Source of the DNA: Rhizophagus irregularis
Taxonomy: Eukaryota; Glomeromycota; Glomeromycetes; Glomerales; Glomeraceae
Direction: 5' to 3'
Assembly: GCF_026210795.1 (NCBI RefSeq)
Contig: NC_089444.1
Coordinates: 2,346,501-2,410,500, forward strand
Length of the DNA: 64,000 nt
Positions 1 through 64,000 of the stretch are shown in pieces (the stretch's first letter is position 1; each line of letters starts with the position of its first letter). A program made the position numbers and the translations under genes. The notes beneath the pieces were generated by a model. It worked only from the letters and a program-made list of their open reading frames with translations, was not told where the DNA came from and made no database searches.

Positions 1-1067
1 TTCTTGAGATTTGCTTTTGCTAGAACTAAGTTAAAGCTCAAATCGGCAATAGCTGTATCCATGTCCCGAGAGCCCAAATTATTTTCGGTGTTCAACGAGA
101 AGTAAATTCCATATGCTCTACAAAGTAATTCATATAAGGAACGGGTTTTTCCAGATCTAGAACAAAAAAAAGGGAAAAAGAAGGAAGTCATTCATTTGCC
201 TTCGCCCATTAAGCCACAATGATTCTTATTCTTACCCGGAAGTGCCTATTAAAAAGAGCTAATTTTGTTCCATAACCTTTTTAAGTAGTGTAGAAATCAT
301 ATCTTCATGGATGTAACTTTCATTGTCAGAGTCCGGTAATGAATGCAAAATGAAAGAAGGTCTTTTATTAATCACAGGAATTCCAGATGCATTAATACTA
401 TCTTTATATATGTGGTTTGAAACTCTAAATTCTTCCAGTTCGATTTTTTTGATCAGTTTGTCCTTCAATTTTGTCCAGTGAGACTCCGCATTTGTTAATA
501 CTTCATCTTTGTTTTCAAATACTTTTGATGGAATAAAGCTTTGTTAGAAAGTTTTTTGACATCGTTCCAATAGATACTCGAAGTTATTTAACGAGAAATA
601 CAGTACCTTGCGTAATGCCTCGCGAAGGACCTGCTTTAACGCGAGAGAAAAAATGACGTCAGATCAAATACGATGAGATAACGCGTTCTTGTTCGAGAGG
701 TAAAACGTTGGGAGACACTAGAGGAGGTTGCACGACTATGTGGATGATTTCATCCAGAAACTCATATCCGACTGGAAATTCCTTTAAAAACTTTGTACTT
801 GATTTCAACTCATCACTAAGTTCAATGTTTTCATAAAGTTTCTTGTTAAGTTCCTTCAATGCCTGATTATCTTCATCAAGAGGAGTTACAAACTTCCTTA
901 GTTTCAGTTCATTGGCTTTGTTGTTGTTGGGCCTATCAGTTTTTTAATATGCCCAAAATTTAACTTTTTAAGGCTGACATCAAGACCATTATATTGCCGA
1001 TGTCAACCGGAATTGCACTATAAACAGGTGTGCCTAGAACGTAGCAAAATAACGTAATTTCGGCCAT
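1..1067 (-). pseudogene. Crinkler-type (CRN) N-terminus with P-loop NTPase, decayed and cut by window edge
   Basis: Read on the minus strand. The ATG at 1067-1065 opens with MAEITLFCYVLGTPVYSAIP, the start typical of Crinkler proteins in arbuscular mycorrhizal fungi. A segment at 659-859 ends in IHIVVQPP, the usual end of that N-terminal domain. A segment at 259-468 contains NKRPSFILHSLPD. A Walker A loop GTSGSGKT follows, split by an intron (157-235; GTAAGA donor, TTCTAG acceptor), and then a TRSLYELLCRAYGIYF stretch continues off the window. Damage: the first frame stops soon after the N-terminus, a TGA lies at 659, at least one frameshift lies between 469 and 658, and an in-frame TAG at 259-261 lies just before the P-loop. 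In oomycetes CRNs are secreted effectors; the role in symbiotic fungi is unclear. The family call is firm and the pseudogene call likely. Confidence 0.8.
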
Positions 1068-1523
1068 ATATCTATTAGGTAGGGAATTTTCCTCGAATCT
1101 AGTTTGTACCCTGAACGGCGAAAGTATTCGAGATCGCGAAGAGTAGCTTGATATTTTGTTTATATGTCATGTATATATATATTATATATATTTTCATAAA
1201 TGGTTGTTGAATAATTATTACGAGCTGTGAGTCAGCGATGTTCAAGGATCTGAAAAAAAATTTTCAATAGAAAATCTCACAATGTCACATGCGGGTGCTG
1301 ATCAAAATAATCAGGTGTTTTTTCTCTGAGCTTAGGTTCTTATTAGGCGGCGAACATAAACTTTCTTCATCACCTTTATAATATTTCCTTAGTTTCTAGT
1401 TTCTTTACAATATAATTTAAGTAATTATGTTTAATACCTTTAAAGATGGATTACTATATCTTTAGAATATAATTTAATTAATTTAATTAATTATATTATT
1501 AATTATGTTTCATACCTTTTAAG
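1068..1523. other. AT-rich spacer with a short direct duplication
   Basis: No gene seen. About 33 bases around 1,421-1,455 (a TTATGTTTNATACC block followed by GATGGATTACT) recur at 1,501-1,533, directly in front of the transposase remnant. Confidence 0.5.
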
Positions 1524-2836
1524 ATGGATTACTGTATTAATTCTACTCTTTGTGACCATTTGAGAAAAACATCACGGCATCCAATTTTCATGACTCTTGG
1601 AAATATTCCCTTAGCACGTCACAACAAAATTGATGCTAAAATTTTACTTGGTTATATACCAAATCTTGAATCTTACAATGTATCTGAAAAACAATCAACC
1701 AAGTTTCGTATAGCAATACGCAAACTTTTTCATCATGCTCTTGCAACTTTATTAAAACCTTTGAAAATTATAAGCAATACTGGTATTCATCTGTATGTCA
1801 ATGATAGTATCAGATGGTTTTATCCATTACTAGCACTTATAATTTCAGATTGACCTGAAGCTTGTACAATGTGTAATGTCTATGGGACATCAAATTCTTT
1901 ACATCCATGTCATTTTTGCCTCGTAGACCATAATGCAATGAATGATGTATATTAACGAAGAAAACATTAAAATTCGTAATGAAAATGATACTAAAGATGC
2001 TTTGCGCCATGGTAATGGTAAGCAAATCTCAGTATATAATATAAGAAGTGCTTTATGGAAACAACCGTGAGTAACTCAATTTTGAAATTAACTTTGGTTT
2101 AAACTTTGGATAATAAAATTTATGCATGTATTTATTTATTTTTACAACAGATTTTTTGACATTTATACGTGTGCCACAGATCGCATGCATCATGCAGATC
2201 TTGGTCTTTATCATTTGGAAATTGATCAAATTTTCAATACCAATTACGATCCACGATTGAATTATTAGATTTAAAATATGGAAGCGGTCCAATAAAAATC
2301 CTTGAAAAGCGTCTTTCACAAATTCCTCGTTATCCAAACTTTAAAATTTTTAAAAATGGATTTGAAAGACTTAATCGATTAACCACATCTGAATATCGTT
2401 ATTTAATGAAAATTATGCTGCTTGTCTTGGATGAACTAATATTGGATAAAAAACTTAATAAGAATCTATGCAACCTTTATTTTTTATGGATTGATATGTA
2501 TATGGAGCCACTGACACAAATATACTGAATCTGATCATCTTGAATTTGAGGCAAGTCAAGTTAATTACAAATATTTCAATAAAAATAATATTAATTTTTT
2601 ATTTTTTTTTTTAACAGAAATTAATTATTACATGGAGTGATTATTTATTAAACTAATGTCAAAATTCTCTCCATAAAACTTAAATTTACCTAAATTACAC
2701 AGTCGGTGTTACCATTTAATACCATCAATTCGCCAATTTAGTGCTATTAATGGTTAAACTTATGAATTGTTACATAAAACTAATGTTAAACAGCTGTATC
2801 GTATGACAAATAAATTTATACAAAAATTTTTATAAT
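1524..2836 (+). pseudogene. Plavaka-type (CACTA-like) DNA transposase remnant
   Basis: The first block (1,524-1,853) contains HPIFMTLGNIPLARHNK and GIHLYVNDSIRWFYP, blocks I associate with fungal Plavaka transposases. A TGA at 1,851-1,853 stands where family members have Trp (SDW-PEAC). Past it the same frame continues with a CxxC..HPCHFC zinc-binding-like stretch. An intron at 2,067-2,150 joins ALWKQP to FFDIYTCATDRMHHADLGL, the conserved DRMHHADLG block. A frameshift near 2,265 is followed by PRYPNFKIFKNGFERL and EYRYLMK, and a last piece near 2,700-2,830 (KLHSRCYHLIPSIRQF, then a TAA, then TYELLHKTN). Several stops and frameshifts make this inactive. No terminal inverted repeats were found. 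Confidence 0.75.
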
Positions 2837-3260
2837 GACTTTTAAATCAAAATTACACTAGCCCCCTATATAGCATATATTTATTATTAACAATTTTTTT
2901 AGTGCGCACATATTATAATAGTAGAAATCGCTTATAATTAGGCATTACACATATTGGACGAATCTTTTTCTCAAGTATAATAAATAATAGATGATATTGC
3001 ATATAAAAAGATCTGCAAGAACCATTCGCAAATTACATATTTCGATAATACATTTAAATTACCAGTGGTATTTTCATTCATCGGAAACAAACACATTCTC
3101 ATACTAGGATTAAGATGGTACATTTCATGCAGTCACATGATTTTTAACTAAGATCGCTACATAAATCAACCATGTGACACATTAGTATAAAAGTCACGTT
3201 ACCGAAAATTTTCTGGTTAATTTACATCTGATCGGCTTAGAAATCTTTCTAATTGTAATA
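2837..3260. promoter_or_regulatory. Upstream region of the RTP1-like gene
   Basis: AT-rich, no open frame. Presumably holds the promoter of the gene starting at 3,261. I see no specific motif. Confidence 0.3.
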
Positions 3261-6200
3261 ATGGCAATGAAGAACGATTTGAAAACTCTTGATAATAAAC
3301 TTCTTGACTTATTACATAGAGCTCATATTTTAGTAGGAACCACGCAGGAAGAGAGCAAAGGTATTCAATAATTTAGGTTTTTTTGCTTTTCCAAAATAAA
3401 AAAAAGAACTTTTCTTTTACTTATATTTATTATAGACTCTTCAATTCATGAGAAACTAAGTATTAGATTGAGTCAATTTGAATCTTGTATATGTGAAACC
3501 CAAGAAAATGGTTCTGAAATTGCAGCGGAAAATCCATTGGAAACACAAATTCACAAACCAGAAGTTTGTTTTCATGACGAAAATAATATAAGAGGGAATT
3601 TTGTAGCAAAATGTCTGGAAACTTTAGAATCCTTACAATATACTCTTATGGATATTAATGATATTGAAGGTATTATAGGTTAAATTGATTTATTTATTTT
3701 TTTGGCTTCTTTATATTAATTATTTTGTTAATTTTCGTAGAACATAGACAAATCGAAAGTACCAAACCGTTAGAGACTGACCCTGAATTCTTAGGTATTA
3801 GAGATCTAAGACTTGTTCATACAATGTTGGAGATAGTTATAACTTGGGGTGTTTATCCGTGTCTATTACCGGGTGTTGGTGTTCCACTCTCGAGAAGGAC
3901 TAAATCGAGTTATATTCAGAATGGTATTGACTTTAGTAGTGTATGTTTATGAATTTATAGATGATACTTATTTGCTAAATTTAAATTTTTCAGAACTTTT
4001 GCAAGATTTAACTACTGAAGAAAATAAATCTAATAACATGGCATCATCGTATTCACTGTACAGTCAATTATATAAGTTTATGAGATCCTTAACAAATATT
4101 ATGCTTTCTAATTCAAGTAAATCAAGGATATATACTTCCGTATCATCTATTTTATTCTCAAAATACCTCGCAGATATTTACGGGGCATTATTACAGTTGG
4201 CTTATGGCCCTTTACCAATAAAGCAAACCGTGGCGGTTACTCCTCATAATGATGACAACAATGAACTAGAGAGGATACATAAAGAAAGTGTGGGGATGTT
4301 TCGCAAAGTTTTCCAAAGGTAAGCTTATTCTTTATCATAGGATAAATAATTATAATTTAACCTTCTGTATTAAATTGTTTTAGTGCTGATTCATTCCAAT
4401 CTCTGGAAGCTTTGACTGTACTATTGGGATCCTCTCCACTTCATCCATCACCCAAATGGTTTAAAAGTGTCTGTGGAAGATTTTTATCGCAGATTTTGTT
4501 ACGTCCAAGTGGAATAAGAGATGTGATGGAATTTATGATTGGAGGTGAAAACGAAGGTTATTGTCAAATCTCTTTAAATCAATTATTTATTTCGAAATTA
4601 TTAAATCATTTTTTTTTTTGTTTATAGTTAACTTAGCTAAATTGGAAACAATCTCCAAATTAATACTGTCTGTTCCAAGTCAAGTAAAATCTGTAGAAGT
4701 GAGTCTTAAAATCTCAAATAACTTTACGTATAATTTATATTTAACAGATCGTTCTTTCTTCTTTATTAGCAATATTTTTCAGTAGTATGTCCGCAATTAC
4801 TTTCTTTAGTTCAATCAATTTTAAACCCTTCAGGAAGTTCTAAATCAGCAACACCAGCAATTGCTAGTGTTGCTTCCTTTACTATCATAAGAATGACCAA
4901 TAAATACCCAGAATTAAGTAAAAAATTCATAATAACCAAGATTTTTGATTCATTATGGAAATGGTGGGGTATCACTTCAGAAGAGTATAATAAAATTATC
5001 GGAAACAGTTCTACCGTCACGTCATCTGAGCTTGATCCATTGATAATGAATGAACAAACATTACAAACCACCATAACTGTAATACATCGAATTCTAGTTG
5101 GCAGTGAACCAGTTCCTGACTTGATACAAATTTTTTTAGAGGATGCGATAGCTCCTTTATATCATTTATATGATTTTACTTGTTCTTCAAAATCTCATTT
5201 GAAAGATACTATTTTTGATATTTTATTATCATATTTTAAAATTGTATCAGTGAGTGAAGGTATTACAGCATTGAAACAAATTGTATTTAGGAAGAATAAA
5301 AAATGGAAAGCTCCTACTATAGGAGAAATTGGGGAAGTGTATTTTGCTCCTGGATCTTCTGGCGGGGTGGTAATGAGATTACGATTGTAAGTCTTAAATA
5401 AGTTAATTCGAGATAAATAAGTTGAGGTTATTTCAAATAATAGGCTGATATTTCTTATTTCTTTATATTGTAGAAATTCGTTAGATTTATCCGATATGAC
5501 CACCTCAATTGACGTTGATGTTTTTATAGATTTCCTGAAAGCAATCGCGAATAAAGAATTATCTGGAGATTTTTTTATGTATTTACTCTCGGAATATACT
5601 TCTTCATTAGCTCAACAACAAAATTATTCACATAAAATAGATTCAAGACGGTATGTGTACAAGTTATCATTTTGTTATTTTATCATCAAATTATTCAGAT
5701 ATTTACTGTATCATTATTTATTATAGTATCTTTACATTGCTTCATCTTGTTTTAGCAATGATTGATGGTCTTGGTTCATCTATTTTACAGAAACCTGGGC
5801 AAATGATTTCATTTGTTAATAATGTATTGGAAAGTTATCATCAAAAAGGTGCCAATACGGAGAAAGAAAAAAAAGGTATAAATAATTCTGGTATATTAGG
5901 TGAATTAGGTAACATTGTAAATGATGAAGATGTTGATGGTGAAGTCTCTGTTGAGAGTGACGATGATGATGAAGAGTTATTATCTTTAGCTTTGATGCTT
6001 TTATCATCGTTGTTGCAAGGTAGTGATCTTTTAAGTTAATCAAATGTTGGAATTATTTGCAATCTAATTAATTATTCAAGATCCTATTAATTATTCAAAA
6101 TTAAATGATTTTTTTTAGAACATAAAAATCTTTCAATTCAGGATTTGCATATTTTGAACCTTGTATTTGATAATCTGGAACCTCTCCAAAATCATTCTTC

Positions 6201-7383
6201 ATCATCAATTCAATCATTAGCACGTAATCTTCGTCTGACAATTTCAGCACGCAGTGCATCTAGATCATCATTACTTAATTCGGAAGAATCTATACAACGA
6301 CAAGAATCACTAAAAAAATATCAAGAAGCTATGGATGCATTACAAGATGAGATATTACCTATAAAAGCTCGTGGGATTGTAATACTTAAAGAAATGGTGC
6401 TTGAAAAAGATCCATTAATGAATGAAGATGTTAATTTGAATAGGGTATTGGATATCTTCATACAAATGATTCAAGATGAAGAAAGGTACTTTTATTTATT
6501 TATTTATTTATTTATTTATTTTATGTAGATCATTATTAATATTGCAACTCTTATTATAATAATCTTAATAGTTTTATTTATTTGAATGCCGTCAAAGGAT
6601 TATCTTCATTAACGGATATTCATGGAGAAAAAATCATGCGAAAACTAATGACAATTTACTCAAACAATAATCAAAAGATTGATAATCGACTACGTATTGG
6701 TGAAGCAATATTGCAAACTATTCAAAGATGCGGAGAAGCGCTTGGAAAATATAGTATGTTGAAATAAATTAGAAAAAAAAAAAAAAAAAATTTTAAAAAA
6801 AAATTATATATTAAAAATTTTTTTATTTATGAATTGTAGTTACAACCATTCTTCCGCCACTCTTGCATGTTCTCAACAAAGATCAAAATGTAAATCTACG
6901 TGTATCTGCTTTGAGTATAATTGGATGCGCTTGTGAAACTTCTCCGTTAGCTCTAACCACATTTTTTAGAGATGTTGTGGATTGGGTTTTAAATATTTTG
7001 GATGTTCAAAAGGAAGTTGAAGTTAGAAGAGGTGCGGTTCAAATGTTTTATTTGGTTCATTCAATTTTTTATATCAAGCAGCTTTAACCTCAAATTTCTT
7101 TCCTATGACACTAAATCGATATTTTCATGGATATGATCTTTGTATATTTTATTCTGTTTTTGTTACAGCATCAATTGTACTACTAATATCTTTATTTCGT
7201 GGTTTAGCTTCACATTCACAAAGTATATATTTAATTCCATCAGACTTATTGCAAAGGACTTATCGTACTTTACAATATATAGAAGAAATAGACAAAGATG
7301 AATTAACTAGGTATCATGCTCGAATAGGAATTAGTGATTTGGATATTACTTCTCAAGGAGAATTATTTGGGAAAGTGGATTAA
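3261..7383 (+). CDS. RTP1: RTP1/TANGO6-like HEAT-repeat protein (RNA polymerase II nuclear import/assembly)
   Basis: Thirteen exons: 3261-3360, 3436-3669, 3741-3938, 3994-4318, 4384-4556, 4628-4698, 4770-5386, 5474-5650, 5727-6019, 6119-6485, 6572-6753, 6840-7031, 7169-7383. Together they give 3,144 nt, an open 1,047-residue frame, close to the usual size of RTP1/TANGO6 (about 1,000-1,100). The C-terminal third carries the family blocks: IKARGIVILKEMV, SFIYLNAVKGLSSL, RIGEAILQTIQRCGE, VNLRVSALSIIGCACE and EVRRASIVLLISLFRGL, matching the RTP1_C1/C2 helical-repeat regions. The yeast protein escorts RNA polymerase II subunits to the nucleus; human TANGO6 is linked to secretory organisation. Exon 9 has an acidic run (EDVDGEVSVESDDDDEE). 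The donor of exon 3 is ambiguous (GTGTAT at 3939 or GTAGTG at 3936), and the exon 12 donor GTGCGG is weak. No lesions seen. Confidence 0.88.
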
Positions 7384-9978
7384 TCAAGTAATGTTTCTCG
7401 GGATTGTATAATGATTTTAAGAAACAGGATAAGAGGCATTTAATTTAGTATTGTTGAAATCAGGAATTGTCAAAAAAAAAATAAATAAGAAAGTTGATCT
7501 ATTAAGTATTCCTGTAATGATCGAATGAATACAGCATAAAATCATCGTTGGATACTTCGAAGATATTAGCTAAAGTAATCATAATGAATTGTAATAATAA
7601 AGATCTTTAATTTAAATAAAAGTTTTTGATCTAATTTAAATAATTTATTTACGTTTACGTTGCACTTGATTTATTTATTCTAAATTTTTCCGAAAAAATA
7701 AATTTTCGATTGAATTAAAAAATTAGTAGTAAAATGGATTGATTAAAAAATCATGTCCAATTCTTTCTTTACACGTGATTATTTATTAAAAAAATTTGAA
7801 AACAACCGGTGAGATTTCATTCATTGATTTATTAAAAAAATTTAACAATCGTAAACTGTGTTATTGAATTTATCTTTGAAGACCCGTATTAAACCATTCA
7901 TTACTATATAAATTTTTTTTAAAACGAAATGACTTGCAGATGAACTTGGAGATTGATTGATGAGTTACAATCTATTTTATCATTTTTATTATCATTAACT
8001 TTAATACTACAACGTGCGCGGGGGGAACATCTAATACATGGTCACATACTGGGTATACATTAGTCTTGATTGTATGACATATATCCCCAAATTAGAATCA
8101 AATAGTATTCAAGGGAAGGCATGCACTCATGTTCAAGGACATTCTTGAAGACCAGCACCAAAACTAACGTAAGGACATAATGAGCTAAGGATTACATAAA
8201 GTCTAATCTTTTATTGGTGGAAAAATTTAATAACATATTCAGTAGTTGTAAAAAGCGTACGTTCTCAAAATTAATAATAATTAAACTAACACCACGTAAT
8301 TGATAAAAAAAAAAATTTTTTTCCTATCATGAACTGGATTTGGATTTTCTGTCCAATTGTAAAGAAGAAATTAATACATATTAAAATTATGTACGTATCC
8401 AATAGTAATTTAATAACACTTCATTGACTAACATCTGATAACTCTGATTCAGTTTTATTTTTTCTGTTCGAATATATCGGCCCGATAATCAAATTTGTTC
8501 CTATCATATCGGCTGATTGGAAAAATCAAGCCAATTAATATTTAAGCTCAGTTGATGAGTTCATTATATAACTGATGGGTTACTTATTATCATTAGTGTG
8601 GGAGGCTTTTCTGATCAGCCGAATGTACATTTACTAGAATCCAATGAAACATTTAGAATTAGATACAGTATATGTGTAGAGATGATCAAATTCTTCGCTT
8701 AAATTATCATTTAAATATGATAATCCCTAAAAGAATACTGGTTCGAATTTAAAAAATCGGATGCTTTGCAGATAAACATGCTTTTTTGAAAAATTTTCAA
8801 ATGATTCAGACATGATATGTGGGATTAATGATGACGTTCTCGCAGTCCAAATAATACATGATGTTATAGCAAAAGCAAACACTTTTACTGTTTTACAAAG
8901 AAAGGATGAGTCTATAATGTCTGTACCTTTTTTTTTATTTAGAAAATAGAAAAAACATGATGCAGAATTTAGGATATTTTTTTTCATAACTGCATTTTTT
9001 AATTATATTAATATATAAGTCATAATAAACCATTATTCAATTTTAGTGAATAGAAATTAACGCTATACTAAAATACGCGTCCGCAGTAAAAAATCATAAA
9101 ACAATAAGTTGATACACATCCGGTTGATGTCCGGTTTATTTGTCCTGATGATCTGATATTTTGTACATCGTATGATACCAGTCGACAAATGAATATTATT
9201 TTTAGCACACATTTTGTATTTTGTGATATATCAGATAACTGTCAATATTCATGAACTACAAGTATAACTGATATTAGGATCAGAGTTTATTCCTTTTTTT
9301 ACTTCAAATCATAAAAAAATTAGAAGATTAAGTTTGAGTAATCGAGAATCAAACCCCGATTAAATCACATTCTACATATGTTAATTTTTTAAATTCATAT
9401 GATCAATAGAATTTGTGTACCCGATTCCCCGGATCCAATTATATCCGATTTTTTTCCTTTCAGGTTTCTTTGATTTTCTTATCATAAAGCTTACGTTATT
9501 TCAATAACGACTTAAAAAAAAAAATCGATATAACAAAGAACAATATTTTTTTTTTTATTTTTTTATAATTTGTAATTCCCCTTATTTCATGTATGAATAA
9601 TCAAATATGGAAATTTTACAATTAGAATAAGTTACAAAGAAATTACGCAATATTATTCAAGTACGGTTACAGAAAAGTTACTAGTAGAGACATAATGAAC
9701 TTTATTTAAACTTGATTTGATTAAAATAGTAACCATTTTATATTATGCATCCATTTTTCAATTATTCTATTTTGATGAACTTTTTAGGTATAATGTTTTT
9801 AATTTCTTTGTATGTCAATATTACATAAGCTACCTAAATTGTTTAAGTCATCGTCATTACGTAAAAATGAAGGAAACAATCCTATTTTTTATTCCATATA
9901 AATATAAAATTTTAATATTATTTTTTTCTCTTCATTCTTTTCATATTTTTTTTTTTATTTTTTTTTAAAAAAGAAGAT
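7384..9978. other. Intergenic spacer
   Basis: About 2.6 kb of AT-rich sequence between two plus-strand genes. AATAAA-like signals follow the RTP1-like stop (near 7,613). I see no supported gene, RNA or repeat; the short open frames here lack codon structure. Confidence 0.4.
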
Positions 9979-11845
9979 ATGAATATCATGGCAAATTTTA
10001 ATATAATTATACCATTTACATTTATAACAAAAAAATTTAATTCTAGACATTCTTCATCATTATTACAAATAATGAGAAATTTTAATCATTCTTCAATATT
10101 ACGATCACAAGAATATTATTTAGTAAAATCTCATCATGGAGAAAATTATCGTTTACATTTATCTAAATCAAGGCATTTAGTGGGAATAAGGTATGTATGA
10201 TATATTTATGAATAAAAAAAAAATTATTCTTTCGAGAACTGTAATAATTTCTTTTTTTTTAAAAAAAAAAAGGTCAACGAGAGGGATTAGAGAATTAAAT
10301 GAAGATAGATATCAAGCTATGGTTTTAAAACTTTCTGATGATAGAAAAAATCTAAAAGATGATATTATTGTTAATCAACCAATTTTAGATGTTAAAAATA
10401 TAGAAAATCCAAAAATTAATGGAGAAGAAGCTCAATCAAATCAATCATGTTATTTTGCTGTATTTGATGGGTAAGTCAATTTTTTTTTAAAAAATTATAA
10501 TCTTTTATTTAAAAGAAAAAAATATATCAATTGATTTCTACTTTCTTCGGGAATCGTATCTTAATAGTCATGGAGGCCCTCATTGCGCTGATTATTTAAC
10601 TGCTACTCTACATAAAAATATTGAAGATGTCAAAGCATCTGATGCAGATAATATTATCACATCATTAAGAAGTGTTGGAGGGTAAGATTGAAAAAAGGAA
10701 AAAAATTCTTTTTTTTAAAAAAAAGAAAATATTTGAGATAAAAACATATTTAAAAAAAAATTTTCTTTATAACGATAGATATTTTGTAAGATACAAACCA
10801 GCATCATTGGAATCGTTATTAAGTCCTGAAGTAGCAGATATATCTAAAAAGAGACCAAGTAATCAAAAATCAAGTTTAAGAAAATTTTCTTCTACACCGA
10901 CATCACAACTTTTATCACCTTCCACGTTACAACAACCTTCAACTCAAGCATTATTACCCTCATTATCACCTACCGCATTAGCATCACCATCACCACCACC
11001 GAAAACACTTACAATGGAACAAAGATTATTGTTAGCATTTTTAAAAACTGATAGTGAATTAATGGAAGATAAATCGGTGGGATCAACTGCATCAGTAGCA
11101 TTAATAAAATCTTTAGACAAACTTCCATTTTGGACAAGTAATAGTCTTGAAATTTCAATAGCACATGTTGGTGATACGAAAATTTTACTTTGTGAAGTAG
11201 AAAAAGGAAATTCTGTACCATTAACTTATGATCATCATCCAAGTTCTATCGTAGAAACAGATAGATTAAGAAAATCTGGTGGTTTTATTATAACAGATTC
11301 TTTTGGTTCTGAAATGTATTTAGGTAGATTAGCTAATTCAAGATCTTTCGGTGATTTTAAATTAAAAAGATTTGGCGTTTCTGCTGAACCTGAAATTTCT
11401 ACTCTTAAATTAAGGGGAAAAGATTTTGCTTTCATGGTTTTGGTTTCTGATGGCGTTACTTCCGTATTAAGTAATCAAGAAATCGTTGATTGTGTGAGTA
11501 AATTAAAATAATATTAATATAAATATATTTTTATTAATAATTCTTATCTACTATTTTTTTTTTAGATAAAAAATTATAATGATCCAACTTTAGGAGCATC
11601 AAAACTAGTTGATCTAGCTGAAGAACTTGGATCTGATGATAATATAACAGCTATGGTAAGATATAATAATGTTAAAGTTTTTTTCATTTATAATTATGTT
11701 AATTATGTTTAATCTAAATAATTTTAATTTTTTTTTTTAGGTGGTTAGATTACCTGGATGGGGATCTCCAATGACTGATCAAACAAAGGATTTAAGAGAG
11801 TATCGACTTGTACGTAATTCTACCTTTTTAAATCGTAGAATGTAG
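9979..11845 (+). CDS. PTC6: PP2C-family Ser/Thr phosphatase, mitochondrial PTC6-like
   Basis: Six exons: 9979-10190, 10273-10470, 10568-10681, 10779-11493, 11566-11655, 11741-11845 (1,434 nt, 477 residues). PP2C motifs in order: NEDRY (metal site 1), FDGHGGPHCADYL across the exon 2/3 junction, GGYFVRYKP (typical of the Ptc6 branch), VGSTASVALI, VGDTKILL, DHHPSS, LANSRSFGDF, VSDGVTSVLSNQEIVD and SDDNITAMVVRLPGW. The N-terminus is basic, Ser/Asn-rich and free of acidic residues for about 40 positions, fitting a mitochondrial presequence. A Pro/Ser/Thr-rich, low-complexity insert lies between the GGYF block and the GSTA motif. Yeast Ptc6 is a mitochondrial phosphatase tied to pyruvate dehydrogenase and mitophagy; the same role here is inferred. 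An alternative Met is at 9988. Confidence 0.87.
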
Positions 11846-13472
11846 ATAATTTTTAATTTAAAATCTGTAAAATAAAATATTTTTAAAAAGCATAACTTTA
11901 TTATTAATATAGACATATTTAATTTATGTATTTAATGTGTAAAAAATTAATACATTAAAATGTTGTATAACTATTATTTTATATATATATATAAATATAT
12001 ATAAATATTCTTAATATATGTTTGACATACTTCTAAAAAGCGATTTAAAAATAATTGTTACTGTCACGTTTTTGTAAAATGATTAAATTAGCCTGTACAA
12101 AAATTTTTCTTTATCCTTGTGAAAAGCCACTAAAAAAATTAGCTTTTATGTCATGTGATCTGTAATTCTGATCGGGATTATTTGTTTCTGGCCCACACTA
12201 TTCTGGTTCGCTTTAAAATTCGCGATGAATAAACGTCATCCGGCATACAATTTGGTTAAAAAAAAAATTCTTAGATGCAATTAAATTGATCATTACATTC
12301 AATATTTCAAATTTTCAAATTTGTACGTCCGGTTAATCATTAATGCCAACGTTATCACGTGCAAAACTGCAAATGCATAACTCCTAAATTCGGGCCAGTT
12401 TGTACGTTAATATCATACACCCCACTGTACGTTAAGGACGCCCATTATGAAAAATCACATTATATTTAAGAATTGAAAGAAAAAAAGAATCTATTGTTTG
12501 GTAATTGGTATATTCATGGAAAAATATATTTTATTAATTCAAAAAAAAAAAATTATTTTTATGCAGTATTAAATTATGATGACAAAGTAAAAGATCTATA
12601 TATTGAGTGCTTGGAATTAGTGTTACTCTGAAGGTTACTATGTTTTTTAAAATCGCATTATTGTTCAGTCAACTAAGGAATATTCTGGTATTTTAATATA
12701 TATATTATATATATATATATGATCGTTATTTTTTATAGACATCCAATATTTGAAATCAATATTAGTCTATTCTATTTTTATTGTATTTTACTTTGTTTGA
12801 AAATAAAAATGTATTTAATACAAACTTAGTAGTATAAAGGTGAAACATCAGATTTTAAAAGGCTTTTTATTTAGTACAGATAAAAATTTTCTTTTTATTA
12901 CGATTTTTTATTAAATATTATATTTCATCGGTCATATCTTATAGACCGGGTGGGTATTGTTATATCAACGAAATAATTTCTCAATAAAGTGATTACGCGA
13001 TCCTATTAAAATAATTTATTCAGCTTATTTTACTAAAAAATAATTTATAAAATAAAAAAGAATCACGAAAAACATTTTAAATAAACGTTTCTTTACAGAC
13101 ATTTTGATTATAAAAATTTTCGAAAATTTGCTCTTTGAGGTAGTTAAAATTTTAAAGCAAGAGCACTCTGATCCCAGTACCTATTATTTGACAATAGAGT
13201 TTCAAATAAAGTTTTCTCACATGCTTGATTTTTTAATATGTATACTGTTATCAGAAAGATAAAATTATATTGCCTTATTTGAATAAAGTTACAACTTATC
13301 AATAGTTAGAACTTGCATCATATTAGGCTTTACAAGCATATTTATTTGAATTGTTATATTTAAAATATGTAGTTTGTGTACAATATATTACGTTACGTGA
13401 TAGGGTCGTCATGGAGGTAAAAAGTGATCACATAATATTATAAATATTTCAATGTAATAATTATTACACTAG
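11846..13472. other. Intergenic AT-rich spacer
   Basis: Contains TA dinucleotide runs near 11,975-12,010 and 12,695-12,720. No gene supported. Confidence 0.4.
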
Positions 13473-13834
13473 GGAACGGTAACCGTTGGGAATCCGGAGC
13501 GAAAAGCGAAATTGTTAACCTTAATTAAACACAGGTAATTCGAATAAAAAAAATATAGACCAGTCCTCATACCGGTTTTCATATGATAAATGATTTTTAT
13601 ATTAAATTTAAAGCTAAAAAAATTTTTTTATTTGCAAAAAAAAAAGAAAAAAGACCGATCATATATTAAAAAAAATATCAAATAAACAATTTTTGTTCTA
13701 TTTTTATCACATGTAACCGAAAGAATCAATACGAATGGATGGCCATCGACTCATACAGTGAGCGGGTTGACAACGGGACATTTGTGAAGCCGACACGAAT
13801 AGTATATAGTCCTTCGCTTCGCTCCGGACTAATA
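13473..13834. repeat. Element bounded by inverted GTCCGRAGCG-type motifs, copy 1
   Basis: Left side has ACCGTTGG followed by TCCGGAGCGAAAAGCG (13,493-13,508). The right side, reverse-complemented, reads TCCGGAGCGAAGCG (13,811-13,830). These GC-rich islands stand out in AT-rich DNA, and the same pairing occurs at 18.9-19.2 kb and 23.0-23.6 kb. Exact ends unknown. Confidence 0.45.
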
Positions 13835-14710
13835 ACTTTAGGCATCATTCTTAGTAGTGATTTCATTGTTCAAGTAATAATCAGCTTCTTTGTTAACAGT
13901 ATTAAAGATATATATTTTGAATGAAAGGTTACAAATAGAGATTTTAAACTGTTAATATAATATACTGACACTTTCTTTATAAGAGATAATTATCATAATA
14001 ATAACAATTTTTTTTGGCAACTTTCATTATTTTTTGAAATATTATTTCTTCTGTTATTTCAAAATCTGTAATTGAAAAAACTATTGAATTCATGTTTATT
14101 GACCAGATAGTTAAATAAATTTTGATACTAGCTCTTACAACATAGCAGATAAAACTATTAGTAACTGTTACAATTACTATGATTAATAATAAAGTTGCAC
14201 GCATAGAATGGGCATAGATGATATTTCATGTAATAATTTTTCTGGTAAAGTAGATGCCATATGCTTAAACATGTGTATCTTTATCTGACTTTAGTTGTTG
14301 CCAACTTTTCATAATTACTGTATGCTCAAATTATCTGATGAAATTTCCAGAGTTTCCAAAATTAACCGTATTTCTGTCATATAAAACATGTCATTCATTA
14401 TGGTTGCATCAATAACCTGATCATGACGGGAGATTTAAAGAAATAAATAAAAAGCGTAACAAGTAATTTTTACTTTCCTGATTCTAGTATATAAATATAA
14501 TTACGTATCAAAATCCTTAATACAATAGCGTCAAAGTTCTACGCAATAATAATGAAAATTTAAAACTTTAGTAATAAAGTTATAATTAATTTTTTATTAG
14601 CAACTCAATTTTTTTTAGACTTTTCTTATTAGTAGACACATTTCACTTGTGCATTAGCTGTATAAATAAATAAAATACTTGAATTATAAAAAACGTGATT
14701 TTTACATCAA
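13835..14710. other. Spacer, nothing recognised
   Basis: AT-rich; an open frame on the minus strand (13,977-14,204) shows no recognisable domain. Confidence 0.35.
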
Positions 14711-14837
14711 ATCACCGGGTGTGATCATCACCGTTGGCCAGAATTATCAAATTTTACTGGCACTATATTTTTTAATGCTAGTCGATCATCATAATTTCAG
14801 TCACCGGTGATCATCATGATCATCACTCCCCAGTGAT
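14711..14837. repeat. Small imperfect inverted repeat rich in GATCATCA
   Basis: Left arm ATCACCGGGTGTGATCATCA (14,711-14,730). The right arm (about 14,802-14,837), reverse-complemented, reads ATCACTGGGGAGTGATGATC and then GATGATCACCGGTGAC. Likely a small foldback element. Confidence 0.4.
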
Positions 14838-15467
14838 ATTAATTCAATAAACGTAAATAATAAAAATAAAAATGATGGAAATATTCTTAATCGTTCGAAA
14901 TATCCCTAATATAAACTACAGCAAAGTTATATTGACGGTTATTAAACAGAATATTATGGGCAATAGGATTTCTGTTCCCGCCCGAGTAGGTAAATGTTGT
15001 ATTTTTGAATGAACACGAATTGCATTAAATCTTTACCTAATTTGCGTCCTCTATAATAAATTAAATATAAATTTAAGATATACTAGTGTAAAAATATATA
15101 AGTAATGAACTATTGTCTGTTATCGTCAAAACATATCTGAAAATAAATATTAATTTTTATTCCTTATTTAGAAATTTATCATATAAGTTGTATATGTAAT
15201 AACTCTATTCACATAAAAAATAAAAATAAATTATCTCGTAAAAAAAAATACATTTCATGAAAAAAAAAATTTAATAATTCAGGTTTGAACACTATATAAA
15301 TATATATATTTTCTTTTTTTTTCAATGTAATCCTTCATCATTCTTTTTATTATCCTTTGGTTCTTTACCGTTATTTTCATTCATTCTTTCATCCTCCATC
15401 ATTATTTTCATTCCCCTTTCAACTTCCATCCTTCTTTTCATCATCTTTTCGTTCCTCATCTTTCTCA
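14838..15467. other. Spacer, nothing recognised
   Basis: AT-rich. A purine-biased minus-strand stretch (15,322-15,467) encodes a charged Met/Glu/Lys-rich tail in one frame, discussed with the next feature. Confidence 0.3.
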
Positions 15468-15650
15468 TAAATGTTCTATGAAAGTTGATAAACCTGTTAC
15501 ACCATATTCTTGAATATACCAACTTGTAGCATAAATAGATATAATAATAATTAAAGCCGTAAATTCTTTGATTAAATAAACATAAAAATCCACTTCTGCG
15601 ATTATATATACATAAAGATCCCATAATGTACCTGAAGAATGAATAAACAT
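15468..15650 (-). CDS. Possible small membrane protein, uncertain
   Basis: A 61-residue frame begins MFIHSSGTLWDLYVYIIAE, has one strongly hydrophobic segment (about residues 28-46, with IIIISIYATSWYIQEYG) and ends FIEHL. Another frame continues through the same DNA to 15,322 with a charged tail (NENNGKEPKDNKKNDEG), so splicing or a frameshift could join them. A GTAAGT on the minus strand near 15,776 could be the donor of an upstream non-coding exon, with CAG near 15,632. No family recognised; it could be chance. Confidence 0.25.
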
Positions 15651-16330
15651 GGTAGGCTAGATAATACAGTAATATGGCTTGTATATATATATATATTTGT
15701 TTAAAAATTCCTTAAGTGAATAAATGAAACGAAAAAAAAAATTTAAAAAGATATAATAAAGTAAAATTGGAACTTACCTCTATAAATTATACTTTTTATA
15801 TGAATTGTATTTGAAAATTTGAAAAGACGAAAAGACGAGAAATAGTTTTTTATATAACAATATTGTATATATGTATTGGATGTATATATATATAAAATAA
15901 TAAAAATTATAAAATTTAAAATAAATTGCATTGGTTTTTTATATATATTTTTTCTGGGAAAAAAATAAAAAAAATTTAATTTACATTTAAAAAAAAAAGA
16001 CGACAAGGTTGTACTTCTTTATATAAATAAATAAATAAATAATAAATATAACAAAATTATCAATTATATAAATTATATTAATTATAATACAAATTTATAC
16101 AAATTAATGCTTCGTAACTTTGTAGACATAGTTCATAAAATTAATTTTAATTAAAATGAATGATTAAGAAGAGGGTTGTTAGATTTGGGCATTTTTTTTT
16201 TTAAAAAAAACACTGTAAATGAATTTACTTTTATATATGAATTTTGTAAATATTATGCTGATCAAATTTTTTTCCGACCAAAAACGTCGAAAACAATTAG
16301 CTAAAAGTTAAATCATCGCATGATTTATCG
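15651..16330. other. Spacer, nothing recognised
   Basis: Very AT-rich with TA runs and a TAAA microsatellite near 16,025-16,045. Confidence 0.35.
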
Positions 16331-16635
16331 CCTTTTTCAGAAATATGTGTGGATCCAAGCCACCTCAATAAAAAATCAGATTTTCAAATATTTGCGATTA
16401 TTTCTGAATTAGTAGTATGTAGAAAAAAATACTTTTAAGTGAATAGTTTCCTTATAAGTAAAGCTTAAAACGTTTATGTAAAATTAGATTTTTTTAAAAT
16501 AGGAAACTCACTTAATTATTTAGATTTTTTACTTCAATTTCTTTAATTACATATGGACCTTTTTCTACGGGAAAAATCGAAATTCGGTTTTTTTTTAGTG
16601 GGTGGCTCGGATTACACATATTTCTGAAAACGATG
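16331..16635. repeat. Inverted-repeat element (MITE-like) of about 305 bp
   Basis: The left arm (16,331-16,390) contains TTTTCAGAAATATGTGTGGA then GCCACC. The right arm (16,571-16,635), reverse-complemented, contains TTTTCAGAAATATGTGTAAT then GAGCCACC. The arms match over about 55-60 bases with mismatches. The minus-strand open frame at 16,512-16,778 overlaps the right arm and is probably not a gene. Confidence 0.55.
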
Positions 16636-17599
16636 ATAATTGATTGACCAATTGAAGATGCCAAAAATTTCAACCTAGATAAAAAAAAAAAATTACTATT
16701 ACTTATTAGTATTAGTAAGGACTTTCCAATCAGCTGTGATAAGTTTAAACCTGATTTCAGGTACATCAATCTAACCAAATTATACGGTATTTAGGGAATA
16801 ATGATATACAATGAATGAAACTTTTTTTAATTTTTCGGTAATAATAGAAATAATCGGCATTCTTAAAAATTACTCGAATTATTATTTTCAATAAATAAAA
16901 ATATGAAACAGAATGAACGCAGCCCATATCACACGTTATACAATTCCTAGATTATATTGATTATCAATATTTATCTTAAATGTTGGTTCTTTGTGATTGG
17001 TGATATTATGTTATATTCTAAAAAAGGAAGGAAATAGGCCTTAATTTGGTTAGCAACATGTAAGCAAAACAAGGGTCGTTTTTTAATAAAATTTCAATTA
17101 AATTAAATTCAAATTCAAATTCAATTTCAATATGTCAATATCAATTAGTAAAATTGAACGAACAACAGTTTGGAAGATGATCATCATTTACGTGCTAACA
17201 TGTGAACCCAATTTTGATTGAATAATTTAAGCCGCATATATAGTAACTATAAATAGATTAATACTAACAAAATTACGCTTTTCTTTAATAAATTGTAATA
17301 AAATCATAATTTTGTGACTTTTTTTTAATAAAACAACACTTTTTTTTTGATATATTGTTATATGACAAAAAAAAAACCAATATACAAAAGTGATTCATTT
17401 ACTTTTTATCATTTGTCATTTAAATCAAAAAAATACTCATTTAAACGAAAAAATTTAAAATATATTAAATTGCTAATATCAAAACCATTATGTATATACT
17501 TTCAGTGTACAAAAAAGTATCAATAATGATATCTTACAGAAAAATGTAATGTATAGTAGATCCGAAATTCCAAATATAGTCGCTTATAATGAATGCCGT
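16636..17599. other. Spacer, nothing recognised
   Basis: AT-rich; no supported gene or repeat. Confidence 0.35.
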
Positions 17600-17787
17600 C
17601 CCAAATCCTAAAACTCAAAATCCCAATAAGTACAAAATCTGACGAGTCAAAATCCTGATGTGTCAAAACCCTGAAAATATCGGAAATTTTAGCAAGAATT
17701 TTTGTTAGTTTTTAGTTAGTCTTGATTAGGATTAAAATCAGTTTTGTCAGGATTTTGGATTTTGGATTTTGAGTTTCAGGATTTTTT
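17600..17787. repeat. Foldback element built of AAATCCTGA / TCAGGATTT words
   Basis: The left half has AAATCCTAAAACTCAAAATC and further CAAAATCCTGA words. The right half has the complements (TCAGGATTTTGGATTTTGG, GAGTTTCAGGATTT). Together they can form a long imperfect hairpin. Confidence 0.5.
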
Positions 17788-18167
17788 CATAAAACAAACA
17801 TAAATTATAATATATAGGTATAATAAAAAAAAAATTAAATTTTTAAAAAATATATTTTTGTATATTTAATTTATTGTACATATTATATATAGCACAACTA
17901 ATTATATTTTGAAGGATGGCCATAATAGTATATACATACTGTAAAATGGCTGTTATTTTTTTACATGATGGTTTCTTAAGACATGGGTGGCTTCTAATGT
18001 TAACCAAATGTCGTCAATTTTTGACATGGATTTATGCAATAAACCGGGCACAACAATCGGCTCATCATTTACATTTTTTTTTCGAACGGGACTCAAATTT
18101 ATTCGGAATTTCTTTTTTTCTTTCTCAGTTTTTAAAGAACCGGTAAAGCACACTGTTGATGATAATT

Positions 18168-18353
18168 CTGTGTTGGATTTAGACAATGTTCAATTGATTT
18201 AATTGAACATTGGATATCCAAGACACATGTCCAAACCAATTGGATAATGTCCATATTGTCCAAATCCAATAATATAAAAATAATTGAATAATTGGATATA
18301 TATATGTCCAATTGGATGTCCAAAATGTTCAATTAAACAAATGCCCAACACTG
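18168..18353. repeat. MITE with CAGTGTTGG-type terminal inverted repeat
   Basis: Left end CTGTGTTGGATTTAGACA (18,168). The right end, reverse-complemented, is CAGTGTTGGGCATTTG (18,353). The interior repeats the word TTGGACA/TGTCCAA about ten times in both orientations. The ends resemble those at 19,525, 23,809 and 49,023. Confidence 0.55.
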
Positions 18354-18944
18354 AATTTGATAAATGAACCCCCAATAAAAAAAAAAAATTGTTTAAGTGA
18401 TAATAAACTTTTTATTAAGTAATTAAAGAAGTTTATTAATTAGCAACACGTTTGAATATTATTAAATAATTGATTAACCTTTTATTCTTCTGATTCAAGC
18501 TATAAAAAGTGCATGCACATTATTTTTTAACAGCATATATATCACTGACGGAATGTTTTTCTTTTAATTTTTCTATACAATAAATTTATTAAACATATAA
18601 AAATGAAAATTTATTTAATTTATATTATTATAAAGTTAGTCTTTTTCTTACCTTTTATAAATTCACTTTGCAAGATTTAAAAATATGAAACCAAAATGTT
18701 TCTTCCCAATCCTTTGTATTGTCAAGACATTGTGCTTACGCATAATTAAAATTGATAAATACACAAGAACTAAAATATTTAATATAAACTTTATAATAAT
18801 AAAAAAATCAAATTAACATACTCAGATAATTAGGTTGAATATTGTAAATTTGTAATAATTAACCTCTAATTCATTAATTTCATCTGCCACGCGCTTAAAG
18901 AAAGATCTATTTGAAAAGTGTACTAGTATTGTATGAAATATCAC
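18354..18944. other. Spacer, nothing recognised
   Basis: AT-rich; no supported feature. Confidence 0.35.
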
Positions 18945-19190
18945 TAGGAAAACGGAAACCGTTGAGGGTCCGTTGCTTAATACGCTTAATAGTAACAATA
19001 ATTTACATATATAATATTATATATATAAAATGGTTACAAAAAATGTGATACAAAACATAAAAGGAAATAAGCAGGGGCTAAATTATAGTGATGTAAGCGG
19101 AGGGAAGGAAAAATACATGGGTTAAACTGGTACTACAAATTTATCTAGTTTCCGTACAATAAATAGTCCTTCGCTACGCTCCGGACAATT
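18945..19190. repeat. Element bounded by inverted GTCCG motifs, copy 2
   Basis: Left: AACCGTTGAGGGTCCGTTGC (18,957-18,976). Right: AGTCCTTCGCTACGCTCCGG then ACAATTA (19,165-19,190). Same layout as the elements at 13.5 kb and 23.0 kb. Confidence 0.45.
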
Positions 19191-19524
19191 ATGATTAACC
19201 TTTAAAAATTTTAATAAAAAGATATTAGTATATATAATAATAATTAACTTAATTTAAAGAATATAAATTATACTGTAATTAGTTATATACCTAACGCTTT
19301 ACATATTCACAAAAATTGTCAATATTGTGTGAATAATTGTATACAGCTCCTAAAAGTCCAAGTCCTTGTGGGTGGAAATTTACCTACATAAAACAGAAAT
19401 TGCATTGGCAAGATATTCAATTCCGAAATAAGCCCTAATTAAGTTTCCCTGAGATGAAGTTAAAAATTCTTTAATTGTTGTAAATTAAAAATATATTAAT
19501 ATATTGCAATAATTACCTGTTATT

Positions 19525-19605
19525 AGTGTTGGTCACGGTCAAAGATTTTTTGGCAAACAGGTAACGGCCAAGCCAGGCAAAATGACCAGTGACCAACACT
19601 GACAG
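19525..19605. mobile_element. 81-bp MITE with AGTGTTGGTCAC ends and a 9-bp target duplication
   Basis: The ends are AGTGTTGGTCACGG (left) and GTGACCAACACTGACAG (right), perfect inverted repeats over 12 bases. CCTGTTATT flanks both sides (19,516-19,524 and 19,606-19,614). This fits a hAT-like non-autonomous element; class assignment is inferred from the end sequence and duplication length. Confidence 0.65.
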
Positions 19606-19924
19606 CCTGTTATTTTGCAAGTTGGCATATTATCTACAGGATCAGCGTCTGTTTGATGAATTAATTCTTGCAAACGAGTACGAATAGAAACCGACACTCA
19701 GCGGTAGCAGTAAATGAGAATGAATACCTTGGAATATAATAATCATGTATGGACATTCTTCTAAATCAAATGGAAAAACAAGATTTTGAATAATTGATTC
19801 TCGCTTAATAACACTTCCTATATGGAGAGGATATGCTAGCTATTAAATAATAAAATTATATAAAGAATTAATAATAAATTTAATTAAATAATTTAAGAAT
19901 AAGCTTTTAAACTTACGAGAAAAC

Positions 19925-20704
19925 TTTTTTTTTTTTTTAAAACTGTAACGCATCTTTATTTGGATGTATTAGAAATAAGTTACATAATCCACAACAAATG
20001 ATACTTAGAGCCGACCGTGCAAATCACGTGTTAACCCTATAACAGAGTACTCGCCGCACATTATTGGAGGACTATGGTGGTCCTCACCATGGAGGACATT
20101 ATTGTCCGTGCATTATTGGAGGACCATGATGTCCCTACCACCTATTATCATCTATCCAAATACACTAAATTAGTCAAATTCATGATGGATAATGTTAATC
20201 TAAGATTATGACTACACCAACTCTCTGGGTCTAGTAAAACTAAGTTTAATCTAATCTCTACTATATCCCAAATTATGTTTCTAATCCTGCGAAAAATTTG
20301 ACATAAAAGAAAAAAAAAATTTAATTCTAATAAAACAAATAATCTATCTAAAATTTTGGTATCGGGAAAAATTTTATACGTGAAAGTAAGTTCATGTGAT
20401 TTCGATTGGATATATTATATGTTACTTATTTTCTATAATTCCTTTTCTTTTTCTTCTTTTGCGTCATTTTCTTTTTGGCCTTCGTCGAGCTCTCTTCCTT
20501 TTCTGATTTGATAACGTAAGGCTTGATTTCTTCTGCCTCTTCTTCCGATTCCGATTCACTTGATTTGCTTTTCTTTGGTGAATCAAAGATCAGCCTCTTG
20601 TCTCCAACTTCTCTCTTGTCCTGATATCTGTTTTCATCTTTCAATCTTTGTTCAAATTTGTCATTTAGCGTCGTATATTCTCTCATTATTGCATTTTGTT
20701 CTGC
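19925..20704 (-). mobile_element. Poly(A)-tailed retroposon, copy A, 5' truncated
   Basis: Read on the minus strand: ORF part (20,704 to 20,426), then a 3' region holding CTCTGTTATAGGGTT, CGGCTCTAAGTATC and AATAAAGATGCGTTACAG, ending in a run of A (plus-strand T run from 19,925). The insert is flanked by 17-nt direct repeats TAAACTTACRAGAAAAC (19,908-19,924 and 20,705-20,721), one mismatch. The ORF is open to the very 5' edge, so the copy is truncated. This is the hallmark of target-primed reverse transcription. The autonomous partner is not in the window. Confidence 0.8.
20426..20686 (-). CDS. Lys/Glu-rich C-terminal ORF fragment carried by retroposon A
   Basis: Residues include TLNDKFEQRLKDENRYQD and GDKRLIFDSP, then an acidic Ser/Glu stretch and a Lys-rich end (KKKKKRNYRK). 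The frame is open upstream of the Met to the insertion edge, so this is the C-terminal part of a longer, probably coiled-coil protein. The ORF in copy B (45,198-45,483) aligns with it (YTSLNDGFTKRLEDVNRYQD). No known domain recognised. It may be dead baggage of the mobile element. Confidence 0.5.
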   Translation of the reverse strand: MREYTTLNDKFEQRLKDENRYQDKREVGDKRLIFDSPKKSKSSESESEEEAEEIKPYVIKSEKEESSTKAKKKMTQKKKKKRNYRK

Positions 20705-20735
20705 TAAACTTACAAGAAAACTTTTTTTTTTTTTG

Positions 20736-21550
20736 AGCTATTATTTAATACTGTGAAACTACTATTTATTTTAAATCAAGTTTTAGTAAGCAGGAAATAT
20801 ACAAATTATGATAATTTTTATGACGTTTTAATATTTTAATACAGGCATTTTATGTCATTCTCCTTATAGTGACATTCAGTTTTGATTGCTGATAAATGTA
20901 TATTAAATAAAAAAATTTAGCCTGATGCAAATTACGTATTGTAGTTGATTAATAATGAAATATATTTACGCAAAAGTATTATTTTCTATATTATTTGATA
21001 ACTTTTCATTAACTTTTAAACATAAATCAGAATCAGGATCTACAGACTTGTGCTTAGTTCTGGACTTGCAAATTCACATATTTTAAGTCCATAACACGTT
21101 CTATTTTTTTTATCTACAATAACATCGCAAAGATAACTACAAGTTGTCAGATTTACCCATAGGTTATTGAATCTTAAAAAAAGAAAAAAATAATAAATTA
21201 AAAAAAAAATATAAAAAAATAATTTTTATTATTCATATATTGATTGAATATTTGCATCTGCAAACGTTAAGTTCATATTTTGCGAATTACGATATAGTTT
21301 TAACAGTTATTTGTTTTGTAATATATTTATATTTAGCATTTTCAGCATTTTCTTCCAAATCAGATGTTGTGATCATTTGAATAATATTAAATATATGCAA
21401 AATAACAGTATAACTATTCTTCATTAATGATTTTTAACGTAAGTTCTACAATAAAAAGTATTTTAACGCGTACGATAAATAAATTGAAAGTTTATGAATT
21501 CGTAAAATCTGGAATCTATTTTGGAACTGAAGGATTTTTTGGAAAAAAAG
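20736..21550. other. Spacer including a block repeated near 44.8 kb
   Basis: Bases about 21,040-21,265 match about 44,830-45,045 in the same orientation (shared words GACTTGCAAATTCACA, ACACGTTCTAT, GTTGTCAGATTTACCCATA, ATATTTGCATCTGCAAACG). No gene seen. Confidence 0.5.
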
Positions 21551-21803
21551 TACCGTATATCGCGGGCCATTGTACCCCCATAGTATTTCCCTTTTTTTAC
21601 GTGAAAAATTACTTTTTCTATCGATTTTATTATTTAGAGAATCAAATCTTGCCCAGAAATTATATGTAAATAATTTTCTGATTATTATACAAGCTTTGAA
21701 ATAATGCTGTTATAATAAAAATTTGAGTTATAGACGTGGTAGTACAAGGTCAACCCCCGAAATTTGTATCATACCCGGGTACTATGGCCCGCGATATACG
21801 GTA
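21551..21803. mobile_element. MITE with long GC-rich inverted ends and TA duplication
   Basis: Left end TACCGTATATCGCGGGCCAT. The right end, reverse-complemented, is also TACCGTATATCGCGGGCCAT, followed in both by (T/A)GTACCC. TA at both edges fits a Tc1/mariner-type target. About 253 bp, no transposase. The open frames at 21,427-21,669 and 21,723-21,938 cross the arms and are not genes. Confidence 0.7.
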
Positions 21804-22456
21804 TCACTTGTAGGTTCATTATTAATCTTCTTTTCTCATAACAGCGCCTCTTTTGATAAAATTATTGCTGTCTCAACTGGTAAATGCGTCGTAATTGGTA
21901 TATGTGCCGTAACTGGTATATGTACCGACCGTAAATAGGCACCATAACTTTTGTATATCGGATATGTAATATTTATTAAATTTTAAATTTGTCTTAAAAA
22001 CATATATTATAAAATATGAAATACAGGGTGTAAATATCATATTTTTATATCATTCTAATTAATTTAAAATCAGTATGAAAACTTTAAATTTTGATAACAA
22101 ATTTGGAGAGATTTAAGATTTATAATTTATACTGTTAAGCTATATATATTATTAAACTATTTTATGCTATCTATTTAAACTATTTATACTCTACGGCATC
22201 ATTGGCCACAGTAAAAGTTACAGCATTAATAACATTAACGGCACATTGGGTTTCACACGGGTTTTGCCGAACTGTGACCACAATCCGCTATATGCCGGCC
22301 AATTCATCGGCACAGTTTCAACTTTCCAACTGCATCACTAAGTCACAACTGAAGGTCATGCATTGTGACCCACAATTTGTAAAGAAACATAATAATATTT
22401 CGGGGGTTCAAGAGGGGGAATAATACGAATGTGGACATTATTCAAAAAGGTGATTT
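21804..22456. other. Spacer, nothing recognised
   Basis: A less AT-rich stretch (22,195-22,440) has an open frame (22,202-22,423) with no recognisable domain. Confidence 0.3.
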
Positions 22457-22696
22457 TTGTGGAAGGACATTTTGCATGAGATAGATGCGAAAAAATATAA
22501 TTGTCCAAAGGATCCCCTTAGGGTTTGTTTTCCTAAAGGATGTAATTCCCTTTTAGGAAAAGTTTGGATTCCTGCGGATTGTCCAAATCTATTGATTGTT
22601 ACTAAGAAATTTGCCAGTACAATAGAATCTAAGGATTTCCCAGGACTATCTGAAGACGAAAATGTAAAATTATGTCACACCCCCCTTTTTTGGTAA
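22457..22696 (+). pseudogene. Unrecognised protein fragment
   Basis: A 79-residue frame (TTG at its start, no ATG) with good codon structure: WKDILHEIDAKKYNCPKDPL, GKVWIPADCPNLLIVTKKFA and DFPGLSEDENV. A TGA sits just upstream and the C-terminus runs into non-coding-looking sequence, so it is probably an exon or a remnant of a larger gene. I do not recognise the family; a fragment of an accessory repeat-rich gene family is possible. Confidence 0.35.
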
Positions 22697-23010
22697 TTTG
22701 TATAGTAATTATGTCGAATACTTTGATCACGTGACATTAACAAAGATTTCCTAGATTTCCTTAAAATTGTCATGAGGCCTCATCAACTATGCATATTTTT
22801 GGTTGATCGTAGATTCGGCGACACATCACAGGTGCGATAAACCTTTTTTATATATTATTATTTATATTATTAAAAAAATTTAATATTTAGCTCGTGTAAT
22901 CACATGATGATGATTACTATATCCTGAGATATTCAAATCTTTGCTTTACATAAAGGTAAATAATGGTAAAAAGCTCCAGATTCATTATTTTAGGAAAAAA
23001 ATTTTAAAAT
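22697..23010. other. Spacer, nothing recognised
   Basis: No supported feature. Confidence 0.3.
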
Positions 23011-23570
23011 ACTAACCGTTGGAGCGTCCGAAGCGTTGGTGTACAGTATCACACGAAAGAAATGTATTATCTACCCTAAGTATTAATTAATTTTCGCCCC
23101 CTCCCATCTGGTGAGCCGGGTCCGATTGATCAACACCTGGAATTTTTTGATTTGTAATCATTAGTAATCATCGACCCATGTCTTCTGCCGTCATTACATT
23201 GAATCCGAGCTAATTTCACATCGAACCTGGGGCGAAAATCAGTATAGCCAGGTATTACTGAAAATACGTAACATCTTAAAATAGTAACATAGTACAGTCA
23301 GACCTCCATAATTGCCCACCCCTTGGGACCATATGCATAATTTTCAAAATAGTGCATTTAGAGAGGTGTGCATTTATAGAGGTAAAATAATTAGAGATCA
23401 TATAAGCTTGGGACCGAACTAGAGGGTGCATTTAGAGAGGGTATACATAATGGGTGCAATTATGGAGAGTGCAATTATAGTGTAACGCAGTAGGCTGTTT
23501 ATATCTAAATGACAAACCTTGCATGATATGGAATGTACTGTAGAGTCCTTCGCTACGCTTCGGACAATTA
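23011..23570. repeat. Element bounded by inverted GTCCGAAGCG motifs, copy 3
   Basis: Left: AACCGTTGGAGCGTCCGAAG (23,014-23,033). Right: AGTCCTTCGCTACGCTTCGG (23,544-23,563). The right end reverse-complemented begins GTCCGAAGCG like the left. A separate MITE (23,293-23,484) lies inside. Confidence 0.45.
23293..23484. mobile_element. MITE with TACAGTCAGACCTCC end (pogo/Tc1-like)
   Basis: Left end TACAGTCAGACCTCCATAAT followed by TGC. The right end, reverse-complemented, reads TACACTATAATTGCACTCTC then CATAATTGC. TA at both edges. About 192 bp, internal words GCATTTAGAGAGG repeated. Confidence 0.5.
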
Positions 23571-23808
23571 TCTAAAGATTATTAAAGATTGTATTATTTT
23601 CAAAATAATTGATTAATTCAGATGTCTTTTAAAGAAAAAAATCAAAATCCTATGATATTATTTCTTTTTTTTAAAAAAAAAATAAATAAAACAAAACAAA
23701 ATAAAATAAAATAAAACGGTAATTATTACACAATATTACAATATTATTGGCATTTTATAACAATCATTATTTTTTATTGTTTTATAATTTTCATAGTAAA
23801 CGGTACTG

Positions 23809-23939
23809 CAGTGTTGTTAAATTGCCATGTCATTTGCCCATTTTTCAAATGACATTTGTCATTTCTCATACTCTTTCATAGTAAAATCAATGTCATTTAA
23901 TATCATTTGATGTCATTTCAATGTCATTTGACAACACTG
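23809..23939. mobile_element. MITE with CAGTGTTG ends and GTCATTTG interior repeats
   Basis: Begins CAGTGTTG and ends CAACACTG. The interior is made of repeated ATGTCATTTGA-type words in both orientations. A similar TGACATCAAATGAC region lies at 55,805-55,860. Confidence 0.55.
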
Positions 23940-24555
23940 ATTACTGTAGTTACTGTAGTCATAAAAATTATTTATGTTTCGTATCATGTTCATAATTTTC
24001 ACCATATCAGATATCGTTTTTTTCTTAATATATATTACCCTATCATCATAGAGAAGCTTACTGCGGATCCAGTGCACGAAGCTTGAACTTTGAAGCTTAA
24101 AGAATATTCGAAACTTAAAAATAAGCGTAAGCTTAATGTTATAAGAATGCAAGAAAAGTTATATGACATCAAAACTAACCATAGATTAAATTTCATGGTT
24201 AGCCATATGATCGTCAAATTAATTAATACGGTAACTGCAATTAAGGTAAGATATATTACACAGACTTTTCGGCACGCTAATTGGCATAATTGGCATAAGT
24301 TGATAGTTGATCATGTAACGCAAAAAAAATTATATACATAAAGTTTTTATTTAAATTAAGAACTGTAACAATGGAATCGGTAAATTCCGTCTTTTTGTAA
24401 TCCCAATTATAGATTATTTACGCATATGTAAAACGTATGACGATTTATGAACGAAAAATTTTTAAATACCCACTACACCTCCTAAGAATGTTGTTCGGAC
24501 TTCGAACACATTAACTTCGTTAATTAATATTTTCAAGTTTCATCTTAAAGGAGTT
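23940..24555. promoter_or_regulatory. Upstream region of the membrane-protein gene
   Basis: No supported gene. TTCGGACTTCGAAC near 24,493 is a small palindromic motif 60 bases before the start codon. Confidence 0.3.
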
Positions 24556-26265
24556 ATGGAATCGCATAATAACTATTCGTTAGAAAGTCCATCCCTTTTC
24601 CACAAGGACGGAAAAAATGATCTCGACATAGTACCCAAACCCATAGTAGACACATATCTTCGTTCGCCAATATTTCAAGGTATCATTCTTGGTTGGATTG
24701 CTTCCATTTTGATAGTGATGTTAGCTATTTTTGTGGGCACACTAAGTCATATGATAAACTTCAATGTCATATGGAACTTGCGTGTTGGTATCTTTTTATC
24801 TATAGTAACAGTAATCACAAGGATAATGTCTGTTGTTGTAGGGTTCATGTTGCCAGCTATTTTAGCGGGAATACTCTCCTTCATTCAAATACCAGTTCTA
24901 AAGGTGTCAGGTGCAACAATCATTAAATTAATGGATGCATCCATGACTCGTGGATTATGGAGTACCTTAACTTCTTGTTTTAACTCTGGTCGAATTTATA
25001 AACTCACTATAGTTATTGTCTCAGTATTGGTGTGGCAATATATAACATCAGCAGTTGATTTATACGTCCATATCACTGCCACTGGAAATGTCCAACAATT
25101 ACCTGGCCAAATAATTTCAAGCGCGAGGGCAATAAACTTGGCAACCAACTGTACTGAAGATTTCCCTGTCTTTAGTACATGTGGACAATGGGAATCAGCT
25201 TCCAATGGTGGGATAAATGATCTTGCCAGAGCATTGGAGACTTACCAAAACACAAGCAAGACCTTACAAGTTTGGCGCGCTGATGGTGGAGTTTACCTTT
25301 TACAATCATCGCCCCCAGTACAAGCCTATTCATACTCTGGGTCAGGTATTTTCTTACAACCCTCTTGTGAACCTATCAGTAAGATATGCAATTTAGAAAA
25401 ATATTCTGGTCCCCTGACAAGATACACCTGCCCTGAGACATTATGGTCTGCTTCAGGGAACACACAAGAACATGGTATAAATGATGCGTATGTGAACCTT
25501 ACAACACTGATTTTTAAACAAGCACCAAGTATTTATATATCACATAATCCAATACATGCGATTATTTCTGCACGATATCCCAGAGGGGGATTTGAAGATT
25601 ATGATTCTGAATTTGTAAGAGAAATGCATGGTGACCTTTCAATCCTAATGCATTGCCAAATACATGCTTCATTAATTGAATATGTGATCACTCTTGGAAC
25701 AATAAAAGCAACCACATTTGGAACTTTAACCAACGCACAGCTTCTAGCCCTTGCAGGTGCATCAACTCGTATGAATCAGCGAGCATGTCATGATATTGCA
25801 AATATAGTGTACAAAGGAAATAGTACATTATTTGTTAATGCATTTGCACAACAATGGGCTTTAGCAACTATTGCTTCATTTACCGGCGCAGTACAAGAAA
25901 ATGAAGAAAATGGAAGAGGATATAATTATGTGCTTGAAGTGGATATAGAACAAACTGTTGTTCCACTTTCAGCTGTCTTACTCTATGCTATTGTTATCAT
26001 ATTTCCACCATTAATCTACTCATGTATATGTCTTTATTCTTTAAAAAATTGGTCAAATAATATACACATCAACTGGACACTTGCTGAATTCATCTGTATA
26101 CCACAGAGACTACTTTATCAAACCTTAATTGGTGAACATTATGTAGATGATGCTTGTTTAAAGAGTTTGACAATGCAAGAAAAAATCCTTCAAAAGGTTG
26201 AATTTGATATTAAAGTGGAAGATGGGCATATAGTGCCACAAAAATTAAAAAAAGAAATTCAATAA
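24556..26265 (+). CDS. Intronless polytopic membrane protein with glycosylated loop
   Basis: 569 residues in one exon. Hydrophobic segments at about residues 41-65, 76-112, 150-170 and 468-494. Between the third and fourth lies a loop of about 300 residues with about ten Cys and potential N-glycosylation sites at N198 (NCT), N232 (NTS), N314 (NLT) and N422 (NST). The tail after residue 495 is probably cytosolic (NWTLAEFICIPQRLLYQ). This four-helix, large-ectodomain layout recurs in fungal surface proteins of unknown function; I do not recognise a named family. Codon use is visibly less AT-skewed than at the F-box and kinase genes, and no introns are present. The start is the first ATG in frame. 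Real gene: likely; function: unknown. Confidence 0.75.
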   Translation: MESHNNYSLESPSLFHKDGKNDLDIVPKPIVDTYLRSPIFQGIILGWIASILIVMLAIFVGTLSHMINFNVIWNLRVGIFLSIVTVITRIMSVVVGFMLPAILAGILSFIQIPVLKVSGATIIKLMDASMTRGLWSTLTSCFNSGRIYKLTIVIVSVLVWQYITSAVDLYVHITATGNVQQLPGQIISSARAINLATNCTEDFPVFSTCGQWESASNGGINDLARALETYQNTSKTLQVWRADGGVYLLQSSPPVQAYSYSGSGIFLQPSCEPISKICNLEKYSGPLTRYTCPETLWSASGNTQEHGINDAYVNLTTLIFKQAPSIYISHNPIHAIISARYPRGGFEDYDSEFVREMHGDLSILMHCQIHASLIEYVITLGTIKATTFGTLTNAQLLALAGASTRMNQRACHDIANIVYKGNSTLFVNAFAQQWALATIASFTGAVQENEENGRGYNYVLEVDIEQTVVPLSAVLLYAIVIIFPPLIYSCICLYSLKNWSNNIHINWTLAEFICIPQRLLYQTLIGEHYVDDACLKSLTMQEKILQKVEFDIKVEDGHIVPQKLKKEIQ

Positions 26266-27349
26266 TAAAGTATTATTATTCTTAAATTAATTTTAATTAT
26301 TGCGAAAAACTTGCTAACTTTATTCGGTTGTGTCTATTATTTCATACAATACTAAATCTGTTATCTGATAGAAGTAACATTTGTTGTCTATTAAATATTT
26401 GCTGGTATGATACTAGTTTATACAGTATCTAGAGAACTTTTGTTCCAAAGTTTCTGTACAAAGCATACGATAGCTTCTATGTAAAGCGTACTTTGGATAT
26501 CGTACTATTTTTTGTAAATGCCGTCTTGAGCATGAACACTGGGTACTATTAGTATCATATATTGCACTTCGTAAACATAATAATGTTATAAAATAGTTCA
26601 CAATTTTTTTGCTAAAAAATTTTGTACGACTAACTATTGTTATGTTTTCGCACTTTATGCGAGTTTAAGTTATCCAACCATTTGCATTCATTTGAATTGG
26701 TTATAACGATAACGAATATTTGTATGTTGTTCGGTGATATGTCTAGATAATGTCTTGTCTGAGCCTAAGTTTTTGTTGCAGATTGAGTAGGTATATTTCC
26801 CCTGTTGGTACAATTTTATTAATATTCTTCAAGCCCTTGTTGAACTGGTTAAAGGTAATAGTAGTATCGGTGGTATTGGTGAAACCACGAAGAAAAAAAA
26901 ATAAACATATGACTATATGAGTACGCTACTAGTACATTATTTACATTATTTTGTAACACCCAACATATGATCTGTTTCGATATAACTGTATTCTTGCTCG
27001 AGATATCCATCCTGACTCTTACTTTATAAATTCTGTTTAATAATACCAAGGAAGAACTTACTTATCTGACGAACGCACATCATCAGTATTTTTTTTCCTC
27101 TTCTTCAGTATTTCTTTCATTGTCTGATTCTCTTGTTAAGGAATGAAATTTCTTACTGAAAGGTATAACAAATAGGATTTATATGATAAAGAGATATGTA
27201 ATGTTAAAATATTTATTATTTAAAATTAGAATATACAGAAAAACTACGAACATTAACTATAATTAAGATAAAAGATAAAACTTTTGACAAAAAAATAAAC
27301 ATTTAAATAATATTAATTAAATCAGCAAATTTATTATAATTACTAAAAA
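26266..27349. other. Intergenic spacer
   Basis: No supported gene; open frames at 26,413-26,601 and 26,849-27,049 look accidental. Confidence 0.35.
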
Positions 27350-27690
27350 AAAAAATAAGAATACTAACAATAAAAGAATAATAATAATATTTCTGAAGAG
27401 AAAACTATATAGTAGCAAATATTAAAACTAAATGAATGATAAAATAAGAGAAATTATATATTGTCATGATATTACTGTTGTAGATCAAACTTAACCATGT
27501 CCCAAACCTTACCATCGGCCTAAATCATCGGCCCAATCTAATAATGCCTTAAGACTGTACCAACGATGTTCTCCTAATTCAGGCCGATGCCCGATGGTAC
27601 AATTGGTACATGGTTTGATTTGGTTTACAACATCACCAATTATAACAGTTTCTTCTTCTCTTTCTTCTTTGATACCACCGGTATCACATT
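27350..27690. repeat. Block also present at 35,655-35,815, here split by a MITE
   Basis: Words shared with 35,655-35,815: AAAGAATAATAATA, AAAATAAGAGAAATTATA, AACAGTTTCTTCTTCTCT and ACCGGTATCACATTTTTT. The copy here is interrupted by about 150 bases (27,483-27,625). Confidence 0.55.
27483..27625. mobile_element. MITE with ATCAAACYNAACCATGT ends
   Basis: Left end GATCAAACTTAACCATGTCC then ACCATCGGCC. The right end, reverse-complemented, reads AATCAAACCATGTACCAATT then ACCATCGGGC. It lies inside a block that is uninterrupted at 35.7 kb. Confidence 0.5.
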
Positions 27691-28191
27691 TTTTGCTATT
27701 ATGTTAGATTATGTTCTGCCATTTTATTATCAGTCTATTATTAGTTATAGTTATTTTTAGTTTTCTTTCAGTGTCTAACCATAATTCACTATTACGGAAA
27801 TTACCTTCTAAATCTGCTTTCAAGAAATTGTGACATGATATAAATCATTATTTTTGCGATGCATAGCCCTACAAATCCAAAACGAATTTCGAATTAAGAG
27901 AAAATAGTTTCTAACACTGATCAAAAAAATTTGAGAATAGGTTCTCTGAAAAGATGACACTGAATGATGACTGGAGAAATAAAGAAAGGTTAGATTCCAA
28001 TGATCCAGGCTTAATTGTGTGCAAATATAATTTCTCGCATGTACTATACTTTAGAGTGAAATGAAAATAATATCTCTAACTGTGGTGCCTCTAAGTTCAC
28101 TATTATTTAAAAGCATGATAAATATAACTAGCTTATTACGTCATTCACAGAAAATCACGTTACACTTTACTATAGAAAATAATATTATGAC
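27691..28191. other. Spacer, nothing recognised
   Basis: AT-rich; no supported gene. Confidence 0.35.
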
Positions 28192-28520
28192 TACAGTCAT
28201 ACCGATGCAGCTTTTTTGGAAAAAAATATCGGTATATCAAAATATCGGTACATGTAATTTGTCAGCAGAATTATAATGCGCCCAAAATCTAGTTCTTGCC
28301 AGCATTATGGTTAACATTTTGGCCAACCAATAATAATTTCAAAACTCATATGATCGTTAACTCAGCCAAATTTACGGTGCTGGGCAAAATTAAGTATCAG
28401 TGTAACCAAAATATCGGTATAATGAGGTTTTTTATTAGTTGCGAAACGGGACAAAGGAAATTCATCGGTATATGTCAATTATCGGTATATAAACTATCGG
28501 TATATCGAGGTTAGACTGTA
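28192..28520. mobile_element. MITE with TACAGTC ends and ATCGGTATA repeats
   Basis: Left end TACAGTCATACCGATG. The right end, reverse-complemented, is TACAGTCTAACCTCGATATA. The word TATCGGTATA recurs near both ends. TA at both edges suggests a Tc1/pogo-type element of about 330 bp. Confidence 0.55.
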
Positions 28521-29090
28521 AATAGTTTCATTATATTTGAAACAATAAAAATTAAATCAGAAACAGGCTGTGAACCAAAACTATAATAATTCTTGTTTAC
28601 TAAATCAGAATTAAACATAGCTTATTGTGCGTTCTGATACAACGGATATATAACCAAGCGATGTTTATAACAGAAACGTAATAGGTAAGTAAATAACTAC
28701 CTTATATGTTTTATACAAAGGTTCACTATATTTATATAATAGAGTTTTGTTTTCACGATATAATCCCAAAAACTCTAGGGATATTTATTTATTAATGAAT
28801 TTATATATTTATCTTTTCTTATTAATTATTAAAATAATTTTATTAACTATTTATGTTATTTATTTATCTTTTTCATGAATTAAATATTTTCTAGAATAAT
28901 AAAAAATAAAAAGTTCTGTTTTAATTGTAAATATTGACATGTAAATAATAGATTCAAAGAGCCTACTAATAAATAAAATTAAAAAAATTAGTAAACGTTA
29001 TTAATAAAGAAATAAATATCCATAATTTTTTTCTGAAAAAAAAGCAAAATAAAAAAATAAAAATGGCAAGTCTCACAATGAAACTTACCG
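28521..29090. other. Spacer, nothing recognised
   Basis: AT-rich; no supported gene. Confidence 0.35.
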
Positions 29091-30290
29091 TTTTAAAAAT
29101 CCTTAACTTTTTCATCAATATCAATCATCCCTAATGAAATCTTACCCATCTAAAAAAAAGAAAATATTGAACATTAATAAACATTTTGTTAAAATCAATA
29201 AATTTTAAAAAAATTGGTTCCTATCAAAATCCTATTTGATCCCTTATAACTAATGTTCCCTAGCGTTTCTAATAAAAAAAAATATATGGTAGTCTCGCCC
29301 AGCCTACCATTTCTATACGCCTATAAAACAAAGAAAGGGATATTAGCAACGTCCCTAATATTAAAAAGTAAAAGAAATAAAAAAGACATAAGTTTTATAA
29401 AACTTACCATCTTTTAAAAATCTAAATCTCCAAAGACTCAAATCCCGAATCCTACAAATAAAAGAAAAGGAAACCATTAGAAAATGTTTCCCTAATGTAA
29501 AAAAATAAAAATTGTAAATTTGTTGTGAAACTTAACCAAATTCCTGAACTCGCCTTCTTCTTCAGGACTTTCACCTTTGGAGAGTTTGTCAAACTCTGAA
29601 TAATGACCTTCTTGGGTTGGTACTATCCAATATTCCTAAACATTGTCGTAACATAATCCAATTCCGCCTTAGAAAGGTACTTTTAATCCTCATATAGACT
29701 TCATCAATATTATAGATCTGTCTAAAAAGAAAAAAAATGAAATGTTAATAAGCATCTCGTTAAAATAAGCAAAAGAAAAATTTTTTTCCCACTAAATTCC
29801 CACGCATCCAAATACAATTTAATTTTATTAATCTCCAAGTTCTTTTCTTACTCTCAGTTATGGCTATTAAACATCAATGGCTTTCTTGATTGTGAAATTG
29901 ACTCAGCCTGATACTTCTTTGCCTATAACTTTGAACTGGACCTTCAAACAAAAAAAGAATAAAGGAAAAGTTAACAAACATTTCCTTAAATAAATCAGTA
30001 AATTTAAATTTTGCAATGAAAATGTGTGAAACTTACCAAATCCCAATTTGAACACCAGAACTGGTATCTAAAAAATTTGATAAAAAAAATAAATTTAAGT
30101 TTTGCAAGGAAAATGTTGTGAAACTTACCAAATTCCAAGTCAAACATTGGAAACAGAACCTAAAATTTTTAAAGAAACATTAGAAGACGTTTCTATTAAA
30201 AAAAAACAAAAAAAAAATTGAACTTAATAAAATGTTGCAAAACCTACTATTTCATTTCAAAGTTAGTTCCCAAGCTGAATACACTTGAAC
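29091..30290 (-). CDS. Possible mini-exon gene (tandem exon-intron units)
   Basis: Read on the minus strand, the region is a series of short exon-like blocks between (T/A)AG acceptors and GTAAGTTT(C)A donors: 30,290-30,248 (43 nt), 30,159-30,129 (31 nt), 30,067-30,037 (31 nt), a block near 29,941-29,825, one near 29,693 down, 29,635-29,537 (99 nt), one near 29,452-29,406, and a last near 29,142-29,091. The 99-nt block is fully open (EYWIVPTQEGHYSEF, then an acidic stretch). The two 31-nt exons and their following introns (GTAAGTTTCACA) are related copies. The last block reads MGKISLGMIDIDEKVKDF and then a stop. The complete chain and start codon were not resolved. The function is unknown; small secreted repeat proteins with mini-exons are one possibility. 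Confidence 0.4.
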
Positions 30291-30584
30291 CTATAAAAAA
30301 AAAGAGAAACATTAAAGACCACTTTTTTTAATAGGTTCTGAACATTTCTGTTCTTTTTTTATAAAAAATGTTATCTAAAGTCTGCCAAATCATCTGTGCA
30401 GCTTGATCAGCTGAAATGCATTCGGACGTGCAAATTTGTCATTCATGCGGTGATTGATCAACATATTTTTTTTTGCATAAATATTGTTACCTCAAACTAA
30501 TGTAAAAAAAAAAAAATTAATAAAGACGTTTAATTTAAAGAAAAATTCATCTTTTTTTTTCAGTTAGGGAGAACTTTGATAGTA
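30291..30584. promoter_or_regulatory. Spacer between two divergent mini/micro-exon arrays
   Basis: About 290 bases separate the minus-strand mini-exon blocks from the plus-strand ATG at 30,585. If both arrays are genes, this would be a shared divergent promoter. No specific motif seen. Confidence 0.3.
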
Positions 30585-30690
30585 ATGGCTTACAATAATG
30601 ATAAAGGTAAAGAGTTCATGAATATTTAATACAAATTAGAATTATTCTAAAATTTTAATCAAATTGCAATAAGTTTCAAGGAATCTGAAG
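30585..30690 (+). CDS. Candidate first exons ahead of the micro-exon array
   Basis: ATGGCTTACAATAATGATAA at 30,585 opens a 22-nt exon ending in AAAG before a GTAAAG donor (30,607). A second block, 30,674-30,690 (17 nt) if the acceptor is AATAAG, ends before GTAAAT. Joined they stay open and would leave the following array in phase 0. An alternative acceptor (30,681) gives an early stop. Tentative; transcript evidence would decide. Confidence 0.3.
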
Positions 30691-31301
30691 GTAAATAAAA
30701 TATATAAGTTAATTTATTAAATTTAATTTAACTATAAAATAACAATTATTTGTAAATAATTTATAGCATTTTATATAATAATGTAATATTCACATTAATT
30801 AAAACTATGTTCTTATTTATTAATTATATTAGATTATTTAGCTCGTAAGTAATAGTTACCTTATAATTAAATAATAATGGAATTACTTATTTTTGTTATA
30901 TTCCATGCATATAACTAAATATTTTAATGTTTTATATTTTATATAACTCAACTAATTATACATTCTTTATTTAAATGATTAGATTGTAAGTGACATATAT
31001 ATTTAATTATAGTATATACTTTTGTATTATATTTATATCTAACTAATTAATGATTAATAATACTACAGGGTGTAAGTTATTTGTTATTAAGATTTCTATT
31101 ATTTATATAATTTAAACTAATTAAATTCTTTATTTAAAAAATCATTTAATAATATAGCTTGTAAGTAATTTATTTAATTCTATTTTTATGTATTTAGGTA
31201 TTATTTACATTTAATTTAAACTAACTAAATTCTTTGTTTAAAAAAATTATTTAATAATGTAGTTCGTAAGTAGTTTATTTAATTCTATTATGTATAATTT
31301 A

Positions 31302-31493
31302 TTCATCACATGTGCGATGTCATTGCATGTCACACATGTCACACATGTCACACCCTGCTCTCTCTTTTTCATTTTTCATGTATTCTGGGAACAGAAATTT
31401 TTTGCTGTAAAAACTATTTTTCACACTTCTCTTTAAATGCCACGTGTATTATGTAATTTTGTCTGAAGGCAGTGCATCGCTATGAGTGATGAA
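31302..31493. mobile_element. MITE inserted in the micro-exon array
   Basis: Left TTCATCACATGTGCGATGTC. The right end, reverse-complemented, is TTCATCACTCATAGCGATGC. The composition (CACATGT repeats, CCTGCTCTCTC) differs sharply from the surrounding array units. Confidence 0.5.
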
Positions 31494-31996
31494 AAAATTC
31501 ATTTATATATATAATTTAATTTAACTAAATTAATTAAATTCTTTATTTAAAAAATTTAGAGAGTAAGTTATTAATTTAATTCCATTATTATATATTTATA
31601 TAATATTTACATACTAAAATTATTTAATAATATAGCTTGTAAGTTATCTATTTAATTTATTACTATTACACATTAATATAATATTTTATACATAATTTAT
31701 TTATTTAAAAATTATTTGGCAATTTCTTTTAGTTGGTAAGTTATAAGTTATTTTATTATTATGTCTGTATTTATATAATTTAAACTAATTAAATTCTTTA
31801 TTTAAAAAGCAAAATTATTTAATAATATAGAAAGTAAGTTATTTATTTAATTCTATTATTATGTATTTATATATATTTGCATATAATTTAAACTAACTAA
31901 ATTTATTACTTAAAAAATTATAGAAAGTAAGTTATTTATTTGATTTTATTATTGCATATTATATAATACATCAAGGGAATTGTTTTAAGTATAAAC

Positions 31997-32096
31997 CTGC
32001 AATAGGATGTAAATTTACATAAATTTGTGTTAAATATGTAAACTTATATAATTCATGTATTACGTATGTACTTAGGATTACATCCATTGCAGGGCT
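31997..32096. mobile_element. Short inverted-repeat element inserted in the array
   Basis: Left AACCTGCAATAGGATGTAAA; right TTACATCCATTGCAGGGC. The ends are complementary over about 18 bases with one indel. It sits between two array units. Confidence 0.5.
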
Positions 32097-33854
32097 ATGA
32101 TGCCTATGAATTTTTATATCTAAGATAATTTCTTACTTAAAAGATTGTTTAATAATATAGTTCGTAAGTTATTTAATTTAATCCTATTATATTATATATT
32201 ATATAATATTTACGTAAATTTTAAACTTTATTTAAAAATTATTTAAATATAGGAAGTAAGTTATTTATTTAATTCTTATTATTACATATTTATATAATAT
32301 TTATATATAATTTAAATTAACCAAATTCTTTTATTTAAAAAATTATTATTTAATAATATAGAAAGTAAGTTATTTATTTAATTCTATTATTAAATGCTTA
32401 TATAATATATAATTTAAACTAACCAAATTCTTTATTTAAAATATTATAGGGAGTAAGTCTATTATTATTTTATTTATATAATATTTATATAAAATTTAAG
32501 CTAACTAAATTCTTTATTTTAAAATTATTTAATAAAATAGCTCGTAAGTTATATTATTTATTTAATTCTATATTACGTATTTATATAATATTTATTATAA
32601 AAATTAATGAGGAAAAAACGGAAATTATCGTCGTAACCTTATATAATTTAAACTAACTAAATTCTAAATTATTTGGCAATCTATTTAGCTGATAGGTTAT
32701 AAATCATTTATTTATTACATGTTTAATAATATATATATATTAATTTAAACTAATTAAATTCTTTACTAAAAAATTATTTAACAATATAGTTTGTATGTTA
32801 TTTATTTAATTTATTATTATAATTATATAATATTTATACATAACTAAATTCTCTTTTTTAAAAATTATTTAAAAATCAAATAAATCAATATAGTAAAAAG
32901 TAAGTTATTTATTTAATTTTATTATATTTCTATTATTACATATTTATACAATATTTATAAATTATTTAAACTAATTAAATTCCTTATTTAAAAATTATTT
33001 GGTAATTTATTTAGCTGGCAAGTTATAAATTATTTATTTAATTTTATTATTATTACATATCTATATAATAATTTAAACTAACTAATTTCTTTATTTAATA
33101 AATTATTTAATAATATAGGAAGTAAGTTATTTATTTAATTTTATTGTTACATATTTATATATAATTTAAACTAACTATTTAAAAAATTATTTAATAATGT
33201 AGCTGGTAATATTCTATTATTGCATATTTCTATAATATATTAATTTCTAATTTATTATTTATATATAATTTAAACTAATTATTTATTAATAATATAGGGA
33301 GTAAGTTATTTATTTAATTTATTATTAAATAATTGTATAATATTTATATATAATTTAAACTAACTATTTATTAATAATATAGTTGTAAGTTATTTATTTA
33401 ATTCTATTATTATATATTTTTATAATATTTATATACAATTTAAACTAACTAAATTTTTATTTAAAAATTATTTAATAATGTAGTTGGTAAGGTTATTTAT
33501 TTAATTCTATTATTATATATTTTTACTAACTAAATTTTTATTAAAAAATTATTTAATAATGTAGCTAGTAAGGTTATTTATTTAATTCTATTATTATATA
33601 TTTTTACTAACTAAATTTTTATTTAAAAAATTATTTAATAATGTAGCTAGTAAGGTTATTTATTTAATTCTATTATTATATATTTTTACTAACTAAATTT
33701 TTATTTAAAAAATTATTTAATAATGTAGCTTGTAAGGTTATTTATTTAATTTTATTATAGCATATTTATATAATATTTATATATAATTTAAACTAACTAA
33801 ATATTTTTATTTAAAAAATTATTTAATAATATTATTTAATTCTATTATTATATA

Positions 33855-35455
33855 TTTTGTATACATGACTGTGTTGAATTTGGATCAGCTGATGCAAAAT
33901 GACGAAAAGAGGCTATCAAAGTCCGAACAATAGAAAATCTGCGTAAAAATCTTGGAGAAAGATATGAAATTTACATGGCAAGAACTACATTAAAAAGTTA
34001 CTTTTTACCTCATCAATCAAATTCACTTGCAGCAAAGGCACATCATCATTCAGCATGGGTTGCAGTTGCTGGAGTTTCGCGTACTGAAATGCGTGAACAT
34101 CTTGATAGCCATTATTGCCTTGCATCAGTAAAATGTGCGAAGCAATTTGCTAGCACTTTTGCAAATGTGTCAGTTATTATCTCCCAAGATGACAATGCAA
34201 AGATAGGACTTGGGTGCCTGCAGTAGGTCGCACATTCCGCACATTACAATCTGTTAACGAACCTACAACCATAGCAGACCATGATTTTCCTATGGGATTC
34301 AGACAAAATTAATCCCATCAGTGTATTTAATGATAACCCCAAGTGAATCCAATGATGAATTACAAACAGGAAGATTGGCAATTTTTGTACGTCCCCAATA
34401 GTCTCTTGGTACATCATCATTTACACATAGTCACATATGCAAGATCTGGAAAGCCTTTTATCAAATTCTCAATATGATTATGTGCTAAAAACCGATGAAA
34501 CAATACGGCCAATATGGATTTTATTAGTAGATGGAGGGCCAGATGAGAACCCTAGACACTTAAAAAATATAAAAATCTATTGTCAACTTTTTAAGAAATT
34601 TGATTTAGATTTTTTAAGTATACGAACCCATGCTCCAGATCAATCAAAATACAATCCAGTTGAAAGAGGCATGGCAACATTGTCCGGTAAACTTGCTGGT
34701 ATTACGTTGCCAATTGATCATTTTGGCACACATTTGGATTCACAAGGCAAAGTAATAGATGCAGAATTAGCCATTCAAAATTTTCGCTATTCAGGAGAAG
34801 CCCTTTGTGAACTTTGGCGCCGTGATTAATTTTTGGAAGGAAGGTTGATGCTAGTTATGCTGAGCACATGCAGTTTGAGGGGACAGAGAGAAAAAAGGTT
34901 GAGGAGTTAAAAAGAAAAGAAAAAGATCAAAAAAGATCAAATGACAGAAATAAAGAAGTAACACATACCCATCATCCTGATGAATGTTTTGTGCCATGAT
35001 CTTGGGTGCCATGATCTTGGATTCTCTTAATATCAAACGATGCACAAATGCAAGTTGCTGTGGACCACTCAGAGCCAAAGAAGCTATGGACTTTCTTCAT
35101 CTTTATAACGGCTTCTTACCACCAGTTACAAAGGCTAAAGATGGCCAATTCACAAACCCAATTCACCTTTTCAGTATGGAGATATTCCTGAAAATACCAG
35201 GTTATGATGCCCATTGTGAATCTATTGAAAAAAATACATATTTACGACTTTGCTGTCCTGTTTGTCAAAAGTATTTTCCCACTCTTACATTTTAGTAAGT
35301 CATAAACGTATAATGCATCCTACTACCCGTAGACGGCCTAGGAAATAACGAAATTCATCTTTTGATGATTTTTCTCTTCTTCCATCTCAACGAAAAAGGT
35401 CATATGATGAAATGGAACTTGAACCAAAGGCTTATAATTCGGATGAAGAATGAAA
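33855..35455 (+). pseudogene. DDE transposase with C-terminal C2H2 finger, broken
   Basis: Pieces in order: an N-terminal stretch up to SVIISQDDNAKIGLG (first Asp); a frameshift near 34,213; VPAVGRTFRTLQS to FPMGFRQ, with a second shift near 34,310; GRLAIFVRPQ then a TAG; 34,437-34,829 with ILLVDGGPDENPR (second Asp) and KYNPVERGMATLSGKLAG (Glu); another break at 34,829; a Lys/Glu-rich linker; then CTNASCCGPL and LCCPVCQKYFPTLTF with later SHKRIMH, which makes a C2H2 finger across a frameshift. The Asp-Asp-Glu pattern supports a DDE transposase; I do not name the superfamily. A 15-nt word GTGCCATGATCTTGG is doubled at about 34,992-35,021. It begins right where the micro-exon array ends. Confidence 0.65.
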
Positions 35456-36584
35456 TATAAAAGGTGTGTATGCAACTTTAATACAGTAAATCAGTATATG
35501 CATGTACTATCAGTATATTTGTAAATGCTATCCGATCGTATTATGGTTTAAAAAAATTTTTCGATAAGCCACTTTATCAAATGTTAATCACGTGATTATT
35601 ATATATATGTGTAACCTAAGATTTACGTTAGCCCCCACCCGCAGCGCCCTAACAATGAAAGAATAATAATAGAATTCCTGAAGATAAAAACTATATTATT
35701 AAAGACTAAATAAATAATAAAATAAGAGAAATTATAGATCTTTACAATATCATCAATTACGACTGAACAGTTTCTTCTTCTCTATCACCGGTATCACATT
35801 TTTTACTACTATCATTATAATACAGATTTACGGCATATTAATGAAAGAATGTTTATTATAATTTATTGAATATTCAAATGGATAACATATTCTCTAATAG
35901 ATTGCGACAATAAGTAAGTTTTAAAAATTTTTGTATAAAGTGATGAAAAAAGAAAAATAATTATATTACTAATTTTTTCGGATGAATATTATTTTAAATG
36001 TGCATATATGTAATTAAGATAGTTTAATAACTTTGAATTTAAATAGTATCTTTCTTAATAAAATGAATAAGAGAAGCCAATGGAAATACGAAAAAATTAT
36101 ATTAGTAGCGAAATATACAATTACCATTATTTTTTTTGGTTTTTTTTTGAAAAAAAAAAACTATAAAAAAAAATCTTGAACATAGTTTTTCCTTTTCCTT
36201 TTGTAATGCTTTATTAAAAAAGAAATAAAATAAAAATATTTATACACATTTTTTGTTGGAAGAAAACGAATCTACTGCGTTACAAATTTTATGATTTGTT
36301 TTGTCATTTTGTAAAACGAAATTGTTGAAACGTAGCCAATTGTGAAACAAAAATTCTTTTTTGCTAATATTGCATCTCGTGAGATAACTATTACTTATTG
36401 ATATGTTTCATGATAACATAAGAAAATTATGTGAGACCCACTTTAAACACTTTTCTATTATAAAGAAAAGAACGGTTGGGAACACTTGAATTCTCTTAAC
36501 AGTTGTATTGTATTTTTTTTAACAATAACAATTTTAGTCATTTAGACCATGTCAAAATGCCCAATTACGATTAAGAAAATTTAC
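35456..36584. other. Spacer containing the uninterrupted copy of the 27.4-kb block
   Basis: 35,655-35,815 repeats the block of 27,350-27,690 without the MITE. Otherwise AT-rich, no gene. Confidence 0.5.
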
Positions 36585-36767
36585 TCTAGTTTTTCTTAAT
36601 AAATCAAAATCACTTTTTTTGTAGCTTTCTTCCCATATTTCATTATTTATAAATTGGTTGTAACAGGTAACCTGAATAAAGCTTGCCACCTCTACGTGGT
36701 GTTCAGGAGAAACAGTTATAAGTTATTACTATATCTGGCCAAGAGCAAGTATACTGAATACTGTACT
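36585..36767 (+). repeat. Repeat X, copy 1 (inverted copy at 56.0 kb)
   Basis: Contains GTAACAGGTAACCTGAATAA, CCACCTCTACGTGGTGTTCA and AGAGCAAGTATACTGAATAC. The reverse complement, about 90% similar by eye, is at 56,020-56,200. Confidence 0.65.
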
Positions 36768-36904
36768 ACGTATAATAGAAAGAAATGGCTATGAAAATGT
36801 TGAACATAAGTTACAGTAAGATGAAATTTTAAATGAAAAAAAAAATTTTTTAAAATATGCTTAAAAAAATTTAGGAGTTAACCGGTGTATATAGGTAAAA
36901 ATCA

Positions 36905-37027
36905 ACGTTGACGATTTATGGCCTATGTAATATGTAATTATTATTTGTTGCTGACTTAGCCAAGTCTTTTAAAAAACTTGTTGTCACCTGATCACCACGT
37001 TGAGGTGCAGCAACATTGATCAGGGGG
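36905..37027 (+). repeat. Repeat Y, copy 1, directly before the minisatellite
   Basis: TGCTGACTTAGCCAAGTCTT, CACCTGATCACCACGTTGAG and CAACATTGATC match 47,619-47,725 (direct) and, less fully, 56,690-56,755 (inverted). In all three places a purine-rich (or complementary pyrimidine-rich) tract follows on the same side. Confidence 0.7.
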
Positions 37028-38060
37028 GGAAGGAAAGGGGAATACGAAAGGGAAAAGGGATTACTAAAGGAAAGGGAATAACGAAAGGGAAAGGGGAATA
37101 CGAAAGGGAAAGGGGAATACGAAAGGGAAAGGGGAATACGAAAGGGAAAGGGGGATACGAAAGGGAAAGGGGAATACGAAAGGGAAAGGGGAATACGAAA
37201 GGGAAAGGGGAATACGAAAGGGAAAGGGGAATACGAAAGGGAAAGGGGAATACGAAAGGGAAAGGGGAATACGAAAGGGAAAGGGGAATACGAAAGGGAA
37301 AGGGGAATACGAAAGGGAAAGGGGAATACGAAAGGGAAAGGGGAATACGAAAGGGAAAGGGGAATACGAAAGGGAAAGGGGAATACGAAAGGGAAAGGGG
37401 AATACGAAAGGGAAAGGGGAATACGAAAGGGAAAGGGGAATACGAAAGGGAAAGGGGAATACGAGAGGGAAAGGGGAATACGAGAGGGAAAGGGGAGAAC
37501 GAGAGGGAAAGGTGTGAACGAGAGGGAAAGGGAGAACGAAAGGGAAAGGGGAATACGAAAGGGAAAGGGGAATACGAAAGGGAAAGGGGAATACGAAAAT
37601 GAAAGGGGAATACGAAAGGGAAAGGGGAATACGAAAGGGAAAGGGGAATACGAAAGGGAAAGGGGAATACGAAAGGGAAAGGGGAATACGAAAGGGAAAG
37701 GGGAATACGAGAGGGAAAGGGGAATACGAGAGGGAAAGGGGAATACGAGAGGGAAAGGGGAATACGAGAGGGAAAGGGGAATACGAGAGGGAAAGGGGAA
37801 TACGAAAGGGAAAGGGGAATACGAAAGGGAAAGGGGAATACGAGAGGGAAAGGGGAATACGAGAGGGAAAGGGGAATACGAGAGGGAAAGGGGAATACGA
37901 AAGGGAAAGGGGAATACGAAAGGGAAAGGGGAATACGAAAGGGAAAGGGGAATACGAAAGGGAAAGGGGAATACGAAAGGGAAAGGGGAATACGAAAGGA
38001 AAAGGGGAGAACGAAAGGAAAAGGGAAATATGAAAGGGAAAGGGGAGAACGAAAATACGA
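37028..38060. repeat. 19-bp purine-rich minisatellite, about 53 units
   Basis: Unit GAAAGGGAAAGGGGAATAC. A GAGAGGG variant clusters in blocks (about 37,460-37,530, 37,705-37,795 and 37,845-37,885). Because 19 is not a multiple of 3 and the unit lacks stops, most frames on both strands stay open (up to 397 codons on the minus strand) and read as 19-residue repeats. These are composition artefacts, not evidence of a gene. Strand asymmetry is extreme (nearly all purine on the plus strand). Confidence 0.9.
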
Positions 38061-38346
38061 AGGAGGAAATACACAAACATACCACCCACACACAAACTCG
38101 CACTCCCAACCCACATACCTAAAGGAAGACGTAAAGAAAAGGGGCCTAAGAGAAGACCTAATAAAGAGAAGACCTAGACAGAGAAAAGGCAGACCTAAAA
38201 AAGAGACGAAAAAAAAAGAAGATAAAAAGATTTAAGGTATTTAGATATATTTATATTATACTCAATTACACATGAGTCATGACGAAACTCACATCGTGAG
38301 TAACTTTTATTCATATGACCGATATGAGTAATTATATTTAACTTAA
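38061..38346. other. Purine-rich tail and spacer
   Basis: Degenerate AAGAGAAGACCTA words continue to about 38,230, then AT-rich DNA up to the transposon. Confidence 0.4.
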
Positions 38347-38348
38347 TA

Positions 38349-39628
38349 CAGTGGTGTGCAAAAAAAATGACAATTTTTCAAGTCACGTTAATTTTTTAAC
38401 CAATAAACCAATCAAAAAATAAAAAGTTTTATTTTAAAGCTAAAACATAGTAGACTTTATTAAAAAAAATTAATATGGTATTCGTTCACCATTTCTGTCA
38501 ATAACCTCCCTACAACGTTGCGGCATTGAATTTACAAGATTAATTAGGAGGTTATTTGGAATTTTTACCCATTCTTCATGCAAAAAAACATCTAATTCAT
38601 TAAGATTTTTTGGTCTACGCAACTCTGTATTTCTCTTAACAATTGCCCAAAGGTTTTCTATGGGGTTTAGATCTGGACTATTGGATGGCCAGTCCATAAC
38701 CTCTGGGACATTATTTTTGAGAAATTCCTTAGCAACCCGACTAGTATGTTTAGGATCATTATCTTGTTGCAGCCGCCAACTATCTCCTAACATACTGTAC
38801 ACCTCTGGAATTTGTCTTTCTAATATTTTTGTGTAAAATTTTCCATCCATTATACCCCTAAAACAAAAAAGACTTGTTTTACCTCTTATGCAAAAACCAC
38901 CCCATGCAAAAATTTTACTTCGGTCTTTTGGTATGGGACGAATTGGCCGTTGTTTTTTATACCAATGTCTTACTGTGTTGCGGAATAGCTGGAAAGCTGT
39001 CTCATCACTAAATAAAGTATTTTGCCAGTCATCATTCATGTGATTTTGTGCCCATTCAATACGTTTATGCTTATGGGCTGGAGTAAGCATTGGTGTAGCA
39101 AGGGGGAGTGCATTTTTGTATCCGTGACTGGTCAAATACCTTGAAACTGTTGAGCGAGAGACGTTAACACCAACATCTTCCAATTTGGCAGCAATGAACT
39201 TGGCGGTAATTGTGGGTTTTCTTCGAATATATTGTCCAATTTCACGAGCAGCCTTTTGCGTTATTTTACTAATACGTCCATTGCCACCTCTATGTTTCAC
39301 ATCTCCGGTTTTTTTGATTTTTTTAAGGTTCCTATATATTGTCCTAAGTGGTATCTTTGTCAAAGAATGAATTTTGGCGGCAGTACGTATTCCTTGCCTC
39401 CAGAATTGTAATATCGTTTGTCTTTGAGTTTCTTGCTTAGATAGTGGCATTTTATACGGTTAATAAAATACAATTTTATTATATATGGAAAAAAATTTTT
39501 CGTTAAAAAATAAAGTAATCACGGGGCTTTCATACGCATATTTATTTGTGTAGATACGACTAAAATCGGATAAGTTATGCCTGCTGATCATTACTCAAAA
39601 AAATTGTCATTTTTTTTGCACACCACTG
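38349..39628 (-). mobile_element. Tc1/mariner transposon, apparently complete
   Basis: The ends are perfect inverted repeats of about 30 bases starting CAGTGGTGTGCAAAAAAAAT, flanked by TA on both sides (38,347-38,348 and 39,629-39,630). 1,280 bp with one intact transposase on the minus strand. Confidence 0.93.
38470..39450 (-). CDS. Tc1/mariner transposase, DD34E, intact
   Basis: 326 residues. Helix-turn-helix DNA-binding region at about residues 1-110 (KIPLRTIYRNLKKI, a GNGRISK linker, a second HTH around VSRSTVSRYL). The catalytic core has Asp in LFSDETAF, Asp in LQQDNDPKHTS and Glu in SPDLNPIENLW, with 34 residues between the second Asp and the Glu. It ends with VNSMPQRCREVI, the usual Tc1 C-terminal motif. 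No stops or frameshifts; it lies inside perfect inverted repeats, so it may be recently active. Start: the Met directly after the 5' leader. Confidence 0.93.
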   Translation of the reverse strand: MPLSKQETQRQTILQFWRQGIRTAAKIHSLTKIPLRTIYRNLKKIKKTGDVKHRGGNGRISKITQKAAREIGQYIRRKPTITAKFIAAKLEDVGVNVSRSTVSRYLTSHGYKNALPLATPMLTPAHKHKRIEWAQNHMNDDWQNTLFSDETAFQLFRNTVRHWYKKQRPIRPIPKDRSKIFAWGGFCIRGKTSLFCFRGIMDGKFYTKILERQIPEVYSMLGDSWRLQQDNDPKHTSRVAKEFLKNNVPEVMDWPSNSPDLNPIENLWAIVKRNTELRRPKNLNELDVFLHEEWVKIPNNLLINLVNSMPQRCREVIDRNGERIPY

Positions 39629-39630
39629 TA

Positions 39631-41533
39631 TATACAGTACATCACGTCATCAGTAGATCATCGAAATGTATTTAGAACTCCGATATGGGAACCTCCTGAT
39701 AGATTTGATTCACGGACGGAACGACAGTATAATCCTTTGTTACACTTCGCAGTTAAGTCATCAAGTTTCAATTATTATTTTTTTTCATCGTTTTTTTATG
39801 ATAAACATTTACCGATAAAAAAAAAAATATACAGTAAATTGTAGAATTACTGATTTTATTTCGGAATAATTTATTTAATAAAAGATGTCAGATATTGAAT
39901 ATTGAAAGCCTTTCTTTTTTGTAGTGCTCTAACAATCTTATATATTAATGTTAATCGTTACAAAACGCATGAATATTATTACTATAACAGATAATAGATT
40001 TATAGTAAAAAATTTTACTCAAAAAATATTCTAAATTTAGAAGTATCTTAATAAAAAATGGCCAGGTTGAAATGTCCCAACAAAAATTGACCTGGAATTT
40101 TTCACTATAAATTGATAAAAATTAATAGTATATTTTATAATTGATTGTAGTATCAAACAAAGAAATCATCAATAATTTTTTACAAAGGAAAAATTCGAAA
40201 TTTTTTATTTTTAATCCTGTAGGCGATTTTTCTTTCAAAAAAAAAAAATATATACATATCATTTTTTAAAAAATAAAAAAATAGCTATTAAAACTAAAAA
40301 CTAATAAATGACAAATTTTTTGTAAATTTTCAGCTTCAAGCATAGGAACCCATTTGAGTACAGAATTATCTTTTGGAATAAAAGATATCACTGAATGGAC
40401 AAAAGAAATAATAGTGGTATTTATGATTTATTTTTTACTGACAAATGATTTTTTGAATAAAATCAGCTTCTCTACCAAAAACAATAATAAATCATTTACT
40501 TTCTGTATCCATAATTTACATAAATGCAATTGGCTACCGACTAGTAATTTAATATGTAATCATATTTTTTAAATAATATTAATTAATTAAATAGTCATCA
40601 TTTGTTTTACAATAAAATGATTTTTGTGTTATACTGAATTTCTTTGATATAATGGTAAAATTAATAATAATTTAATTCCAAATATAAAAAAGATAATATA
40701 TAAATATAGTATGTTTTTTATTACAATCTCATTTAATAACAATAACATTATTAATTTAAAAATTATTTTAAAATTAAAATTAATTATTATTTAAAATGAG
40801 AAAAAGTATCATTAAAAATTCTTTATTGAATAAAAAAATCATACTATTTTTTTTAAAAAATCCATTTTAATATTAAAAATCAGCATAATTGATTTTTTTT
40901 TTAGAAAGATTGGTACAGTATATCTTTTTTTAATAAACAATTGTCGAGCACATGATCTCTAAATAATTTAAAAAGACAGTCAAAATCTCTTTGTTACTTT
41001 GAACTCTATTTCAATTTTTGTAAATATGACCAGCTGTTAGATTGTATTATACATTTAACAATGAATGTTAAATATATATTATGACCTTAATGCATCTAGA
41101 ATGAGGATTACTAATTTTTTTTAAATTTATATCTTTTTTGGTTTAGTTAAATTGAAATAATAAAAGTAATATACCGATAAAAAAATTTATAATTATGACT
41201 GATGAAGATCTGCGTATGAACCTGTGATCATAGCGTATTCTATTTCATACTTTTGAATTCTTTTAAAAAGGGTTATTTTAAAATTTTTGAGTATGAAACG
41301 TCAAATAAGTATAGATAGAATTAAAAAGGATGATTTAAAAATATGGATATTTGAATATTGCTATATTGCTATATTGCTGTGATCATCATCGTGATACATA
41401 ATTACATAATACCTTTTTGCGCCCTATTATTGAGCATGTTACACCACATGGATTGTGCGACAATACCGGAAATTACATTAATGTAAGCAATACACTAATA
41501 ATACCTCCTTATTTCTTCTCTTCGCTTACAAAT
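39631..41533. other. Spacer with a possible orphan exon
   Basis: At 40,334-40,416 a block between TTTTCAG and GTATTTATG is open (THLSTELSFGIKDITEWTKE) and may be a leftover exon. Otherwise very AT-rich, no gene. The stretch before 41,534 is the presumed promoter of the F-box gene. Confidence 0.35.
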
Positions 41534-43096
41534 ATGTCATATTCAAAAATATTTTCAGATTTACCTGAATTAGTATATGATATTATAAAATATTTTAAGA
41601 ATGATTTTTCAACTTTACATTCGTGTATATTAGTTAATAGATTATGGTGTCGTTTAGCGATTCCATTATTATGGGAAAATCCATTTTTAATTCCTAACGA
41701 AAATTATAACTTTATTGGAATTTATTTACATAATTTAAGTGATGATTTAAAAGCACAATTAAATGAATATAAAATTGATGATAAATTATTTCCTTCAAAT
41801 ACACTTTTTAATTATCCCATTTATTTAAAATATTTGTATATAGAGAAAATCATTTCTTCTATTGAAGAATGGTCTAAAGATGTTGAACTCGAAAATAGAT
41901 CAATTTTTGAATTTAAGAGATTAATTCACATGTCATTATTTAAAATATTTATTGAAAATGAAGTAAATATACATACTTTTGATATTGAGGTCAATTTTTC
42001 CTATATAGATGATATGCTTGAATTAATTTTGCAAAACCCAAATTTCCTTCATAATATTAGAAATTTAAAATTCAATTGTTATGATGACTTACTTAATCAT
42101 ACTAAAAATCTTACATATCAAATAATTAATTTATGTCAAAATCTTAAAAAAATTTCATTAGCTTTTAATAATAGTTTTCTTATATATCAAACATCATTGT
42201 TATCAAAAGATTATAATCATTCATCAAATACTTTAAATACAATCGTCTTGTATAACATCAATTTTAAAATTATAACCAATTTAGACAACATATTTGAACA
42301 ATTAAATGTTTTAAAATCTGTTCATATCATTTATTGTATTTTAGGTACTGATTTTATTCAACAAATAATTAACTCAACTAAACCATTTAAGTTAAAATCT
42401 TTATTCTTAAATAGTAATGAATTACAAATTGATGAATCATTACTATTATTAATACAAAAGCATGGTGATTATTTAGAAAATTTTGGATTTTCATCTGGTT
42501 CTAATTCGTTATCTGAGGAGCAACAATTACTTGAATTAATTATTAAATATTGTAAAAATATTAAATTTCTATATTTAACTGCAATTATTAATAATATTCA
42601 GATTATTTATTCGTTATTAAATTTAACTGAGAATGTAAAACAAAATCTTAATCATCTTTATATCAATATCTTTAGCAATAATAATTATTCAAATTCTATT
42701 GAACTTAGTTCAATTGTATTACAAAATTTAGGTCAATTACTTCCTCTTAAATTAGAATATTTAAGTTTAGTTCTTAATATTAAATATAAAAATGATTTTG
42801 AAATGTTCTTAAAAAATTCTCAGAATACTTTTATTAAAAAATTGTTAATTAAGAATAAGAGAATTAAAGATGATGAGGAAGGTCGTGATATTTATGATTT
42901 TATTTTATCTTATATAAAAGAATATATTATGAAAAAGAAAAGAGTCAAATATTTGGCTATCATTAATTTCCCTTCTAAAATAGAATTGTTTTCATTTAAA
43001 GATGAAGTGAAGGAATTTGAATTATATAATATTAAAATTCAAAAATATCGAGATTTGTGTAATTTTAGTAAATTAAAATTTATAGAACAATTGTAG
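41534..43096 (+). CDS. F-box-like protein with leucine-rich tail
   Basis: 520 residues in one exon. The N-terminus (residues 1-50, FSDLPELVYDIIKYF, STLHSCILVNRLWCRLAIPL, LWENP) matches the F-box-like domain common in glomeromycotan fungi. The rest is Leu/Ile/Asn-rich with repeated LKxLxL-type strands (for example LKSLFLNS, IKFLYLTAI, LEYLSLVLN), as expected for a degenerate leucine-rich substrate-binding region. F-box proteins join SKP1-cullin ubiquitin ligases. The frame is open upstream to about 41,417 but holds no earlier ATG, so the ATG at 41,534 is taken as the start. Extreme AT and Asn richness is typical of the region. Confidence 0.8.
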   Translation: MSYSKIFSDLPELVYDIIKYFKNDFSTLHSCILVNRLWCRLAIPLLWENPFLIPNENYNFIGIYLHNLSDDLKAQLNEYKIDDKLFPSNTLFNYPIYLKYLYIEKIISSIEEWSKDVELENRSIFEFKRLIHMSLFKIFIENEVNIHTFDIEVNFSYIDDMLELILQNPNFLHNIRNLKFNCYDDLLNHTKNLTYQIINLCQNLKKISLAFNNSFLIYQTSLLSKDYNHSSNTLNTIVLYNINFKIITNLDNIFEQLNVLKSVHIIYCILGTDFIQQIINSTKPFKLKSLFLNSNELQIDESLLLLIQKHGDYLENFGFSSGSNSLSEEQQLLELIIKYCKNIKFLYLTAIINNIQIIYSLLNLTENVKQNLNHLYINIFSNNNYSNSIELSSIVLQNLGQLLPLKLEYLSLVLNIKYKNDFEMFLKNSQNTFIKKLLIKNKRIKDDEEGRDIYDFILSYIKEYIMKKKRVKYLAIINFPSKIELFSFKDEVKEFELYNIKIQKYRDLCNFSKLKFIEQL

Positions 43097-43650
43097 GGTT
43101 TTAATATTATATAAAATTAACATTTGGATAGGTTAAATTAATTAAACGTCTAGTTATTTTTTTTGTTTTTTGCGTTTTTATTTTGCAAGCAATAATATAC
43201 GATAAATTTTGATAATTTTTTTACATCTTATTTTTAAATTGTCTATATATATTGATTATAAAAGTTAACTAAAAGAATAAGAATAATAATAAAAAAATAT
43301 TTTTTATGAATATATGGAATAAAGAAAATTAAATATTGAGAGAGGTCGATCGTATTATCTCCATAATTAGTAAAAGTTTATATAATATTATTATCTTTCA
43401 TTAATTTTGATTTTAATAGAGTAAATCCATGACTGAATAATAATAGGACCAAGTTTTAAAATAGTCAAAATTTCATGTGATTGATGATCTACAGTCACTA
43501 AACTTAATAAATTTTACTACTCCATAACTCCATTCGTTATGAAAAATAAAATGTAAAAACATTAGTAATAGAATTTCTTCTAAAATTTATTATTTAAAAG
43601 ATGGATTATATTATATAAGCATTATTTTATTTTTACAAGCACATAAAACG
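43097..43650. other. Spacer, nothing recognised
   Basis: Very AT-rich. Confidence 0.35.
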
Positions 43651-43803
43651 AAATATTAAAGAATATTACACATTATGGAAAAAATGTATTCCTCTTGAAG
43701 GATGGACCAGTTGGAATTATGATATTGATGAATTTATTGAATTTATCAAGAATACAATTTATAATGCAAAAAAAAATGTTATTATGGAGATAATTATTTT
43801 TTG
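43651..43803 (+). pseudogene. Remnant of a kinase-linker module
   Basis: LWKKCIPLEGWTSWNYDIDE then FIKNTIYNAKKNVIMEI resembles the WTSGN-(x)IDDFI linker that precedes the N-lobe in the kinases at 49-64 kb. It stops at TTTTGA and no kinase domain follows. On the opposite strand to the kinase genes. Confidence 0.45.
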
Positions 43804-44829
43804 AACGTAAAAGTGGATTTTCTCCTTTTTGAGTTCAGGGAAAATGATGATAACATTAAATTAATAAACTATAGATTATTTTTCTTTTGATCAGGATATT
43901 ATAATTCTTCTATAATATATTCATCTGCACCTTCATATTATGAAATAAATCCATATTAACTTTTCTTATCTTTTTTTTTCGCATATATAATAAATAATTC
44001 TCTTGCTTGTTAATCATATTTAAAAATAAATAACAGGAGAGAATTTTTTCAAGCTGTTTTAATTCACTTATTTCTAGCTTAATGCAATTAATTTTAGTGT
44101 AAAACTTTGTTGTCATAAAGAAAGTTGAAGCAGAAGTATCTTAAGGCTCAGGCGACATAAGATGGGACCCAAATATTCGTGTAATAAAAAAAATGATTCT
44201 TTCACCCGAACAGCCCCCTACATACCTTCTTAACGGACCAAATGAACGACAGGTATATCCAGATGTGCGTACACTCGAAAAGAGCTGCAAGTTGTCCAAG
44301 AAATGAGTCATCTCCACCTTATTTCCGGAATTAATTAACCTTATATCACGGAATTTATCGAATTATTTATACTTCCGTGAATAGATTTGCGAAATGCTCA
44401 TTTTTACAGAAATAACGGATAAAATTTTTTATAGGGATAACAACGTAAACTACAAGACCCTATGGTTGTATTGATAAAAATCAACAAAATTAACAATTTT
44501 AACCACTTTGACCAATCGAAATGCCAAAATAATTAAATTTTAATTTTCTTGCCAACTTTAAGATTGATAAAATCATACGGTGTACCGTATGGCGTCTGGG
44601 TTTTTTAATCATATCACACTTTGATAATATCCACTTTTTTAGAGAAAAAAAAATAATGTATATTAAATAAATACAGTAATTAAAAAATCATTGAGATTTT
44701 TTTTTAATAGGAGAAAGTTGATATAGAAATTCTTTTAATTATTTTGGAATTTTTTTTTTAATAGATAAAAATCTTTTTTTCTTTTTTGAATTTTTAATAG
44801 GGAAAATGTATGATCTACAGACTCGTGCA
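43804..44829. other. Spacer, nothing recognised
   Basis: Somewhat less AT-rich at 44,150-44,300 without a convincing frame. Confidence 0.35.
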
Positions 44830-45045
44830 AAATTTCCCGGGACTTGCAAATTCACAATACTTGAAGTTCATGACACGTTCTATCTTCCTTATCTATGATA
44901 ACATCGCCAAGATAACTACAGTACAAAGTTGTCAGATTTACCCATAAGATATTGAATCTCAAAAAAATAAAAAAAATAGTAAATTTAAAAAAAATATGAT
45001 TTTTATTATTCATATATTGATTTAATATTTGCATCTGCAAACGCT
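44830..45045 (+). repeat. Direct repeat of 21,040-21,265
   Basis: About 80% similar by eye over about 220 bases, same orientation. Ends at CATCTGCAAACG in both copies. Confidence 0.6.
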
Positions 45046-45197
45046 ATATATTGGAATGGAAAAAGTATTGAAGTCCCTGTTGAGTATCGCCTCCTTCCGC
45101 AAGAAAAAACGAAAGAAACAAGTACTTTCGAGTTCTGGTAGTGTGACTGTTCTTCCTACTGATATAAAGATGCTCAGCTTTCGATCTTATTCGGTCC

Positions 45198-45483
45198 ACA
45201 TTATACTTCTTTGAACGATGGCTTCACAAAAAGACTCGAAGACGTAAACCGATACCAAGACGAAAAAGAAACAGGAGATAAAAGGCCGATCTTAGAATCA
45301 CCATCAGCTCCAGAACGTAAGTCAGTATTAGTTGAAATCAACGAGGACACGAGTGTCAAGAGCGAAGAAGAAATGGACGAAGAAGCGACAAAAAAGGAGA
45401 ATGGAAACACAGAGCCGGTAACCAACAAGTCAGCAACGAACAATAAGGACAAGAAGAAGAAGAATAAGAATAAGAAGAAGTGA
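45198..45483 (+). CDS. Lys/Glu-rich C-terminal ORF fragment carried by retroposon B
   Basis: Frame: HYTSLNDGFTKRLEDVNRYQ, then GDKRPILESP, an acidic middle and a Lys-rich end (DKKKKNKNKKK). It aligns with the ORF in copy A over the first 40 residues and is similar in composition after that. It has no ATG of its own near the edge (the first codon often taken, 45,211, is TTG), so it is a truncated piece. Confidence 0.5.
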
Positions 45484-46008
45484 AACGAGGAAAAGAAAAT
45501 ATTAGATAGAAGATTACAATTATAAATCGAAGTCACGTGATTAACGTTAAAAAATTTTTTCCGATAACAAATACATTTGAAAACCATAGTTGTAGCTTTC
45601 TTATCTTATTTTAGATTAGTTCGTACTAACTTTTTATTTTTGTAGGAATGAAGGAGGAAACGATGGGATAAATTTGTTTAGGTGTGGGACCGTTGGGACC
45701 CATCTTTTCAGCTACACGATGTAGACCTAGCATTATTACATATTTCTCTTTTTTCTCCTACGTAATTCTTAGTTTAGTTTAGTCTATTAGTTAGGTCTAG
45801 TATAGGGTATTTCATTTAGGTATTGTTTTTATTTATATTTTATTAGTAATGTGTCTTTTAGTTAAATAGTCAGAAATTACTCTGTTATAGGGTTGACGTG
45901 TTTAGCACGTTCGGCTCTACGTATCTCGTTAATAAGGATACTTTATGTACTAAATCCTAATAAAAGATGCACTACAGTTTTTTTTTTAAAAAAAAAAAAA
46001 AAAAAAAA
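45198..46008 (+). mobile_element. Poly(A)-tailed retroposon, copy B, 5' truncated
   Basis: Flanked by perfect 14-nt direct repeats ATCTTATTCGGTCC (45,184-45,197 and 46,009-46,022). It starts inside the ORF (open to the edge, no ATG), includes the Lys/Glu-rich ORF to 45,483, then a 3' region of about 500 bases with CTCTGTTATAGGGTTGACGT, CGGCTCTACGTATC and AATAAAAGATGCACTACAG, and ends in a tail of about 20 A. The tail region matches copies A and C. Confidence 0.85.
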
Positions 46009-46898
46009 AATCTTATTCGGTCCTGACATTATAGAAAAAAAGATCTGCATCTGAAATTTTTATGCTGAACTGGCAAAAATTGGCCTCTACTAAAGCTAGC
46101 ATGAGACCAAATTATCTAAAGACCGGGAAAAAATAGATTTTGGTCAAAAACCAATCTAGTATTGAATTAGCTGATTGGATTAAACCCAAATTTTGCTTCT
46201 CCCCTGTGGCACGTGGCTGATCGATTACTAGATAAACAAAATATGATTGGCCATGATATAAAACATGTAGCCGATACAGGGTAAAAAAAAAAAAAATTAA
46301 CGTTAACACGAAAATATCAATATACTGTAACTTTTTTGCAAATATTTAACTTACCCATTTTTTCACTATACATATTAAAACTTAAACAATAAAGTTACAA
46401 ACTTTATTACTTTTGCGATATAAATATTTTTTAAATCCAAATTTAATTTGGGCAAAAAGAAATAAAGCTAAAATATATTAAAATAATAAAATAAAAAAAA
46501 AATAAAAGAATCTAACTTATAAATTCAAAATTTATTGTTTTCTTTTGTTATTTAACATTCTTTAAAGAATAATGCAACAGTAATTAAGTATAGTAAATGA
46601 CATTATATTTTATAGCATTCTTATTAAGGAAAATTTCATTTGAAATGGTCCATCCTAACATATATTGTTGAAAAGCTTTAAAATGTTATGCTAACAAATT
46701 TAAATCGAACTAGTTACATTATTTATTTCAAATAACGAATGTTGTGAGTATGATACTTCCAAGTTACATCGGCATTTTAATGTATTGATTTATTTCATCA
46801 ACCATGGTCTTGATTTGATTAAAGTTTCATTCAACTCCTTTGCCCAAAGGATGTTTCTTGATCGTTTTTGCTGATAATGTAGTTATTGAGTATGATAT

Positions 46899-47143
46899 TT
46901 TTTTTTTTTAAACTGTAATGCGCCTTTATTAGGATATATAAATTATAGTGATCCCAAAATACAAGACACGTGAGCCATCTGTGCAAATCACATGAAAACC
47001 CTATAACAGAGTGATATTTATCACTAAAAGGCACATTACAAAAATAATAAATAAATACTTTACTCTTCCTTTGTACTATTTTACCCTATCAGACCTAACT
47101 AATTCTAATTGTATTTGGATAAAAAGCTATCTAAGGTATACAA
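46899..47143 (-). mobile_element. Poly(A)-tailed retroposon, copy C, tail only
   Basis: Minus strand: CACTCTGTTATAGGGTT, then TGATTTGCACAGATGGCTC, then AATAAAGGCGCATTACAG and the A run (plus-strand T run at about 46,899-46,909). Flanked by perfect 16-nt direct repeats TTATTGAGTATGATAT (46,883-46,898 and 47,144-47,159). Only the 3' 245 bases inserted. The target lies inside another repeat (see 57,978-58,216). Confidence 0.8.
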
Positions 47144-47159
47144 TTATTGAGTATGATAT

Positions 47160-47618
47160 AATCTCCGATGTTGTATAGATGTACTTATTTTTGCCGTATA
47201 AACACGGGTATTCCTTACCTAACTAATTGTGTATAAATTGCTTGTGGAAACAAGTCCAGATTTTGTGAAATATAATTTTTTATCTAATTAAGAGTTGAAA
47301 AATCATTCGGAATTATATGAAGATCAGTATAACGTTGTTTATTAAAGGTTAGGGTTTTTTCGAGGTGTTTTTATAGTACCGCACATACATATATACAAAA
47401 ACTCATAATTTCTTTTTTATGTTGATAATACCTATTACTGTATAACTAATAAATATTAATTAATTAGTTTATTGATTACAGAACTTGTTGAAAAATAACT
47501 TATATATATACATACTTCCACTGATAATATTTGCAATAGCCTTTGGATCTCCGGAAAGTGAGTTAATATCAACGGCTATTTCAAAATTAAAACTTGCGGC
47601 ATGCTTTATTAAATAGAT
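47160..47618. other. Spacer, nothing recognised
   Basis: AT-rich; the first about 30 bases continue the repeat interrupted by retroposon C. Confidence 0.35.
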
Positions 47619-47890
47619 TTATGGCTTATGTAATATGTAATTACTCTTTGTTGCTGACTTAGCCAAGTCTTTTAAAAAACTTGTATTCACCTGATCACCA
47701 CGTTGAGGTGCGGCAACATTGATCGGGGGAAGGGGGAGAACGAAAGAGAGAGCGAAAGAGAAGGGGAGAACGAAAGGGAAGGGGAATACGAAAGGGAAAG
47801 GGGAACACGAGAGGAGAATACGAGAAGAGAATATGAGAGGAGAATGCGAGAGGGAAAGGGAAGTACAAGAGGGAAAGGGAATACGAAGTT
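47619..47890 (+). repeat. Repeat Y, copy 2, with a short purine-rich tract
   Basis: 47,619-47,725 matches 36,905-37,027. It is followed by about 160 bases of irregular GGGAGAACGAAAG / GGGAAAGGGGAACACG words, a small relative of the 37-kb minisatellite. Confidence 0.7.
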
Positions 47891-49138
47891 TATGTATGTT
47901 CTTTGAAATTATTTTAATTATATTGCTTCTACATTCCTGCCTAATAAAAATAAAAAATAAAAAAATATTGAGATGATCAACCTGGATTGCAAGTTTTCTT
48001 TTGTTGTAGTTTCATTATGTTTGTGGTTCTTGGTAAATAATGGTTAATAATATTAAAATTTAAATTCTACAGGATCGGGCTATGATTACTACTAAGTCAA
48101 TTTGGTTTTTAGGACTACTAGTGCCTTGGAGATGTTATCTATTTTTAGTTTAGGGCTAGTAATAGTATGGATATTAGTTAAAGTATCCCTAGTTATTATT
48201 TACAATATATATAAAAATTAACTGAGAATTTTTTAGTCCTAACAAGATTATTCTTTCAACTTGTTTTAATAAATTCATGTATAACGAATGGAATAATCTG
48301 TCATGATTTCATAATGTTAATGACATAAATTTACAATCAATGTACGGTAGTAAATACATTTAATAATTTGTATAAATTTATTAAAATTATTTTAATTACA
48401 AACTAAGAATTTTGTGTAAAAAATTTACTACTCTAGTCTTTGTTTTTTTTTTATATTTCAAATTATTATCATTTATTTATTTATTTATTTTTTTATCTTG
48501 GTTATTTAAACACTTTGTTAAATGATTATTTAAAATCCATCTAAAGTTAAAAAATAACAAATTATTGGCTTTATAAAGAAATCTTATTTATTTAAGAACT
48601 TACCATCAGGAATTTCCAGTTCATCTTGTTCTTTTGAATGAAAATTTGGATTATTGTATACTTCATCGGCAAATTTGTGATAAAATAGAGATGTTCGCTA
48701 TGCTGTTTGCAGACCTCTACCGTACAGGTTTTCAAAACTGTACTGACGTACCGTACTGAACAATTATATAATCACTCATTTTACATAAAATATTTTAATA
48801 TTTTGAAATATTGTGCTATAATTGTTCAACAATTTTATGAATATAAAGAATGGAGGGAGAATATATTAACAAATTTAACAAATTTACACATTGAGAAATT
48901 GCTTCGTTAAAGTGTTAATGCTACAAGCATTTGTTTATTATGATACATCGGAAAAATAGTATATTTAATATGTCCAATTACAAACTGATTTTATTCATGT
49001 AAAAAAATATTACATATACATAAACAGTGTTGGACAAAACTACATATTAATTGTATTAATTGCAAATTCCTATAAAATAACAGTATACAGATATATACAA
49101 AATTTTATTATACTATACTATAGCCTTTATTGTATATA
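47891..49138. other. Spacer with a possible orphan exon on the minus strand
   Basis: 48,690-48,604 (minus) reads FYHKFADEVYNNPNFHSKEQ then DELEIPD and ends at a GTAAGT donor; it looks like a leftover exon. A single CAGTGTTGGACA end lies at 49,023. No other gene. Confidence 0.35.
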
Positions 49139-52100
49139 TCATTTGAAACTAATTGGAATTGCACAACTATCCAAACTTTGAGAATTAATATAATCGTCAT
49201 CACATTTTAGAAGATCTTTTGTAAAAGGATTAAGTAATCGAGATGTATAAATAGCTTGTGGATGGGTAACTGTTTGGTAATCTTCAATGGATATAAGATT
49301 TGCTTTTCTATATTCTTCAGCTTTTTTGAATTGCATATCTAAGTCATCTTCTATAAAGAAATCATTCCAATATGGTTTATAAAATGATGAAATCAATTCA
49401 CCTATTTTAATAATATTTGGTCTATTGCTTGGATTTAAATCCCAACACTTTTTCATTAAATTAATGTAACATTTTGGTACTTCTAGCTCATTTATTTCGG
49501 GTCTAACTCCTTTGCAAATATCCAATGCTAAATCATAATCATGTGCACGATTGCCAAAAGGTTGTCTTCCAGTTGCTACAAAATACATCATCATACTAAA
49601 ACTGTAGATATCTGCTGCTTGAGTATAACCCTTTCCTCTTAATACTTCAGGAGCCACATAAGGCATAACTCCATAAATTTTTGTTTCATCTATATTACCA
49701 ACTTTTCCACATAATCCCATATCTGAAATTGATATATAATTACTAAAATAATTTATACTTCTTAAAAATAAAATATTTCCTGAATGAAAATCACGATGAA
49801 CTATATTTTTTTGATGAATTTCTTTAAAGCCATTAATAATATTAAATAATACAGATATTTTATCTTTCCAATTAAAAAGTTTTATAATTTTCATTTATCC
49901 AATGATTAAAATTGCCTTCTTTTGCATATTGGAGAACTATAATACATTCTTTTGTATCTGGATTTTGAGATATTCCATATATATTAAGAACATTACTTCC
50001 TTTATTTATTGAGTATTCTTTAACCTATTAAATAAATTAATAGCAAAAAATAATTATTAAAATTAAGAAACCTATTCTTATATTTTTTTAAAGAAGTCCA
50101 TACCTCATTTAAAAACTCATCGGTAATACTGTTTTGGGAATTATGCAAACATTTCAAGGCAATTACTTTGTTTGGATTCCTATTATAAATATTTTTAGCT
50201 GTATCATATTCTAATAGACCATCCTTCCATCTTGCTGAATATACTGTAGAAAAGCCACCTTTACCTACTTCTTTAATTTCATTAAACTGGCTGTATGGTA
50301 TCCATTCAAATATTATATCATTATAATCATTTATTTTTAATTGCATTTTTTGAATGAAATCATCAATTTTTTCATTTCCACTTGTCCAATTTGCTAAGTT
50401 TATAGAACCATTTTGAACAAAAATATAATTTCCTGTATCTGGATTTTGAGATATTCCATACAATACTTGAAATGCTTTATGTTTTATTGGATATTCTTTA
50501 GCCTAAATATAAGACTGTAAATATATTAATTAACAAAAATACTTAAATATTTAGAAATTTTATACCTCATTTATTAAAAAATCAATGGATTCTTGTGATT
50601 TATATAAGCATTTTAAAGCAACTTTTTTATTTGAATCCCTAGTATAATATTTATAATTTTCATTATAACATAATAGACCATCTTTCCATATTGCTGAATA
50701 TACTGTCATAAGGCCATTTTTGCCTATTTCCTTAATTTCATTAAACTGATTGTATGGTATCCATTCAAGTACCGTATCATCATAATTATTAATTTCTAAT
50801 TGCTTTTTTTGAATGAAATCATCAATTTTTTTATTTTCACTAATCAATATATAATTATTTTGAACAAAAATATAATCTCCTGTATTTGGATTTTGAGATA
50901 GTCCATACAATATTTGAAATGCTTTATGTTTTGTCAGAAATTTTTTAGCCTAATATAAATAAAAAAGGTTGTAAGTATATTAATTAAAAAATAAGTATTT
51001 AAATACTTGAAGAAATTCCATACCTCATTTATTAAAGAATCAATGGATTCTTGTGAATTATGTAAATATTTTAAAGCAATTTTTTTATTTGAATCTCTTT
51101 TATATTCACCTTCCTGATATTCATAACGTCATGGACCATCCTTCCATATTGCCGAATATACTGTTATAAGGCCATTTTTGCCTATTTTCTTAATTTCATT
51201 AAACTGATTGTATGGTATCCATTCAAGTACTATACTATCCTCATATTTATTAATATTTAATTGTCTTTTCTGAATGAAATCATCAATATTTTCATTTTCA
51301 CTAATCCATATATAATTATTTTGAACTAAAATGTAGTTTTCTGTATCTGGATTCTGAGATATTCCATACAATAATTGAAATGCTTCATGCTTTACTGGAT
51401 ATTTTTTAGCCTAAATAAAAGAGTGAGATTGTAAATATATTAGTAATTAAAAAAAGTATTTAAATATTTGAAGAAATTTCATACCTCATTTATTAAAAAA
51501 TCAATAGATTCTTGTGAATTATGTAAATATTTTAAAGCAACTTTTTTATTTGAATTTCTTTTATATTCACCTTCCTGATTTTTATAGTATAATGGACCAT
51601 CCTTCCATATTGCTGAATATACTGTAATAAGGCCATTTTTGCCTGTCTCTTTAATTTCATTAAACTGATTGTATGGTATCCATTCAAGTACTATATCATT
51701 ATAGTTATTAATTGTTAATTGCCTTTTGTAAATGAAGTCATCAATTTTTTCATTTCCACTAGTCCATATATAATTATTTTGAATAAAAATATAATCTCCT
51801 GTATCAGGATCTTGAGATATTCCATATAATGCTTGAAATGCTTTATATTTTGTTGGATATTTTTTAGCCTAATTATAAATAAATAAAATTGTAAATATAT
51901 TAAATATATTAATTAAAAAAAAATATTTAAATATTTAAAGAAATTTTATACCTCATTTATTAAAAAATTAGTGGATTCTTGTGAATTATATAAGCATTTT
52001 AAAGTTACTATTTTATTTGAATCTCTTTTATATTCATCTTCCTGATATTTATAACATAATGGACCATCATTCCATATTGCTGAATATACTGTTATAAGGC

Positions 52101-53654
52101 CATTTTTGCCTATTTTCTTAATTTCATTAAAACGATTGTATGGTATCCATTCAAGTACTATATCATTATGGTCATTTAAACTTAATTGCCTTTCTTGGAT
52201 GAAATTATCAATTTTTTCATTTCCACTTGTCCAGATAAAAACTAAAATATAATCTCCTGTATCTGGATTTTGAGATATTCCATAAAATGCTTTATGCTTT
52301 GTTGGATACTTTTTAGTCTAAATGTAAATAAAAGAAATTGTAAATATATTAATTAAAAAAGTATTTAAATTTTTAAAAATTTCATACCTCATTTATTAAA
52401 AAATCAATAGATTCTTGTAAATTATGTAAATATTTTAAAGCAACTTTTTTATTTGAATTTCTTTTATATTCACCTTCCTGATATTTATAGTATAATGGAC
52501 CATCCTTCCATATTGCTGAATATACTGTTATAAGGCCATTTTTGCCTGTCTTTTCGATTTTATTAAACTGATTGTATGGTATCCATTCAAGTACTATATC
52601 ATTATGGTCATTTATTCTTAATTGCCTTTCTTGAATGTAATCATCAATTTTTTCATTTCCACTTATCCATATATAATTATTTTGAACAATAATATAATCT
52701 CCTGTATCTGGATTTTGAGATATTCCATACAGTGTTTGGATTGCTTGATGGTTTGTTGGGTAATTTCTAGCCTAGATATAAATAAATGAAATTGTTATTG
52801 TATTAATTAAAAAAAAAGCATTTATATATTTGAAGAAGTTCATACCTCATTTATTAAAGAATTAATGGATTCTTGTGAATTATGTAAATATTTTAAAGCA
52901 ACTTTTTTATTTGAATTTCTTTTATATTCACCTTCCTGATATTTATAGTATAATGGACCATCCTTCCATATTGCTGAATATACTGTTGTAAGGCCATTTT
53001 TGCCTGTCTTCTCAATTTCATTAAACTGATTGTATGGTATCCATTCAAGTACTATATCATTATGGTCATTTATTCTTAATTGCCTTTCTTGAATGTAATC
53101 ATCAATTTTTTCATTTCCACTTGTCCATATATAATTATTTTGAACAATAATATAATCTCCTGTATCTGGATTTTGAGATATTCCATACAGTGTTTGGATT
53201 GCTTGATGGTTTGTTGGGTAATTTCTAGCCTAGATATAAATAAATGAGATTGTGATTGTATTAATTAAAAAAAAAGCATTTGCATATTTGAAGAAGTTCA
53301 TACCTCATTTATTAAAGAATTAATGGACTCTTGTGAATTATATAAGCATTTTAAAGCAACTTTTTTACTTGAATTTCTTTTATATTCACCTTCCTGATAT
53401 TCATAACGTAATGGACCATCCTTCCATATTGCTGAATATACTGTAATAGTGCCATTTTTGCCTTCCTCTCTAATTTCATTAAACTGATTGTATGGTATCC
53501 ATTCAAGCACTATATCATCATAGTTATTAATTTTTAATTGCCTTTCTTGAATGAAATTATCAATTTTTTCATTTCCACTGGTCCAATTTGTAAAATTGGT
53601 TTCTAAATATTTTAAAATATTATCACTTGTCAAAGGTATATTTTGAGAAAACAT
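49139..53654 (-). pseudogene. Multi-N-lobe tyrosine-kinase-like gene, eight N-lobe modules, two lesions
   Basis: Nine phase-0 exons (minus): 53654-53304, 53229-52846, 52771-52388, 52317-51952, 51868-51485, 51410-51024, 50949-50566, 50502-50104, 50024-49139. Exon 1 starts MFSQNIPLTSD. Each of exons 1-8 ends with linker WTSGNEKIDDFIQ, EWIPYNQFNEI, a glycine-loop equivalent, VYSAIWKDGP, VALKCL and LINE. Exons 2-9 begin with the hinge part (YGISQNPDTxxYI). Exon 9 holds the catalytic lobe: HRDFHSGN, SDMGLCG, VAPEVLRG, ADIYSFSM, then a tail with THPQAIYTSRLL. Only exon 8 has an intact loop (GKGGFSTVY); earlier ones read GKNGxxTVY. Lesions: TGA at 51,129-51,131 in exon 6 (TTA in sister modules) and one extra T in a T5 run (49,874-49,878) that shifts the frame before the catalytic lobe. 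Confidence 0.8.
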
Positions 53655-54079
53655 AGTTTTTAAAAGCACGAAATTTTTTTCAAATAATAAAAATCGTATT
53701 TATTAATAAACTATGTAGTAACAGGTAATACAAAAATTTGTGCAAATGATGACTTATGTAAGCATTACATCATAAATCTAGTATTTTAGATGTCAATCAT
53801 GTCACAAAAATTATTCAAAGCAAAATTTTTCTAGTTAAAGTTTTTATAGCTTTATACAAATTCTTTTATAATTTAGATAATAAATACACGCTTTGCACCA
53901 TGTATAATATGTGTTTGTGAATTAAAAAAAAGATTTGAAATCATACTTGAATGACATTGAAATAAAGTTATTACATTGGAATCACAATAATACAACACTA
54001 ACTGGAGTTTTCTCTGGCTGAATCAATGCATGAAATATTAATTGATTTTTTTCTTTCTAAATTTAAATATTTAAATATT
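53655..54079. promoter_or_regulatory. Upstream region of the first multi-N-lobe gene
   Basis: AT-rich, no gene. Bounded by the transposon at 54,082. Confidence 0.3.
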
Positions 54080-54081
54080 TA

Positions 54082-55403
54082 CACTACTTGGAAAAAAGTA
54101 GGCGGACACCATATTTATTAATTACTCAAAAACGTACATAATAAGTGGGGTCAAAATTTTAAATTTTATTAGTTAAACCATATACAAAACTAATATTTAG
54201 TTGGCCATCCATTATTCTTAATACACGCCTCAACCCTGCGTGGCATACTTTCAATTAAATTAATTAACGTATTATTAGGAATTTGATTCCATTCTTCATG
54301 TAAAGCACACTCCAATTCTCTCACATTTTTTGCAGGATTGGGACGTTTTCTAATGCGCCTTTCCAGCTCTGACCATAGGTGCTCGATAGGATTTAAGTCA
54401 GGTGACTGACTCGGCCAATTTTCTAAAATTTTAACCTTTTTTGTTTCTATCCATTTTTTAACATTTTTAGCGGTGTGGACAGGGGCGTTATCATCTTGGA
54501 ATAAATAACCTCATCCATTATAATTATTATTAATAAATGGAAGTAAATGTGATTCGAGTATTTGTATATAGTCACGATGGTTCATTTTACCATTAATTTT
54601 TATTAGCGGCCCTAACCCCTTTCCTGAGAAACAACCCCACATCATTACACCTCCACCACCGTGTTTTATTGAAGGAACCATGTTTTTAACATTAAACCTT
54701 GTTCCGGGGGTTCTCCAAACACGACCTGGACCATCATTTTTAAATATAGTAAAGCGGCTTTCATCGCTCCAAATAACTGACTTCCATTTTCTAACAGACC
54801 AGTCTTTCCTTTCAATACACCAGTTTAAACGATTTTCTCTTTATTTATCATTAAGAAGAGGTTTGAATGCTGGAATACGTGAAAAAATATTAAGTTCATG
54901 CAAATTTTTCCTTATAGTCTTGGTAGTAACTTGTAGTCCTGTTTTCTCTTGAAAATTATTTTTTATTTGTTCAGCTGATTGACGATTATTTGTTTTGACA
55001 ATTTTTTTTAATGTTTTTTGGTGTTGGCAATTTAAAAGTTTAGGACGACCACTTCGTGGCTGAGTTTCAAGACTTTTTCCTTCACAAAAGATTTGAATAG
55101 TTCGGTAAACTGCTGTTCTAGAAAAGCCAAGCATTTTAATAATTTTTTGTCTGGTGGCGCCACCTTTAAATAGACCAATAATCTGGTTGCGTTCAGCTTC
55201 CGTTAAATCATACATGGTGCGAAGTAGTACAAAATCCTAATTTGTCGATCACATTTGATGGTTGTCTATAAATGAAATAACAATTACGTCATTGTTTATT
55301 TATACCATAAACTATCACGTGATAAAATTTCAGCCCAAATTATTATGTACATCTTGGAGTAATTAATAAAATATGACGTCCGCCTACTTTTTTCCAAGTA
55401 GTG
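54082..55403 (-). mobile_element. Tc1/mariner transposon, second family, decayed
   Basis: The ends are inverted repeats starting CACTACTTGGAAAAAAGTAG then GCGGAC, with TA on both sides (54,080-54,081 and 55,404-55,405). 1,322 bp with one broken transposase. Confidence 0.9.
54190..55215 (-). pseudogene. Tc1/mariner transposase, DD35E spacing, two stops
   Basis: The N-terminal part (MYDLTEAERNQIIGLFKGGA; HTH SRTAVYRTIQ; GRPKLL hook) is open to a TAA at 54,841-54,843. Past it the same frame continues with WSDESRFTIF (Asp), a TGA at 54,511-54,513, FQDDNAPVHTA (Asp), SPDLNPIEHLW (Glu) and ESMPRRVEACI, ending at TAG 54,190-54,192. I count 35 residues between the second Asp and the Glu, against 34 in the other two transposases of this window. 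Both lesions are single-codon changes, so decay looks recent. Confidence 0.87.
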
Positions 55404-55405
55404 TA

Positions 55406-56019
55406 TATTTATTTTTTATATAATGGTGTAGTTAGCCGCCGAATTCCTGATTGCCGATCATCCAGACCCGGTTTAGTCACAGAAAATCCCCTGAAATTCC
55501 ACAATGATCTACGCCTGAGCCAGGTCCAGATCACGTTGCGCTTTCGTTGCGGCTAATATATATTTATATTAACTGTAGAAAATTAAATTATTTTCGTAGT
55601 ACCTTATCCCATATATGTAAATTGATTCATTATTTTCTAAAGCCACCTTTCATCCATCTATTTTTACTGTAACTTTTGATATGAATTCTTTTTTATGTGA
55701 CTCTATTTAAAATCTGTATTTTCGTTTTCTCCCGCTTTTACACGCGCACTGCTATTCTTTATATATTGTGCATTTCCTTAGGGGGCGTCGATGGCAAGCG
55801 ACCTAAATGACATCAAATGACTTCACGTGTCAATTGGGTCATTCAACAAATGACCCATATACCAATTAACTCTTAAATTTTTTTTAACGCTCTGAAACTT
55901 TTTATACTTATATTAAAAAAATTTTTTTTCATTTATAATTACATTTTATTTTCAACATTTTCATAATCATTTCTTTTAATTACAGAAATTAAATAAAATA
56001 AATTAATATCAGCTACAGT
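55406..56019. other. Spacer
   Basis: 55,805-55,865 has AAATGACATCAAATGACTTC and GGGTCATTCAACAAATGACC words like the 23.8-kb MITE interior. No gene. Confidence 0.35.
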
Positions 56020-56200
56020 ATACTTGCTCTTAGTCAGATATAGTAACTTATAACTGTTTCTTCTGAACACCATGTAGAGGTGGCGAGCTTTGTTCAGGTT
56101 ACCTGTTACAACCAGTTTACAAATAATGAAATATGGGAGAAAGCTACAAAAAAGTGAAATAAAATAATCTTTGGTTTATTAAGAAAAAACTTTCTTATCT
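56020..56200 (-). repeat. Repeat X, copy 2 (inverted)
   Basis: Reverse complement of 36,585-36,767: AGTATACTTGCTCTTAGTCA, TGAACACCATGTAGAGGTGG and CAGGTTACCTGTTACAACCA. Confidence 0.65.
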
Positions 56201-56589
56201 GTGTATCTTCTGTTAAATATATTACCCTACCTATAAATTCCATTACCTATGCACGTTGTAAATTAAACTTTATTTATGGGATATGAGGATCATCAAGGAT
56301 CACACACATGTTTCTCTGTATAACTTCAGTTTATATAGTATTCATTCATTCATTTTTTTTTTTTTTGTAGAATACCTTTATTATATTTGATAAATACATT
56401 AGAAGAAAAAAGAGAGGAAAAAGGATAATTTTTTTTAATTTATTCGATAATTATTTAAATATTAAAATAGTAGTTATCTATAATAAAAATTGCATAAGGT
56501 AATCAATGAAATTAAATATTTATAAGGAAATATTTTTAAATCAAAAGCATGATTTTATGTAAGAAATTTTGTATTAACTCTTTACATCA

Positions 56590-56760
56590 TTTTTTCTATT
56601 TCACTATTTCCTTTGTTATTTTCACTCTTTCACTCTTTCCTCTTTCTTTCTTTTATCTTCCTATTCATTCTTTCCTCCTGATCTGTATTGCTGCACCTTA
56701 TCATTGGTGATCAGTTGATCAGTTGGTAACAATTTTTTTTTTTAAGACTTGGCAATGATA
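56590..56760 (-). repeat. Repeat Y, copy 3 (inverted) with pyrimidine tract
   Basis: TATTGCTGCACCTTATCATT then GGTGATCAG and AAGACTTGGC are the complement of repeat Y. The TTTCACTCTTTCCTCTTTC tract before it is the complement of the purine tract that follows repeat Y elsewhere. Confidence 0.5.
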
Positions 56761-57977
56761 TCTTATTTTAAATATTCAATGTAGTAATTACTTTTATTAA
56801 AATGCTTGTCTTAATTAAAATTGAAACTAAACAAGTGTGTAAAAGAAGGGATATGACAAGAAATATAGGCAGAAAAAATAATATAAATAAAATAATTCGC
56901 TCAAAATCTACTTAAACTTTAGAAAAAATAATAAATTTTTTAAAATATGTAATAAATGTAAGAATATTTCATGTTAATATATATAGTTCAGCCTTTACAT
57001 TATTTAATCCGTTATAAACTAGTAATATTCATCTTTTATTACAATTCTCAACTATATGATCTTATTTTCTTTTTTTTATTTTTAAATTTCATTCAACTTA
57101 TTCGCATCAACTAGTAATAAAAATGATGAACTTTAAATTACCAAGTATTTTACCAGTATAAGAAAAATATTATAAGAAAACGATAATAAGATGGTTTTCT
57201 TTGTACTCTAAATATAAAATTTCTTATGAAGAATATAGCCTTCAGGGTACTTAATAAAGTATCATAATAATACAAATAAAAGAAAAAATACATTTGAAAG
57301 AAATGTATAGAGAACCTAAAAAAAAGAATAATAATACGCATAATTTTAATTAAAAGTGGTTTGAAGAATGAAAATGTCTAAAAAATCTGAGAAATTTCTT
57401 TTAGGATTCATAATTTTTTCATAGTGAATTACATTTTAAGACTTTTTGTTTAGAAAATTGGCATAATTATTTAGAATCGGACAAAAAAAAAACCCTTAAC
57501 CGATTGACCAAATCTTATCTGATTAGAAAAAAAATTACAAAGATAATGAAACATATCTATAATTCTATATGTTGATAAAATATGCAAGCACTTATCCTAA
57601 TTGCCATTACATTTTAGTATATCAAATTATGGCAAACAAATTTATGTTAATACATATTACATACATAGCGTAAAAATTCCATTTGATCTAGTTCAATGAT
57701 TAAAATTTTACCATAGTACTTTCAAACGATCAATAGAAATCTATATTGCTAAAAGTATACAATTTTCAATTTCCTGTAACAAGTTGATTTTGTTTGTTTT
57801 ATATTTCATGTTTTTTCATAAATGACTAAATAATCATGTGGATTCATGCTGCGTCTAATCTGATTCGATTGATCAAAATCAAAACAAGATTTCGCTTGAT
57901 ATTTGAGCTCTGTGCTAAAATAATAGTTTACGTATTATAATGTAATAACGATTATCAGTTGTTCTCCGGTTAAACGA
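56761..57977. other. Spacer, nothing recognised
   Basis: AT-rich; no supported gene. Confidence 0.35.
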
Positions 57978-58216
57978 TATTGAGTATGATATATAACTCC
58001 ATTGTTGTATAGTATAGTTGACAAAATTCTATACAGTATATTTTTTATCTATGCAGTATAATTTTTTATCCATACAGTATAATTTTTTATCCATACAGTA
58101 TAATTTTTTATCCATACAGTATAGTTTTTTATTTTATACAGTATAGCTTTTATCTATACAGTATAGTTTTTTTACACTATACTATACACCATCAGAGGTA
58201 TATATCATACTCAATA
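57978..58216. repeat. Inverted-repeat element with TTGAGTATGATATATA ends
   Basis: Left end ATTGAGTATGATATATAACT. The right end, reverse-complemented, is TATTGAGTATGATATATACC. The interior has about six units of a 22-base TATACAGTATAATTTTTTATCC-like word. A related element near 46,860-47,200 was the target of retroposon C. Confidence 0.6.
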
Positions 58217-58425
58217 ACTATATTATCATTGTTCTCATAAGCTCATGCAGATTTACGTAATTGTTATTATGGTCAGTTGTCTCATAAATACTTGTGTAGT
58301 ATTGGCATAATAAAATTATTGGATAGTAGTGGGAATTTATTATAAAAGTTGCAGGAATGATCCATCAAACTGATAATATCATTATTGGATGATTTTAAAA
58401 AACTAATAGTCTAATTCGGCAAGTA

Positions 58426-59712
58426 CAGTCGGGTCCGAAAGTGACGCCCGATTTTGTACGGTGTTACGATACACAAAATTTACATTATTTATACCCCTTT
58501 TTTTATTTTTAAATGTTTTTCTCACAATTTCATAACCTAATAAACGCGTTGCAAAGTTAAAAAAATAATGTCACATAGAACTGAGTTAACTTCTCAAGAT
58601 AAAGGAAAAATACTAGCATATATGGAGAATTTTAACCCTGCACAAATAGCAAGAAAAATTGGTCGTGACCCCACCACAATAAGAAGAATTATTGACAGAT
58701 ACAAGAAGACAGGGAAAACTGAAAATTTACCTAGATCGGGGCGTCCACCTGCTCTCAATAATAATGAGAAAAATGCACTCATAAACAAAGTTACACAAGA
58801 TCGACGCGAACCTTTACATGAAGTCATTAATACATTAGATTTAAATTGCAGCCTTACAACTGCTAAAAGAGCATTACATAGTGTTGGAATTTATTCCCAT
58901 GTTGCTGCAAAAAAACCCTTTATCTCAGAAAAGCATGCATTAGCTCGTATTAGTTGGTGTGAAAAATATAAAGAAAAAACAGCTTATGATTGGGCACAAG
59001 TTATTTTCTCAGATGAATCAAGTGTTGAGATTGGCAAGCAGTCACGACAAATAAGAGTTTGGAGACACACAGGGGAAAGGTTTAACACTGAATGCTTGAC
59101 ACCTATCTTTAAAAGTGGTCGAAAATCAGTCATGGTTTGGGGATGTTTTGCAGGAGGGATAAAAGGGCCATTAATTTTTTGTGATGAAAATAAAGAAGGA
59201 AATGAAAAAATCAATTCAAATACTTACATTAGAATCCTAAATTCATATCTGTATCCATTTCAGCATACAGTTCATGAGTTAACAGGAAGGGCTGCAATTT
59301 TTCAACAGGATAATGCACCCATACATACCGCGAAAATAACCAAGGATTGGTTGAAGAAGAATAAAATTGTGGTTATTGATTGGCCGGCAAATTTTCCCGA
59401 TCTAAATCCAATAGAAAACATCTGGAAGCAGTTAAAGGACAATATCCAGAGTTGTAAAGTCTTTCCAAGAACTGTGGATGAACTTAAAGTTGCACTAAGT
59501 GAAGAATGGGAAAATTTGGATTGCTCCATTTTTGAAGAGGTTGTTGCTTCAATGCCACAAAGAATAAATGCAGTACTAGAAGCAAGGGGAGGGCCAACAC
59601 ATTATTAACCATTTTTAGTAATTATTTTTTATGTGAATTTTAATGAAAATCAATAAAGTTTTGCCATTTTTGGCATTAATTTTAAATCGGGCGTCACTTT
59701 CGGACGTGACTG
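58426..59712 (+). mobile_element. Tc1/mariner transposon, third family, apparently complete
   Basis: The ends are inverted repeats of about 30 bases (left CAGTCGGGTCCGAAAGTGAC; right reverse-complemented CAGTCACGTCCGAAAGTGAC, then GCCCGATTT) with TA on both sides (58,424-58,425 and 59,713-59,714). 1,287 bp with one intact transposase. Confidence 0.93.
58568..59608 (+). CDS. Tc1/mariner transposase, DD34E, intact
   Basis: 346 residues. Paired HTH region at about residues 1-110 (NPAQIARKIGRDPTTIRRII; linker GRPPAL; second HTH TTAKRALHSVGIYS). Catalytic residues: Asp in VIFSDESSVEIG, Asp in IFQQDNAPIHTA and Glu in FPDLNPIENIW, 34 residues apart between the last two. WGCFAGGIKGPL and VVASMPQRINAVL are standard family motifs. 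No lesions. It differs clearly in sequence and ends from the transposon at 38-39 kb. Confidence 0.93.
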   Translation: MSHRTELTSQDKGKILAYMENFNPAQIARKIGRDPTTIRRIIDRYKKTGKTENLPRSGRPPALNNNEKNALINKVTQDRREPLHEVINTLDLNCSLTTAKRALHSVGIYSHVAAKKPFISEKHALARISWCEKYKEKTAYDWAQVIFSDESSVEIGKQSRQIRVWRHTGERFNTECLTPIFKSGRKSVMVWGCFAGGIKGPLIFCDENKEGNEKINSNTYIRILNSYLYPFQHTVHELTGRAAIFQQDNAPIHTAKITKDWLKKNKIVVIDWPANFPDLNPIENIWKQLKDNIQSCKVFPRTVDELKVALSEEWENLDCSIFEEVVASMPQRINAVLEARGGPTHY

Positions 59713-59714
59713 TA

Positions 59715-60039
59715 CATTAATAATGATTTATGCATCTTTCAAAAAGAAAAAATTATTTATCATCGATCATGCAGTATATTTATGGAGTTTGCTTACTTCT
59801 TTTTTTCTTGCTTTGATTTTAATTATTATGACAAAAAAAAAATAATTAAATAAACGATATAATAAGATGTTAATTATTCAATTTGCTCAGTTTTATTTAT
59901 AAAAAATAAAGTTTACGTTTACTATTTTAAATACTAAATAATCCATATAATCAATATTGAGTAAATAATTAAAACATAGTATATTGTAAATCATTGCAAA
60001 TGCAATTTATAACCTGTAGTATACCTCATATGAATTTAA
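59715..60039. other. Spacer, 3' side of the second kinase gene
   Basis: AT-rich; presumably includes the 3' untranslated region of the minus-strand kinase. Confidence 0.35.
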
Positions 60040-63000
60040 TTAAATTTTGCAATCTAAGCATTCAGAGTTATAATCATCATCATTATCATTATAGTTTGGA
60101 AGGTCCTTTGTAAAAGGGTAAAGTAATCGAGATATATAAATAGCCTGTGGATGAGTAGCTGCTTTATAATCTTTAATGGATGAAAGATTTGCACTTGCTT
60201 TTCTGTATTCCTCTGCTTCCTTAAATTGTGTTTCAATTTCTTCATTTTCTACTATGAAAATATCCCCTCCATAAGACTTACGAAATGATAAAATTAATTC
60301 ATTTATTTCAATAATACTTGGTCTATTGTTAGGATTTGAGTCCAAACACTTTTTCATTAAATCAATATAACATTTTGGTGCTTCTGGCTCATTTAATTCA
60401 GGTCTATTTCCATTACAAATATCTAATGCAAGAAATTCATCATGTGCACGATTGTAAAAAGGTTGTCTTCCAGTTGCAATAAAATACATTATCATACCAA
60501 AACTATAGATATCTGCTGCTTGAGTAAAGGCCTTTCCTCTTAATACTTCAGGAGCTACATAAGGCATAACTCCATAAATATTTTTTTCGTCTACATAACC
60601 AACTTCACCACATAATCCCATATCTGAAATTAATATACAATTGCTAAAATCATCTATACTACTTAAAAATAATATATTTCCTGAATGAAAATCACGATGA
60701 ACTATTTGTTTTTGATGGATTTCAGTAAGACCATTAATAATCTTACATAATACAGACAATTTATTTTGCCAGATGAAATATTCATAATTTTCATTCATCC
60801 AATTATTAAAATTTCCATCCTTTGCATAATCAAGAATCAAAATATAATCTTTTGTATCAGGATTTTGAGATATTCCATATATATTAGTGATATTACTTCC
60901 CTTAGTTATTGAATATTCTTTAGCCTATTAAAATAAATTGATTGAAATAAAAGATAATATATTACTTACTAAATTAAGTTCACAGAAAAAAATAATTTAT
61001 TACAAATAATCTTTTAAAAAATTTCATACCTCATTTAAAAATTTGTTGGTAATATTTTGTGAATTATGTAAACATTTTAAGGCAATTACTCTATTTGGAT
61101 CATTCCTTTTATATGTCTTTTCATCAGCAAAATATTCTAATGGACCATCTTTCCAATTTGCAGAATATACTATAGCAAAACCACCTTTACCTATTTCATT
61201 AATATTATTAAACTGATTGTATGGTATCCATTCAAATACTATATCTTCATAGCTATCTAACTTTAATTGCATTTCTTGAACAAAATCATCAATTTTTTCA
61301 TTTCCACTGATCCAATTTGCTAAATTTAAGTAATTATTCTTGATTAAAATATAATCATTTGTATTTGGATTTTGAGATATTCCATACAATAACATAAATG
61401 CTCCATTTTTTGTTAAATATTTTTTAGCCTGAAATATAAATAAAAAAGATCATCATAGTTAGCAATTTATTAAATTAAAAAAGCATTTAAAAATATTTAA
61501 GAAAAACGTTATACCTCTTTTATTAGGGATTCAACGGAATTCTGTGTGTTTTGTAAATATTTTAAAGAAACTTCTTTGTTTGGATCCCTTGTATAATCAA
61601 TGCTATTTTGGTCATCATAATATAATGGACCATCCTTCCATATTGCTGAATATATTGAAATAGAAGTATTTTTGCCAATTTCTTTAATTTCATTAAGTTG
61701 ATCGTATGGTACCCATTCAAAAACTGAATCTTTATTTGTACTCATTTTTAATTGCATTTCTTTAATGAAATCATCAATTTTTTCATTTCCACTTGCCCAT
61801 GCAATAACTAAAATATAATCATTTGTATTCAAATTTTGAGATATTCCGTATATGTCACAAATTTCTCTTTCAAATTTTGTTGCAAAATATTTTTCAGCCT
61901 AGTAATATATCATAAATAAAGAAATTAATATATTTTATTAAAAAATAATAAATATTTGTAAAAAATTATACCTCATTTATTAGGAAATCAATGGAATTCT
62001 CTGAACTATGCAAATATTTTAAAGCAACTTTTTCATTTGAATATCTTGTATATTTATCTTTCAAATTATTATAATATATTGGACCATCCTTCCATATTGC
62101 CGAATATACTGTTATCAAATCATTTTCACTTACTTTTTTAATTTCATTAAGTCGATTATAAGGTATCCATTCAAATATTATATTTGTGTTAAAATTTATT
62201 TCTTGAATGAAATTATCAATTTTTTTATTTTCACTCACTGACATAAAATTATTTAAAACTAAAACATAATCATTTGTATTTGGATTTTGAGATATTCCAT
62301 ATATATCAAAAATTTCTTTACTAAATTCATTTATTAAATATTTTTCAGCCTATATATAATATATGAGAAATTAATATAATGCATAAAAAAATTACAAAAA
62401 ATATCTGTATAAATTATATACCTCATTTCTTACAATTTCAATAGTATTCTGTGAGCCATGCAAACATCTTAAAGCAACTTCTAAATTTGAATCTCTTGTA
62501 TAATTTCTACAATTCTTATTACGATATAATGGACCATCCTTCCATATTGCTGAATATATTGAAATAAAACTACTTTTGTCTATTTCTTTAATTTCATTAA
62601 GTTGATTGTATGGTATCCATTCAAATACTGTATTTTCATATGCACCCATCATTTTTATATGCATTTCTTGAATGAATTCATCAATTTTTTCATTTCCACT
62701 TTCCCAGATATAATTATTTAGAACCAAAATATAATCATTTGTTTCTGGATTTTGAGATATTCCATATATAACAAAATCCCTTATACCAAAAGTACTTTTT
62801 GAATATTCTACAACCTAAAATAGATGAAGAATTAATATATTTTAATAAAAAAGTATTAAAGAGATTATACAAATTTAATACCTTATTTATAACAAATTCA
62901 ATAGTATTTTGTGAGTTATATAGATATTTTAAAGCAACTGCTTTATTTGAAACTCTTGAGTAATTACTATACTCTTTATCTTTATTATAATATAATGGAC

Positions 63001-64000
63001 CATCCTTCCATATTGCTGAATATATTGTTATAGAACCATTTTTACCTATCTCTTTAATTTCATTAAGCTGATTGTATGGTATCCATTCAAATAGATTATC
63101 TTTATATGATGATTCTTTCATTTTTAATTGCATTTTTTGAATGAAATCATCAATTTTTTTATATCCACTTTCCCAGATAAAATTGCTTAGAACAAAAATA
63201 TAATCATTTGTATCTGGATTTTGGGATATTCCATATATAATGTAAATATCTTTATAACCATAAGTATTTATTAAATATTTTTCAGCCTAAAATAAATAAT
63301 AAATTAATATTATAATAAAAAAAGTATTAAAGATATTATATAAATTATATACCTCACTTATTACAAAATCAATAGTACTATGTGAATTATGTAAACATTT
63401 TAAAACAACTTCCTTATTTGGATTTCTTCCATAATTACTATAAAGTAATGGACCATCCTTCCATATTGCTGAATATGCTGTTATAGAATCATTTTTGCCT
63501 ATCTCTTTAAATTCATAAATCTGGTTGTATGGTATCCATTCAAATAATACATTTGACTTATATAATGATTGCATTTTTTGAATAAAATTATCAATTTTTT
63601 TATTTCCATTTTCCCAGAAAAAATTGCTTAAAACCAAAATATAATCATTTGTATCTGGATTTTGAGATATTCCATATAAAACAAAAATACTTCCGTCATA
63701 AATATTTGTTAAATAATTCTCAGCCTAAAATAAATGAGAAATTAATAATATATTATAATAAAAAGTATTAAAGAAAGCATATAAATTTTATACCTTATTT
63801 ATTACAAAATCAATAGCACTTTGTGAGTTATGTAAATATTTAAAAGTAACTTCTTTATTCGGATTTCTTGTATAACTTGTAGAATAACTAACAAAATATT
63901 TATAATTATAACATAATGGACCATCCATCCAAATTGCTGAATATACTGTTATAGAACCATTTTTGCCTATCTCTTTAATTTCATCAAACTGATTGTATGG
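60040..64000 (-). CDS. Multi-N-lobe tyrosine-kinase-like gene, at least seven N-lobe modules, cut by window edge
   Basis: Minus-strand phase-0 exons from the 3' end: 60924-60040 (hinge and catalytic lobe, 294 residues + stop), 61428-61030, 61898-61515, 62349-61972, 62814-62422, 63286-62882, 63724-63353, and a partial one ending at 63794. All lengths are multiples of three and every exon is open. The catalytic exon has HRDFHSGN, SDMGLCG (DMG for DFG), YVAPEVLRG, AADIYSFGM, the RP of GNRPELN, and a tail with THPQAIYISRLL. Module loops: GKGGFAIVY next to the catalytic lobe; then GKNTSISIY, SENDLITVY, DKSSFISIY, GKNGSITIY, GKNDSITAY, GKNGSITVY. The ATP-site Lys is kept in most (ALK) but is Arg in the fourth (VALR). 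Likely an active kinase with degenerate N-lobe repeats. The 5' end is not seen. Confidence 0.85.

Follow-up and report, generated by a model that had tools for sequence, protein, structure and literature searches.

The micro-exon genes of schistosomes contain numerous short internal exons whose lengths are multiples of 3 nt, and genes of this type are made up mostly of micro-exons and encode a small secreted protein with a signal peptide. Recursive splicing proceeds through ratchet points, at which an acceptor and a donor lie nearly back to back and nothing is retained between them. The aphid bicycle effector genes form a fast-evolving family with many very short exons (PMC9168663), Drosophila homothorax has a single alternative 3-nt exon between two introns (PMC7392893), and Arabidopsis APC11 has a constitutive 1-nt exon that fixes the reading frame (PMC4674806).

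In the current study, we analysed a window (the whole stretch of DNA under study, 64,000 nucleotides) from contig 16 of a ~147-Mb (146.7-Mb), 32-contig assembly of Rhizophagus irregularis. The window carries a tandem array of small introns separated by 3-nt spacers, and 33 further stretches of the genome carry related arrays and, judged from their sequences, belong to one kinase family in this fungus. We hold it very probable that the tandem unit of intron plus 3-nt exon constitutes a hypervariable N-terminal segment of these kinases and is spliced through in order. The exon-length rule of schistosome micro-exon genes extends to this family in large part: of the 970 units called, 940 have 3 nt, seven have 6 nt and one has 9 nt, while 22 units of 1 nt break the rule. 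The small secreted product does not extend to it, since the predicted product is a kinase of 400 to 508 aa with an acidic N-terminus, of which the array encodes a minority. As in recursive-splicing ratchets, acceptor and donor almost adjoin and are probably used serially; unlike zero-length recursive exons, however, each step would keep three bases, and these are under coding constraint. The kinase arrays resemble the schistosome and bicycle genes (PMC9168663) in evolving rapidly and having many tiny exons, and differ from both in that nearly all exons are exactly 3 nt, the units are near-identical and in tandem, and the product is a kinase. Where homothorax has one alternative 3-nt exon (PMC7392893), the decoded stretches here contain 8 to 78 consecutive ones, apparently all included; and in distinction to APC11 (PMC4674806), the 1-nt exon here comes at the end of a series of 3-nt exons, and a single codon would be drawn from three exons. 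Among the matches listed in a literature search that excluded preprints and most subscription papers, there was no description of tandem arrays of one-codon exons. We rate this gene architecture as categorically new, its component parts being known.

Sequence reading and pattern scans place 27 units of AG, spacer and donor at 30842-33731 on the forward strand, 26 from the unit list and one, CTG|GTAATA at 33203, from a separate scan. The spacer is 3 nt in 25 of the 27, 6 nt in one (TAAAAA, 32894) and 2 nt in one (TT, 33383). An earlier note on this DNA had described an array of about this size with nearly all spacers of 3 nt, one of 6 and one of 2, and both the array and these lengths are borne out. 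Twenty-one of the 3-nt units have a GTAAG donor and the remaining ones read TTT|GTATG, CTG|GCAAG, CTG|GTAAT and CTG|ATAGG; the CTG at 32689 is a 3-nt unit whose GT donor has been lost. In the window as a whole, the forward strand has 23 instances of AG-N3-GTAAG (21 of them inside the array) and the reverse strand has one, and the pattern ATTTAATAATRTAGNNNGTAAG, allowing up to 3 mismatches, has 15 matches against 0.50 expected and a maximum of 3 in 100 shuffles. The features of the window copy are as follows.

30585..30606, forward strand: exon 1 of the window copy, ATGGCTTACAATAATGATAAAG, which reads MAYNNDK and ends in phase 1
30674..30690, forward strand: exon 2 remnant of 17 nt, from an AAG acceptor to GTAAAT, breaking the phase that intact members keep (by-eye comparison with exon 2 of relatives)
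30842..33731, forward strand: tandem array of 3-nt (25), one 6-nt and one 2-nt exons, with TAG/CAG acceptors and GTAAGT-like donors
30842..30844, forward strand: first micro-exon, CTC, the family's commonest first micro-exon (decoded chains, landmark search)
30983..31071, forward strand: micro-exons ATT and GGT, present as a pair near the array start in most relatives
31290..31500, forward strand: foreign-looking stretch within one array intron (by eye)
31960..32110, forward strand: second foreign-looking stretch within an array intron (by eye)
33383..33384, forward strand: 2-nt unit TT, which breaks the frame (scans)
33484..33731, forward strand: four 82-nt units, almost identical to one another (97% matches), with TTG, CTA, CTA and CTT as their three bases
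33732..33862, forward strand: array end, a degenerate unit lacking TAG (sequence reading)

The same kind of unit is abundant in the genome. Pattern TTTAATAATRTAGNNNGTAAG gave 1262+1257 matches, against 163+152 with the reversed pattern; as it comes within two mismatches of only 310 of the 940 decoded 3-nt units, the total may run to several thousand units, roughly extrapolated from a sample that was not random. A first-exon landmark had 89 matches (5 in the control) and a landmark for the terminal 1-nt exon had 78 exact matches, the latter being too loose at three mismatches (255 versus 160 in the control). Among the matches listed, at least 64 of the 91 kinase loci with a strong match to a family protein have the terminal landmark 325-505 nt upstream, and the closest proteins are from Rhizophagus irregularis. 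Thirty-nine regions, comprising first-listed matches and paired landmarks and hence not a random set, were decoded with a position-weight chain in which the exon letters were never scored. Five with fewer than six units (L012, L013, L023, L027 and L028) were dropped, and L017 and L018 were joined, to give the 33 stretches; of these, L026 and L025 are adjacent and are probably one gene. In each of the five dropped regions, only a single unit or a few lie close to a pattern or landmark match, and these are possible solo remnants away from long arrays.

Across the 33 stretches, the usual gene order is an ATG-bearing exon 1, an acidic exon 2 (missing in some), the array, the 1-nt exon and the kinase exons. 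Within the array, the micro-exons usually run CTC, then TCA, TTG or TTA, then ATG (with a CAG acceptor), ATT, GGT, a variable run, CTT, TTG and finally a single base. The 3-nt exons number 78 in the joined L017/L018, 61 in L025 and 20 in L026, and repeated multi-exon blocks are visible in L017 and L040. Although the chain caller penalises lengths other than 3 nt, a regular expression open to 0-60 nt agrees that 3 nt dominates in long arrays. Introns have a median length of 96 nt, and CTAAY is found in 587 of the 868 introns of 140 nt or less, compared with 234 after shuffling. The 1-nt exon was included in 22 of the 33 chains; its base is A in 19 of these, and C, G and T occur once each. The encoded array peptide mostly starts A-L-N/D/S-D-W and is then gene-specific, with Arg, Asp, Asn, Trp, Leu, Phe and Tyr as its commonest residues. 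A Pfam kinase domain (PF07714/PF00069) was found in both of the assembled proteins that were scanned, at 142 and 139 bits against a cut-off of 23.1 for PF07714.

The reading frame on either side of the arrays bears directly on whether anything of them is kept. Exon 1 ends in phase 1 in all 30 arrays for which our script found it, the window included, and exons 1 and 2 together end in phase 1 in 22 of 23, as found by a script without phase preference (superseding one that had given 22 of 24 with candidates ranked towards phase 1). In the exception, L041, exon 2 contains a stop in its regular frame. On the other side, the kinase exon requires phase 2 in 26 of 27 genes, again with no phase preference, the exception being L032. 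This count comes from our first script; a stricter script for the kinase exon start found 7 of 34, with an offset of 1 modulo 3 in six and of 0 in L032, and in L033 it chose a wrong acceptor in the same frame. Because phase 1 plus 3n plus 1 gives phase 2, the 1-nt exon exactly fills the need of the kinase exon, and one codon (mostly GAA) would thus be assembled from three exons. It is very improbable, in our judgement, that the array is instead a satellite-bearing intron of which no trinucleotide is retained, whether it is excised in one piece or by ratchet steps. The back-to-back AG|GT sites do look like ratchet points, and public protein models do cross the gap with other short sequences, but direct joining conflicts with the phases on the two sides of the array (1 on entry, 2 on exit), and it leaves the order-specific avoidance of stops and the faster change of the three bases, both described below, without a reason. 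The earlier note had offered stepwise removal as one reading, and this part of it falls, since the flanking phases and the stop avoidance require exons; its other element, mini-introns around frame-neutral 3-nt exons, describes how the units behave.

Assembly of whole genes was attempted by script at 21 loci. The kinase exon was not found in one, and 12 of the other 20 give an open reading of 400-508 aa into the kinase. Exon 1 was not part of the assembly in six of these 20, including L036 and L044, which are both full readings, and the printed peptide of L037 is short of one unit that the chain missed. Eight of the 20 lack a full reading, partly because the script missed exons. The readings of L029, L034 and L046 stop because the second kinase exon was not located, units were missed in L039, and L032 has its kinase exon joined out of frame; L035 has a phase-1 stop in the array, and the readings of L011 and L041 break late in the kinase.

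If 3-nt exons are read in phase 1, a stop codon arises at a junction when an exon ending in T is followed, across an intron of ~96 nt, by one beginning AA, AG or GA. We counted such stops in pairs of units no more than 140 nt apart in 32 stretches, leaving out the window and L025, and found one in 786 forward junctions, whereas 5000 shuffles of exon order gave a mean of 24.2 and a minimum of 12. The deficit holds when L025 is kept (1 of 835 versus 26.3 in 1000 shuffles), when units are defined by a strict regular expression (1 of 704 versus 22.3) and when unique ordered pairs are counted (1 of 642); 31 of the 32 stretches have no such stop. Put another way, AA, AG or GA comes next after 1 of 211 T-ending exons and after 102 of 575 other exons (Fisher 4.6e-14). 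With one exon skipped, 17 stops are found in 706 junctions (21.3 expected), with two skipped, 24 in 630 (18.7 expected), and with the exon order reversed, 28 in 786, about what chance would give. The avoidance is limited to immediate forward neighbours, so the exons are apparently joined consecutively and in order, not combinatorially. Neighbouring exons thus appear to be spliced together in this order and translated, the pattern of stops being otherwise hard to explain.

These counts also weigh on a combinatorial cassette, in which differing subsets of micro-exons would yield many isoforms per gene. The earlier note had raised this in the form of any subset of single-codon exons, and skipping would in principle be tolerable, as every 3-nt exon is frame-neutral. 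However, the junctions that skipping would create show no significant avoidance of stops, and the near-absence of stops is confined to direct neighbours read forwards; we therefore regard such a cassette as unlikely.

Reading the arrays in phase 2 was tried and rejected, as it gives 139 stops in 786 junctions. The composition of the three exon columns fits phase 1 best (summed KL 0.93, versus 1.42 for phase 0 and 1.40 for phase 2), with a poor fit to codon usage in the phase-1 wobble column (KL 0.66).

Public protein models give a mixed picture of this region. The array peptide start AL[NDS]D[WY] is found in none of the best 120 of 880 public homologues, a search with the region gave no array peptide in its seven matches, and the longest match of array peptides to the same 120 models is a trivial 7 residues. 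The gap is filled by three residues (DGK) in P0001 and, in P0002, by a longer string that is not array peptide. By our interpretation of the strings, 7 of the 120 listed models (two of them from R. clarus) read to the A of the 1-nt exon, with a junction of the ..LEFGKS type, and 15 have an SKFGKS-type junction that fits a 5-nt version of this exon. The last intron thus seems to be used in public models, with the array missing or distorted there. As these models bridge the gap with other short sequences, the variable region of the kinase family has seemingly escaped annotation. Five predicted kinases (P0025, P0042, P0071, P0104 and P0107) carry strings rich in G, I, L and M ahead of the kinase, which look like phase-0 readings of such arrays. 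A genome search for an intron-less copy gave no exact or one-mismatch match, and 16 two-mismatch matches versus 10 in the control; viral contigs gave no exact match.

The SKFGKS-type junctions and the G/I/L/M-rich strings would suit a reading in which the exons are likewise joined in order, but in phase 0, and in which the last exon is 5 nt (AGTAA) instead of 1 nt. Stops in phase 0 are also few, 3 in 879 exons against 24.4 (minimum 10) when columns are shuffled. In our reading, this scarcity follows incidentally from the preference for T and G as middle bases, although the phase-0 frame may be in some use. Against phase 0, exons 1 and 2 enter the array in phase 1, it is only in phase 1 that stops are avoided at the junctions, and L036 and L040, which both have open kinases in phase 1, contain TGA exons (two of them in L040). 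Moreover, among the exons ATC is as common as ATT and TTG is commoner than TTA, unlike a wobble position in this AT-rich genome. Phase 0 as the main frame is accordingly a reading to which we give very little weight. The observation in the earlier note that no 3-nt spacer is a stop is correct for the window, but it was made in the wrong frame, the family being read in phase 1 and having TGA exons elsewhere.

Exon and intron bases differ markedly in how fast they change. To define recent duplicates, we required that the even-numbered flank bases match at 95% or more, which gave 142 pairs that are not independent of one another. In these pairs, exon bases differ at 87 of 426 positions (0.204) and the held-out, odd-numbered, non-signal intron bases at 125 of 3408 (0.037); with parity swapped, the values are 77 of 423 (0.182) and 143 of 3525 (0.041). 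Exon bases are thus about five times more divergent than intron bases in recently duplicated units, and the check proposed in the earlier note, a comparison of the three bases with their flanks, shows the three bases to be the more variable in these duplicates. A first held-out test on indel-prone flanks gave a small excess (0.38-0.42 versus 0.30-0.37, and 0.21-0.26 versus 0.18-0.22), because distant flanks were compared ungapped. By exon position, the rates in the first parity set are 0.246, 0.085 and 0.282, the second position being the phase-1 wobble base. Of the 65 pairs whose exons differ, 47 differ by a single base, while random exon pairs within an array mostly differ at two or three.

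The array segment is hypervariable and probably under diversifying selection on its amino acids. A less favoured account, to which we allow a real but minor chance, is that the faster change of the three bases reflects local hypermutation, or homogenisation of introns by gene conversion around old exons, and not selection. It would fit with the wobble base, which at 0.085 still exceeds the held-out introns at 0.037. However, the rate of change at codon positions 1 and 2 is about threefold that of the wobble base, and single-base differences dominate, unlike in random within-array pairs.

The window itself does not hold an intact member. Exon 1 and the array are present and, read from the unit list, the array has no phase-1 stop ahead of the 2-nt unit. 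The two micro-exons that separate CTC from ATT in relatives are absent, however, and the array has one lost donor, one GC donor, the 2-nt unit and the two foreign-looking intron stretches. Neither a 1-nt exon nor a kinase exon was found 3′ of the array on the same strand, and tblastn of two family kinases against the window matched kinases solely on the reverse strand, at 49-64 kb. Because of the 17-nt, frame-breaking exon 2, the 2-nt unit and the lack of a 1-nt and a kinase exon, we take the window copy to be a relic: it belongs to the large kinase family but has decayed and lacks the kinase.

On its 3′ side the array borders, by eye, on a degraded stretch resembling a mobile element; interrupted open frames at 33870-35450 (forward strand) are a possible mobile element directly 3′ of the array, and the one of these frames that was tested had no Pfam match. 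Just upstream of the array, at 28900-30340 on the reverse strand, a series of short exon-like stretches is bounded by polypyrimidine acceptors and GTAAGTTT donors and may belong to another gene composed of many small exons. The reverse-strand kinases at 49-64 kb are like the family in their kinase domain and in the SGN..ID.FI..WIPY start of the kinase region, and unlike it in that no micro-exon array was seen upstream and several have tandem repeats resembling N-lobes. Two of these kinase loci, at 50212-53579 and 61510-64000 (reverse strand), have tandem repeats of ~458 bp and ~441 bp, whose open frames of ~130 aa resemble kinase N-lobes and stand ahead of one C-lobe. Elsewhere in the window are frames for Tc1/mariner-type transposases at 38470-39459 (reverse), 54841-55236 (reverse) and 58544-59608 (forward), all three with HTH_Tnp_Tc3_2 and the first and last also with DDE_3, and a 19-bp minisatellite of ~54 copies at 37032-38054 that is open in several frames on both strands.

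How might such arrays be expressed? In our proposal, every unit of an intact pre-mRNA would be spliced through in order, the first two bases of each 3-nt exon would complete one codon and its third would begin the following one, and the final 1-nt exon would set the register with the kinase exon. Introns would probably be removed serially, 5′ to 3′, in a manner resembling recursive splicing, with each removal adding three bases to a normal upstream exon, because two splice sites with 3 nt between them are unlikely to be occupied at once. Since each unit is frame-neutral, gain or loss of units and point changes would alter the peptide codon by codon, with no frameshift. The variable segment may have a role in recognition or binding, perhaps recognition by a sensor kinase, which is a guess. 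One tentative, and to our minds rather less than even, possibility is that the array acts as a codon-by-codon generator of diversity, an intron-exon minisatellite through which kinases gain, lose or rewrite single codons and so build a repertoire, for example for recognition of self and non-self or of partners. Were this true, the spliceosome would have to be capable of joining as many as ~80 3-nt exons in a row, with a 1-nt exon besides.

Should splicing be borne out, a single mRNA would contain dozens of 3-nt exons in succession as well as a 1-nt exon, far past the single tiny exons of homothorax and APC11 (PMC7392893, PMC4674806). This raises the questions of how the spliceosome handles 3-nt exons in series and of what the kinases of the family recognise. 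Rhizophagus irregularis is a major symbiotic fungus of plant roots, and the seemingly unannotated variable region of its large kinase family would, if our reading is true, represent a new route to a hypervariable protein segment, in which introns act as the repeat unit that grows and shrinks, leaving the frame intact.
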